From: Streptacidiphilus sp. PB12-B1b
GTDB lineage: Bacteria > Actinomycetota > Actinomycetes > Streptomycetales > Streptomycetaceae
DNA: 64,000 bases
Direction: 5' to 3'
NCBI RefSeq assembly: GCF_014084125.1
Contig: NZ_CP048405.1
Span: 6,076,001 to 6,140,000, forward strand
Both the position numbers and the translations under genes were made by a program. Below the pieces are notes generated by a model. It did not search any database. It saw only the letters and a list, made by a program, of their open reading frames with translations, and was not told the origin of the DNA. This document shows positions 1 through 64,000 of this stretch, piece after piece (positions within the stretch are counted from its first letter, which is position 1; each line of letters begins with the position of its first letter).

Positions 1-127
1 CCTGCGGGAGTGCGGGGTCGGTGAGCGGGGGCACGGCGACAGCCTCTCGGTCGGTGTCGGGGCGGTGTCGTTCGGTGGCGCTGGGCGGCGGGCGCTCTGC
101 GCCCGGGCCGGTGGCGTCGGCGGCCGG

Positions 128-1282
128 TCAGTCGGTCCAGTCGGCCCCGGCGGCGGCCGGGAGCGGGTTGCGGGCGGCCGGGCAGCAGCCGACCGGGCAC
201 AGGTCGTGGCTCGCGCCGAGCGCGCCCAGGGCGCAGCGCGCCGGGTGCTCGCCGCGCTCGGCGGCGGCACGCTCCAGCACCAGGTCGCGGACGGCGGCGG
301 CGAAGCGCGGGTCGGCGCCGACGGTCGCGGCCCGGGCGACCGGCAGGCCCAGCTTCTCGGCCTGCTCCCGGGCCTGTGTGTCGAGGTCGAAGACGACCTC
401 CATGTGGTCGGAGACGAAGCCGATGGGGACCATCACCACCGCCGGGGCGCCCTCGGCGTGCACCGCCTCCAGGTGGTCGCAGATGTCCGGTTCCAGCCAG
501 GGCGTCTGCGGCGAGCCGCTGCGGCTCTGGTAGACCAGCTCCCAGGGCCGGTCGGGGACGCCGGTGGCCTCGGCCACGGCCGCGGCGACCAGCCGGGCGG
601 TCTCCAGGTGCTGGGCCACGTACGCCCCGCCGGGCCGGCCGCGCGCCGGATCGCCGGGGGCGCCCGAGGTATCCGCCAGCGCGTTGGGGATCGAGTGGGT
701 GGTGAAGGCCAGCCGCGCGCCGGCGCGCACGCCCTCGGGAAGCTCCGCCAGGGCGGCGAGGGTGCTGTCGATCATCGGCTGGACGAAGCCGGGGTGGTTG
801 AAGAACGTCCGCAGCTTGTCCAGGCGCAGCCCGGCCGCGCCCGGCGCGCCCTCCTCGCGCAGCTCGGTCAGCGCGGACGCCAGGTTCTCCCGGTACTGGC
901 GGCAGCCGGAGTAGTTGGCGTACGCGCTGGTGGCCAGGGTGAGCACCCGGCGGTGGCCGTCCGCGGCGATCTCGCGCAGCGTGTCGACCAGGTAGGGGGC
1001 CCAGTTCCGGTTCCCCCAGTACACCGGCAGCTCCACGCCGTGGCCGGCGAAGTCCGCGCGCAGCGCCGCCAGCAGCTCCCGGTTCTGCGCGTTGATCGGG
1101 CTGACGCCGCCGAAGAGGAAGTAGTGCTGCCCGACCTCGGCCAGGCGCTCGCGGGGGATGCCGCGCCCCCGGGTGACGTTCTCCAGGAACGGCACCACGT
1201 CCTCGGGGCCCTCCGGGCCGCCGAAGGAGAGCAGCAGCAGGGCATCGTACGGGCGGGCGATCGGGGCATGGGCGGTTGACAT
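128..1282 (-). CDS. hemH: Ferrochelatase (coproporphyrin III type)
   Basis: This 384-residue protein is a ferrochelatase, which inserts ferrous iron into a porphyrin. In actinobacteria the substrate is coproporphyrin III in the coproporphyrin-dependent heme pathway, so the gene is also called cpfC. Family signatures are visible: [14 protein letters not shown] at the N-terminus, the catalytic-His segment TTHSIPNAL, and [14 protein letters not shown] with the conserved Glu. The C-terminal cysteines (CPVGCC with an upstream Cys) fit the [2Fe-2S] ligands of actinobacterial enzymes. The reading frame continues upstream, but the ATG at 1282 begins the conserved protein. It is divergent from the MFS gene, with about 115 bp between them. 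The family call is very secure; the substrate is inferred from the phylum. Confidence 0.95.
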
Positions 1283-1397
1283 GGGAACGATCCTGCCACC
1301 GCCCGACGCCGGGTCGCGGTACGACCCCCGGGGCGGGGAAATCGGTTGCCGCTGCACGTAAGCTGTGAACGTTCCCAACGTCCCTTACGGAGCACGT

Positions 1398-2633
1398 GTG
1401 CTGTCCACCTACCGCCGAATCTTCGACGCGCCCGGAAGCCTGGCCTTCTCCGCCGCCGGCTTCGTCTCCCGCATGCCGCTGTCGATGATCGGCATCGGCA
1501 TCGTCACCATGCTGTCCACCCTGCGCGGCGACTACGGCCTGGCCGGGGCGGTGTCGGCGACGCTGGCGCTGTCCTCGGCGGTGCTCGGGCCGCAGGTGTC
1601 CCGGCTGGTGGACCGCCACGGGCAGGCCCGGGTGATCCTGCGGGCCACCGGGATCACCGTGGCCGCCATGGGCGTCCTGCTGCTCTGCGCCCACTGGGGC
1701 GCCCCGGACTGGACGCTGTTCGCCTCCGCCTCGGTGGCGGGCTGCATGCCGAGCATGGGCTCGCTGGTCCGGGCCCGCTGGGCGCTGATCTACCGGGGCT
1801 CGCCCACCCTGCACACCGCCTACGCGTTCGAATCGGTGATGGACGAGATCGTCTTCATCATCGGCCCGATCCTGTCGGTGGGGCTGTGCACGGCCGTCTT
1901 CCCCGAGGCCGGGCCGCTGGTGGCGACGGGCTGCCTGGCGGTGGGCGTGGTCCTGTTCGCGGCCCAGCGCCGGACCGAGCCGCCGCTGCACCCGACCGCC
2001 CACCACAGCGGGAGCGGCTCGGCCATCCGCACCCCCGGGCTGTGGGTGCTGGTGCTGACCTTCGTCGGGGTCGGCGCGGTCTTCGGCTCGGTGGACGTGG
2101 TGACCGTCGCCTTCGCCGACCACCTGCACCACAAGGCGCTGTCCAGCATCGTGCTGGCGGTCTACGCGCTCGGCTCCTGCGTCGCCGGAATAGTCTTCGG
2201 CGCGCTGCGGCTGCACGGCCCCTTGTCCCGGCGCTTCCTGGTGGGGATCATCTGCATGGCGGTGAGTATGCTGCCCCTCCTATTCGTGAAGAACCTCGTG
2301 GCCCTGGCGGCGGCACTGTTCGTCGCCGGGCTGTCCATCTCCCCGACCATGGTCACCACCATGGGTCTGGTGGAACGGATCGTCCCCGCCTCCAAGCTCA
2401 CCGAGGGGATGACCTGGACCACCACCGGCCTGGCCGTGGGCGTGGCCCTCGGCTCCTCGGCCGGCGGGTGGGTGGTGGACGGCGAGGGCGCGGCAGCCGG
2501 CTTCCGGGTCACGGTCGCCGCCGCCGTCCTCGCCGCCGCCGCGGCGTTCCTCGGGGCACGCCGACTGCGGTCGGCACCGGAACAGGAGCGTGCAGATGTC
2601 GACGACGACCAGTGGCAGCACCAACCCGGCTAG
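1398..2633 (+). CDS. MFS transporter
   Basis: This is a roughly 411-residue integral membrane protein with about twelve hydrophobic segments and no periplasmic domain. It is typical of a short major facilitator superfamily permease, and the substrate cannot be told. The GTG at 1398 is chosen because GGAG (1389-1392) sits five bases upstream. A GTG at 1365 would add eleven residues but has no ribosome site. The gene overlaps the following FAD oxidase by 38 bp, so the two are probably translationally coupled. Internally duplicated Gly/Ala-rich helices and the segment FAFESVMDEIVF-type (around 1828-1860) resemble the actinobacterial MFS proteins that sit beside hemH. Confidence 0.85.
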   Translation: MLSTYRRIFDAPGSLAFSAAGFVSRMPLSMIGIGIVTMLSTLRGDYGLAGAVSATLALSSAVLGPQVSRLVDRHGQARVILRATGITVAAMGVLLLCAHWGAPDWTLFASASVAGCMPSMGSLVRARWALIYRGSPTLHTAYAFESVMDEIVFIIGPILSVGLCTAVFPEAGPLVATGCLAVGVVLFAAQRRTEPPLHPTAHHSGSGSAIRTPGLWVLVLTFVGVGAVFGSVDVVTVAFADHLHHKALSSIVLAVYALGSCVAGIVFGALRLHGPLSRRFLVGIICMAVSMLPLLFVKNLVALAAALFVAGLSISPTMVTTMGLVERIVPASKLTEGMTWTTTGLAVGVALGSSAGGWVVDGEGAAAGFRVTVAAAVLAAAAAFLGARRLRSAPEQERADVDDDQWQHQPG

Positions 2634-3942
2634 CAGCGGGACCGGCAGCCCTGTGTGGACCAACTGGGCGGGCAACCAGAGCGCCCGCCCGCGCCGCAGC
2701 GTCAGCCCCGGCTCGACCGAGGAGCTGTCGGCCGCGATACGCGCGGCGGCCGAGGACGGGCTGCCGGTCAAGGCGGTCGGTTCCGGCCACTCGTTCACCG
2801 CGATCGCGGCCACCGACGGCGTCCTGGTCCGGCCGGACCGGCTGACCGGGATCCGCGAGGTCGACCACCGCGGCGGCACCGTCACGGTCGAGTCCGGGCT
2901 GCCGCTGGAGAGGCTGAACCTGCTGCTCGAGCACGCCGGTCTGGCGCTCACCAACATGGGCGACATCATGGTGCAGACCGTCGCCGGGGCGGTGGGCACC
3001 GGCACGCACGGCACCGGCCGCTCCTCGGCCTCGCTGGCGGCGCAGGTCAGGGCGCTGGAAATCGTCCTGGCCGACGGTACGGTCGCCACCTGCTCGCCGA
3101 CCGAGAACCCGGAGCTGTTCGCCGGCGCCCGGCTGGGCCTCGGCGCGCTCGGCGTGGTCAGCGCGCTCACCTTCGGCGTCGAACCGGCGTTCCAGCTGAC
3201 CGCGCACGAGCAGCCGATGGGCTTCGACGAGGTCACCGGCCGCTTCGAGGAGCTGACGAGCGAGAACGAGCACTTCGAGTTCTACTGGTTCCCGCACACC
3301 GAGGGCTGCAGCACCAAGCGCAACAACCGCAGCCAGGCCCCGCTGGCCCCGCTGACGCCGTTCCGGCACTGGCTGGACGACGAGTTCCTCTCCAACACCG
3401 TCTGGGAGGGCGCCTGCCGGGTCGGGCGGCGCTTCCCCAAGGTCGTCCCCGGGATAGCCAAGATCGCCAGCCGGGCCTGGTCGGAGCGGACCTACACCGA
3501 CGTCTCCTACAAGGTCTTCACCAGCCCGCGCCGGGTGCGCTTCACCGAGATGGAGTACGCGGTGCCGCGCGAGGCCGCGACCACCGTGCTGCGCGAGCTG
3601 AAGTCGCTGGTGGAACGCAACGACTGGCAGATCAGCTTTCCGGTCGAGGTGCGGGTCGCGCCCGCCGACGACCTGTGGCTCTCCACCGCGAGCAGCCGAG
3701 ACACCGCCTACATCGCCGTCCACCTCTACCGGGGCACCCGCGACCAGGGCTACTTCACCGAGGTCGAGAAGATCATGACGGCGCATCAGGGCCGCCCGCA
3801 CTGGGGCAAGCTGCACACCCGGGACGCCGAGTACCTGGCCGCCGCCTACCCGCACTTCGCCGACTTCACCGCGCTGCGGGACAAGGTCGACCCGGAGCGC
3901 CGCTTCGGCAACGACTACCTGCGCCGGGTGCTTGGCGCCTGA
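2596..3942 (+). CDS. FAD-linked D-arabinono-1,4-lactone oxidase family protein
   Basis: This 448-residue flavoprotein of the VAO/ALO family oxidises aldonolactones or polyols using covalently or tightly bound FAD. The N-terminal FAD-binding domain carries KAVGSGHSFT, with the His that is flavinylated in relatives, and TNMGDIMVQTVAGAVGTGTHGTG. The C-terminal ALO domain ends with PHWGKLH, the family's HWxK motif, followed by FGNDYL. The ATG at 2596 is preferred over the GTG at 2590 because GGAG (2585-2588) lies seven bases upstream. Overlap with the MFS gene suggests co-expression, perhaps as uptake plus oxidation of a sugar-like compound, which is an inference. Alternatives are alditol oxidase or L-gulonolactone oxidase. 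Confidence 0.88.
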   Translation: MSTTTSGSTNPASSGTGSPVWTNWAGNQSARPRRSVSPGSTEELSAAIRAAAEDGLPVKAVGSGHSFTAIAATDGVLVRPDRLTGIREVDHRGGTVTVESGLPLERLNLLLEHAGLALTNMGDIMVQTVAGAVGTGTHGTGRSSASLAAQVRALEIVLADGTVATCSPTENPELFAGARLGLGALGVVSALTFGVEPAFQLTAHEQPMGFDEVTGRFEELTSENEHFEFYWFPHTEGCSTKRNNRSQAPLAPLTPFRHWLDDEFLSNTVWEGACRVGRRFPKVVPGIAKIASRAWSERTYTDVSYKVFTSPRRVRFTEMEYAVPREAATTVLRELKSLVERNDWQISFPVEVRVAPADDLWLSTASSRDTAYIAVHLYRGTRDQGYFTEVEKIMTAHQGRPHWGKLHTRDAEYLAAAYPHFADFTALRDKVDPERRFGNDYLRRVLGA

Positions 3943-3987
3943 AGCGCGCTGCGAGCGCCGGTCAGGGCCGCCGGTCAGGGCCGCCGG

Positions 3988-4983
3988 TCAGGGGGCAGCC
4001 GGTGCGGAGGGGGTCTCCGCTCCGTCGCCCGGTGCGCCGGAGCCGCCCGGCTGGGCAGGGTGGCTGTCGCCGGTGTCCGGCGCGGTGCTCGGGGTCGGGG
4101 TGGGCGTGCTGCTCGGGGTCGGGTCGGCGCTGCTGCTCGACTGCCCGCCGGTGGCGCCGCCGGATGCCCCACCCGCGTCCGGTGCTGACGGTTCGCCCGA
4201 TCCGCTCGGCCGGTGGGCCGGGGCGGAGGCCGCGCCGGACGGGCCGGTGGCCGGATCGGTACCGCCCGAGCCGCCGGAGCCGCCGGAGCGGTGCACGGTG
4301 CCGCCGAAGGAGGTGCCGCTGCCCGGCTCGTCCTTGACGATGGCGGCCACCGGCTTGCCCGCGACCAGCTCCACCACCGTGACCGTGCCCATGGCCAGGA
4401 CGAACACCAGAACGGCCATCAGCGCGTAGCTCTTGCGGCTCCGGGGCTTCCAGGTGGTGCGGCCCCGGTAGGTGGCGACCGACTCGTCCCCGGCCGGGGG
4501 TGCGACGGCCGCCATCATCCGGGTGTGCTCGCCGCCGGGGTCGAACGGGTCGAACGGCGCGGTCGAACCGGCGGCGGAACCGGCCCGGGCCGGGCCTGCC
4601 ACGGACGGGCCGGTCGGCGGCGGGCCGGTAGGCGTCGGGCCGGTGGCGGTCAGGCCGGTGGCGGACGGTTCACCCTTGAGCTCCTCGAGGTTCAACTGTC
4701 GGCGGCGGCTGCGCGGACGCTGGCTCGGGATCGCGGACGGGGGCGTCGAGGCCAGGTCGCGCAGCTGTTCGCCGGTCCGTCTGAAGGCGTGCTGGAACAG
4801 CGCGCTGCCGGTGGTGGCACCGGCGCTGACCACGGCCGCACCCAGCAGCGTTCCGTAGACGCCGAGTTCGGAGGCGAGCACCGCGCCGGCCACGGCCGCC
4901 AGCGAACTCGCGGCCACCTGTGTGACGCTCAGGTCCAGGGACCGCCGCTTCGGCGGCCGGTCCGAATGATCCAGATCCTCCAT
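3988..4983 (-). CDS. Ser/Pro/Gly-rich single-pass membrane protein
   Basis: This is a 331-residue protein of unknown function. An N-terminal Ala/Gly-rich hydrophobic stretch (residues about 16-55, glycine-zipper-like) precedes a basic Arg-rich linker. A Pro/Thr/Gly low-complexity region follows, then one clear transmembrane helix (ALMAVLVFVLAMGTVTVVEL) and an extracytoplasmic tail of Ser, Gly, Pro and Thr, including PTPSSTPTPTP. The layout suggests a type II membrane protein with a disordered wall-spanning tail. The ATG at 4983 is supported by a GAGGGG ribosome site; the ATG at 5013 is less likely. It is divergent from sepH across about 530 bp. The same neighbour is found beside sepH in other streptomycetes as far as I recall. 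Confidence 0.75.
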   Translation of the reverse strand: MEDLDHSDRPPKRRSLDLSVTQVAASSLAAVAGAVLASELGVYGTLLGAAVVSAGATTGSALFQHAFRRTGEQLRDLASTPPSAIPSQRPRSRRRQLNLEELKGEPSATGLTATGPTPTGPPPTGPSVAGPARAGSAAGSTAPFDPFDPGGEHTRMMAAVAPPAGDESVATYRGRTTWKPRSRKSYALMAVLVFVLAMGTVTVVELVAGKPVAAIVKDEPGSGTSFGGTVHRSGGSGGSGGTDPATGPSGAASAPAHRPSGSGEPSAPDAGGASGGATGGQSSSSADPTPSSTPTPTPSTAPDTGDSHPAQPGGSGAPGDGAETPSAPAAP

Positions 4984-5512
4984 CAATGCCCCTCGATATA
5001 CGCCTTTCCCCATCTTGCACGAAGAACGACTAATCGAAGAAATGTCTGGTTCCACCCGGCCAGTAGATGTGAAGATGATCACTGTCCGCCGATCGGTCCG
5101 CCGCCATCGGAGTGGCGACCCTTGAGATTCCGGCGGTTCGGGGCAGACTGAGGACGCGAGCCGCCCCACCTGGATGCCACAAATGGAGTACCGTTCGTGG
5201 AGCCTGGCCGCGGGCCGCCTCGGCGTGCCACTCTGTTGGTGGATCTCCTGACGGACTCCACGAAGCGGGTGGGCGCGGTTGAGGTGCTCGTCCCGGGGCG
5301 GCCGCCAGGCGACACGCGACCGGGGCAGGACACGCGGTGCCGAGAGCCGGCAGTGCGCAAAGAGATAACCGTGCCATAACGGTGGGTCGCGGATAAGGGC
5401 CGACACACCGGGTAACTCTGCAATGCTGTGGCCCGTCGCCCGTCGGCAGGCCACACTCGTTACGGGAGCAGCGACGCAGGTGACGTCGGCAGGCACCACC
5501 CGGGAGGTAACC
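4984..5512. other. Divergent intergenic region upstream of sepH
   Basis: These 529 bases separate the membrane-protein gene from sepH. I see no convincing gene. A short rightward frame at 5197-5379 has no ribosome site and Arg/Pro-rich content. A small inverted repeat, ACCGT-N6-ACGGT, lies at 5368-5383. The stretch is less GC-rich than its flanks, as expected for promoters, but I could not assign -35/-10 boxes with confidence. Confidence 0.5.
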
Positions 5513-6697
5513 GTGCCCGAACTGCGTGTCGTGGCTGTCAGCAATGACGGCTCACGACTGGTGCTCAAGGCCGCCGACTCGACGGAATACTTCCTTCCGA
5601 TTGATGAGCGGCTGCGTGCCGCCGTACGCGGCGACCGCCCCAGGCTCGGCCAGATCGACGTCGAGAGCCACCTCCGCCCCCGGGACATCCAGGCGCGGAT
5701 AAGGGCGGGCGCCAGCGCCGAGGAGGTCGCCCAGCTCGCCGGAATCTCCGTGGAACGGGTCCGCCGCTTCGAGGGCCCGGTCCTGGCCGAGCGCGCCTTC
5801 ATGGCCGAGCGCGCCCGCAAGACCACCGTGCGCCGCCAGGGCGAGAGCACCGGACCGCAGCTCGGCGACGCCGTCGCGGAACGGCTGCTGCTGCGCGGCG
5901 CGGAGAAGGACAGCCCGGTCTGGGACTCCTGGCGGCGGGACGACAACACCTGGGAGATCGTGCTGCTGTTCCGCGCCGACGGCCAGCAGCAGCAGGCCCG
6001 TTGGACGTACGATCCGCCGCGCCGGCTGGTGCAGCCGATGGACGACGAGGCGCGGTCGCTGATCGGCGAGACCCCGGAGCGGGTCGGCGAGGAGCCGACC
6101 TTCCCGTTCGTGCCGAGGATCGCCCGGCTGCCCGGAGCCGACCGGGGCATGGGCATGCGCCCGATGGCCCCGGAGCGTCCGCCGGTCGGCCGGATGGGCC
6201 CGGGCGAGCGGCTCGGCGCCGAGCGCCTGGGTGCGGACCGGCTCGGCGCGGAGCGGATGAGCCCGGACCGGCTGAGCCCGGAGCGGATCGGTGCGGAACG
6301 GCTCGGCTCCGAGCGCGGCGGCCCCGAGCGGGCCGTGCCGGAGCGGCTGGCCGAGCCACCGGCGGTGGCCGAGCCGGCCGCGGCCGCTGCCGCCGCCCCG
6401 ACCGCCACCTCGGTCGAGCGCGACCCGCTGACCAGCCTGATGGACGTCGTCCCCTCCCAGCCCGCCGCGCCCAGCGAGGAGCAGACCGTCGAGCCGGAGG
6501 CCCCGGCGGCTGCCGTGGGGGCGGGCTCGGCGTACGCCGACATCCTGATGCCGCGTGCGGCCGCGCCGCACCGGGACCGGCTGATCGGCAGCACCGACCG
6601 GCAGGCCGAGGCCGACGGCGTCCGCCCCGGACGCCGTGCCGCCGTGCCGAGTTGGGACGAGATCGTCTTCGGGACCCGCCGCAAGAAACAGGAGTGA
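5513..6697 (+). CDS. sepH: SepH-type cell division protein (DUF3071)
   Basis: This 394-residue protein matches SepH, which binds FtsZ and stimulates its assembly during actinobacterial septation. The N-terminal DUF3071 domain starts PELRVVAVSNDGSRLVLK and contains a helix-turn-helix-like segment (residues about 66-90, EEVAQLAGISVERVRRFEGP) with DSWRRDDNTWEIVLLF further on. A disordered middle follows. The C-terminus carries the conserved PSWDEIVFGTRRKK peptide. The GTG at 5513 has an excellent ribosome site (GGGAGGTAA, 5502-5510). Residues 230-279 form ten consecutive pentapeptides of the type GAERL/GADRL/SPERI, an odd periodic linker. A strong terminator follows the stop codon. The call is very secure. 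Confidence 0.93.
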   Translation: MPELRVVAVSNDGSRLVLKAADSTEYFLPIDERLRAAVRGDRPRLGQIDVESHLRPRDIQARIRAGASAEEVAQLAGISVERVRRFEGPVLAERAFMAERARKTTVRRQGESTGPQLGDAVAERLLLRGAEKDSPVWDSWRRDDNTWEIVLLFRADGQQQQARWTYDPPRRLVQPMDDEARSLIGETPERVGEEPTFPFVPRIARLPGADRGMGMRPMAPERPPVGRMGPGERLGAERLGADRLGAERMSPDRLSPERIGAERLGSERGGPERAVPERLAEPPAVAEPAAAAAAAPTATSVERDPLTSLMDVVPSQPAAPSEEQTVEPEAPAAAVGAGSAYADILMPRAAAPHRDRLIGSTDRQAEADGVRPGRRAAVPSWDEIVFGTRRKKQE

Positions 6698-6730
6698 CGG
6701 TCCGTCACTCACCCTGTGCGCATCACCAGG

Positions 6731-6766
6731 GCCCGCCCGCCGTCCGACGACGGCGGGCGGGCCTTT
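6731..6766. terminator. Hairpin terminator between convergent sepH and sulfurtransferase
   Basis: A perfect 14-bp stem is formed by 6731-6744 and 6749-6762 with a CGAC loop, followed by CTTTG. It lies between two convergent genes and could serve both strands. Confidence 0.85.
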
Positions 6767-6790
6767 GCTGACGGTGCGTCAATGTTCCTG

Positions 6791-7630
6791 TCAGCCGCGC
6801 TCGGCGCCAGTGGCCACCGGGCGGTCCGGCTGCCCCGACCACTCGCTCCAGGAGCCCGGGTAGAGCGCACCGTCGACACCGGCGAGGTGCAGGGCGAGCA
6901 GTTCATGGGCGGCGGTCACGCCGGAGCCGCAGTAGACGCCGACCTCCGTGCCGGGCTTCACGCCGAGCGCGGCGAAGCGGTCGGCCAGCTGCTGGACCGG
7001 CCGGAAGCGTCCGTCCGGCAGCAGGTTGTCCGTGGTCGGCGCACTGGCCGCGCCCGGGATGTGCCCGGCCCGGGCGTCGATCGGCTCGGTCTCGCCCCGG
7101 TAGCGCTCGCCCGCGCGGGCGTCCAGCAGCACCCCGGTGCGGGCCAACGCGGCGGCGGCGTCCGCGTCCAGGGTGGGCAGCGCGCCCGGCGCCGGGGTGA
7201 AGTCGCCGTGCTCGGCGGGCGGGGCGGCCTGCTCCAGCGGCAGCCCGGCGGCGGCCCAGGCGGCGACCCCGCCGTCCAGCACCCGCACCCGGCGGTGGCC
7301 CGCCCAGCGCAGCAGCCACCAGGCGCGGGCCGCGGCGGCGGAGGTGGCCGCGTCCACGACCACGACCTCGCGGTCGGCCCGCACCCCGGCCCGGCGCAGC
7401 GCCGCGCCGAACACCTCCGGGTCGGGCAGCGGGTGCCTGCCGCGCGGGCCGGGCGCGGCGGCCAGATCGCGGTTCATGTCCACGAAGTGCGCGCCGGGGA
7501 TGTGCCCCTCGGCGTAGTCCTGCTCCCCGGGCGGGCCGCCGAGCTGCCAGCGGACGTCCAGCACGGCGGGCGGGTGCTCGCCGTCGAGCGCGGCGGCGAG
7601 GTCGAGAGCGGTGATCAGCGTGGTGTCCAT
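6791..7630 (-). CDS. sseA: Thiosulfate/3-mercaptopyruvate sulfurtransferase
   Basis: This 279-residue protein has two tandem rhodanese domains. The N-terminal domain (about 1-135) has LDVRWQLGG and lacks the active Cys. The C-terminal domain carries catalytic Cys234 in the loop YCGSGVTA. The CGSGVT loop is the form seen in 3-mercaptopyruvate sulfurtransferases rather than the CRKGVT of thiosulfate sulfurtransferases, so mercaptopyruvate is the likely sulfur donor. The protein is cytoplasmic. It is convergent with sepH and separated from it by a hairpin. The ATG at 7630 gives the normal family length. Confidence 0.9.
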   Translation of the reverse strand: MDTTLITALDLAAALDGEHPPAVLDVRWQLGGPPGEQDYAEGHIPGAHFVDMNRDLAAAPGPRGRHPLPDPEVFGAALRRAGVRADREVVVVDAATSAAAARAWWLLRWAGHRRVRVLDGGVAAWAAAGLPLEQAAPPAEHGDFTPAPGALPTLDADAAAALARTGVLLDARAGERYRGETEPIDARAGHIPGAASAPTTDNLLPDGRFRPVQQLADRFAALGVKPGTEVGVYCGSGVTAAHELLALHLAGVDGALYPGSWSEWSGQPDRPVATGAERG

Positions 7631-7668
7631 GGCGACATTCTGACGGACCGACGCGTCCCGGCGGCGGG

Positions 7669-8838
7669 TCAGCGGCGGACTTCGAGGAGCGGGACCAGCT
7701 GTTCCACCGGGGTCATCGAGCCGTGCAGACCGATCATCGCGGACTCCCCCGGCTCGCGGCGGGAGGCGATCACCGCCATGTCCTCCCGAGCGGCGGCCAC
7801 CACGTCGCCGATCCGCTCGTAGACGCGGTCGTCGACCACCGGTCCGAACCAGCCCTCGGCGATGGCCTGGTCACGGCCGGCGATCCACATCCGGTCGCCC
7901 AGCAGCGCGGTCCAACCGGCCAGCACGTCGGCGGCGGCGCCGGGGGCGGCGTACACGTGCCGGGCCCGGCCCTCGCCGCCGAGCAGGGCGACGCCCGCGC
8001 GCAGCTCGGCGTCCTGGTCGAAGTCGACCCGGTCGCCGGGGGCGATGTCGATCATGCCGTGGTCGGCGGTGATGTAGAGGGCGGAGCGCGGCGGCAGCTG
8101 CTCGGCGAGGCGCTGGGCGAGCCGGTCCACGGCCATCAGCTGCCCGCGCCAGGCGTCGGAGTCCACGCCGTGGCGGTGGCCCATGGCGTCCAGCTCGCTG
8201 TAGTACGTGTAGACCAGCGTCCGTTCGTCCCCGGCCAGCCGCTCCGCCGCCAGGTCCATCCGCTCCTCGCCGGACAGCCGGCCGAGGAAGAGGCCGCCGG
8301 AGAGGGCGACCTCGGTCAGCGGCGTGTACTGGAACTTCGGCGAGGAGACCTGGAAGGTGGCCACGCCGGAGCGGTCGGCGAGCTGGAAGACGGTGGGGTA
8401 GGGCTGCCAGGTGCGCGGGGTGACGTGCGGCTGCCAGCGCAGCTGGTTCATCAGCCGCCGGTCGCCCGGTATCCGCACGGTGTACCCGGCCAGGCCGTGC
8501 GCGCCCGGCGGCAGGCCGGTGCCGACGGAGGCCAGGCTGGTGGCGGTGGTGGCCGGGAACCCGGCGGTCAGCGGGCGGCCGGTGCCCGCGAGCGAAGACT
8601 CCAGCAGCGAGGCGAGGAACGGCGCCTCGTCGGTGTGCGCCCGCAGCAGCTCCCAGCCGAGGCCGTCCACCAGGAAGACGCAGACCCGGTCGGCCGGCGG
8701 CAGCACCAGGCCGGTCGCGGGCAGCCCCTCGACCCCGAGCCCGGTGGCGACGGCGGGCAGCAGGTCGCTGAGCGAGGCACTGCCGTACGCGGGCGCGGGC
8801 GCGGAGGCGGGGTCGAGCGTGGTGGCGGGGGTGGTCAT
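7669..8838 (-). CDS. Alkaline phosphatase superfamily nucleotide pyrophosphatase/phosphodiesterase-like protein
   Basis: This 389-residue protein belongs to the type I phosphodiesterase/nucleotide pyrophosphatase branch of the alkaline phosphatase fold. Visible motifs are VFLVDGLGWE (first metal Asp), GFPATTATSLASVGTG with the nucleophilic Thr, and YTYYSELDAMGHRHG and ITADHGMID, which provide the remaining metal ligands. No signal peptide is seen, so it is probably cytoplasmic. It precedes the sulfurtransferase gene on the same strand with a 38-bp gap and may be in one transcript with the DUF5998 gene. The natural substrate is unknown. The ATG at 8838 is the only sensible start. Confidence 0.87.
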   Translation of the reverse strand: MTTPATTLDPASAPAPAYGSASLSDLLPAVATGLGVEGLPATGLVLPPADRVCVFLVDGLGWELLRAHTDEAPFLASLLESSLAGTGRPLTAGFPATTATSLASVGTGLPPGAHGLAGYTVRIPGDRRLMNQLRWQPHVTPRTWQPYPTVFQLADRSGVATFQVSSPKFQYTPLTEVALSGGLFLGRLSGEERMDLAAERLAGDERTLVYTYYSELDAMGHRHGVDSDAWRGQLMAVDRLAQRLAEQLPPRSALYITADHGMIDIAPGDRVDFDQDAELRAGVALLGGEGRARHVYAAPGAAADVLAGWTALLGDRMWIAGRDQAIAEGWFGPVVDDRVYERIGDVVAAAREDMAVIASRREPGESAMIGLHGSMTPVEQLVPLLEVRR

Positions 8839-8934
8839 CGGCTCTTCTTCACAGGGTTCGCGGAGGCGTGCGGGGCGTTCCAGGGCGTGCGGGGGCGTTC
8901 GTGCGGGCGTCCGGCGGCTGCGGGGCCCGCACGG

Positions 8935-9525
8935 TCAGGCGCCCGCCGCCACCGTGGCCTCGGAGAGCGCGTGGGCGAAGGTGAGCGCCTGGGCGACCGT
9001 CTCCGGGCCGTCCCCGGCCTCGCTGACCCGCAACGACAGGTCGTCGGCGGTGGCCGAGCCGGTGTAGCCGTGGTCGGCCTCGCAGTTCGGGTCGCCGCAG
9101 GCGGCGGGCTCCAGGTCGATCCGGGAGACCGCGCCCCAGCCGATGGTCAGTACCACCTCGCGCGGCAGCGTGCCCGGGGTGTACGTCTCGGGGTTGGCGA
9201 CGACCCGGCTGACGACGACCGAGGAGATCCGGTCGATGCGGACGCTCTCGGTGGAGGTGGTGGTGTACGGCACCGGCGAGGTGTCGTCCGCGCCCTGCTC
9301 GTCGGTGTGGCTGACGATGAACCGGCTGCCGGTGAGCACCAGCACCGTGACATGGCGGCGGACCTCGTTGGCGTCGAAGGTCGTCTCCTGGTGCACCAGG
9401 AAGGCGGAGACGGGCTCGGTGCCGACCGCCGACTCGACCGCCTCGATGACGAGGGTCGGATAGTAGCCGCTGCGCTCGATCGCGGAGCGCAGCCCCTGGG
9501 TGGTGGTCATGCCGGTCTTCGCCAT
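8935..9525 (-). CDS. DUF5998 family protein
   Basis: This 196-residue conserved actinobacterial protein belongs to DUF5998 and has no known function. It starts MAKTGMTTTQGLRSAIERSGYYP, which is typical of the family, then HQETTFDANEVRRHVTVLVLT and a conserved ACGDPNCEADHGYTG segment whose two Cys and His could bind metal. The ATG at 9525 is preferred to the one at 9564 because it matches family starts and has an upstream AGGA/GGAG. It lies upstream of the phosphodiesterase gene on the same strand, in the same neighbourhood as in other streptomycetes. Confidence 0.85.
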   Translation of the reverse strand: MAKTGMTTTQGLRSAIERSGYYPTLVIEAVESAVGTEPVSAFLVHQETTFDANEVRRHVTVLVLTGSRFIVSHTDEQGADDTSPVPYTTTSTESVRIDRISSVVVSRVVANPETYTPGTLPREVVLTIGWGAVSRIDLEPAACGDPNCEADHGYTGSATADDLSLRVSEAGDGPETVAQALTFAHALSEATVAAGA

Positions 9526-9619
9526 GGCTCCATCCTGGCACGGACCGACGACACTGTGCGCCACCGTGCCGGTACGGGAGCGCTCCCCCGGCGCGCCCCG
9601 GCCGGGCCGGGCCCCCGGA

Positions 9620-12472
9620 CTAGCCCAGGGCGCGCGGGCCGAGGTCGGTGCGGGCGGGCAGCCGGGCGAGCCGGACGGCCGCGCCCAGCACCGACAGCCC
9701 GCGCGGGGCGACCACCACCGGTTCGAGCTCCACCGAGGCGACCTCGGGGATGTCGTCGACCAGCTGGGAGACCCGCAGCAGCAGCTCCTCCAGCGTGTCG
9801 GTGTCCACCGGCTCCGCGCCGTGCCAGCCGAACAGCAGCGGCGCGGCCTTGATCTCCCGGATCAGCCCGGCCACCTCGCGGTCGGTGGCCGGGATCAGCC
9901 GGTGGGCGACGTCGCCGAGCAGCTCGGAGGCGGCCCCGGCGAGCCCGAAGGAGAGGATCGCGCCGACGGCGGGGTCGACGGTCGCCGAAATGTTGGTGTC
10001 CACCCCGCGCGCGGCCATCCGCTGGACGACCAGCCGGGCGTCCGGGCCGAGCAGCGCGGTGCTCTCCTGGTGCGCACGGCGCAGCTCGGTCTCGTTGGTG
10101 AGGTCGAGCCGGACCGAGCCCAGGTCGGCGCGGTGGCGCAGGCTGGGGCTGGTGGCCTTGAGGGCCACCGGGTAGCCCAGCTCGTCGGCGGCCCGGACGG
10201 CGTCCGCCTCGCCCGGCGCGGGCAGGGAGCGGACCACGTCGATGCCGTAGTGGCCGAGCAGCGCGGCGGTGGCGTCCTCGTCCAGCCGGGTGGAGCGGAG
10301 CAGCGGGGCGGCGGCGTCCGGGGCGGCGTCCGGCAGGGCGTCCGGGGCGGCTTCAGGGGCGGCTGGGCGGGCGTCGGTGGCGGTGTAGGTGTCGGTCGCG
10401 GTGCGGGCGTCGGTCGCGGTGAGGGCGTCGGCGACCAGCCGCCGGGCCGGGGCCTCGGCGATGCGTTCGAGCTCCGGGACGGTGCCCGCGTCGGCGGCGT
10501 CCCGGCGCCAGGCGGCGTAGCGGACGGCGTGGGCCAGCGCGCGCACGGCGCGTTCCGGGCGCGGATAGGCCGGGACGCTGCCGCGCAGGCTCTCGACCAG
10601 CTCCGGCAGGGCCAGGTGGATCAGCAGCAGCGGCTTGCCCGCCGCCGTCGCCTGGGCGGCGGCGGCGTTCAGCGCGTCGGCGAAGGGCGCGGTGTCCTCC
10701 GCGCCGTCCGCGCCGCCCGGGGTGAGCAGGCCGGAGCCGGGGAACAGCGGGAAGCCGCCGGTGCCGATCGGCGGGATGACCACCGCGACCACGGCGTCGT
10801 TGTCGTCGGCCCGGACGGCGGTGGCGAGCCCCGCCGCCAGGTCCTCCGGGGTGGCCCCGGTGGTGAGGTCCTGCGGCGGCAGCGGGCGCAGCCCGGCGCT
10901 GAGCGCCGCGTCGTGGGTGAGCAGGCCCAGGGAGTCGGAGTTGCCGACGACGGCGATCCGGTCGCCGCGCGGCTGCGGCTGGTGCACCAGCAGGTCGGCG
11001 GCGTCGTACAGCTCGGTGATGGTGTCCACCCGGATCACCCCGGCCCGCTGGAACAGGGTGTCCACGGTGGTGTCCGGGATGCGGGTGAGCGCGCCCGCGT
11101 GGCCTGCGGGGATGCTGCCGCTGTGGACCCCGCCCTTGATCACCACCAGGGGTTTGGCGGCGGCCAGCCGGCGCGCCAGCCGGGCGAACTTCCGGGGGTT
11201 GCCGAAGGACTCCAGGTAGAGCAGGGCCACCCGGGTGGCCTCGTCCTCCTCCCAGTACTGCAGCAGGTCGTTGCCGGAGACGTCGGCGCGGTTGCCCGCC
11301 GAGACGAACGAGGAGATGCCCAGGCCGCGCCGGTCGGCGGTCTCCAGCAGGGCGGCGCCGATGGCGCCCGACTGGCTGAAGATGCCCAGGCCGCCGCGGG
11401 CGGGCAGCCAGGGCGACAGCGAGGCGTTGAGGGCGGCCGCCGGATCGGTGTTGATCAGGCCGAAGGCGTTGGGCCCGATCACCCGCATCCCGGCCGCCCG
11501 GGCCTGGCGCACCAGCTCCCGCTGCCGGTCGCGGCCCTCCGCCCCGGTCTCGGCGTACCCGGCGGTGATCACCACCAGCCCCTGCACGCCGTGCGCCCCG
11601 CAGGCGGCGACCACGGCCGGGACCTCGTCGGCCGGGACGGCCACCACGGCCAGGTCCACCGGCTCGGCGATGTCGCCGATCGACGCGTACACCGGCACGC
11701 CGTCGAAGTCGGAGCCGGCCGCCCGGCGGTTGACCGCGTACAGCGCGCCGGTGAACCCGGCCCGGCCCAGGTTGCGCAGGACGCTGCGGCCCACGCCCAC
11801 AGCGCCGCGCCCGGCGCCGACCACGGCGACCGAGCGGGGCGCGAGCAGCCGCTTGGTGGAGAGCGCCTCGGCGCGGTGCTCGCGGGAGCGCATCACCGCC
11901 AGCGACTTCTCGGTGGGCTCCAGATCCAGCTCGAAGTGCATCACGCCGTCGGCGAAGCTGTGGTTCTGGGTGTATCCGGCGTCGGTGAAGACCTTGCCCA
12001 TCTTGCGGTTGTCGGGCAGCACCTCGGCGATGAAGCGGCGGATGCCGCGCTCCCGGGCGACGGCGGCGATGTGTTCGAGCAGCACCGAGGCGACGCCCCG
12101 GCCCTGGTGGCCGTCCTGGACCAGGAAGGCGACCTCGGCGTCGGTCCCGCTGCCGGAGGGGCGTCCGCGCTCGTCGATCCGGTCGAAGCGGACGGTGGCG
12201 ATGAACTCGTCCCGGACCAGGGCGGCCAGGCCGACCCGGTTGACGTAGTCATGATGGGTGAACAGCCGGACGTCGCGCGCGGAGAGCGTGGGGTAGGGCG
12301 CGAAGAAGCGGAAGTACTTCGACTGGTCGGAGACCCCGGCGTAGAAGGCGACCAGCCGGTCGGCGTCGTCGGGGGTGATCGGCCGGACCCGGGCGGTGCC
12401 GCCGTCGCGCAGCACGACATCGGCCTCCCAGTGGACGGGCGCCGTGTCGGGTGGGTCGCTGGCCGGGTACAC
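9620..12472 (-). CDS. GNAT / ADP-forming acyl-CoA synthetase-like protein acetyltransferase
   Basis: This is an approximately 950-residue multidomain protein. Residues about 15-190 form a GNAT acetyltransferase domain, with HQGRGVASVLLEHI as the acetyl-CoA loop. About 215-340 is a CoA-binding Rossmann domain (SVAVVGAGRG). The succinyl-CoA-ligase-like part follows with GIFSQSGAIGAALL, and the C-terminal quarter is an ATP-grasp-like domain. This order, GNAT first, is that of Streptomyces PatA-type lysine acetyltransferases, which control acyl-CoA synthetases. An insert of TATDA-type and PDA-type repeats (10300-10440) links the domains. The GTG at 12472 is inferred from homologous N-termini; no strong ribosome site is visible. 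It is divergent from the HPr gene. Confidence 0.85.
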   Translation of the reverse strand: MYPASDPPDTAPVHWEADVVLRDGGTARVRPITPDDADRLVAFYAGVSDQSKYFRFFAPYPTLSARDVRLFTHHDYVNRVGLAALVRDEFIATVRFDRIDERGRPSGSGTDAEVAFLVQDGHQGRGVASVLLEHIAAVARERGIRRFIAEVLPDNRKMGKVFTDAGYTQNHSFADGVMHFELDLEPTEKSLAVMRSREHRAEALSTKRLLAPRSVAVVGAGRGAVGVGRSVLRNLGRAGFTGALYAVNRRAAGSDFDGVPVYASIGDIAEPVDLAVVAVPADEVPAVVAACGAHGVQGLVVITAGYAETGAEGRDRQRELVRQARAAGMRVIGPNAFGLINTDPAAALNASLSPWLPARGGLGIFSQSGAIGAALLETADRRGLGISSFVSAGNRADVSGNDLLQYWEEDEATRVALLYLESFGNPRKFARLARRLAAAKPLVVIKGGVHSGSIPAGHAGALTRIPDTTVDTLFQRAGVIRVDTITELYDAADLLVHQPQPRGDRIAVVGNSDSLGLLTHDAALSAGLRPLPPQDLTTGATPEDLAAGLATAVRADDNDAVVAVVIPPIGTGGFPLFPGSGLLTPGGADGAEDTAPFADALNAAAAQATAAGKPLLLIHLALPELVESLRGSVPAYPRPERAVRALAHAVRYAAWRRDAADAGTVPELERIAEAPARRLVADALTATDARTATDTYTATDARPAAPEAAPDALPDAAPDAAAPLLRSTRLDEDATAALLGHYGIDVVRSLPAPGEADAVRAADELGYPVALKATSPSLRHRADLGSVRLDLTNETELRRAHQESTALLGPDARLVVQRMAARGVDTNISATVDPAVGAILSFGLAGAASELLGDVAHRLIPATDREVAGLIREIKAAPLLFGWHGAEPVDTDTLEELLLRVSQLVDDIPEVASVELEPVVVAPRGLSVLGAAVRLARLPARTDLGPRALG

Positions 12473-12496
12473 ATGCGTCAGGCTACGTCTTCGGCG

Positions 12497-12578
12497 CGGG
12501 GTCCGCGTGGGGTCCGCGTCCGGGTCCGCGTCCGGATCCGCGTGCGGGTCCTTGCGGGAATCCGCGTGCGGGAGGGAG
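12497..12578. repeat. Degenerate ~12-bp tandem repeats in the Pat/HPr divergent promoter region
   Basis: About six imperfect copies of GGGTCCGCGTCC-type units lie in tandem between the start codons of the acetyltransferase and HPr genes. They sit immediately upstream of the GTG used for the leftward gene. Their role is unknown; they could affect promoter activity or simply be replication slippage products. Confidence 0.6.
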
Positions 12579-12724
12579 GAGGGCCGGGCACAGTGGGGGC
12601 ACATCCGGTTCGTCCGGGCCGGCGCCGCGCACCCCCACCCGCCCTCGCTCACCCGTTCGGACCACGCTCTCGGACGTCGCCGCCCCGCACCTCTCCTCGT
12701 GTCTCCTCGTGAAAGGCACCCACC

Positions 12725-13003
12725 ATGGCCGAGCGCCACGTGACCATCGGCTGGCCCGAGGGCCTGCACGCCCGCCCCGCCTCCGTCTTCGTCCGCGCGG
12801 CCGGGGCCGTCGGCATCCCGGTGACCATCGCCAAGGCAGGCGGAACCCCGGTGAACGCCGCCTCGATGCTGGCGCTGCTCGGCCTCGGCGCGGAGGCGGG
12901 CGAGGAGGTGGTGCTCGCCTCGGACGCCGAGGGCGCGGACAGCGCACTGGACCGGCTGGCGCGGCTGGTCGGCGAGGGCCTCAGCGAGCTGCCCCCGGCC
13001 TGA
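12725..13003 (+). CDS. ptsH: Phosphocarrier protein HPr
   Basis: This 92-residue HPr passes phosphate from enzyme I to sugar-specific EIIA proteins of the PTS. The active-site segment is GLHARPAS with His15, and Ser47 in NAASMLAL aligns with the regulatory Ser46 of Gram-positive HPr. The length is normal. The gene is single and not linked here to enzyme I, as is usual in Streptomyces. The ATG at 12725 follows GAAAGG. The 252-bp upstream gap contains short tandem repeats. Confidence 0.95.
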   Translation: MAERHVTIGWPEGLHARPASVFVRAAGAVGIPVTIAKAGGTPVNAASMLALLGLGAEAGEEVVLASDAEGADSALDRLARLVGEGLSELPPA

Positions 13004-13054
13004 CCCGGCCGCGCCGCCGTACGGCTGCGCCGGGCGCCGTACGGCTGCGCCGCC

Positions 13055-14380
13055 TCAGGCGCTCAGCGGCTTCTCCAGGACCGCCTTGCGGTGGCTGAAG
13101 GTCTCGATCGAGTAGCGGCCGTGGTAGTTGCCCGTGCCGCTCTCCCCCACGCCGCCGAACGGCAGGTCGGAGACGGTGAGGTGGGCGAGCGGCAGGCCGT
13201 AGCCCAGGCCGCCGGAGGAGGTCTCGGCGGCGAACCGGTCCCGGGTGGTGGCGGACTCGGTGAAGACGTACAAGGCGAGGGGCTTGTTCCGCTCGCTGAT
13301 GTAGTCGATCGCCTCGTCCAGGCCCGGCACCGTGACGATCGGCAGGATCGGTCCGAAGATCTCCTCCTGCATCACCGGCGACTCGGGGGCGACGTCGGCG
13401 AGGACGGTCGGGGCGATGTACTTGGTCGCCCGGTCGGTGTCGCCGCCGATGACCACCCGTCCGGAGTCGAGCAGCCCGGAGAGCCGGTCGAAGTGCCGCT
13501 CGTTGATGATCCGCCCGTACTCGCCGGAGGCCGCCGGGTCGGAGCCGTAGAGGGATTCCACCGCGCGGGCGAGGGCGGGCTCCAGGGCGCGGGCGGTCTC
13601 CAGGTCGGTCAGCACGTAGTCGGGGGCGACGCAGGTCTGCCCCGCGTTGAGGAACTTGCCGGACGCCAGGCGCCCGGCCACGACCGCCAGGTCGGTGTCG
13701 CGGTCGACGAACGCCGGGGACTTGCCGCCCAGTTCGAGCGTGACCGGGGTGAGGTGCTCGGCGGCGGCCCGCATCACGACCCGGCCGACCGTGCCGTTGC
13801 CGGTGTAGAAGATGTGGTCGAAGCGCTCCTCGAGCAGCGCCGTGGTCTCCGGGACGCCGCCCTCGACGACGGCGACCGCCTCGGTGTCCAGGTACTGCCG
13901 CAGCAGCCGGGCCAGCACGGCGGAGGTGGCCGGGGCCAGCTCGCTCGGCTTGGCGACCACCGCGTTGCCCGCGGCCAGCGCGCCGAGCATGGGGGTCAGC
14001 AGCAGCTGCACCGGGTAGTTCCAGGGGGCGATCACCAGGACGACGCCCAGCGGATCGTACTGCGTCCAGGCCCGCGCGTCGTCCCCGAGGCGGGCCGGAA
14101 CCGGGGCGGGCTCGGGGCGCAGCCAGGTTTCCAGGTGCTCCAGGGTGTGGTCGATCTCGCGCACCGTGAAGTCGATCTCCGTGCGGTGCGCCTCGGTGGA
14201 GCTCTTGCCGAGGTCGGCATGGAGCGCCGCGGCCACGTCGGCGCCGTGCTCGGTGAGCATCTCGCGCAGGCGGCGCAGCTGGGCGGTACGCCATTCGACC
14301 GGCTTGGTGCGGCCGGTGCCGAAGGCTGCGCGCAGCCGGGCCACGATCTCGGCGGGCTTTTCGGGGGTGGGCTGGTTCAC
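13055..14380 (-). CDS. NAD(P)-dependent aldehyde dehydrogenase (class 3-like)
   Basis: This 441-residue protein oxidises aldehydes to acids. It is about the length of class 3 ALDHs, shorter than the 490-residue classes. Active-site residues are Asn121 in APWNYP, Glu216 in LELGGKSP and Cys250 in AGQTC, and PFGGVGESG lies near the C-terminus. The GTG at 14380 is chosen; a GTG at 14419 is in frame but would place one copy of an upstream direct repeat inside the gene. Class 3 enzymes often act on medium or long-chain aldehydes, and the substrate here is unknown. It is convergent with the HPr gene across about 50 bp. Confidence 0.9.
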   Translation of the reverse strand: MNQPTPEKPAEIVARLRAAFGTGRTKPVEWRTAQLRRLREMLTEHGADVAAALHADLGKSSTEAHRTEIDFTVREIDHTLEHLETWLRPEPAPVPARLGDDARAWTQYDPLGVVLVIAPWNYPVQLLLTPMLGALAAGNAVVAKPSELAPATSAVLARLLRQYLDTEAVAVVEGGVPETTALLEERFDHIFYTGNGTVGRVVMRAAAEHLTPVTLELGGKSPAFVDRDTDLAVVAGRLASGKFLNAGQTCVAPDYVLTDLETARALEPALARAVESLYGSDPAASGEYGRIINERHFDRLSGLLDSGRVVIGGDTDRATKYIAPTVLADVAPESPVMQEEIFGPILPIVTVPGLDEAIDYISERNKPLALYVFTESATTRDRFAAETSSGGLGYGLPLAHLTVSDLPFGGVGESGTGNYHGRYSIETFSHRKAVLEKPLSA

Positions 14381-14408
14381 GGTGCCTCGATCTCGATGCG
14401 GAGTCGGC

Positions 14409-14447
14409 TTGATCTTCACGAATGGTCTTCATGGTTGATCTTCACGA
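14409..14447. promoter_or_regulatory. 13-bp direct repeat upstream of aldehyde dehydrogenase
   Basis: TTGATCTTCACGA occurs exactly twice, at 14409-14421 and 14435-14447, so the copies are 26 bp apart, between two and three helical turns. A partial third match (GGTCTTCA) lies between them. The position just upstream of the ALDH start fits a regulator-binding array. Confidence 0.55.
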
Positions 14448-14597
14448 GCAACTTAACTCGATGTACTTACCAACCTTTCGCCCATGCGGGGGCATTCCCG
14501 TTTCGGCGGAGGGATCTCCGGCGAGGGCGCGCGGTCGGCCGGTCATGCCGTACTCCAGCCCTACCACGCGGACGGCGCTGTCGCCCGGCGCAGCGCT

Positions 14598-14630
14598 GCG
14601 GGGCTCCCCCCGAACCGGGAGGAGCCCCGC
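14598..14630 (-). terminator. Hairpin terminator after the CsbD-family gene
   Basis: A 10-bp stem (14598-14607 with 14621-14630, GCGGGGCTCC) has a 13-base loop. It lies 14 bases beyond the stop codon of the small leftward gene. Confidence 0.7.
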
Positions 14631-14643
14631 GAGGCGCAGCATC

Positions 14644-14817
14644 TCAGTGCTTGAAGACGTCCTTGATCTTCTCGCCGGCCTGCTTGGCGTCGCCCTTGAC
14701 CTGGTCGCCCTTGCCTTCGGCCTCGAGGCGCTCGTTGCCGGTCGCCTTGCCGGCGGCCTCCTTGACCTTGCCCTTGGCCTTCTCGCCCATGTTGGCGGCC
14801 TTGTCGTCCGTACCCAT
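14644..14817 (-). CDS. CsbD family stress-response protein
   Basis: This 57-residue, Lys/Gly/Ala-rich hydrophilic protein begins MGTDDKAANMGEKAKGKVKE and ends GEKIKDVFKH, the characteristic KxKG/A pattern of CsbD proteins. Family members are small abundant general-stress proteins; in streptomycetes several paralogues occur. The biochemical role is not known. The ATG at 14817 is preceded by GAGGAG, giving a clear start. A hairpin follows the stop codon, so it is probably transcribed alone. Confidence 0.9.
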   Translation of the reverse strand: MGTDDKAANMGEKAKGKVKEAAGKATGNERLEAEGKGDQVKGDAKQAGEKIKDVFKH

Positions 14818-15140
14818 GATGCTCTCCTCACGTCCACGACGATCATCGTCCTGTGACCGCGCCTACCCCGTCAGCGGCGGACCACCGCGAACCGGCCCCA
14901 CGAATCCCTCCGCGAGCCGCTTCCGTGCCCGCTGCCGCGCCCCCATCGCCTGCGCGACGGTTCCGACACAGCGCCTGGGCCGGCGTCTGCCGGATAACGT
15001 AGGTGCAGGAAGCAGGGCAGGGGCCGCGAAAGCCTTGCCCGCGGCCTCAGCCACGCCTACCGTGCCGCTCGACCACCGCCGGACCGAGCCGGACCGAGCC
15101 GGACCGACAGAGCGGCCGGGCACAGACAGGGGACGAACGC
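14818..15140. other. Intergenic region between csbD and acyl-CoA synthetase genes
   Basis: This divergent gap of 323 bases has no supported gene. Just before the acyl-CoA synthetase ribosome site there is a short tandem repeat of GGACCGAGCC (15081-15107, 2.7 copies). No confident promoter boxes were found. Confidence 0.5.
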
Positions 15141-16935
<1,795 letters not shown>

Positions 16936-16949
<14 letters not shown>

Positions 16950-17862
16950 CGGGTTCTGCGCCGGGCACCCGGACGTGCTGCGTGAGGAAGAGGGCCGCCC
17001 GGTCCAGTGCCTGGTCGGCCTCGTCGAGGACACCGGCGAAGGCCTGGAACACGTGGGGCACGTCGGCGGTGACGTCGAGGATCACGTCCACCCCGGCGGC
17101 CCGGGCGCGGGCGGCCAGGCGGGTGGAGTCGTCCAGCAGCATCTCGTTGCCGCCCGCCTGGAGCAGCATCGGCGGGAAGCCGGTCAGGTCGGCGAGGACG
17201 GCGGGGCTGAGCATGGGCTGGTACGGGTCGGCTCCGGCCAGGTACATGGCCCCGGTGTGCCCCAGGCTCTCGCGGGTGAAGAACGGATCGACGCCCGCCT
17301 TGGCGTCCATGGACTCACCCGTTCGGGTGGCGTCCAGGCCGGGCGAGAAGGCCACGATCGCGGCGGGCATCGGCAGGCCCGCCTCGCGGGCGGCGAGGCA
17401 GGTGGTGACGCTGAGCCCGCCGCCGGCGGAGTCGCCGGCGAAGGCGATGGCCGCGGGGTCCTCGCCGCTGTCGAGGAGGGCGCGGTAGGCGCTCAGCGTG
17501 TCCTCGACGGCGGCCGGGAACGGATGCTCGGGGGCGAGCCGGTAGTCCGGCGAGTACGCCCGGAACCCGGTCCTGGCCACCAGGTTCCCGGTCAGCGACA
17601 TCGCCGTCTCCGGGGAGCCGAAGACGAAGCCGCCGCCGTGGAAGTACAGGATCGTCCCGCCGGTGCGCGTCCGGCCGCCCGGCTCGACGTACAGCGTCGG
17701 CCGGTCGCCGAGCGTCGTCGGCGTGGTGCGCAGGCCGTCCGGGACGGCCACCTCGGCCATCATCGCCCGGAATCCGGCCCGGATCGCCTCGACCGACTGG
17801 GGGCCGTCGGGCCGGGGCTGCCGCACCATCGCGTCGATCCGCGCGCGCTGTTCCTTGCTCAT
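16936..17862 (-). CDS. Alpha/beta hydrolase, hormone-sensitive lipase family
   Basis: This is a 308-residue esterase/lipase of the HSL (family IV) type. The oxyanion motif HGGGFVFGSPE and nucleophile elbow GDSAGGGLS are clear; a downstream Asp and DVPHVFQAF supply the rest of the triad. The ATG at 17862 is preferred over the GTG at 17871 because GGAG lies eight bases upstream of the ATG. It is divergent from a MarR regulator, and two copies of a palindrome fill the 69-bp gap, so the MarR protein very likely controls both genes. The substrate is unknown, probably a short-chain or aromatic ester. Confidence 0.92.
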
Positions 17863-17893
17863 GGTGTCCACTCCTGCCGAAGTAGCTTCTACA

Positions 17894-17938
17894 GCACTAT
17901 ATGCCGTGGCATCTAACGTAGACTATATGCCATGGCAT
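17894..17938. promoter_or_regulatory. Duplicated palindromic operator for the MarR regulator
   Basis: The sequence ACTATATGCCRTGGCATC occurs twice, with palindromic cores ATGCCGTGGCAT (17901-17912) and ATGCCATGGCAT (17927-17938), 26 bp apart. The second core contains the ATG of marR itself. TAGACT at 17919-17924 looks like a -10 box that would start transcription at or near that ATG, giving a leaderless mRNA. On the other strand TATAGT (17901-17896) is a -10 candidate for the esterase gene. Confidence 0.75.
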
Positions 17939-18408
17939 CCAAAGTGAGCGGTGAGACGGACGACCTCCCGGGCTTCTTCGCTGACCTCGTCCGATGCGAG
18001 ACGCGTCTGTACAACGCCCTCAACGACCGCCTGCGCGAGCGGCACGGGATCGTCACCTCGCAGTTCGAGTTCCTGCGCCACCTCCGCGACCACCCCGGAG
18101 CCCGGGTGGCGGATCTGGCGGCCGAGTTCGCCATCGGCATCGGGGCCACCAGCAAGGGCATCGACCGGCTGGAGCGGCAGGGCTGGGTCGCCCGCACGCC
18201 GAACCCGGCGGACCGCCGGTCGTCCCTTCTCGAACTGACCGACGAAGGCGTGCAGTTGGCCGACGCGGCGGAGGCGACCTTCACCGAGCGGCTGGCCGAG
18301 CTGATCACCGGCGCACTCCGGACGTCCCCCGTGGCGGCCGCCGCACAGACCCTCTCCGAGCTGCGCACCTTCCTGGAGCGCGAGCAGATCGGCACGCCCA
18401 CCGGCTGA
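17932..18408 (+). CDS. MarR family transcriptional regulator
   Basis: This 158-residue winged-helix repressor is MarR-like. The recognition-helix region GARVADLAAEFAIGIGATSKGIDRLERQGWV and wing NPADRRSSLLELTDEG are typical. It is divergent from an HSL-type esterase. No ribosome site precedes the ATG, and a TAGACT box lies eight bases upstream, so the message may be leaderless. A duplicated palindrome covers the promoter and start codon, suggesting autoregulation and co-control of the esterase. The inducer is unknown; small phenolic ligands are common for the family. Confidence 0.92.
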   Translation: MASKVSGETDDLPGFFADLVRCETRLYNALNDRLRERHGIVTSQFEFLRHLRDHPGARVADLAAEFAIGIGATSKGIDRLERQGWVARTPNPADRRSSLLELTDEGVQLADAAEATFTERLAELITGALRTSPVAAAAQTLSELRTFLEREQIGTPTG

Positions 18409-18722
18409 CGCGTTCCACACCCTTTCCGGCCCGGTACGGGCGCCCCCGCGACCGCCGCGCCGGGGCGCCGAACGCCCGCACGGCCCCGGCCATGTGTTAA
18501 CAGGCGATGACGGGACGACCCCGGCGTACCCCGCCACTCGCGCAACCGGCCTCCGGCATGATCTGATACGCCCACGACCCAGGCGCAGCGGTGTTCCAGC
18601 CCCGCAACCACCCGGGCCGCACCTGACCATGGCCACGGCCCCACGCACAGGTGGGCGCCGTCGGCCAGTGTCACCACGAAGCCCCGCCCTGTCCTACTGG
18701 CCTTCGTCCTGGAGACACCGCG
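18409..18722. other. Intergenic region between marR and the ATP-grasp gene
   Basis: No gene is supported in these 314 bases. A modest hairpin (GGCGCCCC at 18439-18446 with GGGGCGCC at 18462-18469) lies about 30 bases after marR and may end its transcript. The palindrome TGTTAACA occurs near 18495. The rest is presumably the promoter and leader of the ATP-grasp gene. Confidence 0.45.
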
Positions 18723-19892
18723 TTGAACGACCCGCTGCGCATCTGGCTGAACCGTACCTACGCCGAGAACGCCTTCTTCGTCGCCCTGTTGCGCGAGAAC
18801 GCCGACCAGGTCGACGTCGAGGTGCATGCCACCCACGTCGATCCCGACTCCCCGGTCCTGCGCGCAGCGGACGTCTCCTCCCTCGAACCGGACCAGCTCT
18901 CGCCCGCCGCCTACGTCGAGTTCGCGCTGGACTACTGCACCCGGCACCGGATCGACCTGTTCCTGCCGCGACTGCACCAGCAGGCGGTGGCCGCACAGCG
19001 CGCGGAGTTCGCGGCGGCGGGCACGACCGTGGTCAGCCCGCCCAGTTCGGCGATCGAGCTGTTCAGCGACAAGGCCACCGCCTACGAGGCGCTGGCGGCG
19101 GCCGGCCTGCCGGTGCCGCCGTGGTGGCGGGTGCGCGACTCGGCAGCGCTGCTGGCGGCGGTGGAGGAGATCGAGGCGGACGGCGGCACGCCCTGCCTGA
19201 AGCCGGTGACCGGCGCGGGCGGCGAGGGCTTCCGGATGCTCTCCCGCAAGCCCTTCTCGCTGGCCCGGCTGGCCGGTTCGCCCAGTTGGAGCGTCGGCCT
19301 GGACCAGGTGCTGGAAGCGCTCGACCGGGCCGCCGAACTCACCCCGGGCGTACCGCCGGTGGACTGGCTGGTGATGCCGCACCTGGCCGGGCCCGAGGTG
19401 TCGGTGGACTGCCTGGTCGACCCCGAGGGCAGGCTGCGCGGGGCGATCGGCCGCACCAAGGAGGGCCGCCGCCGGGGCTTCACCCTGGATCCGGCCTATC
19501 TGGCCCCGGCCGCCGAGCTGGCCGAGGGCTTCTGCCTGAGCTATCTGACGAACATTCAGTTCCGGCACCACCGGGGCGTTCCGGTGCTGCTTGACATCAA
19601 CACCCGGCCGTCCGGCGGGCTGCACCAGCTCTCCCGCTGCGGGGTCAACTTCCCTTGGGCCGCCGTGCAGTTGGCGCTCGGGCGGGAGCCGGTCGGGCTG
19701 GACTCGCCGGTCCTCGGCGGGGACTACACGCTCATCTCCACCCCCTACCCGGCGCTCGCGCCGATCGCCGTCCCGGCCCCGGCCGCTGCGGCTTTCGTCC
19801 AGGAGCCGGAGCCGGGGCACGCGTTGCCGATACCGGCACCGCGCGTCCCGGTCGTCGACCTCGCGCCGGAGGCGCCCGCCGCACTGGCCTGA
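18723..19892 (+). CDS. ATP-grasp domain protein
   Basis: This is a 389-residue protein with an ATP-grasp ligase fold. The N-terminal part (NDPLRIWLNRTYAEN, about 1-110) is a preATP-grasp domain. The ATP-grasp core has DKATAYEALAAAGLPVP and TPCLKPVTGAGGEGFRML, and LLDINTRPSGGLHQLS carries the metal-binding Asp/Asn. A Pro/Ala-rich tail follows residue about 345. ATP-grasp enzymes join a carboxylate to an amine or thiol; the substrate is unknown. The start is TTG at 18723, with CTGGAG about eight bases upstream; a GTG-type start further upstream lacks a ribosome site. It is apparently monocistronic, ending in a GC palindrome. Confidence 0.82.
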   Translation: MNDPLRIWLNRTYAENAFFVALLRENADQVDVEVHATHVDPDSPVLRAADVSSLEPDQLSPAAYVEFALDYCTRHRIDLFLPRLHQQAVAAQRAEFAAAGTTVVSPPSSAIELFSDKATAYEALAAAGLPVPPWWRVRDSAALLAAVEEIEADGGTPCLKPVTGAGGEGFRMLSRKPFSLARLAGSPSWSVGLDQVLEALDRAAELTPGVPPVDWLVMPHLAGPEVSVDCLVDPEGRLRGAIGRTKEGRRRGFTLDPAYLAPAAELAEGFCLSYLTNIQFRHHRGVPVLLDINTRPSGGLHQLSRCGVNFPWAAVQLALGREPVGLDSPVLGGDYTLISTPYPALAPIAVPAPAAAAFVQEPEPGHALPIPAPRVPVVDLAPEAPAALA

Positions 19893-19905
19893 CGCAACGC
19901 CAGTT

Positions 19906-19923
19906 CGGGCCCCGCGGGGCCCG
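19906..19923. terminator. GC-rich palindrome between convergent genes
   Basis: CGGGCCCCGCGGGGCCCG is a perfect 18-bp palindrome located 13 bases after the ATP-grasp stop codon and before the convergent hydrolase. It is a probable bidirectional terminator, without a T-tract. Confidence 0.55.
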
Positions 19924-19959
19924 TCCTGCGCGAGACCGCCCTGCTGGCCTGTTCGCCGG

Positions 19960-20685
19960 TCAGCAGCCGGCGGCGGCCTCGGCCAGCAGGTCGGCCGTCG
20001 TGCGTCCGGCCCGGACGGCGTGCTCGGCGGTGGCCGGGCGGCAGCGCCCGAGCCCGGGGTCGTACTCGGCCAGGACGACCCCGGCGTGGTCGCCCTGGGA
20101 TTCGGTGTAGCTGACCGGCCAGCCGCAGGCCCGGGCGAACGGCGTGAACTCCCGCGCGGAGCGTACGTCCACGACGGCGTCGGCCGTCCCGTGGTGCAGC
20201 CACAGCGGCACCGGCGCCTGCCGGGTGACGGCGATGTCGTCGATCGCGGCAGGGCCCATCCGGACGTCCGAGGAGGTCAGGTAGTTTCCGGCGAGGCCGA
20301 CGACCGCCGCCGGACGCCAGCCGTCCCGCGCCGGGCGCAGCGCCGTGGCCATCGCCGCCCGGGCGCCGAGGGACCATCCGGCGAGGACGGCGCGGTCGGG
20401 ATCGCCGCCCCAGTCGGCGGCGCGGGCGCGCAGGAAGTCCACGGACTCGTGCAGGTGGGTCCAGCCGCCGTCGGGCTCGTCCGAGCGCCAGTCGGGCACC
20501 AGCACCAGCAGCCCCAGCGCGGCGGCCTGCCCGGCGAGCGACGCGAGGACGTCCCGTTCGTCCTTGCCGCGACCGTGCCAGAGCAGCACCGTCCCGGTGG
20601 GGCGGCCGTGCGGGCGGTGCACGTCCAACAGCTTGCCGCTGGGCCCGTAGCCGACCGTGGCTGACTTCTCCATCACGTCGTTCAT
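19960..20685 (-). CDS. Alpha/beta hydrolase
   Basis: This 241-residue protein resembles dienelactone hydrolase-like or esterase members of the alpha/beta fold. The nucleophile elbow is AGWSLGARA; a later Asp in HHGTADAVVD and His in QGDHAGV complete a triad. No signal peptide is present with the chosen start, the ATG at 20685, supported by AAAGGA. The substrate cannot be assigned. It is convergent with the ATP-grasp gene and divergent from the G1 peptidase gene. Confidence 0.82.
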   Translation of the reverse strand: MNDVMEKSATVGYGPSGKLLDVHRPHGRPTGTVLLWHGRGKDERDVLASLAGQAAALGLLVLVPDWRSDEPDGGWTHLHESVDFLRARAADWGGDPDRAVLAGWSLGARAAMATALRPARDGWRPAAVVGLAGNYLTSSDVRMGPAAIDDIAVTRQAPVPLWLHHGTADAVVDVRSAREFTPFARACGWPVSYTESQGDHAGVVLAEYDPGLGRCRPATAEHAVRAGRTTADLLAEAAAGC

Positions 20686-20995
20686 GCCCCTGTCCTTTCC
20701 CACCTGCTGCGACGTCATGCCCCGGAAACAATGCCGGTGGGGCGCAGCGGCACTCACGGGGGCCGTGGTCACGCGGACGGACCCGCCCGATCGCTGACAG
20801 TGCACGGAACGGCCATGCTGTCAGTGAGTTCAGGATGTTCACAGGAATCTCCCCGGAATGAGCACTTCCGAACTCTTGTCATGAACGCGAAGGCTCATGC
20901 AGGCTGTGTCCGCCGCCCGGGATCACGGACCACAACAGTCGGCGCCCGACCGGGCCGCACGGCGCCACCCGGCGTCCCAGCCCAGGGAGACCCCC
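20686..20995. other. Divergent promoter region between hydrolase and G1 peptidase genes
   Basis: These 310 bases contain no supported gene. An inverted repeat CTGACAG (20794-20800) and CTGTCAG (20818-20824) with a 17-base spacer could be an operator. I could not place promoter boxes. Confidence 0.4.
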
Positions 20996-21814
20996 ATGTC
21001 CCAGAGAACCCCTGCCCGCCTGCTCGCCATAGCCACCGGCATCATCACCGCCGCCGCCCTGGCGGCACCCGCCGCGCACGCCGCCCAGCCCGGCCCCGCC
21101 GCGCACCACCGGCACGCCGCCCAGGTCAGCGCCTCGCTGGCGCGCCGCGAGAGTCACAACCTACGCCTGCGGCACCGGACGAGGAGGAACGACACCGTCA
21201 CCTCCGGCAACTGGTCCGGCTACGCGGCCACCGGCTCGTCCGGCAGCTACACCTCCGTCACCTCCTCCTGGGTGCAGCCCTCGGTGAGCTGCGGCTCCCA
21301 GGACACCTACTCCTCCTTCTGGGTCGGCCTGGACGGCTACGACAACTCCGCCCTGGAGCAGACCGGGACCGAGGCCGACTGCATCAACGGCCAGGCCCAG
21401 TACGGCGCCTGGTGGGAGGTGCTGCCCGCGTCCGAGTCGCCGTGGTCGGTGGACGTCGAGCCCGGCGACCAGATGACCGCCACCGTCACCGACAACGGCG
21501 ACGGCACCTTCACCATGACGCTGTCCGACGGCACCCAGGGCTGGAACCAGACCACCACCCAACAGGGCTCCTCCGGCTACCAGGACAGCTCGGCCGAGGT
21601 CATCGCCGAGGCCACGCAGGTCGACGGCCAGATCGCCGACCTGTCCGACTTCGGCACGGTCGACTTCACCGGCTCCGACGCCGACGGCAACGCCCTGGAC
21701 AGCTACGCGCCCACCGGCATCGTCATGCAGAACCAGGACAGCGGCGACACCACCGCCCAGCCCGGCGCGATCTCCGACGGCTCCTTCGCCGACACCTGGG
21801 AGAACGCCGAATGA
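20996..21814 (+). CDS. Secreted G1 family (eqolisin) glutamic peptidase
   Basis: This 272-residue protein has a signal peptide (residues about 1-29, ending AHA). The mature part has the G1 beta-sandwich motifs GNWSGYAATG, SSWVQPSVSCGS, SFWVGLDGY and LEQTGTEAD. The catalytic Gln is probably Q122 and the catalytic Glu is E201 in DSSAEVIAEA. G1 peptidases are acid-active endopeptidases first known from fungi and also present in acid-tolerant actinobacteria. Residues about 30-65 look like a short basic propeptide. The ATG at 20996 has GGGAG seven bases upstream. The call is secure; substrate preference is unknown. Confidence 0.9.
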   Translation: MSQRTPARLLAIATGIITAAALAAPAAHAAQPGPAAHHRHAAQVSASLARRESHNLRLRHRTRRNDTVTSGNWSGYAATGSSGSYTSVTSSWVQPSVSCGSQDTYSSFWVGLDGYDNSALEQTGTEADCINGQAQYGAWWEVLPASESPWSVDVEPGDQMTATVTDNGDGTFTMTLSDGTQGWNQTTTQQGSSGYQDSSAEVIAEATQVDGQIADLSDFGTVDFTGSDADGNALDSYAPTGIVMQNQDSGDTTAQPGAISDGSFADTWENAE

Positions 21815-21992
21815 CCACCCCGCACCCGGGGTGACCTCCCCGGGCCGCACCGGCCCCACCCGGTACGGCCCGGGGTTCCCGCCCAGGCGCTGCCCGCGTC
21901 CGCTGCCGCCGGACACGGCGTCACTCCGCGGACAACCGCCCTACACTGGGCGCCAGTTCACACGCGCACGCGAGTACGACTGGGGGCGGGGC

Positions 21993-22826
21993 ATGACCGG
22001 CAAGCCGCAGGATTCGTTGTTGCCGATATCGGACGAGACGGTCGAACCCGACCTGCGCTTCGATCCCGACGTCGCCAGCCCCGCCCGGATGTACGACTAC
22101 TACCTGGGCGGGAAGGACAACTACGCGGCGGACCGGGCGGTCGCCGACACCATGATCGCCACGCACCCGGTGGTGCTGGCCGGGGCCCGGGGGAACCGCC
22201 GGTTCATGGTGCGCGCGGTGGAGGCGCTGGCCCAGGCCGGGGTGCGGCAGTTCATCGACATCGGCGCGGGCATCCCCACCTCGCCCAACACCCACGAGGT
22301 CGCCCAGCGGTCCCACCCGGGCGCGAGAGTGGTCTACGTCGACAACGACCCGGTCGTCCTGGCCCACACCCGGGCGCTGCGGTCCGCGCCCGGGGTGGTG
22401 GCCATCGAGGGCGACGTGCGCGAGCCGGAGGCCATCCTGGCCGATCCGCAGCTCACCGACCACATCGACTTCTCCCAGCCGGTCGGCCTGCTGCTGGTGG
22501 CGGTGCTGCACTTCATCCGGCACGACGAGTACCCGGAGGAGCTGGTCGACCGGCTGGTCCGGCCGCTCGTGCCCGGCAGCCACCTGGTGGTCTCCAGCGG
22601 CTCCTCCGAGGGCCACAGCCCGGAGGCGGTGGCCCGGTTCGAGGCCACCTACCAGAAGTCCAGCTCGCCGCTGGTGCTGCACTCCCGCGCCGACGTGGCC
22701 CGCTGGCTGAGCGGCTTCGAACTGCTCGACCCGGGCATCACCTCCATCTTCAAGTGGCGTGCGGACGAGGAGATCCCGGGCGACCTCAGCTGGCTGGGCG
22801 CGGCAGGCCGCCTGCCGCAGCGCTGA
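21993..22826 (+). CDS. DUF574 SAM-dependent methyltransferase
   Basis: This 277-residue protein belongs to the S-adenosylmethionine-dependent methyltransferase family PF04672 (DUF574), which is greatly expanded in Streptomyces. Motifs are SPARMYDYYLGGKDNYAADR near the start, FIDIGAGIPTSPNTHE (SAM-binding loop), VVYVDNDPVVLAH and DFSQPVGLLLVAVLHFI. The ATG at 21993 has a GGGGCGGGG ribosome site; the open frame upstream is not used. Its 3' end overlaps the end of the convergent radical SAM gene by 41 bp. The substrate is unknown. Confidence 0.9.
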   Translation: MTGKPQDSLLPISDETVEPDLRFDPDVASPARMYDYYLGGKDNYAADRAVADTMIATHPVVLAGARGNRRFMVRAVEALAQAGVRQFIDIGAGIPTSPNTHEVAQRSHPGARVVYVDNDPVVLAHTRALRSAPGVVAIEGDVREPEAILADPQLTDHIDFSQPVGLLLVAVLHFIRHDEYPEELVDRLVRPLVPGSHLVVSSGSSEGHSPEAVARFEATYQKSSSPLVLHSRADVARWLSGFELLDPGITSIFKWRADEEIPGDLSWLGAAGRLPQR

Positions 22827-23700
22827 CCACCGGCAGGCCGCCCGGCCGCCGCTCCGGCCACGCCTGCGGTATCCGCTCCAGCACCCCGCCCGCGAAGACG
22901 TCGTACAGCGGCAGCGACTCCAGGTGCACATAGCCGATGTGGCAGTCGCACACCGCCAGCGGGCACGGCCGGGGGCGCAGCGCCGCGCGGTAGCTGCCGT
23001 CGTACAGGTTGCCGAGGGGCTCCTTGACGAAGTGACAGCGGCGCACCGTGCCCTCGCCGTCCACGGAGACGACGGACTCGCCGGTGCGGCACGGGCGGCC
23101 CGCGCTGGCGTGCGGGCGGCGGCTGTAGTCGAACAGCGGATCGAGCGCGGTCCACTGCTCGGCCTCGGCGTCGGTGTAGCCGCGCCCCTCCTGCGCGTTG
23201 ATCCACAGGTAGACGTGGTCCGGCAGCGCCGCCCTCATCCGCCGGGCCGCCTCCAGGTGCTGCGGGTCGCCGACCACGCCGACGCTGTAGCGGACCGCGC
23301 GGGCGTCCAGCTCGCGGCACTTGCCGAGGAACCGGTCGTGGCCGACCTGGCCGGGGTGGTAGGTGGTCCACAGCGCCAGCGTGCGCGGGTCGGCGTGCTC
23401 GACCCAGGCGGTCCGGTGACTCAGATTGGTCTGCACGGCCACCCGCTTGACGTGCGGGAGCCTGCTCAGCTCCGCCAGCGTCCGCCGGTACCAGGAGCGG
23501 GTCAGGCCCTCGCCCCAAGGGGTGAACAGCAGTGAGAGCCGGTCGCCGTGCCGGTCGGCGGCCCAGCCGGCGAAGCGCGCCAGCGCCTCCCGGTCGGCGG
23601 TGAGCTGCTCCCGGCTGTCGCGGCGCTTGGCGAAGGGGCAGTACGGGCAGTCGTAGTCGCAGGAGGCGAGCGGACCCCGGTAGAGGATGGTCAGATCCAT
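22786..23700 (-). CDS. STM4011 family radical SAM protein
   Basis: This 304-residue radical SAM enzyme is the last gene of a five-gene leftward operon. The SAM-cluster motif is CX3CX2C (Cys14, Cys18, Cys21; CDYDCPYC). After the partial barrel, Cys204, Cys222, Cys246, Cys251 and Cys253, with FVKEPLGNLYDGS between, resemble a SPASM/twitch-type auxiliary-cluster region. Such regions are common in enzymes that modify peptides or proteins. The gene starts 10 bases after the STM4012-family stop. No function is established for the family. The family name comes from its Salmonella member. The auxiliary cluster is my inference from Cys spacing. Confidence 0.85.
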   Translation of the reverse strand: MDLTILYRGPLASCDYDCPYCPFAKRRDSREQLTADREALARFAGWAADRHGDRLSLLFTPWGEGLTRSWYRRTLAELSRLPHVKRVAVQTNLSHRTAWVEHADPRTLALWTTYHPGQVGHDRFLGKCRELDARAVRYSVGVVGDPQHLEAARRMRAALPDHVYLWINAQEGRGYTDAEAEQWTALDPLFDYSRRPHASAGRPCRTGESVVSVDGEGTVRRCHFVKEPLGNLYDGSYRAALRPRPCPLAVCDCHIGYVHLESLPLYDVFAGGVLERIPQAWPERRPGGLPVVSAAAGGLPRPAS

Positions 23701-23710
23701 GGCCGCGCGC

Positions 23711-25189
23711 TCACCTGGCCTGGTAGGCGGCCATGGCGGTGGCGGCCCGGGAGGAGAAGAACGCGGGCCCCACCGCGTCGGAGTGCGCCAGCCCCTCGGG
23801 CGTCAGCCGCAGCCGCCCGGGCACGGTCACCGCGTCGTCCAGCCAGCCGAGGTCGTGCAGGCGCTCCAGCTCGGCGGCGAAGTCCTCGGCCGCCGAGGTG
23901 CCGAAGCGCTCCCGGTAGCCGGCGGTGTCCAGGCCCTCGTTCTGCAGCAGCGACTGGATCAGGTGTCGCCGCCGGGCCTCCTGCGCGTCCATGGCCCAAC
24001 CGACCTCGGCCCGGTCGAAGTCCTCGGCGGGGCGGGCGACGTAGTCGTCGACGATGCCGCGGATCTCGGTCATGGAGACCGCGTAGTCGAAGGAGTAGTG
24101 CAGGGCGTGGGTGTAGGAGCGGGCGCCGCAGCCCAGGCCGATCATGCCGTCGGTCTGGCAGCAGTACTCGGTGCCCCCGGCCTGCGGCGAGGCGGCGCGC
24201 CGGAACATCCGCATGGACACCTGCTCGTAGCCGGCGGCCAGCAGCTGGTCGCGGCCGCTGCGGTAGAGGGCGAGCCGCCGGGCGTCCCACTCCGGATCGG
24301 CGGCGGCCGGTCCGTCAGCGGTCGGTGCGTCAGCGGTCGGTGCGGCCGTGGCGGACTCCCGTGCGGCGTCGGCTTGTTCGCGCCGGGCCAGACCGGTCAG
24401 CGGGCGGACGTAGAGCGGGTAGAGGTACAGCTCCTCCGGCTCCCAGGCGAGCGCGGCGTCCAGCGAGTAGCGCCAACTGGCCTCGGTCTGGCCGTCGATG
24501 CCGTAGATCAGGTCGAGGTTGAGCACCGGTATCCGGGCGTCGCGGACCAGGCCGATGGCGGTCTCGACGTCCGCCCGGCGCTGCGGACGCACGGCGGCCC
24601 GGGCCTCGTGCTCCACGAAGCTCTGCACGCCCAGGCTGAGCCGGGTGGTCCCGCGTTCGGCCAGCACCGCCATCCGGTCCCTGGTGCTGGTGGACGGGGA
24701 CGCCTCGACCGACAGCGGAATGGCCCGCAGGTCGGCGCCCATCCGGGTCTCGACGATGTCGCAGAGGCGCTCCAGCTCGGCGGCGGTGAGGAAGGTGGGC
24801 GTACCGCCGCCGAACGCGGCCTGCGCGAACCGCGCCTCCGCGCCGACCGCCGCGGCCACCCGGGCGGCCTGCCGGTCGAGCGCGTCCAGGTAGGCGGTGG
24901 TCAGGCCGTCCGGGGCGCCGATGCGGGTGAACAGGTTGCAGAAACCGCAGCGCACCTCGCAGAAGGGGATGTGCGCGTAGAACGACAGCGCCTGCTTGGG
25001 CTCCTGCGCCCACAGCTCGGCCAGGCGCGGCCGGGGCTGCAGCGGGCGGTACGCCGTCTTGTGCGGATAGGCGTAGACGTAGCTCTGGTAGGGGCTCCGG
25101 TACGGCTCGGCGGCCGGGCCCGGTCCGGTACCGATGCCGGTGTCGGGGCCGTCGGCCGGGGACAGGGCGGCGGTGCTCATGGCGCTCAT
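23711..25189 (-). CDS. STM4012 family radical SAM protein (HemN-like)
   Basis: This is a 492-residue radical SAM protein resembling oxygen-independent coproporphyrinogen oxidase (HemN/HemW). CX3CX2C is at Cys77, Cys81 and Cys84 (FCEVRCGFCNLF). HemN-like segments FGGGTPTFLTAAELERL, RLSLGVQSF and NLDLIYGIDGQTEASW follow. The C-terminal part (about 390-492) matches a HemN winged-helix-like domain. The ATG at 25189 overlaps the preceding stop codon in the classic ATGA arrangement. Simple heme synthesis is unlikely because the gene is locked in the STM4011-4015 set; the substrate is unknown. A poorly conserved stretch around residues 285-315 has an imperfect repeat (ADAPTADGPAA). Confidence 0.87.
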   Translation of the reverse strand: MSAMSTAALSPADGPDTGIGTGPGPAAEPYRSPYQSYVYAYPHKTAYRPLQPRPRLAELWAQEPKQALSFYAHIPFCEVRCGFCNLFTRIGAPDGLTTAYLDALDRQAARVAAAVGAEARFAQAAFGGGTPTFLTAAELERLCDIVETRMGADLRAIPLSVEASPSTSTRDRMAVLAERGTTRLSLGVQSFVEHEARAAVRPQRRADVETAIGLVRDARIPVLNLDLIYGIDGQTEASWRYSLDAALAWEPEELYLYPLYVRPLTGLARREQADAARESATAAPTADAPTADGPAAADPEWDARRLALYRSGRDQLLAAGYEQVSMRMFRRAASPQAGGTEYCCQTDGMIGLGCGARSYTHALHYSFDYAVSMTEIRGIVDDYVARPAEDFDRAEVGWAMDAQEARRRHLIQSLLQNEGLDTAGYRERFGTSAAEDFAAELERLHDLGWLDDAVTVPGRLRLTPEGLAHSDAVGPAFFSSRAATAMAAYQAR

Positions 25190-26076
25190 GCGGGACCTTC
25201 TTCGGCGGCGGGCAGCGTGAACTGCGCGTAGGGGACGGTCCAGACGACCTCGTGGCCGATGCGGTGCCCGGTGTAGCCGTCCTCGCCGTAGGCCGTGCCG
25301 TGGTCGGCGCAGACGACGGCGAAGCACGGACGCCTGCGCCGCATCACCGCGAACAGCCGCGGCAGGTGCCGGTCGACGTACTCCAGCGCGGCCGCGTGCG
25401 ACGCCCGGTCGTCCCCGTGCTCGCGGGTGGCGCCGGGCAGGTGGAACCAGTTCGGCTGGTGCAGCGCCGAGACGTTGAGGAAGAGGAACAGCGGCTGTCC
25501 GGCGGGCTGCTCGGCGCAGACCTGCTCGGCCACCGCCACCTGCGCTTCGAACGACGTCGGCGAGGTGACGCCCAGCTCCGGTGCCCAGTGGCTCTCCTGG
25601 AACAGGCCGGGCAGCACGGACCCGAGCGGGCCCTGCTTGTTGAAGAAGCCGACGCCGCCGACGCAGACCGTGCGGTAGCCGACGGCGGCCAGCCCGGAGA
25701 CCAGGTCGGGGGTGTCGTAGACGAAGGTGGTCCCCGCCGTGCTCTCGCTGCCCGCGAAGCTCGCTGCGAACAGCCGTGGGTGCGGGCCGCCTGGCTCGGC
25801 CGGGGTCGGCAGGAATCCGGCGAGGATCGCCTGGTGGGCGGCGTAGGTGAAGCTGCCGGGGGTGTGCCGCCGCTCCCAGCGGCCCCCGGGCAGGACGGCG
25901 GCCAGGTTCGGCGTCCGTCCGGCCTCGGCCAGCTCGACGGCGACGTCGTAGCGCAGGGTGTCCAGGGTGACCATGAGGATGTCGTGGGTGCCGACGATCG
26001 ACCGCATGTCGGGCGCGGCCGGGGTCGTTGCGGGCGGGGTCGTTGCGGGCGGGGTCGTTGCGGGCGGGATGTTCAC
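25186..26076 (-). CDS. STM4013/SEN3800 family sulfatase-fold hydrolase
   Basis: This 296-residue member of the alkaline phosphatase/sulfatase superfamily is fused to a short low-complexity N-terminus made of three PPATT repeats. The fold begins at about residue 30 with DILMVTLDTLRYD (metal Asp39). HTPGSFTYAAHQAILAG probably holds the nucleophilic Thr or Ser. CADHGTAYGEDGYTGHRIGHE supplies the other metal ligands. The GTG at 26076 is chosen; the ATG at 26007 would remove the repeats and is also possible. Its stop codon overlaps the STM4012-family start. It has no signal peptide, so it presumably acts in the cytoplasm with its operon partners. Confidence 0.85.
   Translation of the reverse strand: MNIPPATTPPATTPPATTPAAPDMRSIVGTHDILMVTLDTLRYDVAVELAEAGRTPNLAAVLPGGRWERRHTPGSFTYAAHQAILAGFLPTPAEPGGPHPRLFAASFAGSESTAGTTFVYDTPDLVSGLAAVGYRTVCVGGVGFFNKQGPLGSVLPGLFQESHWAPELGVTSPTSFEAQVAVAEQVCAEQPAGQPLFLFLNVSALHQPNWFHLPGATREHGDDRASHAAALEYVDRHLPRLFAVMRRRRPCFAVVCADHGTAYGEDGYTGHRIGHEVVWTVPYAQFTLPAAEEGPA
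26020..26066. repeat. 15-bp tandem repeat, three copies
   Basis: GTCGTTGCGGGCGGG is repeated three times without change in the 5' coding part of the STM4013-family gene, encoding PPATT units. Copy number may vary between strains. Confidence 0.75.
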
Positions 26077-26098
26077 AGGTGCGGTCCTTCGGCTGCGC

Positions 26099-27238
26099 TC
26101 AGGCGGCTTTTGCTCGGAGTGCGGCGGCGACGAACGCCGCGTAGGTGTCCTGGCCCTCGGCGGCGGAGCCGGGAAGGCCGGTGAGGCGGGGCAGCAGGTC
26201 GCCGAAGGCGTTGACCTCGCCCACGGCGTGGCGTTGCCAGCCGATGCCGGGGAGCACGTCCACGCCCACGGTGGGGCTGTTCGGGAAGCACCGCGCCGCC
26301 GCCTCGCTGGTGTCGAGGAGGCTCCGCCAGTGCGGGCCGGCGGCTGCGCGGACCAGGTCGAGATCGCCGCGCGCCCCGCCCAGGTGCAGGTTGGTCATCG
26401 GGTGCCGACTGGTGCGCAGCACGGCATGGGTGGCCCGCCCGGCGGTGACCACCACCCGCAGGTCGGCGGGCCGACCGTGCTGGGTGGCCTTGGGGAGCCA
26501 GCGTTCCACGTGCAGCGGCTCGCGGGCGAGGGCGTCGAACAGCGCGCGCAGCTGCGGCTCCTCGGTGTAGCTGCGCACCCGCAGCGAGTTGAACAGCTGC
26601 ACCGCACCGCCGTCGGAGCGCGTCGGCTCCACGGAGGTGGTGGCGCGGGCCCGGCCGTCCGGGCCGAGTTCCAGCGCCACCACGCCCGAGCCGGACGAGC
26701 CGTGGGCGGGCTTCACGAAGACCCGCCGCATCCCGGCGTCCGCCAGCCGGGTCCGCAGGTCCTCCCAACCGGACAGGGCCTCCCTCCCCTGGTCGAGCGC
26801 GGCGGGCACGGGCACGCCCGCCGCGCCGAGCAGCGCGTGCGCGCGCCGCTTGTCGAACATGACGGCGATCTCCTCGGCCTCCCCGAGCAGGGTGCACCCC
26901 GGGGTGGTCGCGGCGGCTGCGGCGAGGGCCCGCAGCGCGGAGGTGAAGCGGCGGTACCACGGCGCTCCGCCCTCGACCCGGGCCGGGTTCCAGCCCGCGC
27001 CGAGCTCCGGACCGCGCAGCAGCCGGTCGACCTCGTCGTCCTCGCCCGGCGAGTCGATCCGCAGCAGCGTGCCCTCTGCCAGGGCCACGTCACCGCGCAG
27101 CACGGCCTGCCAGGCCAGGACGGCAGGGTCGGGGCAGCCGGCCCGGCGCACGGCCGCGCGGAACAGCTCGACGCGTCGACTGCCGGGGTTGCCGACCACG
27201 GTGAAGTGCGTTTCGCCGGGCGGGCGTTGGGCGTGCAC
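26099..27238 (-). CDS. STM4014 family ATP-grasp protein
   Basis: This is a 379-residue ATP-grasp-like protein, second in the STM4015-4011 operon. Near the N-terminus are FTVVGNPGSRRVELF and WQAVLRGD. The ATP-grasp core includes MFDKRRAHALLGAAGVPVP, RRVFVKPAHGSSGSGVVAL, DLRVVVTAGRATHAVLR and GVDVLPGI...EVNAFGDLL. ATP-grasp ligases activate a carboxylate as acyl phosphate and join it to an amine or other nucleophile. The GTG at 27238 lies 8 bases after the upstream stop codon; a GTG at 27199 is an alternative. The much longer open frame upstream runs antiparallel to nothing real: it is the STM4015 gene read in another frame. Confidence 0.83.
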   Translation of the reverse strand: MHAQRPPGETHFTVVGNPGSRRVELFRAAVRRAGCPDPAVLAWQAVLRGDVALAEGTLLRIDSPGEDDEVDRLLRGPELGAGWNPARVEGGAPWYRRFTSALRALAAAAATTPGCTLLGEAEEIAVMFDKRRAHALLGAAGVPVPAALDQGREALSGWEDLRTRLADAGMRRVFVKPAHGSSGSGVVALELGPDGRARATTSVEPTRSDGGAVQLFNSLRVRSYTEEPQLRALFDALAREPLHVERWLPKATQHGRPADLRVVVTAGRATHAVLRTSRHPMTNLHLGGARGDLDLVRAAAGPHWRSLLDTSEAAARCFPNSPTVGVDVLPGIGWQRHAVGEVNAFGDLLPRLTGLPGSAAEGQDTYAAFVAAALRAKAA

Positions 27239-27246
27239 GACGGCGC

Positions 27247-28191
27247 CTATTCGGCGACGGCGACGTAGTGCCACAACTCGCCGTTGTAGTCCTGCGGCTT
27301 CTCCTGCTCGCTGAGGTCGACGTCGACCCCGGCCGGTTCCAGGGCCTGCCGCAGCCGCTCGACCATCCCGTCGCTCAGGAAGTGGTGGTGCAGGTCGAGC
27401 CGCTTGAGGTGGGTGAGCGGCTGGCCCGACAGCAGGGCCTCGGCCCCGGCGTCGGTGAGCACGCCCATGGACAGGGCCAGCGTCTCCAGCGCGGGCACCA
27501 CCGGGGCGTGGGCGACGGCCTCGGCGATGGCGTCCTCGATATCGCTGTCCTGCAACCCGAGGTGGCGCAGCCGCGGGAAGCGGACCCCGGAGAGCAGCGG
27601 GGCCAGGTCGGCGACGGTGGTGTCGGCCCCGTACTCCTCGGCGCCCAGCCACAGCTCCAGGCGCTCCAGGGCGGGCAGTTCGCTGTCGGATATGCCGCGC
27701 ACCACCGCCGCCGACATGCCGCCGGACTCCAGCCGCAGGGTGCGCAGCGACGCGTGCCGCACCGGCGTGAACTCCCGGTGACCGCCGCGGGCACCGAGCA
27801 CCTCCAGCTCGGGGTAGGCCACCAGCAGTGGTGCCAGGTCGGTCTGTTCGATCCAGGAGATCTCGTTCTCCTCCGAGATGAGGTCCGCCAGGAAGAACGC
27901 CTTGAGGGCCGGGAAGCGGTCCTTGAGGTCGATCACGCGCTGCAGTTCGGGGCCGAGGCTGTCCTCGTACAGGTCCTCGCCCCAGGCGCCGAGCACCAGC
28001 GCGGTGACCCTGGTGGTGTCCACATGGGCCAGGAACCGCTCCCAGATCTGCCCGATGCCGTCGTCGGAGTTCCAGTCGTAGCGGATCCGCCAGGCGACCT
28101 CGTCCGGGGCCGGCAGGTCGTCCGGGATGATGACCGAGGGCAGGTCGTACACCGGCAGCCCGTTCAGCTCGGTCAGGTGTTGTGCGTACAT
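27247..28191 (-). CDS. STM4015 family leucine-rich repeat protein
   Basis: This 314-residue protein opens the five-gene STM4011-4015 operon. The N-terminal part (YAQHLTELNGLPVYDLP) leads into a leucine-rich-repeat-like series, visible as LPALERLELWLG, FPRLRHLGLQDSDIED, PALETLALSMGVLTDAGAE and LTHLKRLDLHHHFLSDG. It ends in a short non-repeat tail, GELWHYVAVAE, which I recall being conserved in the family. The ATG at 28191 is supported by GAGGGAG; the frame open to 28251 lacks such a site. LRR proteins usually bind protein partners, so it may be scaffold, receptor or substrate for the enzymes behind it. Confidence 0.85.
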   Translation of the reverse strand: MYAQHLTELNGLPVYDLPSVIIPDDLPAPDEVAWRIRYDWNSDDGIGQIWERFLAHVDTTRVTALVLGAWGEDLYEDSLGPELQRVIDLKDRFPALKAFFLADLISEENEISWIEQTDLAPLLVAYPELEVLGARGGHREFTPVRHASLRTLRLESGGMSAAVVRGISDSELPALERLELWLGAEEYGADTTVADLAPLLSGVRFPRLRHLGLQDSDIEDAIAEAVAHAPVVPALETLALSMGVLTDAGAEALLSGQPLTHLKRLDLHHHFLSDGMVERLRQALEPAGVDVDLSEQEKPQDYNGELWHYVAVAE

Positions 28192-28377
28192 GGCGGCGGC
28201 TCCCTCGCATGGTCGGACAGTGGCCCTGTTCCTATCAGGTGTGACTGACATCGCGGTTTCAGGGGCCTGGCGAAGGGGAGTCGGGGGCGGCCGCGCGGCC
28301 GGTTGTCAGTGGCGCCTCGTAGTGTCCGGGACATGGAGCCGACGGACCCTCAGCGGGCCGTAGCGGAAGGGGAAGCC

Positions 28378-28704
28378 ATGTTCCGACAGGGAGACGTACT
28401 CCTGGTTCCGATCGCGGAGGGGGCGGTGCCGCCGCTGGTGCACGCCCTCCCCCAGCAGGCGCGGGACGGCCGCGGTCGGCTCGTGCTGGCCCGGGGCGAG
28501 GCGACCGGGCACACGCACGCCGTGGTCGGCCCCGGTTCGCTGGCACGCGAGTCGGACGAGTTCGGCCAGGCGTGGCTGCACCTGGCCGAGGGCGGCCGGG
28601 TGGTGCACGAGGAGCACGCGGCGATAGCGCTGGCCCGGGGCTGGTACCGGATCGTCAGGCAGCGCGAGTACACCCCGGGAAGCCTCCGCGTCGTCGCGGA
28701 CTGA
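28378..28704 (+). CDS. Small conserved protein upstream of DUF6745 gene
   Basis: This is a 108-residue protein of unknown function. It starts MFRQGDVLLVPI, has a central LARGEATGHTHAV motif with two His, and ends in a beta-rich HAAIALARGWYRIVRQREYTPGS segment. The pattern suggests a small beta-barrel with a possible metal- or nucleotide-binding His pair, which is inference. The ATG at 28378 has AAGGGGAA six bases upstream; earlier in-frame starts lack a site. It is followed after 48 bp by a DUF6745 gene with a very strong ribosome site, so the two form an operon. I recall similar proteins next to DUF6745 genes elsewhere. Confidence 0.75.
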   Translation: MFRQGDVLLVPIAEGAVPPLVHALPQQARDGRGRLVLARGEATGHTHAVVGPGSLARESDEFGQAWLHLAEGGRVVHEEHAAIALARGWYRIVRQREYTPGSLRVVAD

Positions 28705-28752
28705 CGTGCCGACAACCACCACGCAGAACTGCCGGATCGAAGGAGATGACGC

Positions 28753-29946
28753 ATGAGCGGTTCGACCTCTACCCACACGGGCACCGACTGGCGGGCCGTG
28801 GCGCTGCGCACCGGGCCCGCCGACCGGGCCGCCGCAGAGGCCGGTGTGCGCGCCGCCTACCGCTCGGCGGGGCTGGCCGAGCCCTGCACGGTGGTCTGGT
28901 TCGACTCACCGCTGCAGGCGACGGCCGCCGCGCTGCTGCTGACCGGAGCCGACGCCGTCGTCCGCGAGGCCGTCGTCCGCGACCCGGCGACAGGCGCACC
29001 GGCCGACAGTGCCGACACCGGAGCCGGAGCCGACGCCGAGCGGGTGCTGGCCGAGGCGGCACGCATCCTCGCCGGGCACGGCGTCGCCGCCGAGCCGGGC
29101 GCTGCGGGCGGCAGCGTCCGCGAGGCCCTGCGCACCGCCCCGTGGGAGGCCGCGCGCCGCCGCAGCCTGACCGCCCTGGGGCCGACCGACTGGTCCGAGC
29201 ACTGGTCCCGGACCGGCGGCGAGCTCTGGCTCCGCATCAGCGATCTGACCCAGCGCATACGCGGCGCGGTGGCCGACCGCCTGGGCGGCCCGGACGATCC
29301 GACCCGACCGGTCGGCCCGGCCCGCTCGGCCGTGCGCCTGGCCATGCTGGACGCGCTCTGCGGTCAGCACGACGCCGCCTGGCTGTCCGCCCTGGCCGAG
29401 GCCCCCGAACTGGACGGCCTGGCCCGCACGGCCGCCGCCGCGGGCTGGTGGTGGCCCTACCGCGATGTGGTCCTGCTGACGGAGCGTCCGATCGCCCTGC
29501 ACCAGGACGAACCGGGCCGACTGCACTGCGCCGACGGCCCCGCGCTGGCCTTCCCGGACGGCTTCGCCCTGCACGCCTGGCGGGGCATGCCGGTCCCGGC
29601 GGGCTTCCTGGACCGCCTGGCCGCGCTGACCGCAGCCGACATCCGCACCGAGGCCAATGCGGAGCTGCGCCGGGTCATGCTCGAGTACTACGGCTACGAG
29701 CGCTACCTCGCCGAGTCCGGCGCCACCCCGGTCCACCGGGACGAGACCGGCGTGCTGTGGCGGATAGAACTGCCCGGGGACGAGGCAGTGGTGACGGTCG
29801 AGGTGGTCAACTCCACTCCGGAGCCGGACGGCAGCCACCGGGTCTACTGGCTCCGGGTGCCGCCGCGCACCCGCACCGCCCGCGAGGGCGTCGCCTGGAC
29901 CTTCGGCCTCACCGCCGAGGAGTACCAGCCCGCGCTCCAGACCTGA
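28753..29946 (+). CDS. DUF6745 domain protein
   Basis: This is a 397-residue cytoplasmic protein of unknown function. The first 220 residues are Ala-rich and helical. The C-terminal DUF6745 region (about 230-397) begins at WWWPYRDVVLLTERPIAL and includes HCADGPALAFPDGFALHAWRG, IRTEANAELRRVMLEYYGYERYL, the segment TPVHRDETGVLWRIEL and a WLRVPPRTRTAREGVAWTF end. The tight Tyr/Trp/Arg conservation suggests a nucleic-acid or nucleotide role, but none is established. Perfect AGGAG lies seven bases before the ATG. It is paired with the small MFRQGDV protein and sits head-to-head with the STM4015 operon. Confidence 0.82.
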   Translation: MSGSTSTHTGTDWRAVALRTGPADRAAAEAGVRAAYRSAGLAEPCTVVWFDSPLQATAAALLLTGADAVVREAVVRDPATGAPADSADTGAGADAERVLAEAARILAGHGVAAEPGAAGGSVREALRTAPWEAARRRSLTALGPTDWSEHWSRTGGELWLRISDLTQRIRGAVADRLGGPDDPTRPVGPARSAVRLAMLDALCGQHDAAWLSALAEAPELDGLARTAAAAGWWWPYRDVVLLTERPIALHQDEPGRLHCADGPALAFPDGFALHAWRGMPVPAGFLDRLAALTAADIRTEANAELRRVMLEYYGYERYLAESGATPVHRDETGVLWRIELPGDEAVVTVEVVNSTPEPDGSHRVYWLRVPPRTRTAREGVAWTFGLTAEEYQPALQT

Positions 29947-29962
29947 CCACGGGCGCGGCGAT

Positions 29963-29981
29963 CGGCGGCGACTCGCCGCCG
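29963..29981 (+). terminator. Short hairpin after the DUF6745 gene
   Basis: An 8-bp stem CGGCGGCG/CGCCGCCG (29963-29970 with 29974-29981) with a 3-base loop lies 17 bases after the stop codon. It is a plausible terminator without a T-tract. Confidence 0.5.
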
Positions 29982-30057
29982 TGCGGGTGAGGGTGCCGGG
30001 TTCCCGGCCCCGCGCACGGTAGCTGTATGCGCACACACCGTCAAACAGGAGGTAGTC

Positions 30058-30480
30058 GTGCGAGGTCGTCTTGCTGTCGTGGGGGCCGTCGGGGTCCTGG
30101 TCGTCTGGGCCGCGGGCCCGGCGGGCGCGGAGGTCGGCGACACCGTGTCGGCCAACCCCACCGGAGTGATCGCCAAGGACGGGACGGTCACCCTGTCCGG
30201 CACGTACCAGTGCGAGTCGTCCACCGGAACGGTGGTCAGCAGCACGCTCGTCTCCGGCTCCACCTACAGCAGCATCGGCGGCAGCGCGCCCGCCGTCTGC
30301 GACGGCGCGGAGCACACCTGGCAGAACACGGGCAAGCCCTTCCCGGCGGCCTCGGCCGGCCCGGTCACGGTGGAGGTGTCCCTGGTCCAGCTGCAGTGGA
30401 CGCCGTCCTCCCTCATCCCGCAGATCGACCGCCTGGCCGACCAGCGCCAACAGGTCACCCTGGTCCCCACCGCCGGCTGA
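30058..30480 (+). CDS. Secreted DUF6299-like protein
   Basis: This 140-residue protein has a signal peptide (MRGRLAVVGAVGVLVVWAAGPAGA, residues 1-24) and a small beta-rich mature domain. GTVTLSGTYQCESSTG and APAVCDGAEHTWQNTG carry two Cys that could form a disulfide. The pattern matches DUF6299 secreted actinobacterial proteins of unknown role. The GTG at 30058 is preceded by an excellent CAGGAGGTAG site. It is convergent with rtcB across 88 bp. The family assignment is from memory and less certain than the secretion call. Confidence 0.75.
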   Translation: MRGRLAVVGAVGVLVVWAAGPAGAEVGDTVSANPTGVIAKDGTVTLSGTYQCESSTGTVVSSTLVSGSTYSSIGGSAPAVCDGAEHTWQNTGKPFPAASAGPVTVEVSLVQLQWTPSSLIPQIDRLADQRQQVTLVPTAG

Positions 30481-30494
30481 CCCCGCCCCCGCGC

Positions 30495-30546
30495 CGTCGG
30501 CCGGCCCCGCGCCCCTCCCCTGTCCGGGCCCCGCACCCGGCCGACG
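30495..30546. terminator. Weak hairpin between convergent DUF6299 and rtcB genes
   Basis: A 10-bp stem, CGTCGGCCGG (30495-30504) with CCGGCCGACG (30537-30546), has a 32-base GC-rich loop. It is a possible terminator for either gene. Confidence 0.35.
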
Positions 30547-30568
30547 CGCCCCCCAGCGGGCACGCAAC

Positions 30569-31762
30569 TCAACCCTTGACGCAGACGAGCTGCTTGAGCT
30601 GGGCGACGACCTCGACCAGGTCGGTCTGCTGGGCCATGACCTTCTCGATGGGCTTGTACGCGCCCGGGATCTCGTCCACGACGCCGGAGTCCTTGCGGCA
30701 CTCCACGCCGCGGGTCTGCTCCTCCAGGTCGCGGACGCCGAACTTCTTCTTGGCCGCCGTCCGGGACATCTTCCGGCCCGCGCCGTGCGAGGCCGAGTTG
30801 AAGGCGGCCTCGTTGCCCAGGCCCTTGACGATGTACGAGCCGGTGCCCATGGAGCCCGGGATGATGCCGAACTCGCCGGAGCCCGCGCGGATCGCGCCCT
30901 TGCGGGTCACCAGCAGCTCCTGGCCGTCGTACGTCTCCTCGCTGACGTAGTTGTGGTGGCAGCTGATGACCTGGTCGAAGGTGACCTTGGCGCGGGCGAA
31001 CTCCTTGCGGACGACGGTCTGGAAGAGCGCCATCATCAGGGCGCGGTTGTGCTTGGCGTACTCCTGGGCCCAGAAGAGGTCCTGGCGGTAGGCGGCCATC
31101 TGCGGGGTGTCCGAGATGAAGACGGCGAGGTCGCGGTCGACCAGGCCCTGGTTGTGCGGCAGCGAACGGGCCACGTTCATGTGGTGCTCCGCCAGTTCCT
31201 TGCCGATGTTGCGGGAGCCGGAGTGCAGCATCAGCCAGACCGAGCCGCTGGTGTCGAGGCAGAACTCCACGAAGTGGTTGCCGCTGCCGAGCGAGCCCAT
31301 CTGCGCCATGGCGCGCTCCCGGCGCCCGTGCACCTGCGGGGCGATGCCGTCGAAGCGGGACCAGAAGTCGTCCCACCCGGCGGTCGGGTAGCCGTGCAGG
31401 GTGCGCGGGTCGACCACCTCGGCGTGGGCGGCCCGGCCGACCGGGATGGCCTCCTCGATCTTCGAGCGGAGCCGGCCGAGGTTGTCCGGCAGGTCGCGGG
31501 CGGTGAGCGAGGTCCTGACCGCGCTCATGCCGCAGCCGATGTCCACGCCGACGGCGGCCGGGCACACGGCGCCCTTCATGGCGATGACGGACCCCACGGT
31601 CGCGCCCTTGCCCAGGTGGACGTCGGGCATGACGGCCAGGCCCTGGATCCACGGCAGGGTGGAGATGTTGCGCAGCTGCTGCATGGCCTGGCTCTCGACC
31701 GCAGCCGGATCGGTCCACATCCGTATGGGTACGCGGACGCCGGGGACCTGGGTGTACGACAT
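30569..31762 (-). CDS. rtcB: RNA-splicing ligase RtcB
   Basis: This 397-residue RtcB ligase joins 2',3'-cyclic phosphate or 3'-phosphate RNA ends to 5'-OH ends using GTP and Mn. Signatures are MPDVHLGKGATVGSVI, GVDIGCGMSAVRT with metal-binding Cys77, GSLGSGNHFVEF, LMLHSGSRNIGKEL and NSASHGAGRKMSR, where His326 is the predicted guanylylated residue. The size fits the short bacterial RtcB class. There is no archease or RtcA gene nearby. A 27-codon ORF with a strong ribosome site lies 81 bases upstream on the same strand and may be a leader. The call is secure; the cellular RNA substrate is unknown. Confidence 0.95.
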   Translation of the reverse strand: MSYTQVPGVRVPIRMWTDPAAVESQAMQQLRNISTLPWIQGLAVMPDVHLGKGATVGSVIAMKGAVCPAAVGVDIGCGMSAVRTSLTARDLPDNLGRLRSKIEEAIPVGRAAHAEVVDPRTLHGYPTAGWDDFWSRFDGIAPQVHGRRERAMAQMGSLGSGNHFVEFCLDTSGSVWLMLHSGSRNIGKELAEHHMNVARSLPHNQGLVDRDLAVFISDTPQMAAYRQDLFWAQEYAKHNRALMMALFQTVVRKEFARAKVTFDQVISCHHNYVSEETYDGQELLVTRKGAIRAGSGEFGIIPGSMGTGSYIVKGLGNEAAFNSASHGAGRKMSRTAAKKKFGVRDLEEQTRGVECRKDSGVVDEIPGAYKPIEKVMAQQTDLVEVVAQLKQLVCVKG

Positions 31763-31843
31763 GGTGCTTCGACCTCCGGGGTCGGTGAAAGTCTACGTCT
31801 GTTGCCGTACGAACGACCGGTACGGCGCGGGTGAGGCGGGTGC

Positions 31844-31927
31844 TCAGCTCTGTGGAGTGGCGGCGGAGGGGCGTCGCCCGGGGGAGGTGCGCACGCTGAC
31901 GCGTCCGCGTATCGACTCGACCCGCAT
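31844..31927 (-). CDS. Short leader-like ORF upstream of rtcB
   Basis: This is a 27-residue, Arg/Ser-rich basic peptide beginning MRVESIRGRVSVRTSPG. GAGGAGG lies 7-8 bases before the ATG, which is a much better ribosome site than that of most genes here. It ends 81 bases before rtcB on the same strand. The MRxxSIRxRxxVR start resembles the short putative leader peptides common in actinomycetes, though it lacks the Cys of cysteine-responsive ones. It may control rtcB translation. Its reality as a translated peptide is unproven. Confidence 0.5.
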   Translation of the reverse strand: MRVESIRGRVSVRTSPGRRPSAATPQS

Positions 31928-32026
31928 GGTGATGCCTCCTCTCCACCGCCGGGGACCGGCTCGAATGCCGGTCGCAGGCACTATCTAGCCACGCCGCAGA
32001 AGGGCGGTGCAACGCGTTTTCCGCGC

Positions 32027-32073
32027 ACGGCAGCGGCCCCCGTCTCTGTGTTCGAGGCGGGGGCCGCTGCCGT
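32027..32073 (-). terminator. Strong hairpin terminator after the MFS exporter gene
   Basis: A perfect 16-bp stem ACGGCAGCGGCCCCCG is formed by 32027-32042 and 32058-32073 with a 15-base loop. It lies about 60 bases past the stop codon of the leftward exporter gene. Confidence 0.85.
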
Positions 32074-32134
32074 GGTCCGGCCGGTCGCAGCAGATGTGAC
32101 GCCGCGTCAGTCCGGTTGGGTGTTCAGGGGTGGA

Positions 32135-33643
32135 TCAGTGCAGGACCATCGGCACCGAGGCGTCGCCGATCTCCTCGCCGACACCGCCGGCGACCGGGGC
32201 CACCGCTTCGCGGCCGACGTTGACCAGGGTGAGGGCGATCGCCGCCGCCACCACCAGGATGCCGACCGCGACCCAGATCGCGGCGACGTAGCCGTGCACC
32301 GAGGCCTGGTTGATCAGGGCCGGGTTGCCGCCGTGGGCCTTGAGGTAGCTGGTGGTGGCGTTGACCGCGACCGTGCTGAGCAGCGCGGTCCCGATCGAGC
32401 CGCCGACCTGCTGCGAGGTGTTGATCATCGCCGAGGCGACACCCGCGTCCGCGGCCTGGACCCGGTAGGAGGACAGGCTCATGGCGGGCATGAAGGCGGT
32501 ACCCATGCCCAGGCCGAGCAGGATCAGGCCGGGCAGGATCACCGACGCGTAGGAGCTGGTGACCGAGAGCCGGGTGAGGATCAGCATGCCGACCGCGGCG
32601 ACGACGAAGCCGGGGCCCATCAGCAGGCGCGGCGGGACGCGGGTCATCAGCCGGGCGCCGATCTGGGTGGAGCCGGTGATCATGCCCGCGATCATGGGCA
32701 GGAAGGCGACGCCGGTCATGACCGGGCTGTAGCCCTTGATCTGCTGCAGGTAGTAGGTCAGGAAGAGGAACAGGCCGAACATCCCGATGATGGCCAGGCC
32801 CAGCGAGAGGTAGACACCGCCGCGGTTGCGGTTGGTGATCACGCGCAGCGGCAGCAACGGGGCCTTGACCTTGGCCTCGACCAGGACGAAGGCGGCGAGC
32901 AGGACCACCGAGGCGGCGAACATGCCGAGCGTGATGCCGGCGCCCCAGCCGTTGGTGGACGCCTTGGTGAAGCCGTAGACCAGCGCGACCAGGCCGGTGG
33001 TGGCGAGCACCACGCCGGGGATGTCGAGCTTGTTGCGGTTGCGCGAGCCCTCGGGCTCGTGGATGTAGGCGACCGCGCCGATGGCGGCGATCACGGCGAA
33101 GAAGATGTTGATGAACAGGGCCCAGCGCCAGTTGGCGTACTGGGTGAGCACGCCGCCGAGGATCAGGCCGACGGCGCCGCCGGCACCGGCGATGGCGCCG
33201 AAGATGCCGAACGCCTTGGCGCGCTCCTTGGCCTCGGTGAAGGTCACCGCGAGCAGCGAGAGCGCGGCCGGTGCGAGCAGCGCGCCGAAGACGCCCTGCA
33301 GGGCGCGGGCGCCGAGCAGCATGGCCTCGTTGACGGCGGAGCCGCCGAGCGCGGAGGCCAGGGCGAAGCCGACCAGGCCGATGATGAAGGCGCGCTTGCG
33401 TCCCCACAGGTCGGAGATGCGTCCGCCGAAGAGCAGCAGGCCGCCGAAGGCCAGGCTGTAGGCGGTGATGACCCACTGCCGGTCGGCGTTGGAGATGTGC
33501 AGCGACGCCTGGGCGTGCGGCAGGGCGATGTTCACCACGGTGGCGTCGAGGACCACCATGAGCTGGGCGATGGCTATGAAGGCCAGTGCTTTCCAGCGCT
33601 GCGGGTGCGGCTGGACTGGTACGGACGAACCGGTCTCGGGCAT
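32135..33643 (-). CDS. DHA2 family MFS drug exporter (EmrB/QacA-like)
   Basis: This is a 502-residue membrane protein with about fourteen hydrophobic helices. It has the DHA2 signatures LDATVVNIALPHAQASL (motif D1-like), GRISDLWGRKRAFI (motif A), GARALQGVFGALLAPAALSLL and the motif C-like GAIAGAGGAVGLILGGVL. Members export drugs by proton antiport. It is transcribed in the same direction as, and 110 bp after, a TetR regulator whose product probably represses it. A 10-bp inverted repeat sits in its promoter gap. A strong terminator follows. The substrate range cannot be read from the sequence. Confidence 0.93.
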   Translation of the reverse strand: MPETGSSVPVQPHPQRWKALAFIAIAQLMVVLDATVVNIALPHAQASLHISNADRQWVITAYSLAFGGLLLFGGRISDLWGRKRAFIIGLVGFALASALGGSAVNEAMLLGARALQGVFGALLAPAALSLLAVTFTEAKERAKAFGIFGAIAGAGGAVGLILGGVLTQYANWRWALFINIFFAVIAAIGAVAYIHEPEGSRNRNKLDIPGVVLATTGLVALVYGFTKASTNGWGAGITLGMFAASVVLLAAFVLVEAKVKAPLLPLRVITNRNRGGVYLSLGLAIIGMFGLFLFLTYYLQQIKGYSPVMTGVAFLPMIAGMITGSTQIGARLMTRVPPRLLMGPGFVVAAVGMLILTRLSVTSSYASVILPGLILLGLGMGTAFMPAMSLSSYRVQAADAGVASAMINTSQQVGGSIGTALLSTVAVNATTSYLKAHGGNPALINQASVHGYVAAIWVAVGILVVAAAIALTLVNVGREAVAPVAGGVGEEIGDASVPMVLH

Positions 33644-33660
33644 GGGTGTTTCCCAGGTCT

Positions 33661-33692
33661 GTGTGTCAGTGGGCGAATCACGACTGACACAC
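33661..33692. promoter_or_regulatory. Inverted repeat between tetR and the exporter gene
   Basis: GTGTGTCAGT (33661-33670) and ACTGACACAC (33683-33692) are perfect 10-bp arms around 12 bases. The site lies about 18-50 bases upstream of the exporter start codon, where a TetR-type operator would sit. A terminator hairpin for tetR is the alternative. Confidence 0.6.
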
Positions 33693-33752
33693 CGTCAATG
33701 TGTGCCTGTCGAATATGAGTTGTTCAGTGGTCGAGTGTTCGTCGGTCGGTGT

Positions 33753-34415
33753 TCAACGTTCCGACAGCGCCGTGCAGTCGCGGCGCAGGTCCATGAGGGT
33801 GACCGGACGCCCGGGGAGGGCGGACCGGCCGGGTGCGCGCAGCCCGTCGAGGAAGAGTTGCAGGCTGCGGTGCACGAAGAGGTCGTGGTCGGTGGAGTCG
33901 GACCCCGGCAGCGGCCGGGCCATCTGGGCCGCGACGGTGAGGATGTCACCGGCGCCGACGTCGGTACGGAGGCCGCCCTCCGCCTGGGCCTTCTCGATGA
34001 TGGCCTCGACCGCACTGTCGAGGCGGTTCTGCGCGGCGAGCAGCTCCGGTTCGGCCGGATCCATCCACTCGGCGAACATCGGGCACAGCGCGCCGACCTT
34101 CCATTCGACCGCGCCGTGGACGACCTGCTCCAGGGCGTCGAACGCCTGGTCGGCCTCGGCGATCATCACCTCGGCCTGGGTCGCCATCGTATCGAAGACG
34201 GAGAGCACGACGCTGCGCGACAGCTCCCGCCGGTCCGGGAAGTGCCGGTACAGCGTGGCGTTCCCGACCCCGGCCCTGCGGGCGATCTCGTCCAGCGGGG
34301 CATCCGGCCCGAACTCGACGAACACCTCCTGCGCGGCGGCGACGATACGCTCGCGGTTGCGGGTGGCGTCCGCGCGCAGCCGCGGGGCGCCGGTCTTGGC
34401 GATGAGGTCGGTCAT
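33753..34415 (-). CDS. TetR family transcriptional regulator
   Basis: This 220-residue regulator has an N-terminal TetR helix-turn-helix (NRERIVAAAQEVFVEFGPDAPLDEIARRAGVGNATLYRHFPDRREL) and a divergent ligand-binding domain. The gene lies just upstream of a DHA2 exporter on the same strand, the usual local-repressor arrangement, and a perfect inverted repeat lies between them. The ATG at 34415 starts MTDLIAKTGAPRLRADATRN. Its own upstream region has GGGGA-N5-TCCCC and a Crp-like palindrome. The inducing ligand is unknown. Confidence 0.93.
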   Translation of the reverse strand: MTDLIAKTGAPRLRADATRNRERIVAAAQEVFVEFGPDAPLDEIARRAGVGNATLYRHFPDRRELSRSVVLSVFDTMATQAEVMIAEADQAFDALEQVVHGAVEWKVGALCPMFAEWMDPAEPELLAAQNRLDSAVEAIIEKAQAEGGLRTDVGAGDILTVAAQMARPLPGSDSTDHDLFVHRSLQLFLDGLRAPGRSALPGRPVTLMDLRRDCTALSER

Positions 34416-34543
34416 GGCGCGCTCCTTAGCTGCTCGTACGGTCCGGACGGGTGCCGTGCCTGCGAAGAACCGGGGAAAGGTCCCCCGCTTACTCAGTCAA
34501 TCAGCTAAACGGGGAACAGCTCCCCGGAAAGTCCCCAGATTGA

Positions 34544-34559
34544 TGTGACGCCCGTCACA
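34544..34559. promoter_or_regulatory. Crp-type palindrome
   Basis: TGTGACGCCCGTCACA is a perfect TGTGA-N6-TCACA palindrome and also matches the streptomycete Crp pattern GTG-N6-GNCAC. It lies about 130 bases upstream of the tetR start codon. Confidence 0.55.
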
Positions 34560-34662
34560 CTTGCCCGGTTTTGGCGGCCTGCTCACTGTCCGCACCCTTG
34601 GCCTGACGCGCTGGTGATGGTATCGGCGGGCCGCAGCAGGGCCGGGCAGCACTACAGGAAGC

Positions 34663-34697
34663 GGCCGGGGCCCGGGCCCGGAAACGCGGCCCCGGCC
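34663..34697 (-). terminator. Hairpin terminator after the M16 peptidase pair
   Basis: A 10-bp stem GGCCGGGGCC (34663-34672) pairs with GGCCCCGGCC (34688-34697) around a 15-base loop, 45 bases after the stop codon at 34742. Confidence 0.65.
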
Positions 34698-34741
34698 CCG
34701 GCCGGTGGTGTCAGTTGTCAGATTGTCGGCTTGCCGGGCTG

Positions 34742-36127
34742 TCAGGCGCTGATGACGGTGACCTCGCCGATGCCCAGCTCCTTGACCGGGCCGGAGATGG
34801 CGGCCGCGTCGCCGACCAGGACGGTGACCAGGCGGTCCGGCGGGAAGGCCGCGGCGACGGCGGCCGTGGCCTGCGCGGTGGTGGTCTCCGCCAGGCGGCG
34901 GTAGGTCTGCGCCTGGTAGTCGTCCGGCAGGCCCTGCTCGACCTGGTCGCCCAGGGTGGAGCAGACCGCGGCGGCGGTCTCGTACCGCAGCGGGGCCACA
35001 CCGACGAGGTTCTGCACGGCGACGTCGCGCTCCTCATCGGTGAGCCCCTCGGCGGCGAGGGCGCGCAGGATCGTCCAGGTGTCGGCCAGCGCCGGTCCGG
35101 TGGACTCGGTGTCGACCGAGCCGGAGATGGCGAGCATGGCCCGGCCGCTGCCGTCCGGCGCCGAGCGCAGCGGCTGGGCGAAGGCCCGGACGCCGTAGGT
35201 GTAGCCCTTCTCCTCGCGCAGCACCCGGTCCAGCCGCGAGGTGAGGGTGCCGCCGAGGCAGTAGGTGCCGAGGATCTGCGCGGCCCAGGCCGGGTCGTGC
35301 CGGTCGGGGCCGACCCGGCCGATGAGCAGCTGGGTCTGCACCGAGCCGGGGCGGTCGACGATGACGACCCGGCCGGTGTCGTCGGCGGTGACGGCTCCGG
35401 CGACGGAGGCCTCGGCCGGGCTGCCGGTCCAGGCGCCGAGGGTGTCGGCGAGCACCGCGTCGAAGTCCACCGCGGAGAAGTCGCCGACGATGACGACGGT
35501 GGCCGTCGCCGGGCGGACGTGCGCGGCGTAGAAGTCGGCGACCGCCGCGCGGTCGATGCCCTTGACCGTGTCGGCGGTGCCGGCCCGGGGCCGGGAGATC
35601 CGGTCGGCGGCGTCGAACAGCTCGCCGTAGAGCGCGAACGCGGCGCGCCGGGAGGGGTTGGCCAGCTCGTGGACGATCTCGTCCAGCCGGTTGGCGACCA
35701 GCCGCTCGATCTCGTCGGCGGGCAGCGCCGGGGCGCGCACCGCGTCGGCGAGCAGCCGCAGGCCGCGCTCGGTGCGGGAGGCCGGGACCTCCAGCGAGAT
35801 CCGCAGCGCGGTGTGGTCGGCGTGGGCGTCCAGGGTGGCCCCGGCGCGCTCCAGTTCGGCGGCGAACTCCTCGGCGGTCATCGTCTCGGTGCCTTCGGAG
35901 AAGGCCCGGGCGAGGATGGTCGCCACGCCGTCCAGACCGGCCGGTTCGGCGGCGAGCGGGGCGTCCAGCAGCAGGTCGACGGCGACGAGCTTCTGCCCGG
36001 GGCGGTCGCAGCGCAGCACGGTCAGCCCGTTGGGCAGGGTGCTGCGGGTGGGCGCGGGGAACGCCCAGGGGGTCGCCGGGCCCGGCTCGGGGCGGGGATG
36101 GAACGTCATGGCGGGGGTGATGGTCAT
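34742..36127 (-). CDS. M16 peptidase-like protein, non-catalytic subunit
   Basis: This 461-residue insulinase (M16) family protein has two M16 half-domains, but the HxxEH zinc motif is absent at the position where LLLDAPLAAEPAGLDGVATILARAFSEGTE appears. It keeps a C-terminal EEKGYTYGVRAF, the Arg/Tyr-type substrate-binding element of the non-catalytic subunit. It overlaps the upstream catalytic M16 gene by ATGA, so the pair should be made together and act as a heterodimer, as in other M16B peptidases. There is no signal peptide. The substrate is unknown; processing or clearance of short peptides is typical for the family. Confidence 0.9.
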   Translation of the reverse strand: MTITPAMTFHPRPEPGPATPWAFPAPTRSTLPNGLTVLRCDRPGQKLVAVDLLLDAPLAAEPAGLDGVATILARAFSEGTETMTAEEFAAELERAGATLDAHADHTALRISLEVPASRTERGLRLLADAVRAPALPADEIERLVANRLDEIVHELANPSRRAAFALYGELFDAADRISRPRAGTADTVKGIDRAAVADFYAAHVRPATATVVIVGDFSAVDFDAVLADTLGAWTGSPAEASVAGAVTADDTGRVVIVDRPGSVQTQLLIGRVGPDRHDPAWAAQILGTYCLGGTLTSRLDRVLREEKGYTYGVRAFAQPLRSAPDGSGRAMLAISGSVDTESTGPALADTWTILRALAAEGLTDEERDVAVQNLVGVAPLRYETAAAVCSTLGDQVEQGLPDDYQAQTYRRLAETTTAQATAAVAAAFPPDRLVTVLVGDAAAISGPVKELGIGEVTVISA

Positions 36128-37497
36128 GCGTGGACATCCTCATCGGCGTCGTCGGAAACGGCTGCGGCGGCATCGGCGTCTTCGGCGTCGTCGCCGTCGT
36201 CGGGGACGGACGGCTCGTAGGTGAGCACGACGCGGTTGTCCGGTGTCAGGAACCGTGCGGCGACGGCCTGCACCTCCTCGGCGGTGACGTCCAGGACCTT
36301 GTCCAGGGCCGAGTTCAGCAGCTTGGGGTCGCCGAACAGCACGGCGTAGCGGCACAGCTCGTCGGCGCGGCCGTTGACCGTGTCGAGGCGGTCCAGCCAC
36401 TCACGCTCGATCTGCGCCTGGGCGCGCTCCAGCTCCTCCGGGGTGGGGCCCTCGGCGGCGAAGCGGGCCAGCTCCTCGTCGACGGCGGCCTCGACCGAGG
36501 CCAGCGAGGCGTCGCCGGAGGTCTTGGCGTCGAGCCAGCCCAGCGAGGGCGCACCGGCCAGCCGCAGCAGCCCGAATCCGGCGGTGACGGCGCTGCGGTC
36601 GCGCCGCACCAGGCGGTTGTAGAGACGGCTGGACTCGCCCGTGCCGAGGATGGTGAGCGCCAGGTCGGCGGCGTCGGCCTCGCGGGTGCCGTCCAGCGGC
36701 AGCGGGTACACGGCCATCATCGCCCGCGAGGGGACCTCCTCGACCAGGTGCTCGCGCAGCGGCGCCGAGCCGTCCCGGACGATGGTGGAGCCGTCGCGCG
36801 GCGGGCGCTTGCCGTCGTGCCCGGGGATGGAGCCGAAGTACTTCTCGATCCAGGCGAGGGTCTGCTCGGGGTCGATGTCGCCGACGACGGCCAGCACCGC
36901 GTTGTTGGGCGCGTAGTAGGTGGTGAAGAACTCCTGCGCGTCGGCGAGGGTGGCCGCGTCGAGGTCCGCCATCGAGCCGATGGGCGTGTGGTGGTAGGGG
37001 TGACCGTCCGGGAAGGCCATGGCGACCAGCCGCTCGAAGGACGTCCCGTACGGCACGTTGTCGTAGCGCTGGCGGCGCTCGTTCTTGACGACGGCGCGCT
37101 GGTTGTCGAGGCCGGTGAGGTCGAGCGAGCTGAGCAGCGAGCCCATCCGGTCGGCCTCCAGCCACAGCGCGAGCTCCACCTGGTGGGCCGGCATGGTCTC
37201 GAAGTAGTTGGTGCGTTCGAAGCTGGTGGTGCCGTTGAGCGAGCCGCCGGCGGCCTGGATCAGCTCGAAGTGGCCGTTCCCGGGCACGGACGCCGAGCCC
37301 TGGAACATCAGGTGCTCGAAGAGGTGGGCCAGGCCGGTACGGCCCTTGACCTCGTGCCGGGAACCGACGTCGTACCAGAGGCACACCGCCGCGACCGGGG
37401 TGAGATGGTCCTCGGAGAGCACCACGCGCAACCCGTTGCCCAGGGTGTGCTCGCTGACGACGAATCCGTTGGTGGAACTGGGGGCCTGGTCGGCCAT
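36124..37497 (-). CDS. M16 zinc metallopeptidase, catalytic subunit
   Basis: This 457-residue M16 peptidase has an intact inverted zinc motif HLFEH (residues 58-62) followed by the downstream Glu ligand region. YFETMPAHQVELALWLEADRM and NERRQRYDN are also typical. The tail is highly acidic (DDGDDAEDADA). The ATG at 37497 begins MADQAPSSTNGFVVSEHTLGN; the frame is open far upstream but the extra residues look non-coding. It forms a two-gene operon with the non-catalytic subunit, overlapping by four bases, and is divergent from parC across 280 bp. Confidence 0.92.
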   Translation of the reverse strand: MADQAPSSTNGFVVSEHTLGNGLRVVLSEDHLTPVAAVCLWYDVGSRHEVKGRTGLAHLFEHLMFQGSASVPGNGHFELIQAAGGSLNGTTSFERTNYFETMPAHQVELALWLEADRMGSLLSSLDLTGLDNQRAVVKNERRQRYDNVPYGTSFERLVAMAFPDGHPYHHTPIGSMADLDAATLADAQEFFTTYYAPNNAVLAVVGDIDPEQTLAWIEKYFGSIPGHDGKRPPRDGSTIVRDGSAPLREHLVEEVPSRAMMAVYPLPLDGTREADAADLALTILGTGESSRLYNRLVRRDRSAVTAGFGLLRLAGAPSLGWLDAKTSGDASLASVEAAVDEELARFAAEGPTPEELERAQAQIEREWLDRLDTVNGRADELCRYAVLFGDPKLLNSALDKVLDVTAEEVQAVAARFLTPDNRVVLTYEPSVPDDGDDAEDADAAAAVSDDADEDVHA

Positions 37498-37777
37498 CCG
37501 CTCTCGTCCTTCCGGTCGGTTGCTGCTCGGATCTTCATTGTGCTGCAACGAGCGAGACGGCCGGACAGTGCTGGAGGGCGCGACCGAATCCGGATTGTCG
37601 GTCCCAGGGTCCAGAATGGGTGCCGTCGCACGTCCCGTCCCGCTTGTCCGAACCATGTCCGTACTCCGCCGTCTGTATTCCGCCGCCCGTACACCGCCGT
37701 GTCGGCCGGCCGCACGCCGTCCGTAGTCTCGTACCCGCCTGTATTCGCATCTGTAATCGCAAGGGAGCGCCGCCGCG

Positions 37778-40228
37778 ATGGCCCGCCGCAGTTCGCAGAC
37801 ACCACCGCCAGAGGATTTCGAGGAGCGCATCCTCGACATCGACGTCGTGGACGAGATGCAGGGCTCCTTCCTGGAGTACGCCTACTCGGTGATCTACTCC
37901 CGGGCCCTGCCCGACGCCCGCGACGGCCTCAAGCCCGTCCACCGCAGGGTGCTGTACCAGGCCAACGAGATGGGCCTGCGCCCGGACCGCGGGTACGTCA
38001 AGAGCGCGCGCGTGGTGGGCGAGGTGATGGGCCGGCTGCACCCGCACGGCGACGCGTCCATCTACGACACCCTGGTGCGGCTGGCGCAGCCGTTCTCGAT
38101 GCGCCTGCCGCTGATCGACGGCCACGGCAACTTCGGCTCGCTGGGCAACGACGACCCGCCGGCCGCGATGCGCTACACCGAGTCCAGGCTGACGGCCGCG
38201 TCGATGGCGATGGTGGAGTCCATCGACGAGGACACCGTCGACTTCGCCCCCAACTACGACGGCAGCGAGCAGGAGCCCGGCGTCCTGCCGTCGGCCTTCC
38301 CGAACCTGCTGGTCAACGGCGCGACCGGGATCGCCGTGGGCATGGCGACCAACATGCCGCCGCACAACCTGGGCGAGGTGGTGGCCGCCGCCCGGCACCT
38401 GATCAAGCATCCGGGGGCGGACCTCGACACGCTGATGCGCTTCATCCCCGGCCCGGACCTGCCCACCGGCGGCCGGATCGTGGGCCTGGCCGGCATCAGG
38501 GACGCGTACGAGAACGGCCGCGGCACCTTCAAGATCCGCGCCAAGGTGACGGTCGAGGACGTCACGCCGCGCCGCAAGGGCCTGGTCGTCACCGAGCTGC
38601 CGTTCAACGTCGGCCCGGAGAAGGTCATCTCGAAGATCAAGGACCTGGTCAACGCGAAGAAGCTGCAGGGCATCTCCGACGTCAAGGACCTCACCGACCG
38701 CTCGCACGGCCTGCGCCTGGTCATCGAGGTCAAGAACGGCTTCGTGCCGGAGGCCCTGCTGGAGCAGCTCTACAAGCTGACGCCGATGGAGGAGTCCTTC
38801 GGCATCAACAACGTGGCGCTGGTGGACGGCCAGCCGCTGACGCTGGGCCTGAAGGAGCTGCTGGAGGTCTACGTCGACCACCGCTTCGAGGTCGTCCGGC
38901 GCCGCTCCGAGTTCCGCCGCACCAAGCGCCAGGACCGGCTGCACCTGGTCGAGGGCCTGCTGGTGGCGCTGCTGGACATCGACGCGGTGATCGCCGTGAT
39001 CCGCGGCAGCGACAACACCGCGATGGCCAAGGAGCGCCTGATGGAGCGCTTCGGGCTGTCCGAGACGCAGACCGTCTACATCCTGGATACCCCGCTGCGC
39101 CGGCTGACCCGCTTCGACCAGGTCGAGCTGGAGGCCGAGCAGGACCGGCTGCGGGCCGAGATCACCGAGCTGTCGGAGATCCTGGAGTCGGACACCGTGC
39201 TGCGCAAGCTGGTGTCGGACGAACTCGCGGCCGTCTCCAAGAAGTTCGGCACCGAGCGGCGCACGGTGCTGCTGGAGTCCGGCGCCGTCGCCGTCGCCTC
39301 GGTCCCGCTGGAGGTCGCCGACGACCCGTGCCGGGTGCTGCTCTCCTCGACCGGCCTGCTGGCCCGCACCGCCGACGCGGTGCAGGCGGTGGACGCCGAG
39401 GGCGGCCGGACCAGGCACGACGTGGTCGTGTCGGCGGTGGCGGCCACCGCCCGGGCCGACATCGGCGCGGTCACCACCGCCGGGCGGGTGCTGCGGCTGC
39501 CGGTGATCGACCTGCCGTCGCTTCCGCCCAGCTCCAGCGCGCCCAACCTGTCCGGCGGCGCCCAGGTGTCGGAGTTCCTCAAGCTGGACGCCGGTGAGAA
39601 GGTGCTGGCGCTGACCAGCCTGGACGAGTCCTCGCCGGGCCTGGCGCTCGGCACCGAGCAGGGCATCGTCAAGCGGGTCGTCCCCGACTGGCCTGAGAAC
39701 AAGGACGAGTTCGAGGTCATCGCGCTGAAGGACGGCGACCGGCTGGTCGGCGCGGTGGAGCTGCGCACCGGCGAGGAGGAGCTGGTGTTCATCACCACCG
39801 ATGCCCAACTGCTGCGCTTCCAGGCGTCGCAGGTGCGGCCGCAGGGGCGTCCGGCGGGCGGCATGGCCGGTATCAAGCTGGGCGAGGGGGCGCGGGTGCT
39901 GTCCTTCACCGCGGTCGACCCCTCGGTGGACGCGGTGGTGGTCACCGTCGCCGGGGCTGCCGAGACCCTGGACGGCCTGGCGCTGAGCACCGCCAAGGCC
40001 ACGCCGTTCGACCAGTACCCGCGCAAGGGCCGGGCCACCGGCGGGGTCCGCTGCCAGCGGTTCCTCAAGGGCGAGAGCGCCCTGGTGCTGGCCTGGGCCG
40101 GGGCCGCGCCCGCCCGGGCGGCCACGGCCAACGGCTCCCCGGCCGAGCTGCCGGGCCGCGACCCGCGCCGCGACGGCTCGGGCGTGCCGCTGGCGAAGGA
40201 GATCGCCGCGGTCGCCGGACCGGCCTGA
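37778..40228 (+). CDS. parC: DNA topoisomerase IV subunit A
   Basis: This 816-residue type IIA topoisomerase A subunit cuts and rejoins DNA to decatenate chromosomes together with ParE. The breakage-reunion domain starts GSFLEYAYSVIYSRALPDARDGLKPVHRR, with RVVGEVMGRLHPHGDASIYDTLVR and the active-site Tyr in MRYTESRL. The C-terminal beta-pinwheel (about 500-816) lacks a clear GyrA box, and the gene is separate from gyrBA, which favours topoisomerase IV over gyrase. ParE is encoded 10 kb away in this window. The ATG at 37778 follows AAGGGAG. Members have also been annotated as gyrA2. Confidence 0.92.
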   Translation: MARRSSQTPPPEDFEERILDIDVVDEMQGSFLEYAYSVIYSRALPDARDGLKPVHRRVLYQANEMGLRPDRGYVKSARVVGEVMGRLHPHGDASIYDTLVRLAQPFSMRLPLIDGHGNFGSLGNDDPPAAMRYTESRLTAASMAMVESIDEDTVDFAPNYDGSEQEPGVLPSAFPNLLVNGATGIAVGMATNMPPHNLGEVVAAARHLIKHPGADLDTLMRFIPGPDLPTGGRIVGLAGIRDAYENGRGTFKIRAKVTVEDVTPRRKGLVVTELPFNVGPEKVISKIKDLVNAKKLQGISDVKDLTDRSHGLRLVIEVKNGFVPEALLEQLYKLTPMEESFGINNVALVDGQPLTLGLKELLEVYVDHRFEVVRRRSEFRRTKRQDRLHLVEGLLVALLDIDAVIAVIRGSDNTAMAKERLMERFGLSETQTVYILDTPLRRLTRFDQVELEAEQDRLRAEITELSEILESDTVLRKLVSDELAAVSKKFGTERRTVLLESGAVAVASVPLEVADDPCRVLLSSTGLLARTADAVQAVDAEGGRTRHDVVVSAVAATARADIGAVTTAGRVLRLPVIDLPSLPPSSSAPNLSGGAQVSEFLKLDAGEKVLALTSLDESSPGLALGTEQGIVKRVVPDWPENKDEFEVIALKDGDRLVGAVELRTGEEELVFITTDAQLLRFQASQVRPQGRPAGGMAGIKLGEGARVLSFTAVDPSVDAVVVTVAGAAETLDGLALSTAKATPFDQYPRKGRATGGVRCQRFLKGESALVLAWAGAAPARAATANGSPAELPGRDPRRDGSGVPLAKEIAAVAGPA

Positions 40229-40247
40229 CCGGTTCCTCCCACCGGCC

Positions 40248-40282
40248 CGGCCCGCACACCCCCGTGCGCCGGGCCGGGCCGA
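40248..40282. terminator. Terminator region between parC and the siderophore synthetase
   Basis: CCGGCCCGGCC with CGCAC on the left and GTGCG with GGCCGGGCC on the right form a GC-rich stem with a small bulge, about 20 bases after parC stops. The same stretch blends into a 20-bp tandem repeat. Confidence 0.6.
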
Positions 40283-40316
40283 GCTGCGCCGGGCCGGGCC
40301 GGGCTGCGCCGGGCCC
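40265..40316. repeat. 20-bp tandem repeat after parC
   Basis: TGCGCCGGGCCGGGCCGAGC and an almost identical second copy (40265-40284, 40285-40304) are followed by a 12-base partial copy. All lie between convergent genes. Confidence 0.7.
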
Positions 40317-40336
40317 GTGGGCGTGGAGCCGGGCCG

Positions 40337-41884
40337 TCAGCGCGGGGCCGCCAGCGGGTTGGGCAGCGGGGTGTACGCGGAGTCCCCGCCGTCCGCGTCC
40401 AGCCAGCGCAGCAGCAGGTTGGTCTTGGCCGGGACGGTCGGGGCGGCCAGCAGCTCGGCGACCTCCGGCTGGTCGCCCCAGCGGGCGAAGACCTCGCGGG
40501 CCGACGGCCACAGCTCCCCCGCCACGGACGGGCACTGCTCGGCCACCGCCCCGGCGATCTCCAGCAGATGGTTGGTCACCAGGCAGTACACCAGCCGCTG
40601 CCAGCCGTAGTCGGCCGGGACGCCGGGGGTGGGGGCGTCCGGGCCGAGGCTCGCCAGCAGCGCGGCATGCCGCTCCGCCACCAGCTTGACGCCCTCGTGG
40701 TCGCGGAAGACGGCGCGGTCCGGGTAGCCCTCCCGGTCCATGCCGACCAGGACGTTCTGCAGGTGGCACTCCAGCACCACCCCGTGCCGGGCGTAGGCGT
40801 GCAGCACCGGGGGCACGACCTGCTCGACGTAGCGCCGCCACCACTCCAGCGCCCGGCCGGGCGCCGCTCCGTCGAGCGGGCTGCCGGGGAAGCCCTCGCT
40901 GAGCCCGGCGGAGAGCAGCGGGCGCGGGCCCGGGCCGAAGCCGTCCCGCAGCAGCACCGCGAACGCCTCGTGGTCGTCCTCGCCGCCGGGGCCGGTGAGC
41001 GTGCGGTAGCCCCGGTCGGCCAGCATGGAGGCGGTCGGCGGTCCGTCCGCGAACGCCTTGGCGACCAGCTCGTCGATCGGCTCCAGCCAGCGCAGGTCGC
41101 GCAGCCACAGCCGGCGGATGTCGTTGGTGACCCGCACGTCCAGGCTGAACTTCAGCGCCAGGTCGTGGTCGGGCAGGTACACCGTGCGCAGCGAGGAGGT
41201 GGCCCAGGCGCGCTCGCGGGTCGCTCCCAGCCGCAGTACCCGGCCGTCGCGCAGGGCGGGCCGGTCCCCGAGCAGCTCCAGCTGCCAGGGGTGGGCGGGC
41301 AGCACCCGGTACCCGGCCGGGGCGCGGTCGCCCCAGAGGCCGTCCAGCGCGGCGGTGTCGCCCGCCCCGGCCAGCAGTTCCTCCGGCACGCCGAGCAGTT
41401 GCAGCGGGAAGGCGGCGCCCGCCTCCGGCGCGTACGGCAGCCAGCTCTGCGGCGGGCCGCCACCGCGGGTCTTCGGCGCGGGGTGGTGGCGGTGCCCGGC
41501 GAGCAGCGCCTGCTCGGACCGCAGGTACGGGTCGGCGCCGGGGGCGCTCTGCCCGCCCCGGGCCCGCAGGACGGCGGCGGCGACGTCCCGGCTGTCGCGG
41601 ATCTCCTCCGGCAGCAGCCGGTTGTCCACCCCGGTGCGGGCCCGCAGCTCGCGGCAGGCCAGCTGCACCAGGCCGTCCAGGTCCAGCGGGCGCCAGCCGT
41701 CGGCGGTGGACAGCTCCGGGTGCGCGGGCCGGCGGCCTTCGCGGACCCGGAACCGCTCCCCGGCCGCCGGGAGCAGATACGCTGCCCCCTCGGGCCGCGC
41801 CAGCTCACGGATCAGGCAGTTCAGCACCGCCGTCATGGTGAGGGCGTCCGCCCGGCTGCTCGTCTCGTCCACAGGATCAGTCAC
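40337..41884 (-). CDS. IucA/IucC family NIS siderophore synthetase
   Basis: This 515-residue NRPS-independent siderophore synthetase adenylates a carboxylate such as citrate or succinyl-hydroxamate and joins it to an amine or hydroxylamine. Motifs include LLAGHRHHPAPKTRGG, VLPAHPWQLELL, TSSLRTVYLPDHDLALKFSLDVRVTNDIR and, in the C-terminal FhuF-like part, RHGVVLECHLQNVLVGM. The GTG at 41884 has AAGGGGG six bases upstream; the frame open further upstream is non-coding. It is divergent from a second, frameshifted synthetase across 78 bp. No decarboxylase or N-hydroxylase gene is linked, so the product cannot be predicted. Confidence 0.9.
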   Translation of the reverse strand: MTDPVDETSSRADALTMTAVLNCLIRELARPEGAAYLLPAAGERFRVREGRRPAHPELSTADGWRPLDLDGLVQLACRELRARTGVDNRLLPEEIRDSRDVAAAVLRARGGQSAPGADPYLRSEQALLAGHRHHPAPKTRGGGPPQSWLPYAPEAGAAFPLQLLGVPEELLAGAGDTAALDGLWGDRAPAGYRVLPAHPWQLELLGDRPALRDGRVLRLGATRERAWATSSLRTVYLPDHDLALKFSLDVRVTNDIRRLWLRDLRWLEPIDELVAKAFADGPPTASMLADRGYRTLTGPGGEDDHEAFAVLLRDGFGPGPRPLLSAGLSEGFPGSPLDGAAPGRALEWWRRYVEQVVPPVLHAYARHGVVLECHLQNVLVGMDREGYPDRAVFRDHEGVKLVAERHAALLASLGPDAPTPGVPADYGWQRLVYCLVTNHLLEIAGAVAEQCPSVAGELWPSAREVFARWGDQPEVAELLAAPTVPAKTNLLLRWLDADGGDSAYTPLPNPLAAPR

Positions 41885-41962
41885 GGAACGCCCCCTTCGT
41901 CGGAATTCGCTGAGAGCTCCGTCCGCGATCACACCGCGCACACGCAGGGTAGGAGTCAGCTC

Positions 41963-43614
41963 ATGCCTCACCATATGCGTCCCCAGGAATCCGCTGTCGC
42001 CACCGAGTTGCAGGCGCTGCGGCCGGAGCTGGCCGAGGGGTTCGCCGCAGCGCTGCCGGGTGCCAGGGCGGCGGTGCTGGCCAGGCTCTGGCGCGCGCTG
42101 CTGTTCGAGCGGCAGCTGGCCGAGGCCGTCCCCGAGCGGCTGCGCGGTCTGTTGCAGGGGCCCCCGGCGCACGCGTACGACGTGGGCGCTCCGCGCTCCG
42201 GCGGGGGCGTGCGGCTGGCCGGGCGGGAGATCGCCCACCCCGCCGAGCTGCTGGCGGCGCTGGAGCTGCCCGGCAGCTCCGGCCTGGTCGCCGAGCTGGA
42301 CCACAGCGTGGCCTCGCTGGCGCTCTCCCGCGCCGGGAGCAGCGGCGCGGCGCTCGGCCCGGCGGCGGGCCGGGAGTCCGGCCCGGGCCTGGTCGGCCAC
42401 GAGCAGAGCGTGGTGGACGGGCACCCCTACCACCCCTGCTGCCGCAGCCGCCCCGGCTTCACCGTCGCCGACCAGCTGGCCTACGCGCCCGAGCACCGGC
42501 AGCGGGTGCCGCTGGGCCTGGTCGCGGTGGACTCCGCGGACTGCCTCGCCGTCGGCGACTGGCCGCAGGCGCTGCGGGACGGCGACCGGCTGCTGCTGCC
42601 GACGCACCCGTGGCAGCTGCGCGAGGTCCTGCCGGGCCTCGGCTTCGCCGGGACCGGGGAGAGCCTGCCGGCGCAGCCGCTGATGGCGGTGCGCACGCTG
42701 GCCCCGGTGGACGGCGGCCCGCACCTGAAGACCTCGCTGTCGCTGCGGATGACCTCGGCCGTGCGGGACATCTCCGGCGAGTCGGTGGTCAACAGCGCGC
42801 CGCTGTCCGCGCTGCTGGAGGAGGTGTGCGCCCGGCTCGGCGGCGGGCTGCTGGTCACCCGCAACCTGGCGGCGGCGAGCGCGCTGCTGCCGGGCGGCGC
42901 GCCGAGCCGGGATCTGGCGGTGCTGGTCCGGGAGTCCCCCGAGGTGTACGCCGGGCCGGGCGAGCAGGTGGTGCCGCTGGCCGCCCTCGCCGAGCACCCG
43001 GCGACCGTGGCCGGTCCGGCGGGGGCCGATCCGGCGGCGGGGGCCGATCCGGCCGACTGGCTGCGCGCCTTCGCCGCGCTGGCCTGGACGCCGCTGCTGC
43101 GGCTGCTGTCCTGGGGGTGGCGCTGGAGGCCCACGGACAGAACCTGCTGGTCGTGCTGGACCGGCGGCGGCGCCCGCTGCGGCTGGTCTACCGGGATCTC
43201 GCGGACGTCCGGGTGAGCCGGCGGCGGCTGGACGCCCAGGGAATCCGCCCGGCCGCGCTGGCCGTCCTCGGCGGGCACGTGCTGGAGGACGATCCGGTGG
43301 CGCTGCGCCGCAAGCTGTTCGGCTCGCTGCTGGGCGGCACCTTCAGCGCCCTGGTCTCGGCCCTGGGCCGGGGCGACCGCGACCGGGAGGCACTGCTGTG
43401 GGCGGCAGTCACCGATGAGGCAGAAGTGGCGGCCAAAGAGGTGTTGTCCGCCGAGGACGGGCAGGCGCTGCTGTGGGAGGCACTGCCGGCGAAGGCCCTG
43501 ACCGCAATGCGGCTGTCCGGCCGGCCCCCGGGCGACGAGTGGACGCAGCTGCCGAACCCGCTGATGGGCGGGGCGGCAGAACCGGCAATTTGGGGGCTCC
43601 GTGAATCCATCTAG
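41963..43614 (+). pseudogene. IucA/IucC family NIS siderophore synthetase, frameshifted
   Basis: This is a second NIS synthetase, about 550 residues if repaired. The N-terminal four-fifths is read in one frame, with LVGHEQSVVDGHPYHPCCRSRPG, LPTHPWQLREVLPG and KTSLSLRMTSAVRDISGES. At the five-G run 43113-43117 the frame breaks: the original frame leaves homology and stops at 43216. The other frame continues with VALEAHGQNLLVVLDRRRRPLRLVYRDL and ends at 43614. One missing G explains it; sequencing error, true mutation, or -1 slippage on the G run are all possible. The ATG at 41963 has GGAG eight bases upstream. The organism has an intact divergent paralogue. Confidence 0.85.
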
Positions 43615-43617
43615 GGA

Positions 43618-43634
43618 AAGTAAGGCTAACCTTT
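43618..43634. promoter_or_regulatory. Iron box (DmdR/IdeR-type) overlapping a promoter
   Basis: AAGTAAGGCTAACCTTT contains the AGGCTAACCT core of actinobacterial iron boxes. TAACCT (43627-43632) could itself be the -10 hexamer, placing the start of transcription at the GTG of the ferredoxin-like gene at 43640. Iron-loaded repressor would thus block it. Confidence 0.65.
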
Positions 43635-43639
43635 CCAAT

Positions 43640-44551
43640 GTGAGCACGTGCACCACCCTTTCGAGGGTCCTCGCCGAACCCCTGGGCGGCTCCGCCACCA
43701 CAGGGGCCACCTGGCTGCTCCTGGAGCAGTCCGGCCCCTGGGGCGCCCGGGCCCTCACCCAGAGCCACCTCGACCCGGCCGTCGGCCGCGCCCTGGAGGC
43801 CCGGAGCAAGGGCACAGGGCTGCGGGTGGCGCTGATCCGCCGCCCGGGGCGGCACGCCGAACGCCCGCCGCGCTCCTCGCGTCGGGTCTACCTCGCCCAC
43901 ACCAGCCCGGACCACCCCTGGGTCCGCGAGACCGAGGTGGCCGACCCGGCCGAGCTGCTCTCGCTGGACTTCGCCGCGCTGGGCGCAGGCGACCACGGCG
44001 GCACCGGATCGGACTACCGGGGCGAACCGCTCGCCCTGGTGTGCACCAACGGCCGCCGCGACCGCTGCTGCGCGGTGCTGGGCCGGCCGCTGGCGGCCGA
44101 GCTGGCGGCCGACGGCCACTCGACGGTCTGGGAGACCACCCATCTGGGTGGACACCGCTTCTCCCCCACCATGCTGGTGTTCCCCTACGGCTACGCCTAC
44201 GGGCGGCTGTCGGCGAACACCGCCAAGGAGATCCTGACCGCCACCCACGAGGGTCGGATGGTCCCCGAGTGGTGCCGGGGCCGCTCCTTCTGGCAGCCCG
44301 CGAGCCAGGCCGCCGAGCTGGCCATACGCCAGGCCGTCGGCGAGGACCGGGCGGACGCGCTCACCCTGCACCAGGAGGCCGTCCCGGACGGCTGGACGGT
44401 GACGGTCGCGCACCGCGACGGCCGGGTCTGGACGGTGGAGGTCCAGGCCGGGGTCTCGGAACCGCCCCGGAGCCAGAGCTGCGGAGCCGAACTGGTGACC
44501 CCCGCTCGCTACGAAATTCGTACGATCAGACCGGCTCTGGTTCCGGTTTGA
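43640..44551 (+). CDS. Sucrase/ferredoxin-like (Apd1-type) protein
   Basis: This 303-residue protein matches the sucrase/ferredoxin-like family PF06999, a thioredoxin-like ferredoxin fold. The segment LALVCTNGRRDRCCAVLG (Cys135, Cys143/144) and THLGGHRFSPT (His168, His172) are the expected Cys and His ligands of a [2Fe-2S] cluster in Apd1-like proteins. It begins with the GTG at 43640, with no ribosome site but an overlapping iron box and -10, suggesting a leaderless, iron-repressed mRNA. It directly follows the frameshifted siderophore synthetase. A redox role in iron handling, such as release from siderophores, is an inference. Confidence 0.85.
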   Translation: MSTCTTLSRVLAEPLGGSATTGATWLLLEQSGPWGARALTQSHLDPAVGRALEARSKGTGLRVALIRRPGRHAERPPRSSRRVYLAHTSPDHPWVRETEVADPAELLSLDFAALGAGDHGGTGSDYRGEPLALVCTNGRRDRCCAVLGRPLAAELAADGHSTVWETTHLGGHRFSPTMLVFPYGYAYGRLSANTAKEILTATHEGRMVPEWCRGRSFWQPASQAAELAIRQAVGEDRADALTLHQEAVPDGWTVTVAHRDGRVWTVEVQAGVSEPPRSQSCGAELVTPARYEIRTIRPALVPV

Positions 44552-44650
44552 CGACCGGGAACGACCGGATCGGCTCCATACGCCCCGTTCTGTGCCAACA
44601 ATCCTTTCCCGCCTCCGTGTTCACCCGGTTGCGGCTAGGGTGGGGATCGT

Positions 44651-44682
44651 TCCCGGGCGCGCCTCCCCCGTCGCGCCCGGGA
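44651..44682. terminator. Hairpin terminator between convergent genes
   Basis: An 11-bp stem TCCCGGGCGCG (44651-44661) with CGCGCCCGGGA (44672-44682) and a 10-base loop lies between the ferredoxin-like gene and the leftward symporter gene. Confidence 0.75.
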
Positions 44683-44702
44683 GCCTCGATCGGCCGCACG
44701 GG

Positions 44703-46307
44703 TCACACCGCGCCCGCCCCCGTCAGCGACCTGACCTCCAGCTCCGCGTAGGCGTCCGGGTCGGCGCTCTCCGGCGAGGTGACCGTGCCGAGCCAGCCGA
44801 AGAAGAACCCGCAGGGCACCGAGACGATGCCCGGGTCCTCCAGCGGGAACCAGTGGAAGTCCACCCCGCTGAAGATCGCGGTCGGGCTGCCCGAGACCAC
44901 CGGCGAGAACAGCACCAGCACCACTGCCGTGACCAGCCCGCCGTAGATCGACCAGGTGGCGCCCCTGGTGGTGAAGCGCCGCCAGAACAGGTTGAACAGC
45001 AGCGTCGGCAGGTTCGCCGAGGCGGCGACCGCGAACGCGATCCCCACCAGGAAGGCGATGTTGAGCTTCTGCGCGCCCAGGCTCAGCACGATGGCCAGGG
45101 CGCCGATCACCACCGCCGCGATCCGCGCCACCACCACCTCCTGGTGCTCGGTCGGGGGCTCCTCCCCGGCCGGGCGGAAGGCACGCGCCCACAGGTCGTG
45201 CGCGAAGGCCGCCGAGGAGGCCAGGGTGAGCCCGGCGACGACGGCCAGGATGGTGGCGAAGGCCACCGCCGAGATCACCGCGAACAGGACGGTGCCCCCG
45301 ACCGTGCCCGAACCGCCGCCCAGCGCCTGCGCCAGCATCGGCACCGCCGTGTTCCCGGCGTCGTTGGACGTCCGGACGGCCGCGGTGCCGACGATCGACG
45401 CCGCGCCCAGCCCCAGCACGATCGTCATCAGGTAGAACGATCCGACCAGGCCGATCGCCCACACCGTGGAGCGGCGCGCGGCCCGGGCCGTGGGCACGGT
45501 GTAGAAGCGGGCCAGTATGTGCGGCAGACCGGCCGTGCCCAGCACCAGCGCCAGGCCCAGGCTGACGAAGTCCAGCCGGCTCACCGCGCTGGCGCCGTAC
45601 CGCAGGCCGGGCACGTAGTAGCGGCGGCCGTAGCCGCTGTGCGCGGCGGCGGAGCGCAGCAGCGCGCCCGGATCGCCGTGGAAGCGCACCAGGACCAGCA
45701 CGCAGAGCAGCGCGGTACCGGCCATCAGCACCGCGCACTTGACGATCTGGATCCAGGTGGTGGCGGTCATGCCGCCGACCGTCACGTAGACGATCATCAG
45801 TGCGCCGATCCCGACGATGCCCCACGCCCGGTCGGCGCTGGAGTCCAGCCCGAGCAGCAGCGACACCAGGCTGCCCGCGCCGACCATCTGCGCCACCAGG
45901 TAGAGCAGGGTCACCACGATGGACGAGGCCCCGGCGGCGGCGCGGACGGGACGCCGCCGCATCCGCATCGCCAGCACGTCGGCCAGGGTGTAGCGGCCGC
46001 AGTTGCGGACCAGTTCGGCCACCATCATCAGCACCAGCAGCCAGGCCACCAGGAAGCCCACCGTGTAGAGCAGGCCGTCGTAGCCGTACAGGGCGATCAG
46101 CCCGGTGATGCCGAGGAAGGAGGCGGCCGACATGTAGTCGCCGGAGATGGCGAAACCGTTCTGCATCGGGCTGAAGTCGCGTCCGCCGGTGTAGAACTCC
46201 TCCGCCGCGCGCCCCCTGCGCCCGGCCCAGAAGGTGATCCCCAGGGTGACCAGCACCACCAGCGTGAACAGGCCGACGGCCAGGGTGTGTTGTCTGTCAA
46301 CGGACAC
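44703..46307 (-). CDS. Sodium/solute symporter, cation acetate type
   Basis: This is a 534-residue member of the sodium:solute symporter family with about thirteen membrane helices. Characteristic segments are RGRAAEEFYTGGRDFSPMQNGFAISGDYMSAASFLG near the start, GLPHILARFYTVPTARAARRS and GIAFAVAASANLPTLLF, as in ActP-like acetate and MctC-like monocarboxylate carriers. It is preceded by a DUF485 gene, the usual small partner of ActP-type carriers. The GTG at 46307 has GGGGGAG seven bases upstream. A two-component system sits upstream on the same strand. Acetate or another short carboxylate is the likely cargo. Confidence 0.9.
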   Translation of the reverse strand: MSVDRQHTLAVGLFTLVVLVTLGITFWAGRRGRAAEEFYTGGRDFSPMQNGFAISGDYMSAASFLGITGLIALYGYDGLLYTVGFLVAWLLVLMMVAELVRNCGRYTLADVLAMRMRRRPVRAAAGASSIVVTLLYLVAQMVGAGSLVSLLLGLDSSADRAWGIVGIGALMIVYVTVGGMTATTWIQIVKCAVLMAGTALLCVLVLVRFHGDPGALLRSAAAHSGYGRRYYVPGLRYGASAVSRLDFVSLGLALVLGTAGLPHILARFYTVPTARAARRSTVWAIGLVGSFYLMTIVLGLGAASIVGTAAVRTSNDAGNTAVPMLAQALGGGSGTVGGTVLFAVISAVAFATILAVVAGLTLASSAAFAHDLWARAFRPAGEEPPTEHQEVVVARIAAVVIGALAIVLSLGAQKLNIAFLVGIAFAVAASANLPTLLFNLFWRRFTTRGATWSIYGGLVTAVVLVLFSPVVSGSPTAIFSGVDFHWFPLEDPGIVSVPCGFFFGWLGTVTSPESADPDAYAELEVRSLTGAGAV

Positions 46308-46343
46308 GGTCCGCTCCCCCTTCGGGAGGACTGCTGGGAAGGA

Positions 46344-47078
46344 TCACCGGAGCCGGTCCTGGGTCTCCCAGCGCAGGCCGAGCGCGGCCCGGTCGCGCCG
46401 GTGGCGGGCATGCCGGGCATAGAGCCAGGTGATCACGAAGGTGCTGAGGAACTGCAGCAGCCCGAGCAGCCAGGCCACGTTGAACGGCCCGGCGACCGGC
46501 CGCGCCATCAGGCCGGGCAGGGCGACGGCGGCGACGATGTAGCCGAGGTACCAGAGCAGGAACACCGCGCAGGCCGGGAAGACGAACCGGCGGTAGGTGC
46601 GGCGGATCTCCTGGAACTGCTCGCCCTGGTGGACGTTCCGGTACACCTCGGCGTGCGCGGCCCGCTCCTCGGCGAGCCGGGCCCCGGCGGCGTCCTGCGG
46701 CTCGGGGTCGGGCCCGGGCCCGGGTCCGGCGTCCGGTTCGGGCCCGGGCCGGGTCGTGGTCCCGGCTTCGGCCTCCGCCTCCGCTTGGGCCTCCGCGCCG
46801 GGCGCGGGCTCGAGCAGCACCGCTGCGGCCGGCGCGGCGCCGGCCCCGGCCGCCGGGGAGCGGTCCTGCGGGGCGCGCGGGGGCGTCCACCAGTCGAACC
46901 CGCCCTCCGGCGAGCCCTGCCCTGGTACGCCTGCCTCCGGCGGCGGGCCCCCGCCCGTCGGGGGCAGGCCGTCCGGAGGCGTCTCGATAGGTTCCCGGTG
47001 TCTCAACAACTGTGCTCCCGCGCTGGATGGAGTGGCGGGCGCACCCCCGGTGACCCATCGCCCGTCGGCATCCAGCAT
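46344..47078 (-). CDS. DUF485 family membrane protein with long disordered N-terminus
   Basis: This is a 244-residue protein. Residues 1-140 are low-complexity, rich in Pro, Gly, Glu and Ala (EAQAEAEAEAG, PGPGPDPEPQ). The C-terminal 100 residues are a DUF485 domain with two helices (YRRFVFPACAVFLLWYLGYIVAAVAL and AWLLGLLQFLSTFVITWLYARHA). DUF485 proteins such as YjcH accompany ActP acetate permeases. The gene precedes the symporter by 36 bp. The N-terminal extension is far longer than the usual 100-residue family member. The ATG at 47078 has GGGGAT seven bases upstream. Confidence 0.88.
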   Translation of the reverse strand: MLDADGRWVTGGAPATPSSAGAQLLRHREPIETPPDGLPPTGGGPPPEAGVPGQGSPEGGFDWWTPPRAPQDRSPAAGAGAAPAAAVLLEPAPGAEAQAEAEAEAGTTTRPGPEPDAGPGPGPDPEPQDAAGARLAEERAAHAEVYRNVHQGEQFQEIRRTYRRFVFPACAVFLLWYLGYIVAAVALPGLMARPVAGPFNVAWLLGLLQFLSTFVITWLYARHARHRRDRAALGLRWETQDRLR

Positions 47079-47139
47079 GGTGATCCCCGCCCGCTCCTGG
47101 GGTCCGGTGTGCGGACGTTCACCCCATCAGGTGACCCGG

Positions 47140-47850
47140 TCACGCGCCCCTGGAGAGGCCGTGCCGGTAGGCGTAGCCGACCGCCTGGGCGCGGTCCCTC
47201 ACGCCGGTCTTGGCGAAGAGGTTGTTGATGTGGGTCTTGACCGTGGCCATGCTCACGAACAGCCGGGCGGCGATCTCGGTGTTGGACAGCCCGTCGGCGA
47301 TCAGACCGAGCACCTCCGCCTCACGGGCCGTCAGACCGTCCGGCAGCGCGGCCGGGGCAGCCGAGGCGCTCGGCGAGGGCGCGGCCGTGGGCGCGGGCGC
47401 CGGGGCCGCCGCCGCGCCGGACCGGGCCAGGTGCTCCAGCAGCCGGGCCTGGATCTGCGGGGAGAGCCCGGCCGCGCCGGAGCGGACGTCCGCGATCGCC
47501 CGGGCGATCTCCTCGCCGCCCGCGTCCTTGGTCAGGTAGCCGCGCGCGCCCGCCGCCAGCGCCGGGAACAGCGAGTCGTCGTCCGCGTACGTGGTCAGCA
47601 CGACGACCTCGGTGCCCGGGTGCTCGGCGCGGATCCGCCGGGTCGCCTCGACGCCGTCGCAGCGCGGCATCCGCAGGTCCATCAGCGCGACGTCCGGGGC
47701 GTGTGCGGCGACCATCCGCACGGCCTCCTCGCCGTCGGCCGCCGCCCCCACGACCTCGATCCCGGGAAGCAGCCCGAGCAGCATCACGATGCCCTCGCGG
47801 ACGATCTTCTGGTCGTCCGCGACCAGCACCCGCACGACGTTCTCGCTCAT
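47140..47850 (-). CDS. NarL/LuxR family response regulator
   Basis: This 236-residue response regulator has an N-terminal receiver domain (ADDQKIVREG, phospho-acceptor Asp58 in DVALMDLRMP, TTYADDD, YLTKDA). An Ala/Pro/Ser linker (residues about 143-168) and a C-terminal LuxR-type DNA-binding domain (LTAREAEVLGLIADGLSNTEIAARLFVSMATVKTHINNLF) follow. It lies 9 bp after the sensor kinase gene on the same strand, forming a two-component pair. It also precedes the DUF485/symporter operon by about 60 bp, so it may regulate that operon, which is an inference. Confidence 0.94.
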   Translation of the reverse strand: MSENVVRVLVADDQKIVREGIVMLLGLLPGIEVVGAAADGEEAVRMVAAHAPDVALMDLRMPRCDGVEATRRIRAEHPGTEVVVLTTYADDDSLFPALAAGARGYLTKDAGGEEIARAIADVRSGAAGLSPQIQARLLEHLARSGAAAAPAPAPTAAPSPSASAAPAALPDGLTAREAEVLGLIADGLSNTEIAARLFVSMATVKTHINNLFAKTGVRDRAQAVGYAYRHGLSRGA

Positions 47851-47859
47851 CGTGCCAGC

Positions 47860-49089
47860 CTAGGGCGTCGGCACGCTCAGCAGCACCCGGAATCCGCCCT
47901 CCTCGGGGCCCGCCAGCAGCGAGCCGCCGAGCAGTTCGGCCCGCTCCCGCATGCCCAGCAGGCCGTAGCCGCTGCCGCTGGCGGCGAGCTCTCCCCCGGC
48001 GTGCGGCGACGGGCCGTTGCGGACCTCCAGCTCGACCGTACCGTCCAGGTAGGACAGCCGGACCGCGCAGGCGGAGTCCGGCGCGTGCTTGCGGACGTTG
48101 GTCAGCGCCTCCTGCGCGGTGCGCCGCACCGCCACCCCGACCTCGGCGGGCAACGGCCGGACGCTGCCCTCGACGGCCAGTGTGGCGCCGTCGTTTCCGG
48201 CCAGGCTCGCCAGGAACTCGCTCACCGGCACGAACTCGCCGCGCAGCGCCGACAGCGCGGCCCTGGTCTCGGCCAGGCCGTCCTGGGCCATCCGCCGGGC
48301 GGAGACGATGCGTTCGCGCAGCTGCTCGCGGTCGGCCCCGGCGTCCAGCATCAGCCGCGCCGCCTCCAGGTGGACCAGCTGGGCGGAGAGGCTGTGGGCG
48401 AGGACGTCATGGATCTCCCGGGCGATCCTGGCCCGCTCGGCCAGCGCGGCCGACTCGGCCTCGGCGGCACGGGCCGCGCGCTCCTGCGCCAGCAGCCGGA
48501 AGGTCCCGGCCCGGGACTCCCAGTCCAGCCGGCCGACGTAGCCGAGGGCGCCGAGGCCCAGCACCGGCCCGAGGTCGCCCAGCCACCCCGAGGCGGGCAC
48601 CAGCAGGATGTACAGCACCGCCGAGATCGCCGTGACCGGCATCCCGACCACCGGCGGCAGCCGCTGCATGGAGCCCATGGCGATGCCGCAGAGCAGCAGG
48701 ATGGCGACGGCCTGGCCGCCGAAGTGGAGCGCCACCAGGGAGGCGGCCAGCACCAGGGCCAGCCACAGCAGGCAGGGCAGGACGCGCTTGCGCGTCGACG
48801 ACCGCAGGAAGCCGGCGAAGGCCAGCGAGCCCGCGGCGGTCGTCCCGACCACGATCCAGGCGTGGCCGCCCCGCAGACCGGTGCCGACGAAGGTCAGCCA
48901 GACCGCGACAGTCAGCGCGAAGTAGCGGCCGAGCAGCCCGAACGCGCGCCGGGCCGGGGTCATCCCCCGGCGCTCCAGCGCCTCCTGGGACGGCCAGCTC
49001 GTCCAGGCGTCCTGCTCCACGTACGGTCCCCTCGCCGAGTCGGCCGCTGCCGCCGCCGACCGGACGAGGGGGAGGCTCATGAGGCTCAC
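47860..49089 (-). CDS. Two-component sensor histidine kinase (NarX/DesK-like)
   Basis: This is a 409-residue HPK7-type sensor. Five to six hydrophobic helices (about 55-180) are followed by a coiled-coil linker, the HisKA_3 phospho-site His227 in AREIHDVLAHSLSAQLVHLEA, and an ATPase domain with EALTNVRKHAPDS (N box) and GSGYGLLGMRERAELLGGSL (G boxes). It has no extracytoplasmic sensor domain, so it probably senses the membrane or an intramembrane signal. The GTG at 49089 is taken, but the ATG at 49080 has a better site (GGTGA) and is possible. It partners the LuxR-type regulator just downstream. Confidence 0.92.
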   Translation of the reverse strand: MSLMSLPLVRSAAAAADSARGPYVEQDAWTSWPSQEALERRGMTPARRAFGLLGRYFALTVAVWLTFVGTGLRGGHAWIVVGTTAAGSLAFAGFLRSSTRKRVLPCLLWLALVLAASLVALHFGGQAVAILLLCGIAMGSMQRLPPVVGMPVTAISAVLYILLVPASGWLGDLGPVLGLGALGYVGRLDWESRAGTFRLLAQERAARAAEAESAALAERARIAREIHDVLAHSLSAQLVHLEAARLMLDAGADREQLRERIVSARRMAQDGLAETRAALSALRGEFVPVSEFLASLAGNDGATLAVEGSVRPLPAEVGVAVRRTAQEALTNVRKHAPDSACAVRLSYLDGTVELEVRNGPSPHAGGELAASGSGYGLLGMRERAELLGGSLLAGPEEGGFRVLLSVPTP

Positions 49090-49092
49090 CGG

Positions 49093-49581
49093 TCAGCCCG
49101 CGACAGGCACACGGTACGCCGGGGCGATCTCGCGTGCCCGCCAGGTCACCACGGCGGAGCGCACCAGGAGCAGCGCCGCCAGCGAGAGCATGATCGCGCC
49201 CTCGCCCGAGGCCACGCCCAGGGCGCTGCCGAGGGCGATCAGCCCGACCCGGATCAGCACCATGCCGAGCCAGGCGAAGGCGGTGGCCTTGGTGCCCTTG
49301 GCCCAGATCGTACCGTTCTCGTCCCGCCAGACCCGGGTGGTGAAGCCCCAGACGCAGCCCATGCCGACCTCGACCACCACGCCGATCACCAGCAGCGCGG
49401 CGGAGGTGGTCTGGTGGTGCCGGTCCAACAGGTCGTGGTTGTCCAGGGCGAGGAAGGCGAGGACCGCCGGGAGGATCAGCATCCGCCGGGCGTTTCCGCT
49501 GAACTGGCGGGCCTTGAACTGGCGTGCGACGACGTAGCCGACGACCGCGATGATCAGTACGACGTTCGCTGCGCTGGACAT
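49093..49581 (-). CDS. Multi-pass membrane protein (DUF1453-like)
   Basis: This is a 162-residue integral membrane protein with about four helices: SAANVVLIIAVVGYVVA, MLILPAVLAFLAL, TSAALLVIGVVVEVGMGCVWG and WLGMVLIRVGLIALGSAL. The pattern, including RRMLILPAVL and GxxxGxVWGxTTRVWRDENG, resembles CcdC/DUF1453 proteins. The function is unknown. It ends three bases before the histidine kinase and so may be part of the same transcript, possibly as a membrane accessory to the sensor. The ATG at 49581 gives a signal-anchor start. Confidence 0.75.
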   Translation of the reverse strand: MSSAANVVLIIAVVGYVVARQFKARQFSGNARRMLILPAVLAFLALDNHDLLDRHHQTTSAALLVIGVVVEVGMGCVWGFTTRVWRDENGTIWAKGTKATAFAWLGMVLIRVGLIALGSALGVASGEGAIMLSLAALLLVRSAVVTWRAREIAPAYRVPVAG

Positions 49582-49692
49582 TCTCTTGCCTCCGTGACTC
49601 GGGCGGTGTGCTTCTGCACACCGTTGAAGTTACGGATACGCGCTGCTCACAGCGTCGGAGCCAGGGTTGACCGGCGGTAGGAGACCCACGGG

Positions 49693-49724
49693 CGAGGCCC
49701 TCCACCCATGGGTGGAGGGCCTCG
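49693..49724. terminator. Strong hairpin terminator after parE
   Basis: A 15-bp perfect stem CGAGGCCCTCCACCC (49693-49707) with its complement (49710-49724) is separated by only two bases, so the region is almost a perfect palindrome. It lies 34 bases past the parE stop codon on the minus strand. Confidence 0.85.
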
Positions 49725-49757
49725 TACCGCGGTGTCGGCCGGGCGGTACCAGCGGTT

Positions 49758-51899
49758 CTAGGCGTCGATGCGGGAGCGGTCCAGCAGGGCGGCGGAGTCG
49801 ACGATGAACTCCTTGCGGGGTGCCACGTCGTTGCCCATCAGCAGGTCGAAGACGCGCTCGGCAGCCTCCAGGTCGCCCATGTTGATCCGGCGCAGGGTGC
49901 GGTGCCGGGGGTCCAGGGTGGTCTCCGCGAGCTGGTCGGCGTCCATCTCGCCCAGGCCCTTGTAGCGCTGCACCGGCTCCTTCCAGCGCTGGCCCTTGCG
50001 CTGGAGTTCCAGCAGCGTGTTGCGCAGTTCGCTGTCCGAGTAGGTGTAGAGGTACTTCTCCTGGCCCTTGCGGGGGTTGGTGAGCTCGATCCGGTGCAGT
50101 GGCGGCACGGCCGAGAACACCCGACCGGCCTCGACCATGGGCCGCATGTAGCGCTGGAACAGGGTGAGCAGCAGGATCCGGATGTGCGCGCCGTCGACGT
50201 CGGCGTCGGCCAGCAGCACGATGCGGCCGTAGCGGGCCTGGTCGATGTCGAAGGTGCGGCCCGAGCCGGCTCCTATGACCTGGATGATCGCGGCGCACTC
50301 GGCGTTCTTCAGCATGTCCGAGACGGAGGCCTTCTGGACGTTGAGGATCTTGCCGCGGATCGGCAGCAGCGCCTGGAACTCGGAGTTGCGGGCGACTTTG
50401 GCGGTGCCCAGGGCCGAGTCGCCCTCGACGATGAACAGTTCGCTGCGGTCGACGTCGTCGCTGCGGCAGTCGGCGAGCTTGGCCGGCAGCGAGCTGGTCT
50501 CCAGCGCGGTCTTGCGGCGCTGGGCCTCCTTGTGCTGGCGGGCGGCGACCCGGGTGCGGGCGGCGGCGACGACCTTGTCCATGACCGCGCGGGCCTGGGC
50601 CTTGTCGTCGCGCTTGGTCGAGGTGAGGAAGGCCTTGAGCTCGCGGGCGACGACGGCCGAGACGATCCTGGTGGCGGCGGAGGTGCCCAGGACCTCCTTG
50701 GTCTGGCCTTCGAACTGCGGCTCGGCCAGGCGGACGGTGACCACGGCGGTCAGGCCCTCGGTGGCGTCGTCCTTGGTGATGTCGTCCTCGGCGACGCGCA
50801 GCAGTTTGGCGGTGCGCAGCGCCTCGCCGAGGGTCTTGGTCAGCGAGCGCTCGAAGCCGGAGACGTGGGTGCCGCCCTTGGGGGTGGCGATGATGTTGAC
50901 GAAGGAGCGCAGGGTGGTGTCGTAGCCGGTGCCCCAGCGCAGCGCGATGTCCACGCCCAGTTCCCGGGTGACCTCGGTCGGGGTCATGTGGCCGAGCTCG
51001 TCCAGGACCGGCACGGTCTCCTTGAAGCTGCCGGTGCCCGACAGCCGCAGGGTGTCGCAGACGGCCTTGTCGGGCGCGAGGTAGTCGCAGAACTCGGCGA
51101 TGCCGCCGTCGAAGCGGAAGGTCTGCTCGTCGGCGGCGGCGCCGTCGATGCCGCGCTCGTCACGGACCACGATGGTCAGCCCCGGCACCAGGAACGCCGT
51201 CTGCCGGGCCCGCGCGTGCAGGTTCTCCAGCGAGAGCCGGGCGTCCCTCAGGAAGATCTGCCGGTCCGCCCAGTAGCGGATGCGGGTACCGGTGCGGCCG
51301 CGCGTGGCCTTGCGGACCTTGGCCAGGCCGCCGCTGCCGCCGGAGGCCGGGGTGAAGCCGCTCTCCGGGCCCTCGCCGGCGAAGCTGCCGGGGGCGCCGC
51401 GGCGGAAGCTGATGGCGTGGGTGTGGCCGCTGCGGTCCACCTCGACGTCCAGGCGGGCGGAGAGGGCGTTGACCACGGAGGCGCCGACGCCGTGCAGGCC
51501 GCCGGAGGCCGCGTAGGAGCCGCCGCCGAACTTGCCGCCGGCGTGCAGCTTGGTCATCACCACCTCGACGCCGGACAGTCCGGTCTTGGGCTCGACGTCG
51601 ACCGGGATGCCGCGGCCGTTGTCGCGCACCTCGACCGAGTTGTCGGCGTGCAGCAGGACGTCGATGTGGTCGCAGTAGCCGGCCAGGGCCTCGTCCACCG
51701 CGTTGTCGATGATCTCCCACAGGCAGTGCATCAGGCCCCGGCTGTCGGTGGAGCCGATGTACATGCCGGGGCGTTTGCGGACCGCCTCCAAGCCCTCGAG
51801 GACGAGGAGGTGCCGCGCGGTGTAGTTGGAGCCGTCGTTGCTGGAACCGCCGCTGCCCCGCAGGGCGCTGCTGGTCTGCACGGTCGTTTCGGCGGTCAC
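49758..51899 (-). CDS. parE: DNA topoisomerase IV subunit B
   Basis: This 713-residue ATPase subunit of topoisomerase IV is the partner of ParC. GHKL motifs are EIIDNAVDEALAG, VRDNGRGIPVDV and GGLHGVGASVVNALS. The transducer domain and TOPRIM domain follow, with IVEGDSALG and LLADADVDGAHIR, and the C-terminus has the typical GEMDADQLAETTLDP. The GTG at 51899 has GAGGAG about eleven bases upstream. The gene lies close to hrdB, away from gyrB, as in other streptomycetes. The N-terminal 25 residues are Ser/Gly-rich and disordered. It has also been annotated as gyrB2. Confidence 0.93.
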   Translation of the reverse strand: MTAETTVQTSSALRGSGGSSNDGSNYTARHLLVLEGLEAVRKRPGMYIGSTDSRGLMHCLWEIIDNAVDEALAGYCDHIDVLLHADNSVEVRDNGRGIPVDVEPKTGLSGVEVVMTKLHAGGKFGGGSYAASGGLHGVGASVVNALSARLDVEVDRSGHTHAISFRRGAPGSFAGEGPESGFTPASGGSGGLAKVRKATRGRTGTRIRYWADRQIFLRDARLSLENLHARARQTAFLVPGLTIVVRDERGIDGAAADEQTFRFDGGIAEFCDYLAPDKAVCDTLRLSGTGSFKETVPVLDELGHMTPTEVTRELGVDIALRWGTGYDTTLRSFVNIIATPKGGTHVSGFERSLTKTLGEALRTAKLLRVAEDDITKDDATEGLTAVVTVRLAEPQFEGQTKEVLGTSAATRIVSAVVARELKAFLTSTKRDDKAQARAVMDKVVAAARTRVAARQHKEAQRRKTALETSSLPAKLADCRSDDVDRSELFIVEGDSALGTAKVARNSEFQALLPIRGKILNVQKASVSDMLKNAECAAIIQVIGAGSGRTFDIDQARYGRIVLLADADVDGAHIRILLLTLFQRYMRPMVEAGRVFSAVPPLHRIELTNPRKGQEKYLYTYSDSELRNTLLELQRKGQRWKEPVQRYKGLGEMDADQLAETTLDPRHRTLRRINMGDLEAAERVFDLLMGNDVAPRKEFIVDSAALLDRSRIDA

Positions 51900-52383
51900 G
51901 CGGGCACTTCTCCTCGGTCTGGTCCGTCTGGTCCGACTGCTGCTCTGCCGACTTGTCAGCCGCCCGGCGCTACGCGGAGCGCGAACACGGGCCCTTTCCC
52001 TGGCTTCCGGTCGTGCGGCCGGTGCACCATGGCGTCAATGCTGCCGGGTTGCAGGGTACCGGTGGGCGGGCTGGGGCTTCTGCTCCGACCTGCGCGGGGC
52101 TTATGCTACGCGCACTTCGCACGGACGTTCGATATCACGTTCGAGTGAAGCGCACACCACATTCGGCGGCAGGCATGAACCGCATGCAGTCCGGGCACGT
52201 CCTCTCTGACAAGAGAATGTAAACAGCGGCAGCGACATCGCCGCCTCCGACCCCCGGCACAGCAGCCGGGCCGACCCCGCACCCCGGAAGCACCACAAAA
52301 GAAAAGCCGCGAGCGGGAACGTTTTCGGCCTGGTTGGATGTTGACCCTGGTACGACAGCTCGTCGAGCTAGAGAAGAGGCGAC
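51900..52383. other. Divergent intergenic region between parE and DUF7455 gene
   Basis: In these 484 bases I see no supported gene. ACGTTCGA occurs twice in direct orientation (52125-52132 and 52137-52144) with a 12-bp period. TTGACC at 52341-52346 could be a -35 box for the DUF7455 gene, but its -10 is unclear. Short frames in this stretch lack ribosome sites. Confidence 0.45.
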
Positions 52384-52614
52384 GTGACTACAGTTCTGAC
52401 CCCCGCGAGCCCGCTGACCGCAGCAGACCGCTGCGACCGGTGCGGCGCTCAGGCCTACCTGCGCGTTGTGCTGGCATCCGGCGGCGAGCTGCTCTTCTGC
52501 GCTCACCACGGCCGCAAGTTCGAGCCGGAGTTGAAGAAGATCGCAGCTGACATACAGGACGAGACCGGCCGGCTGACGGCCGCACCCGCCTCCGCGAGCG
52601 ACGAGGACCGCTGA
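52384..52614 (+). CDS. DUF7455 family small protein
   Basis: This 76-residue conserved actinobacterial protein is found beside hrdB. Cys17 and Cys20 (CDRCGAQA) with Cys39 and His41/42 (FCAHHGRKF) form a likely zinc-binding knuckle. The flanking sequences are Thr/Ala-rich. The function is unknown; the fold suggests a small structural zinc-ribbon protein. The GTG at 52384 has AGAGG five bases upstream. A very strong hairpin follows. It is transcribed alone, divergent from parE. Confidence 0.88.
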   Translation: MTTVLTPASPLTAADRCDRCGAQAYLRVVLASGGELLFCAHHGRKFEPELKKIAADIQDETGRLTAAPASASDEDR

Positions 52615-52684
52615 CGGCCGCCCCAGGGCCCACCCCGTCGGCACCCCCGCCGCGGAGGCGCCGAGCGGGACACCAGTCGTCATG

Positions 52685-52735
52685 ACAGTCAGGTCGGGCG
52701 GCGAACCACACAGGTTCGCCGCCCGACCTGACTGT
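52685..52735. terminator. Very strong bidirectional terminator
   Basis: A perfect 23-bp stem, 52685-52707 pairing with 52713-52735, encloses the loop ACACA. It separates the DUF7455 gene from the convergent protease gene and is the longest perfect hairpin I found in the window. Confidence 0.9.
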
Positions 52736-52809
52736 GTCACAGGCCACATCGCTTCAGCTGCGGAGGGTGACCGCCGCGGCTGGACCGGTCACGGCAGCGG
52801 GACACCCGT

Positions 52810-53655
52810 TCACAGCTGGGCGCGGACCGCGCTGGCCATCGCCGCGAGCCGGGTGTAGACGCCCGGGTGTCCGGCCTCCGCGCAGCCCGTCCCCCACGAG
52901 ACCAGGCCGACCAGCCGCCCGGCGACCACCAGCGGCCCGCCGCTGTCGCCCTGGCAGGCGTCCCGGCCGCCGGCGCTCTGCTCCCCGGCGCACACCATGG
53001 CGCTGCTCCGGAAGGCGCCGTCCGATCCCCCCGGGTAGTCGCGCGCACACGTGGCGTCGGCGATCACCGGCACCTGCACCGCGTGCAGGTCCAGCGCGTA
53101 CTGGCCGTCGCCCTCCAGATCGCCCCAGCCGTAGACGGTGCCGGCCGTCCCGGCCCGGTACGCGCCCTGCTGCCCCTGGGCGACCATCGGCAGCACCTCC
53201 CGGCCGGGCTGCGGCTCGGCCAGCGTCAGGACGGCCACGTCCCACATGTTGCTGCGCATCGAGTAGTCCGGGTCGATCCACACCCGGGAGACCGGCACCT
53301 CGGCGCCGTCGTCCGAGGTCAGGTCGGTGCGTCCGACGATCACCCGCAGGTCGGGGCGGTCGGCCGGCTGCATGGTGGTCTCGTCGTACAGGCAGTGGGC
53401 GGCGGTGACCACCTTGTTCGGCGCCACCAGGGTGCCGCCGCAGAACTGCCCGGAGCGGGTGTCCCCGTACACCGAGCGGCTGGCCAGGGCCACCATCCAC
53501 GGGTAGCGCGCAGTGGTCACCGGGCCGCCGCCGACGATGGCATGGGCCGGGGTCGGCCCCACCGCCAGGGCCGCGGGCAGCGCCGCGAGGAGGACCAGCA
53601 GGACCCTGCGCCCCGCCGCTCGATCGGACCTCGTCCCGCACTTCATGACCGCCAC
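52810..53655 (-). CDS. Secreted trypsin-like serine protease (S1)
   Basis: This 281-residue S1 peptidase has a signal peptide (RRVLLVLLAALPAALAVGP ending AHA, residues about 16-39). The mature enzyme starts at Ile40 in IVGGG, with His87 (TAAHC), Asp139 (WDVAVL) and Ser238 (QGDSGGP). Asp232, six residues before the serine, predicts trypsin-like cleavage after Arg or Lys. The signal-peptidase site coincides with the trypsin activation site, so no propeptide is evident. The GTG at 53655 is favoured by a GGAGG site; GTG 53664 and ATG 53646 are alternatives. It is convergent with DUF7455, and leftward hrdB lies behind it. Confidence 0.92.
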   Translation of the reverse strand: MAVMKCGTRSDRAAGRRVLLVLLAALPAALAVGPTPAHAIVGGGPVTTARYPWMVALASRSVYGDTRSGQFCGGTLVAPNKVVTAAHCLYDETTMQPADRPDLRVIVGRTDLTSDDGAEVPVSRVWIDPDYSMRSNMWDVAVLTLAEPQPGREVLPMVAQGQQGAYRAGTAGTVYGWGDLEGDGQYALDLHAVQVPVIADATCARDYPGGSDGAFRSSAMVCAGEQSAGGRDACQGDSGGPLVVAGRLVGLVSWGTGCAEAGHPGVYTRLAAMASAVRAQL

Positions 53656-53777
53656 CCGCTTCACCCCTCCGCCGACCGGACGCCACAGCGTAGTTGCCCG
53701 GTCACCCCGCGCGTCCAATTGACGCACCACCAGACGGGTGAGCACACGGCTTCGAGGGGTGACGGACGCACGAACGG

Positions 53778-53812
53778 CCGCAGGCCCGGAGCCTGGGGCT
53801 CCGGGCCTGCGG
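53778..53812 (-). terminator. Terminator after hrdB
   Basis: A perfect 16-bp stem CCGCAGGCCCGGAGCC (53778-53793) with 53797-53812 and a 3-base loop lies 13 bases beyond the hrdB stop codon on the minus strand. Confidence 0.9.
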
Positions 53813-53825
53813 TGGGGGCGTGCGA

Positions 53826-55454
<1,629 letters not shown>

Positions 55455-55676
55455 GAACAACCTCTCGGACGTGAGTGGACAGAACCCGCCCGAGAGGGGC
55501 AGGTTCTGGAAAACTACGGAACAAACTGCTGGAGTACTGCTGGAGTGGTGCGGCGGCGACGCCCGAAGGGGTGCGCCCTCCGTGTGCCACCTCCGTACAC
55601 ATCGCTGTGCGGAGAGAAGTGTTACGCCCGGTTTTCGTGGCGCAGGTCACACTCCTGTCGTAGGCATACCCCGAAC

Positions 55677-55702
55677 AACACTCCTCGACGGGCTCTCATT
55701 CC
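55677..55702 (-). promoter_or_regulatory. Sigma-R-type promoter of hrdB
   Basis: Reading leftwards, GGAAT (55702-55698), 18 bases, then GTT (55679-55677) is an exact match to the GGAAT-N18/19-GTT consensus of the thiol-stress sigma factor SigR. S. coelicolor hrdB is known to have a SigR-dependent second promoter. The start of transcription would be near 55671, giving a leader of about 215 bases. Confidence 0.8.
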
Positions 55703-55773
55703 GTCGGTCGCCCGATTCAGTGACACCGGCGGGCCCGGCGGTACGCCCGGTGCGGCGGGCCTGCGGAGACGCG

Positions 55774-55809
55774 GGAGACCGCCGCCTGAGGTTCAGGGCG
55801 GCGGTCTCC
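55774..55809 (-). terminator. Terminator after whiH
   Basis: A perfect 13-bp stem GGAGACCGCCGCC (55774-55786) with 55797-55809 and a 10-base loop lies about 20 bases beyond the whiH stop codon. Confidence 0.85.
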
Positions 55810-55827
55810 TCGGGGGCCGTTCGGGTG

Positions 55828-56736
55828 TCAGTGCTCGCGCGGCGCCGGGACCACATGGTCGATCTCGGGGTGGACGGTCAGCAGGGCCCGCATGGCTGCC
55901 TCGGCGGCGGTGCCGTCGCCGGTGCCCAGGGCGTCCACCAGCCGGGTGTGCAGCCCGACGGACGGCTCGGACGGGCGTTCGCAGGCGGTGATCGGGCCGC
56001 CGGAGACATTGAGCGCGGAGCCCACGATGCCCGCCAGGTGCTCCAGCATCCGGTTGCCGGAGAGCTCCAGCAGCAGGGTGTGGAACTCGCTGTCGGCCCG
56101 GCTGAAGGTGACCTGGTCGCCCTGGTCGGCGGCGTGGCCCATGATCTCGGTCATGTCGACCATGCGCTGGTGGATCTCGTCCCGCCCGTGGCCGGCGGCG
56201 AGCCGGGCGGCCAGCGGCTCAATGGCCCAGCGCAGTTCGAACAGCTCGCGGCGCTGGTCGTCGCGTTGCGGCCCGTAGGCCCGCCACTCGATGATGTCGG
56301 GATCCAGCAGGTTCCAGTCGGCGACCGGGCGCACCCGGGTTCCGACGTTGGGCCGCGCGCTGACCAGGCCCTTGGCCTCCAGCACGCGCAGGGATTCGCG
56401 GACGACGGTGCGGGACACCTCGAAGCGCTGGCCGATCTCCTCGGGGACGAGGGGTCGGTCGGCGCCCAGGTCACCGGAGACGATCATCTGTCCGAGCTGC
56501 TGGACCAGCTGGCCGTGCAGGCCCCTGCCCCGGCTGCCCGGGGTACGGCGCGGCGCGCGGCTGATGTCGGGCTCGGGGCTGTCCCAGCGCGGCGAGGGTC
56601 CGGGGGTGCCGCGCTCGGGAAAGGCCCGGTCGGCGGTGCGTTCGCCGACCGGGAATCGGTCCAGCTCGCCGATGCCGGGACGGGGCGTGTCGGACATGCG
56701 GGCGGTGGTCATGGGGGGATGCGCAACGGTACTCAC
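55828..56736 (-). CDS. whiH: Sporulation regulator WhiH (GntR/FadR family)
   Basis: This approximately 302-residue GntR-family regulator has an N-terminal disordered stretch, a winged helix (VPEEIGQRFEVSRTVVRESLRVLEAKGLVSARPNVGTRVRP) and a FadR/FCD-type effector domain with ADSEFHTLLLELSGN and HTRLVDALGTGD. Its position directly upstream of hrdB matches whiH, which is needed for sporulation septation of aerial hyphae. FCD domains bind metal and carboxylate ligands. The GTG at 56736 lies only two bases after AAGGAG, so it may be leaderless or start at the ATG at 56712. An 8-bp inverted repeat lies 40 bases upstream. Confidence 0.87.
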   Translation of the reverse strand: MSTVAHPPMTTARMSDTPRPGIGELDRFPVGERTADRAFPERGTPGPSPRWDSPEPDISRAPRRTPGSRGRGLHGQLVQQLGQMIVSGDLGADRPLVPEEIGQRFEVSRTVVRESLRVLEAKGLVSARPNVGTRVRPVADWNLLDPDIIEWRAYGPQRDDQRRELFELRWAIEPLAARLAAGHGRDEIHQRMVDMTEIMGHAADQGDQVTFSRADSEFHTLLLELSGNRMLEHLAGIVGSALNVSGGPITACERPSEPSVGLHTRLVDALGTGDGTAAEAAMRALLTVHPEIDHVVPAPREH

Positions 56737-56743
56737 ATCTCCT

Positions 56744-56771
56744 TTGTCGGCCTTCGCGCGCCGCGCCTTGA
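56744..56771 (-). promoter_or_regulatory. Possible WhiG-type promoter of whiH
   Basis: Leftwards TCAA (56771-56768), 16 bases and GCCGACAA (56751-56744) resemble TAAA-N15-GCCGATAA of the sporulation sigma factor WhiG, with one mismatch in each box. The start point would fall at the GTG. S. coelicolor whiH depends on WhiG, so a site is expected, but this match is weak. Confidence 0.35.
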
Positions 56772-56774
56772 GGA

Positions 56775-56797
56775 CTTTCGTGAAAAGCACACGAAAG
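56775..56797. promoter_or_regulatory. Inverted repeat upstream of whiH
   Basis: CTTTCGTG (56775-56782) and CACGAAAG (56790-56797) are perfect 8-bp arms around seven bases. The place and form fit an operator, perhaps for WhiH itself. Confidence 0.55.
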
Positions 56798-56877
56798 GGT
56801 GATCGCTCATCCCTGCATAATTGACGTCATTCCGGATGTATCGCCTACAACCGGTCCGCGTCCCGCCGCTGGGCCGT

Positions 56878-57675
56878 TCAGACCTCTCGGCGGCGCGAGA
56901 TCAGCAGGGCGTACCCGGCGAGCAGCAGCAGGACCGGGGCCAGGATCAGCACGGCCAGCTCCACCGGCGACAGCGGCAGGGCCCCGTGCAGGCCGCTGAC
57001 CGGCCCGTAGAACCAGGCGTGCCGCTGGTCCACCGGGAACAGCCGCCCCAGCCGGGGCAGCCCGAGCGCCCGGCCCCGGCGGCCCCAGCCGGTGAGTCCG
57101 GCCCGGTGGCGCAGCAGGCTCAGCGCTGGCTCGACGAAGACCGGCAGCACCACCAGCGCCAGCAGCCCGGCGGCGGCGCTGCGCAGCAGCCCGGCCGCCA
57201 GCAGCCCGATCCAGCCCCCGGCCACCACCAGCGCCGCGAAGCCACCGAGCGCAGCGGGGAAGCGGCCGTGCAGCAGTTCGTGTTCGAAGGCCCATGCTCG
57301 ACCGGAGACGTGCAGGACGACGCCGTCGACGGCCAGAGTGGCCAGTGCGAGCAGCGCCGAGACCACGCCGGTCACGGTGAGCTTGGCCGCCAGCAGGGCC
57401 AGCCTGCGCCGCGGCCGGGTCAGCAGCGGCCGCAGGGCCGGGTAGCGCACCTCCTGGCCGTAGGAGAGCGCCCCCAGCGCGCCCGCGGCCAGCGCCGCCA
57501 GCGGCAGCGGGAGCAGCGGGACGCCCGCGGTGAGCACCCGCACCGGCTCGGCCAAGGCGTGCTCGCGGACGGTCATCGCGGCCACGGCCGCGTCCAGGGC
57601 GAGGGCGGCGAGGATGATCGCCCAGGTGGAGCGGACGCCGGTGAGCCGCCGCCGCTCGTAGGCCAGTGCGTTCAC
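56878..57675 (-). CDS. ABC transporter permease
   Basis: This 265-residue membrane protein has about six helices, including STWAIILAALALDAAVAAM, LPLPLAALAAGALGALSYG, LLALATLAVDGVVLHV, FAALVVAGGWIGLLAAGLL and AVLILAPVLLLLAGYALLI. It is a typical ABC-2-type permease of a two-gene exporter. The GTG at 57675 overlaps the ATPase stop codon as GTGA, so the pair is translationally coupled. The longer open frame upstream is the ATPase gene in another frame. The position next to whiH is conserved in relatives, but the substrate is unknown. Confidence 0.85.
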   Translation of the reverse strand: MNALAYERRRLTGVRSTWAIILAALALDAAVAAMTVREHALAEPVRVLTAGVPLLPLPLAALAAGALGALSYGQEVRYPALRPLLTRPRRRLALLAAKLTVTGVVSALLALATLAVDGVVLHVSGRAWAFEHELLHGRFPAALGGFAALVVAGGWIGLLAAGLLRSAAAGLLALVVLPVFVEPALSLLRHRAGLTGWGRRGRALGLPRLGRLFPVDQRHAWFYGPVSGLHGALPLSPVELAVLILAPVLLLLAGYALLISRRREV

Positions 57676-58760
57676 GCGTCGCCTCCGACGGTCTGGTGCT
57701 GGGCGGACTGCTGGGCCACCACCGAGGCGGTGACCGCAGCGCCGGGGGTGAGCAGGACGACGGTCTCGCCCGGCCGGGCCGGAGCCGCCGTGGCCCCGGC
57801 CGGCCCGGTCGGCGGCACGGACACCGCTACCGGGGCGGACACCGGGACGGACAAAGGCGCGGCCACCGGCACCGGCACGGGCGGCGAGCCGGGTGCGGGG
57901 CGGGTCACCACCTGGTCGGTGAGCTCGTGCAGCAGGACGCCGTGCCGGTAGGCCAGCTCCCCGATCTCGGTGCGGGCGGCGCCGGTCACCGCGATCCGGG
58001 TGCCGCTCTCCCGGCGGACCTGGGCCCCGGCCTCGGTCAGCAGGTCCGCCAACCGGCCCACCTGCGGGCCGGACACCGACACCTCGCCCTGGAGCCGGGT
58101 GCGCAGGAACTCCGCGACCGGCTGGTCGGCCAGCAGCCGGCCCTGCTCCACGGTGACCACCCGGTCGGCCAGCACCGCGGCCTCGTGCGGGCTGCGCACG
58201 GTGACCAGGACCGTCCCGCCGCCGGCCGCGAAGGAGCGGAGCACCGCGTGGAACCACTCGGCGTTCTTGGGGGACAGCTCGTGCGTGGGCTCGTCCAGGA
58301 GCAGCGTGCCCGGGTCGGCGAGCATGGCCTCGGCCAGCGCCATCCGCCGGTGCATGCCCGGCGAGAAGGTGCGCAGCCGGTGCTCGGCGGCGGGAGCCAG
58401 CCGGGTCTGCTCCAGCAGCTGGTCGGCCCGGCGCAGGGGCACCCCGGCGGCTGCGGCGACCATCCGCAGGTGCGCCCGGGCCCGGCGGCCGGGGTGGCGC
58501 GGGCAGTGCTCCTGCTCGGACAGGACGGCCCCGACCTCCCGCTCCGGCTGCCTGATCCGGCGGTAGGGGCGGCCGTCGAAGAGGGCCGTGCCCTGGCCCC
58601 GCTCCAGCCCGAGGGCCAGCAGCAGGGCCGTGGTCCGGCCGGAGCCGACCGGCCCGAGCAGGGCCGTGACCTGGCCCTCACGGGCGTCGAAGGAGAGATC
58701 GAGCACAGCTGGGGGACGCCCCCGGCGATAGCTCTTGGTCAGTCCGATCGCCTGGAACAC
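57672..58760 (-). CDS. ABC transporter ATP-binding protein with atypical motifs
   Basis: This 362-residue ABC ATPase carries a C-terminal extension. Walker A reads GPVGSGRTT (residues 36-44), with Arg42 where Lys is normal. The Q-loop is Gln83 (LSEQEHCP), the signature FSPGMHRRMALAEAML is degenerate, and Walker B LLLDEPTHELSP is intact. The H-loop region is VRSPHEA. A Pro/Val-rich low-complexity tail (residues about 295-335) precedes the C-terminus. The GTG at 58760 has no strong ribosome site. Loss of the Walker Lys suggests low or no ATP hydrolysis, or a regulatory role. The permease gene is directly coupled. Confidence 0.87.
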   Translation of the reverse strand: MFQAIGLTKSYRRGRPPAVLDLSFDAREGQVTALLGPVGSGRTTALLLALGLERGQGTALFDGRPYRRIRQPEREVGAVLSEQEHCPRHPGRRARAHLRMVAAAAGVPLRRADQLLEQTRLAPAAEHRLRTFSPGMHRRMALAEAMLADPGTLLLDEPTHELSPKNAEWFHAVLRSFAAGGGTVLVTVRSPHEAAVLADRVVTVEQGRLLADQPVAEFLRTRLQGEVSVSGPQVGRLADLLTEAGAQVRRESGTRIAVTGAARTEIGELAYRHGVLLHELTDQVVTRPAPGSPPVPVPVAAPLSVPVSAPVAVSVPPTGPAGATAAPARPGETVVLLTPGAAVTASVVAQQSAQHQTVGGDA

Positions 58761-58891
58761 AGAGCTTCACCTCACGATGCCGTGCACAAGTCGCCCCCCT
58801 GTAGCCAGCACCATAGACGGGCACGGTGACGTTGCGTGGCATTGCCGTACACGGCGCGTTGACGCCGCCCCGGGCGGCGCGCGCCCGGCGG

Positions 58892-59638
58892 TCAGCTCTC
58901 CGGGCGCAGCATCGGCGGGTTGAGCACGGTGGCCGCCCCGGCCCGGAACAGCTGGGCGGGGCGCCCTCCCTGGCGGGTGGTGGTGCCGCCCGCCGGGACC
59001 AGGAAACCGGGGGTGCCGGTGACCTTGCGGTGGAAGTTGCGCGGGTCCAGGACGACGCCCCAGACCGCCTCGTAGACCCGGCGCAGCTCGCCGACGGTGA
59101 ACTCCTCCGGGCAGAAGGCGGTGGCCAGCGAGGAGTACTCGATCTTCGAACGGGCGCGCTCCACGCCGTCCGCCAGGATGCGGGTGTGGTCGAAGGCCAG
59201 TAGCAGGCCGTCGTCCTTGCCGCTGCCGAGGAGCTCCTCGACCGGGGCCCAGCGGGCGCTGCGGACGTCCCCGCCGGGGCGCGGGGTGGGCAGGTCGGGC
59301 GCGAGCGCCAGATGGGCGACGCTGACCACGCGCATCCGGGGGTCGCGCTGCGGATCGCCGTAGGTGGCCAGCTGCTCCAGGTGCGCGCCCACCCCCGGCC
59401 CCTGCCCGGGTGCTCCGTGGGTGCGCAGGCCGGTCTCCTCGGCCAGCTCCCGCGCGGCGGCCTCGATCAGCCCCTCGTCGGGGCGCACGAATCCGCCCGG
59501 GAGCGCCCAGAAGCCCTGGAAGGGGGGCTCGCCCCGGCGCACCATCAACGCGCACAGGGCGTGATCACGGACGGTCAGCACCACCAGGTCTACCGTGACC
59601 GCGAACGGGGGGAAGGCCGACGGATCGTAACGCGACAT
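58892..59638 (-). CDS. Nudix hydrolase / NrtR-like regulator
   Basis: This 248-residue protein has an N-terminal Nudix domain (intact box at residues 49-71, [22 protein letters not shown]) and a C-terminal winged-helix-like domain ([40 protein letters not shown]). This two-part plan is that of NrtR regulators of NAD metabolism, while the intact box means it could also hydrolyse ADP-ribose. The ATG at 59638 is the natural start. A near-palindrome (TTagTCGTCtcaatGACGAtaAA, 59647-59669) lies just upstream, a likely autoregulatory site. No NAD biosynthesis gene is adjacent in the window. Confidence 0.87.
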
Positions 59639-59646
59639 GGGGGATC

Positions 59647-59669
59647 TTAGTCGTCTCAATGACGATAAA
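59647..59669. promoter_or_regulatory. Near-palindrome upstream of the Nudix gene
   Basis: TCGTC (59651-59655), TCAAT, GACGA (59661-59665), flanked by TT and AA, lies about 10-30 bases before the Nudix start codon. It has the form of a regulator site. Confidence 0.45.
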
Positions 59670-59706
59670 CACCTCCGCCGACGCCGCTCCCTGCGGCGGA
59701 GCGGTT

Positions 59707-60864
59707 TCAGCCGCCGGATCTCTGCCCGCCCAGCACCCGTCTGCGCTCCGGTCGGCGCCTGCTGCGGCGCTGCCGGGCCCGGCGCTCGGCGCGCAGGGTG
59801 GCGCACAGCGAACGGGGCTCGGCGCCGCTGTTGACGGCCTCGTGCAGCAGCTGGGCGAAGGTGTAGTCCGGGTCGGCGACCAGGGCCCGGCCGAGGGCGA
59901 TCCGGGCGGTGACCTGGTCGCCGGTGACCCAGGCGGTCCAGCCGAGCAGGGCCAGCGGGGCGGCCGCGTGGCTGTCGAAGGGGACGGCGCAGCGCCGGGC
60001 GAGGAACCGCCACAGCCGTTGCGCGGGTTCGACGTCGGGCGGGTCGAGCCATTCCGCCGCCCGGTCGCGGGCCATCCGGTCCTGGAGCCCGAGGATCAGC
60101 CGGGCGGCGTCGGCCTCGGGGAGCTCCTCGGCCCCGGCGCGGAAGGCGGCCACCGCCGCGTCCACCAGCTCGGCGGTGCGCTCGCGGACGGCCTCCCGCC
60201 CGCCGCTGCGCAGCAGCTCCTCGACCAGTGCGGGCACCGCCTGCTCGAAGGCCGCCAGCTGGCTCTCGGCGGTGGGGGCGCCCACCGGGTCCAGTTCACG
60301 CTGGAGCTCCTTGAGGCTGCCGCGCACCCGGACCCCGGCGTACGCGGCGGCGGCAGCGATCGTGGAGGTGGTGCCCGGGCGGTCGACCGGCGTGCCGCCG
60401 GGGTCGCAGCAGCGCGGATCGCGGCAGCTGAAGGACCACCAGCGCCCGCCGGACACGCACAGCGCCTCGTGCACGGGGATGCCGACGGCGGCGAAGGCGG
60501 CGGTGAGCTGCTCGGCCAGCGGGCGCAGCTCCTCGGCGACGGCGGCGGCCTGTTGGCCGGGGGCGGGATCGCGGCACAGGTAGAGGATGACGGCGTCCGG
60601 GCTGCGGTCGCGGTGCTCGGACAGCGCCACCAGGAAGCGGGCCACCTCCTCGGCGGCGGCCGGCCAGGCGTCGGCGGTCGGGAGGTCGATCCGGACCGTG
60701 CCGCCCTGCCGTCGGCGCGGCCCCTGCAGCCCGAGGGCCACCACGCTGTCGCTGGGGAAGAAGCCGAGCAGGTACGGCAGGGCGTCGACCATGTCGGCCG
60801 GGGTGCGCATGCGCACGACGGGGTGTTCGAAGGACGAGGCGGGGGCGGGTGCGTGTTCGTTCAT
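59707..60864 (-). CDS. DUF4192 family protein
   Basis: This 385-residue protein of the actinobacterial DUF4192 family has unknown function. It starts with [32 protein letters not shown], the family hallmark, and has [29 protein letters not shown] with several Cys that may bind metal. A helical C-terminal half ends in an Arg-rich tail. The ATG at 60864 matches other family members; the long open frame upstream overlaps recQ and is not coding. It is codirectional with recQ, 125 bp after it. Confidence 0.88.
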
Positions 60865-60989
60865 GCGTCGAGCATGTCGGCCGGGGCCGCCCGACATGGC
60901 CGTCGACCGCGATCTGTGGACAGAACCGGCCCTGTGGACAAAGCCGTCACCCGCAGGAGTGACCGTCACCCGCAGGGTGAGGACGGCCG

Positions 60990-63149
60990 CTACCCGGCCA
61001 GGGCCAGGACGAGGGGCAGCACCTGTCCGGCGCCGTGCCGGCGCAGCAGGCGGGCGCCGACGGCCAGGGTCCAGCCGGAGTCGGTGTAGTCGTCCACCAG
61101 CAGCACCGGGCCGGGGGTGGCGGCCAGGGCGGCGGCGAGGTCGTCCGGGACGGCGAACGAGGCGGCCAGGGCGCGCAGCCGCTGGGCGGAGTTGCTGCGG
61201 AACGCGACGTGCTCGTCGGCCTGCGGGGTGTACGCCAGGCTGCCCAGCAGCGGGAGCCGGCCGACCCGGGCCAGGCCCTGGGCCAGCGAGGCCACCAGCG
61301 CGGGGCGGGTGCGGGAGGGCATGGCGACGATGCCCACCGGGCGGGCCATGGCGTCCGGGGCGCCGCCGGCCCAGCCGCCGGGCGAGCGGGCCCAGTCGGC
61401 CACCACGGTCACCACGGCGGCCAGTACGTCGTCCGGGACCGGCCCGTCGGTCACCGGCGAGGTCAGCAGCGGGCGCAGCCGGTTGCCCCAGCCGATGTCC
61501 GACAGCCGCCCCAGCGCGCGCCCGGTGGCCGCCTGCTGGTCCGCCGGGATGCGTCCCTTGAGGTCGACGCCGACGGCGGGCATGCCCGAGGGCCACATCC
61601 GGCGCGGTTCGACCTCCACGCCCGGGCGGTCCAGCTCGCCGGCGGCGCCGGCCAGGGCGCCGGGGGTGACGGCGGGGTCGAGCCAGGGCCCGGCGCAGTT
61701 GTCGCAGCGGCCGCAGGGGGCGGCCTTCTCGTCGTCCAGCTGCCGTTGCAGGAACTCCATCCGGCAGCCGGTGGTCGCCACGTAGTCCCGCATGGCCTGC
61801 TGCTCGGCCTCCCGCTGCCGGGCCACCCAGGCGTACCGCTGCGCGTCGTACGTCCAGGGCTGCCCGGTCGCGGTCCAGCCGCCCTTGACCCGCCGGACCG
61901 CGCCGTCCACGTCCAGGACCTTCAGCATGGTCTCCAGCCGGGAGCGGCGGAGGTCCACCAGCGGCTCCAGCGCGGGCAGCGACAGCGGGCGCCCCGCCTG
62001 CTCCAGGGCGGCCAGGGTACGCCGGACCTGCTCCTCGGGCGGGAAGCCCACCGAGGCGAAGTACGCCCAGATGGCCTCGTCCTCCCGGCCGGGCAGCAGC
62101 AGCACATCCGCGTGGTCCACTCCGCGCCCGGCGCGCCCGACCTGCTGGTAGTAGGCGATCGGGGACGAGGGCGAGCCGAGGTGCACCACGAACCCCAGAT
62201 CCGGCTTGTCGAAGCCCATCCCCAGCGCCGAGGTCGCCACCAGCGCCTTGACCCGGTTGGCCAGCAGGTCCTCCTCGGCCTGCAGCCGGTCGGCGTTCTC
62301 GGTCCGGCCGGTGTAGGAGGCGACCGGGTAGCCGCGCTGGCGCAGGAAGGCCGCGACCTCGTCGGCCGCGGCGACGGTCAGCGTGTAGATGATCCCCGAT
62401 CCGGGCAGCTCCCCCAGCCGCTCCCCCAGCCAGGCCAGCCGGTGGGCCGCGTCCGGCAGCTGGAGCACCCCCAGCCGCAGGCTCTCCCGGTCCAGCGGCC
62501 CGCGCAGCACCAGCGCCTCGGCGCCGCCGGTCCCCAGCTGCTCGGCGACGTCGGCGGTGACCCGCGCGTTGGCGGTCGCCGTGGTGGCCAGCACCGGGAC
62601 GCCGGCCGGAAGCTCGGCCAGCATGGTGCGCAGCCGCCGGTAGTCGGGGCGGAAGTCGTGCCCCCAGTCGGAGATGCAGTGGGCCTCGTCCACCACCAGC
62701 AGGCCGGTGGTGGCGGCCAGCCGGGGCAGCACCGCCTCGCGGAAGTCCGGCGAGTTCAGCCGCTCCGGGCTCACCAGCAGCACGTCCACCGTGCCCGCCT
62801 CGACCTCGGCCTGCACGGCGTCCCACTCCTCCGGGTTGGCCGAGTTGATCGTCCGCGCGGCGATCCCGGCCCGGGCGGCGGACTCCACCTGGTTGCGCAT
62901 CAGCGCCAGCAGCGGCGAGATGATCACCGTCGGTCCGGCCCCGCGCTTGCGCAGCAGCGAGGTGGCCACGAAGTACACCGCAGACTTGCCCCAGCCGGTG
63001 CGCTGCACCACGAGCGCCCGGCGGTGGTCCACCACCAGCGCCTCGATGGCCTGCCACTGGTCCTCGCGCAGCCGCGCGGTATCGCCCGGGCGCCCCACCA
63101 GACGGGCAAGCACGGCATCGGCCTCGGCACGCAACCCCAGATCGCTCAT
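60990..63149 (-). CDS. recQ: RecQ-family DNA helicase with C-terminal phosphoribosyltransferase-like domain
   Basis: This is a 719-residue RecQ-type helicase. Motif I is TGWGKS (residues 51-56) and DEAH is at 154-157 (VVDEAHCISDWGHDFRPDY). TTATANARV and the helicase C domain with YYQQVGRAGRGVDHADV follow, then a zinc-binding segment CRMEFLQ...CGRCDNCAGP. The last 200 residues end in PGPVLLVDDYTDSGWTLAVGARLLR, a PRPP-binding-loop motif typical of type I phosphoribosyltransferases. RecQ unwinds DNA for repair; the role of the extra domain is unknown. The ATG at 63149 follows GGGGG. It is similar to actinobacterial proteins annotated RecQ/ComF-like. Confidence 0.9.
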   Translation of the reverse strand: MSDLGLRAEADAVLARLVGRPGDTARLREDQWQAIEALVVDHRRALVVQRTGWGKSAVYFVATSLLRKRGAGPTVIISPLLALMRNQVESAARAGIAARTINSANPEEWDAVQAEVEAGTVDVLLVSPERLNSPDFREAVLPRLAATTGLLVVDEAHCISDWGHDFRPDYRRLRTMLAELPAGVPVLATTATANARVTADVAEQLGTGGAEALVLRGPLDRESLRLGVLQLPDAAHRLAWLGERLGELPGSGIIYTLTVAAADEVAAFLRQRGYPVASYTGRTENADRLQAEEDLLANRVKALVATSALGMGFDKPDLGFVVHLGSPSSPIAYYQQVGRAGRGVDHADVLLLPGREDEAIWAYFASVGFPPEEQVRRTLAALEQAGRPLSLPALEPLVDLRRSRLETMLKVLDVDGAVRRVKGGWTATGQPWTYDAQRYAWVARQREAEQQAMRDYVATTGCRMEFLQRQLDDEKAAPCGRCDNCAGPWLDPAVTPGALAGAAGELDRPGVEVEPRRMWPSGMPAVGVDLKGRIPADQQAATGRALGRLSDIGWGNRLRPLLTSPVTDGPVPDDVLAAVVTVVADWARSPGGWAGGAPDAMARPVGIVAMPSRTRPALVASLAQGLARVGRLPLLGSLAYTPQADEHVAFRSNSAQRLRALAASFAVPDDLAAALAATPGPVLLVDDYTDSGWTLAVGARLLRRHGAGQVLPLVLALAG

Positions 63150-63536
63150 GCCCCCATGCAACCGGACGGCACCGACATCGCGCGAACCGGCGGGCCCGCC
63201 GCACGGCTGCGGGGCCCGGCTGACGCGAACGGCCCAGTGCCGCCGAACGATGGCTGTCGGCCGCCCGGCGGGGCGCTGCGCAGGGCGTTCCGCAGCCGGT
63301 ACCAGGGCGCGCCGGGGCCGGGGGCCGGGCGGGGCGTTCTCGGGAGCGCCTCCGGCATCATGATCCAGAACAGTGCTGGAATATAACCGTCAAAGCACGT
63401 GATCAAGGACATCTCCGACAGACCCGCCGTTGCCGCATCCGCGCCCGGGACGTGAGAATTGTGCCGTGTTCCGGTGGTGCTGATCGCCCTTCCGGGGCAC
63501 CGAGGTGCCCTGCGCGGGTACGGGGAAGGAGTGGCC
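63150..63536. other. Divergent region between recQ and the right-edge gene
   Basis: This 387-base region holds the recQ promoter and that of the partial right-edge gene. TATAAC near 63382 (AATATAACCGTC) is the most AT-rich spot and could be a -10 for the rightward gene. No complete gene is supported. Confidence 0.4.
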
Positions 63537-64000
63537 TTGATCATCGTCTCCACCGCCGTGGAATCCGCGGCGATGAACCGGTCGCTCTCCGCCGCGAGCT
63601 GGGCCGAGGTCGGCTCGCCCATGCTCCGCGACCCCCGGGCCCTGGTCGCCGACCTGCACCGGGTGCACCGCCCCGCGCCGGGCACGGTCGTCGTCGGGGT
63701 GCTGGACCAGCTCGGACGCGTGGCGGCCGGGGCCTCGTTCCCGGCGGCGCAGGGCAGCCAGCGTCCGGGCGGCGGCGACGGCTGGCAGTACCGCAACGCC
63801 CTGCTGGCCCATCTGCGCCGGATCATCCCGCACGACCTGCGCCGCCCCAGCCCGGTCCGCACCGCGGTGCTGATGCTGTGCCGCCGCGGCGGCCGCAACT
63901 GGACCGCCGAGGACGGCGCCTGGATGTGGGCCCTGCACGACGCCAGCACCCTGCACGGACTGCGCTGCGGCGCCTACGTCACGCTCACCGACGAGGGCTG
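63537..64000 (+). CDS. Partial gene, conserved actinobacterial hypothetical protein
   Basis: This gene runs off the right end of the window; about 154 residues are visible. It starts with TTG at 63537, supported by AAGGAG five bases upstream; a GTG at 63531 lies inside that site. The protein begins MIIVSTAVESAAMNRSLSAA and continues SPMLRDPRALVADLHRVHRP and HLRRIIPHDLRRPSPVRT, with a CRRGGRNWTAEDGAWMWALHDA segment. No family is assigned with certainty. The lack of a stop codon and the codon usage support a real gene divergent from recQ. Confidence 0.7.
   Translation, partial: MIIVSTAVESAAMNRSLSAASWAEVGSPMLRDPRALVADLHRVHRPAPGTVVVGVLDQLGRVAAGASFPAAQGSQRPGGGDGWQYRNALLAHLRRIIPHDLRRPSPVRTAVLMLCRRGGRNWTAEDGAWMWALHDASTLHGLRCGAYVTLTDEG

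Follow-up and report, generated by a model that had tools for sequence, protein, structure and literature searches.

A near-constant C-terminal glutamate in the leucine-rich-repeat protein of the STM4015-STM4011 operon and its possible role as a loading site

The leucine-rich-repeat (LRR) protein STM4015 ends in a near-constant glutamate, and this residue is the main and new finding of an analysis of a five-gene operon in Streptacidiphilus sp. PB12-B1b. The operon lies in a stretch of 64,000 nucleotides (the window), and its five families have already been named. They occur in about ten phyla and, within the family to which the window belongs, in 58 of 121 sampled genomes. A literature search found no paper giving them a function, in line with an earlier statement that no reaction has been assigned to them. 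With a probability of about 0.53, STM4015 serves as a dedicated carrier or substrate, the C-terminal end of which is modified by the products of the other four genes. If the C-terminal Glu is the loading site, mass spectrometry of a single pair of purified proteins is enough to test the operon; if this is true, the protein-tethered pathways (LysW-type, pearlins) gain an LRR-carrier form with radical SAM chemistry.

Layout and distribution of the operon

The five genes run leftward between positions 22786 and 28191, all on the minus strand. The initial annotation had described them as an operon with gaps of 8, 22 and 10 bp and one ATGA overlap. This layout was recovered, with the overlap between STM4013 and STM4012, and the five family names were borne out, as each protein scores well above the cut-off of its NCBIfam model. 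Two divergent genes are listed with them.

22786-23700, minus strand: STM4011 family radical SAM enzyme, 304 aa (NF038073, 409 bits; cut-off 200)
23711-25189, minus strand: STM4012 family HemN-like radical SAM enzyme, 492 aa (NF006067, 630 bits; cut-off 380)
25186-26076, minus strand: STM4013/SEN3800 family alkaline-phosphatase-superfamily hydrolase, 296 aa (NF038075, 422 bits; cut-off 250)
26099-27238, minus strand: STM4014 family ATP-grasp ligase, 379 aa (NF038074, 414 bits; cut-off 175)
27247-28191, minus strand: STM4015 family LRR protein, 314 aa (NF038076, 375 bits; cut-off 275)
27250-27270, minus strand: C-terminal tail of STM4015, HYVAVAE, with the terminal Glu codon at 27250-27252; proposed modification site
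28378-28704, plus strand: 108-aa "RQGDVLL" protein, start inferred; divergent, probable accessory
28753-29946, plus strand: DUF6745 protein (PF20530, 354 bits); divergent, probable accessory

Downstream of the STM4013 start at 26076, a 15-bp in-frame repeat precedes the family homology, which begins at residue 24. The true start could be 26007 instead, in which case the gap between STM4014 and STM4013 is 91 bp. A promoter and terminator scan of positions 28100-28500 detected nothing.

Co-occurrence of the families, which had been proposed as a check, was mapped in the 121 family genomes and in 80 loci fetched with STM4012 as the anchor. STM4011, STM4012, STM4014 and the main clade of STM4013 are found in the same 58 family genomes (lists compared by eye), and STM4015 in the same genomes plus three in which it is an orphan. 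In genome G129 STM4011 is fragmented, its pieces scoring below the cut-off, and in G133 the STM4012 match is below the cut-off. All five families are present in 66 of the 80 loci, and in 60 they stand on one strand in the strict order 4015(n)-4014-4013-4012-4011, so chance grouping is ruled out. Independent occurrence of the families, named beforehand as the outcome that would speak against a shared function, is likewise ruled out, since the 58 genomes with STM4014 are the 58 with STM4011 and with an STM4012 above the cut-off. This strict co-occurrence supports the earlier idea of one dedicated pathway. The spread of the operon takes in a Salmonella plasmid; in Calothrix, STM4012-4014 are present with no match to STM4011. 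A megablast search of an E. coli collection with the Salmonella operon DNA, which detects only identities of about 85% or more, gave no match. Viral spread was considered and rejected, as the STM4014 protein of the window had zero relatives among viral contigs in one scan that finds close relatives only.

The genes for the 108-aa protein and the DUF6745 protein occur together in 47 of the 80 loci, and DUF6745 is found in 50 of the 58 operon-bearing family genomes as against 5 of the other 63 (lists compared by eye). The pair belongs to the operon neighbourhood, and both proteins are probably accessory to the operon. Residues 2-108 of the smaller protein matched no Pfam or NCBIfam family. Neighbouring ORFs of at least 110 codons within 7 kb were surveyed at one locus for each of 41 labels, and the 25 clusters listed are made up of common genes, transporters among them, of synteny within a lineage and of frame artefacts. 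The sole one of these 25 located inside the operon is a HAD phosphatase, which recurs in several lineages. In four related Actinomycetota, a DHA2-type MFS transporter ORF lies at most 281 bp from the mapped genes; in Paenibacillus the distance is 1.8 kb. Of the 41 labels, 8 have an ABC-transporter ATPase at a distance of at least 1.6 kb. No protease was recognised among the 25 clusters.

The C-terminal tail of STM4015

Of 222 distinct STM4015 copies scoring at least 100 bits, 217 have Glu as their very last residue. The figure is 147 of 151 when the set is clustered at 70% identity, and 223 of 231 when the threshold is lowered to 60 bits. For the 100-bit count, copies identical over their last 80 residues entered as one, and ORFs that reach no stop inside the locus were excluded. 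Three of the five non-Glu rows are true exceptions: one copy at L149 with four additional residues, one at L195 that ends in D, and the remote paralog L207. The other two, retained in the count, are L250, a broken gene represented by its first half, and L182, which matches profile positions 6-265 and leaves the family before its end. The terminal Glu is one of 17 invariant columns in 34 diverse sequences, and it is kept by the orphan copies of G140, G179 and G124, genomes from which the enzymes are absent, with an unusual residue at -2 in two of them. The same tail analysis revealed no comparable fixed C-terminus in STM4011-4014.

The consensus tail R-Y-[VI]-A-V-[SAG]-E follows a variable acidic linker and holds 2.2-4.1 bits of information at positions -1 to -7, whereas positions -8 to -30 do not exceed 1.5 bits. 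Within it, Glu alone is nearly invariant; about half of the copies have S or T at position -2 and ~43% have A or G there, and no T, S or K is constant within the last 30 residues. Two to six STM4015 matches per locus were obtained in 36 of the 80 loci, broken genes (e.g. at L154) being counted twice, and tandem copies number up to six. A tail-pattern scan of the window genome, covering part of the possible codons, gave seven places, of which STM4015 is the only one that resembles a real gene end (by eye). Within the codons covered, the tail is not common to many proteins of this genome: two of the other matches have no stop, three lie in frames of 19-73 codons, and the remaining one is in a 487-codon frame judged non-coding by eye. 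A relative with a solved structure, 2ra8 (E 2.5e-41), is a 362-residue construct in which the family match stops at 354; its last eight residues resemble a C-terminal tag, which would mask the tail site.

Seven conserved residues after a variable linker, in a protein often present in several copies, could also be those of an oversized RiPP-like precursor, with the LRR part as the leader and the consensus tail as the core. The radical SAM enzymes would then modify residues of the tail themselves, such as Tyr or the side chain of Glu, STM4014 would extend or cyclise the tail, and a protease would free a small peptide. STM4011 resembles the RiPP maturases SkfB and SuiB, Foldseek matches of STM4014 include the graspetide ligase PsnB, and the nearby DHA2-type MFS and ABC-transporter ATPase ORFs may supply an exporter. 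However, the body of STM4015 is a conserved LRR domain of ~290 aa, only the Glu of the tail is near-invariant, and the neighbour clusters listed lack a recognisable protease. In addition, the core of graspetides (ATP-grasp RiPPs) has a constant Thr, Ser or Lys as ring nucleophile, whereas the S/T at -2 of STM4015 is present in about half of the copies. A precursor role is rather unlikely on these grounds.

A conserved C-terminus could also be a docking motif or a degron, which counts against the carrier reading. STM4015 might gather the enzymes as a scaffold or regulator, the tail being a docking or stability signal, while STM4014-4011 would produce a small molecule that at no stage is attached to STM4015. 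LRR domains usually bind proteins, and a scaffold would also account for the STM4015 copies beside displaced modules and for the Glu end of the orphan copies. Chemistry at the chain end accounts better for an exact terminal Glu that comes with a ligase of a class active on C-terminal Glu, and a pure scaffold is unlikely.

The STM4014 ligase and its pairing with STM4015

STM4014 is predicted to have a LysX/ArgX-type ATP-grasp fold. In a VIA-align search with its model (pLDDT 91.8) the eight best entries were all RimK, LysX or ArgX (Z 24.3-23.5; rmsd 2.6-2.9 over 270-275 residues), by a small margin, as glutathione synthetase reached Z 22.0. The ArgX-LysW complex 3vpb was the top Foldseek match, and LysX and RimK were the best PDB profile matches. 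Residues of catalytic type are conserved, D327 and N343 in 34 of 34 sequences and E341 in 33 of 34. RimK, which extends ribosomal protein S6 by Glu at its C-terminus, is among the top structural neighbours of STM4014, but STM4014 scores 26.1 bits with NCBIfam rimK_fam, below the cut-off of 143.4, and has a dedicated LRR protein as its partner.

In the carrier reading, STM4014 would activate a carboxylate of the Glu that ends STM4015 and join it to an amine, either an amino acid or an amine-bearing metabolite. In LysW, the C-terminal Glu is the residue to which LysX and ArgX couple an amino acid (PMC10433800, PMC9303977). The amino-group carrier pathways (LysW with LysX/ArgX, and Vzb22 for vazabitide A) share with STM4015/STM4014 a Glu-ending carrier adjoined by a ligase of the same fold, and the enzymes of the operon would likewise act on a tethered group. 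In contrast to LysW, STM4015 is an LRR protein that lacks the Zn-binding cysteines of such carriers (the window protein has zero Cys). The EDWGE motif, located at the carrier end of LysW (PMC10433800), occurs in 0 of 222 STM4015 copies and GSWGR in 0 of 34 STM4014 sequences, so recognition between the two proteins is unlike that of LysX and LysW. The further enzymes, radical SAM and alkaline-phosphatase-superfamily members, also differ from the LysZ/Y/J/K set. STM4015 is best read as a protein that would work like the LysW carriers yet is not one of them. Pearlins (3-thiaglutamate, 3-thiahomoleucine) are assembled at the C-terminus of a ribosomal carrier peptide, and one of the pathways uses a radical SAM enzyme; their loading enzyme is a PEARL, whereas here it would be an ATP-grasp enzyme. 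The PEARL mechanism is tRNA-dependent.

The pairing of the two genes is nearly constant. STM4015 adjoins STM4014 on the same strand in 67 of the 69 loci having both, and it lies beside STM4014 in 11 of 11 genomes examined in which STM4014 is split from STM4013-4012-4011. Four of these (three Actinoplanes, one Sinosporangium) have an STM4015 of their own at the other block too; in the stretch read, none was present there in the other seven (Myxococcus-type L128, L131, L138, L140, L142 and L195, plus L194). A displaced STM4011 is accompanied by STM4015 in Hyella, while none was found within about 1.5 kb of that in Scytonematopsis (L239).

A terminal Glu plus a ligase, with several STM4015 copies at many loci, also recalls Pup, which is joined to lysines of other proteins. 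STM4014 would in that case link the C-terminal Glu of STM4015 to such lysines. Such a scheme gives no role to the two radical SAM enzymes and the phospho-hydrolase, no protease partner is seen among the neighbour clusters listed, and a protein tag is most improbable.

The remaining enzymes and their place in a carrier pathway

Eight cysteines of STM4011 (C14, C18, C21, C204, C222, C246, C251 and C253) are invariant in 33 of 33 sequences. They comprise a CxxxCxxC motif and five extra Cys on the C-terminal side, as in SPASM/Twitch-type enzymes; the Deinococcus protein scores 17.6 bits with Pfam SPASM, below the cut-off of 21.5. The best folds for the STM4011 model are BlsE (Z 16.2) and SkfB (Z 15.5), but STM4011 belongs to another sequence family (NF038073), with 12-19% identity. 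SkfB, matched over the C-terminal part at E 0.006, also came first in the PDB profile search, which gave no clear sequence relative beyond it. STM4012 matches HemN, the oxygen-independent coproporphyrinogen III oxidase (1olt, E 6e-56), over nearly the full HemN length, and part of the class C methylase NocN. It scores 139 bits with the HemN model TIGR00538 (cut-off 325) and stays under the cut-offs of every HemN, HemW, HutW and HemZ model touched, and a role as coproporphyrinogen oxidase was rejected on this ground.

STM4013 had been called a sulfatase-fold hydrolase. The fold was confirmed, but an invariant Thr stands where sulfatases have their signature residue. Formylglycine sulfatases carry the active-site signature C/S-x-P-x-R; Thr54 and His58, each invariant in 35 of 35 sequences, occupy the matching places in an alignment made by eye, and sulfatase activity was rejected because the signature is missing.

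In the proposed carrier pathway, SPASM-like STM4011 and HemN-like STM4012 would alter the tethered group or the adjacent tail after loading. The part of STM4013 in this pathway, as a Thr-nucleophile member of its superfamily, would be to cleave or transfer a phospho(di)ester, with the HAD phosphatase joining it in several lineages. The LRR domain may serve as the docking body, with the acidic linker allowing the tail to reach each active site. The analysis shows that the families co-occur, that the tail and residues of catalytic type are conserved, which fold classes are present and that STM4014 is constantly paired with STM4015. We infer the covalent bond, which amine is used, the sequence of the steps and the release; a peptidase that could perform the release was not identified. 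A further, tentative possibility is that STM4015 is a reusable covalent carrier and holds a small molecule, derived from phosphate or a nucleotide, while the radical SAM enzymes build it, with LysX-like loading at the C-terminal Glu and trimming by STM4013 and the HAD phosphatase. The initial annotation is supported in part: the results favour its dedicated pathway and its suggestion of a protein substrate, now narrowed to a likely acceptor encoded inside the operon, the STM4015 C-terminus. It missed STM4015 as carrier or substrate, the frequent presence of several STM4015 copies, the pair of DUF6745 and 108-aa genes and the recurrent HAD phosphatase.

Relatives of STM4013 also occur elsewhere. 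Hydrolases of Agrobacterium Ti plasmids (10 records) are about 28% identical to it; the annotation of the single region inspected shows no further operon gene in the vicinity. In an alternative context, STM4013 is accompanied by a MoaA-like radical SAM protein, a thymidylate-kinase-like protein, a 159 aa protein and a NUDIX protein, which may hint at nucleotide chemistry.

The operon and its distribution

The initial annotation described a leftward five-gene operon whose genes are 8, 22 and 10 bp apart or, at one junction, overlap by ATGA, and re-reading of the sequence bore out each of these points.

22786-28191, minus strand: STM4015 (LRR protein), STM4014 (ATP-grasp enzyme), STM4013 (AP-superfamily hydrolase), STM4012 and STM4011 (radical SAM enzymes)
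26015-26068: 15-bp tandem repeat, 3.6 copies, within the STM4013 gene
28378-28704, divergent from the operon: gene for a 108-aa protein with GE-TGH-H and HEEH motifs

Each protein scored above the curated NCBIfam cut-off of its own STM401x family. Pfam recognized general folds only (Radical_SAM with HemN_C, Sulfatase, a sub-cut-off ATP-grasp and a weak LRR), and no Pfam match to STM4011 was obtained at E 0.001. The repeat codes for an extension, rich in Pro-Ala-Thr-Thr-Pro, at the N-terminus of STM4013, preceding the family homology. A search of the open-access literature found no functional study of the STM401x families, DUF6745, SEN3800 or the LRR/ATP-grasp/radical SAM combination; STM4013 and STM4015 appear in tables of two papers. 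The operon is real and coherent, and without an assigned function in the open-access literature.

The five families had been expected to occur together, and mapping of their co-occurrence agreed with this. Within a 121-genome sample of the window's family, STM4014, STM4011 (57 above cut-off) and STM4012 (all above cut-off) were each present in 58 genomes, which were the same 58 when the lists were matched by eye. STM4013 exceeded its cut-off in 67 of the 121; the 58 operon genomes carry the main-clade form, 57 at >400 bits and one (G129) in pieces. STM4015 was found in 61, namely these 58 and three genomes without other operon genes (G124, G140, G179). Distribution is patchy, since in a phylum-wide sample STM4013 exceeded its cut-off in only 3 of 119 genomes, all three belonging to the window's family.

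With STM4012 as query, GTDB species genomes yielded at least 568 confirmed relatives, from which 80 loci were kept for a wide survey. These span Actinomycetota, Chloroflexota, Myxococcota, Bacteroidota, Cyanobacteriota, Planctomycetota, Acidobacteriota, Deinococcota and Pseudomonadota, the phylum of some loci being assigned from record titles; with a Paenibacillus plasmid, ten phyla are represented. All five families lie together in 66 of the 80 STM4012-anchored loci, and in strict order in 60. The operon is also carried on named plasmids of Deinococcus, Paenibacillus, Salmonella, Methylobacterium and Streptomyces, and an incomplete set (STM4015, STM4014, STM4011 and part of STM4013; STM4012 not seen) on a Bacteroides plasmid. 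One record titled Comamonas sp. KCTC 72670 (L138) has the gene order of the Myxococcus loci, and its name may be wrong.

STM4014 and the terminal glutamate of STM4015

When its profile was compared with solved structures, STM4014 first matched LysX (1uc8, 1uc9, 3vpd) and RimK. An AlphaFold model built from 27 sequences (pLDDT 91.8) was placed by Foldseek closest to ArgX-LysW (3vpb), LysX-LysW-gamma-AAA (5k2m), LysX (3vpd) and RimK (5zct), and the best eight entries in VIA-align were all RimK, LysX or ArgX (Z 24.3-23.5, rmsd 2.6-2.9 over 263-275 residues). The margin is small, as the next ATP-grasp enzymes, glutathione synthetase among them, score Z 22.0 or less. The modelled fold is nearest to RimK/LysX/ArgX, which does not show function.

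LysX couples an amine to the carrier LysW at the gamma-carboxyl of its C-terminal residue, Glu54, and an E54A mutant of a haloarchaeal carrier is an arginine auxotroph (PMC10433800); vazabitide A and s56-p1 are likewise made with such carriers (PMC9303977). STM4015 ends in Glu in all 11 aligned proteins from six phyla, and this residue is one of 17 invariant columns among 34 diverse sequences. Counting all copies fetched at >=100 bits, 217 of 222 distinct STM4015 proteins end exactly in Glu, as do 147 of the 151 that remain when copies are clustered at 70% identity. The last seven positions, R-[YF]-[VI]-A-V-[SAG]-E, hold 2.2-4.1 bits. Information falls to 1.3 bits at position -8 and does not exceed 1.5 bits from -9 to -30, a region biased towards acidic residues near its end. 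This pattern is that of a conserved terminus carried on a flexible linker. The same count gave no fixed last residue in STM4011-4014, with STM4012 often ending in R (22 of 39 clusters). Because the GSWGR motif is absent from STM4014 and EDWGE from STM4015, the pair may work like the LysW system but is not a member of it. We consider it slightly better than an even bet (about 0.53) that STM4015 is a covalent carrier or substrate, loaded at its terminal Glu by STM4014. A group, putatively an amine, would be attached to STM4015 and may then be acted on by the radical SAM enzymes.

Gene pairing bears on the order of these steps. STM4015 adjoins STM4014 on the same strand in 67 of the 69 loci having both. 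STM4014 is missing from the stretch in 10 of the 80 loci; nine of these genomes (all but that of L171) were searched whole, and it lay elsewhere in eight and was not found in the Cytophagales genome of L127, where STM4015 is broken too. STM4015 is missing from the stretch in seven loci and lies elsewhere in the genome in 7/7. In 11 genomes STM4014 is apart from the 4013-4012-4011 block: as a unit with STM4015 on the opposite strand (L128, L131, L138, L194, L195), together with it at a separate site (L140, L142), or elsewhere in the genome (L154, L156, L169, L193). STM4015 stands beside STM4014 in all 11 (in L169 across a contig break). The block has its own STM4015 as well in the last four; in the other seven none was seen with it within the stretch read. 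A displaced cyanobacterial STM4011 has STM4015 directly upstream in Hyella, and none within about 1.5 kb in Scytonematopsis. The pairing of STM4014 with STM4015 is constant, and that of STM4015 with the other block is frequent but not constant. This is expected if STM4014 acts on STM4015 first, before the enzymes of the block; it is also compatible with STM4015 serving as a scaffold, which would fit as well.

Two to six STM4015 matches occur in 36 of the 80 loci (a gene split into two ORFs, as in L154, being counted twice), and tandem arrays reach six copies in L104 and five in L105. Between STM4013 and STM4012 of these two loci (L104:11545-13244, L105:10056-11731) lies a gene that by eye resembles an ECF sigma factor, with an apparent partner, which hints at dedicated regulation. 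The Myxococcus-type STM4015 (L131:19186-20553) has an N-terminal WGR domain by Pfam, and the Bacteroides protein (L113) an extension that by eye resembles it. An STM4015-like protein with VAE as its last residues is encoded as an orphan on a Calothrix plasmid (L114:2014-3288), and the chromosome (L157) has STM4015-like, STM4014, STM4013 and STM4012 genes with no STM4011 match.

The other enzymes and neighbouring genes

STM4012 aligns along HemN (1olt, E 6e-56) and with part of NocN, but falls below the NCBIfam cut-offs of the HemN-group equivalogs that it matches. STM4011 has the radical SAM CxxxCxxC motif and five more cysteines, all in 33/33 sequences; the structures most similar to its model (pLDDT 87.7) are BlsE (Z 16.2) and SkfB (Z 15.5), with SuiB, MoaA, DesII, viperin-like enzymes, EpeE and anSME next. 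STM4013 retains metal-site type residues D16, D235, H236 and H248 in 35/35 sequences, and its profile matches in the PDB included sulfatases, with an arylsulfatase the best, and nucleotide pyrophosphatases. Unlike a sulfatase, it has, by eye, Thr54 and His58 at the places of the formylglycine Cys/Ser and of Arg.

When 93 loci were scanned with five HAD queries, 13 had a HAD phosphatase touching the operon, and none was detected in the remainder, the window included. Myxococcus-like loci have a HAD-IA type, relatives of which occur in Aureispira and a Planctomycetales genome. Salmonella has a Cof type, as do, more weakly, two Nocardiopsis, where it follows STM4011. In Bacteroides a HAD-like domain, by eye, is fused to STM4011. 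That these were recruited separately suggests that the pathway involves a phosphate ester.

In the window, a DUF6745 gene and the 108-aa gene, which has no Pfam or NCBIfam family, adjoin the operon in divergent orientation. Both were found in 47 of the 80 wide loci: in many Actinomycetota, Chloroflexota and Deinococcus they lie convergent behind STM4011, whereas in Methylobacterium they precede STM4015 in the same direction. By eye, DUF6745 is present in 50 of the 58 operon genomes of the family sample versus 5 of the 63 others, and is therefore associated with the operon but dispensable. Last residues are fixed here too (D in 14/14 clusters of the 108-aa protein, T in 35/36 of DUF6745); conservation of the 108-aa protein continues upstream of its D, which may just end a conserved C-terminal strand. 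The 108-aa protein is possibly metal-binding.

Agrobacterium Ti plasmids encode a sulfatase-like hydrolase (L217:6118-6864) about 28% identical to STM4013, with no other operon gene annotated nearby in the one region read. Of a lower-scoring STM4013 group, 16 loci were fetched and 13 displayed, and nine of the latter (L089, L091-L095, L097, L098, L102) contain a different gene cluster. This second Streptomyces cluster, exemplified by L116:6860-10309 with a hydrolase 47% identical to the window's STM4013, combines the STM4013-like hydrolase with a MoaA-like radical SAM enzyme, a thymidylate-kinase-like protein, a 159-aa protein and a NUDIX hydrolase (some genes called short), and looks like nucleotide-derived chemistry.
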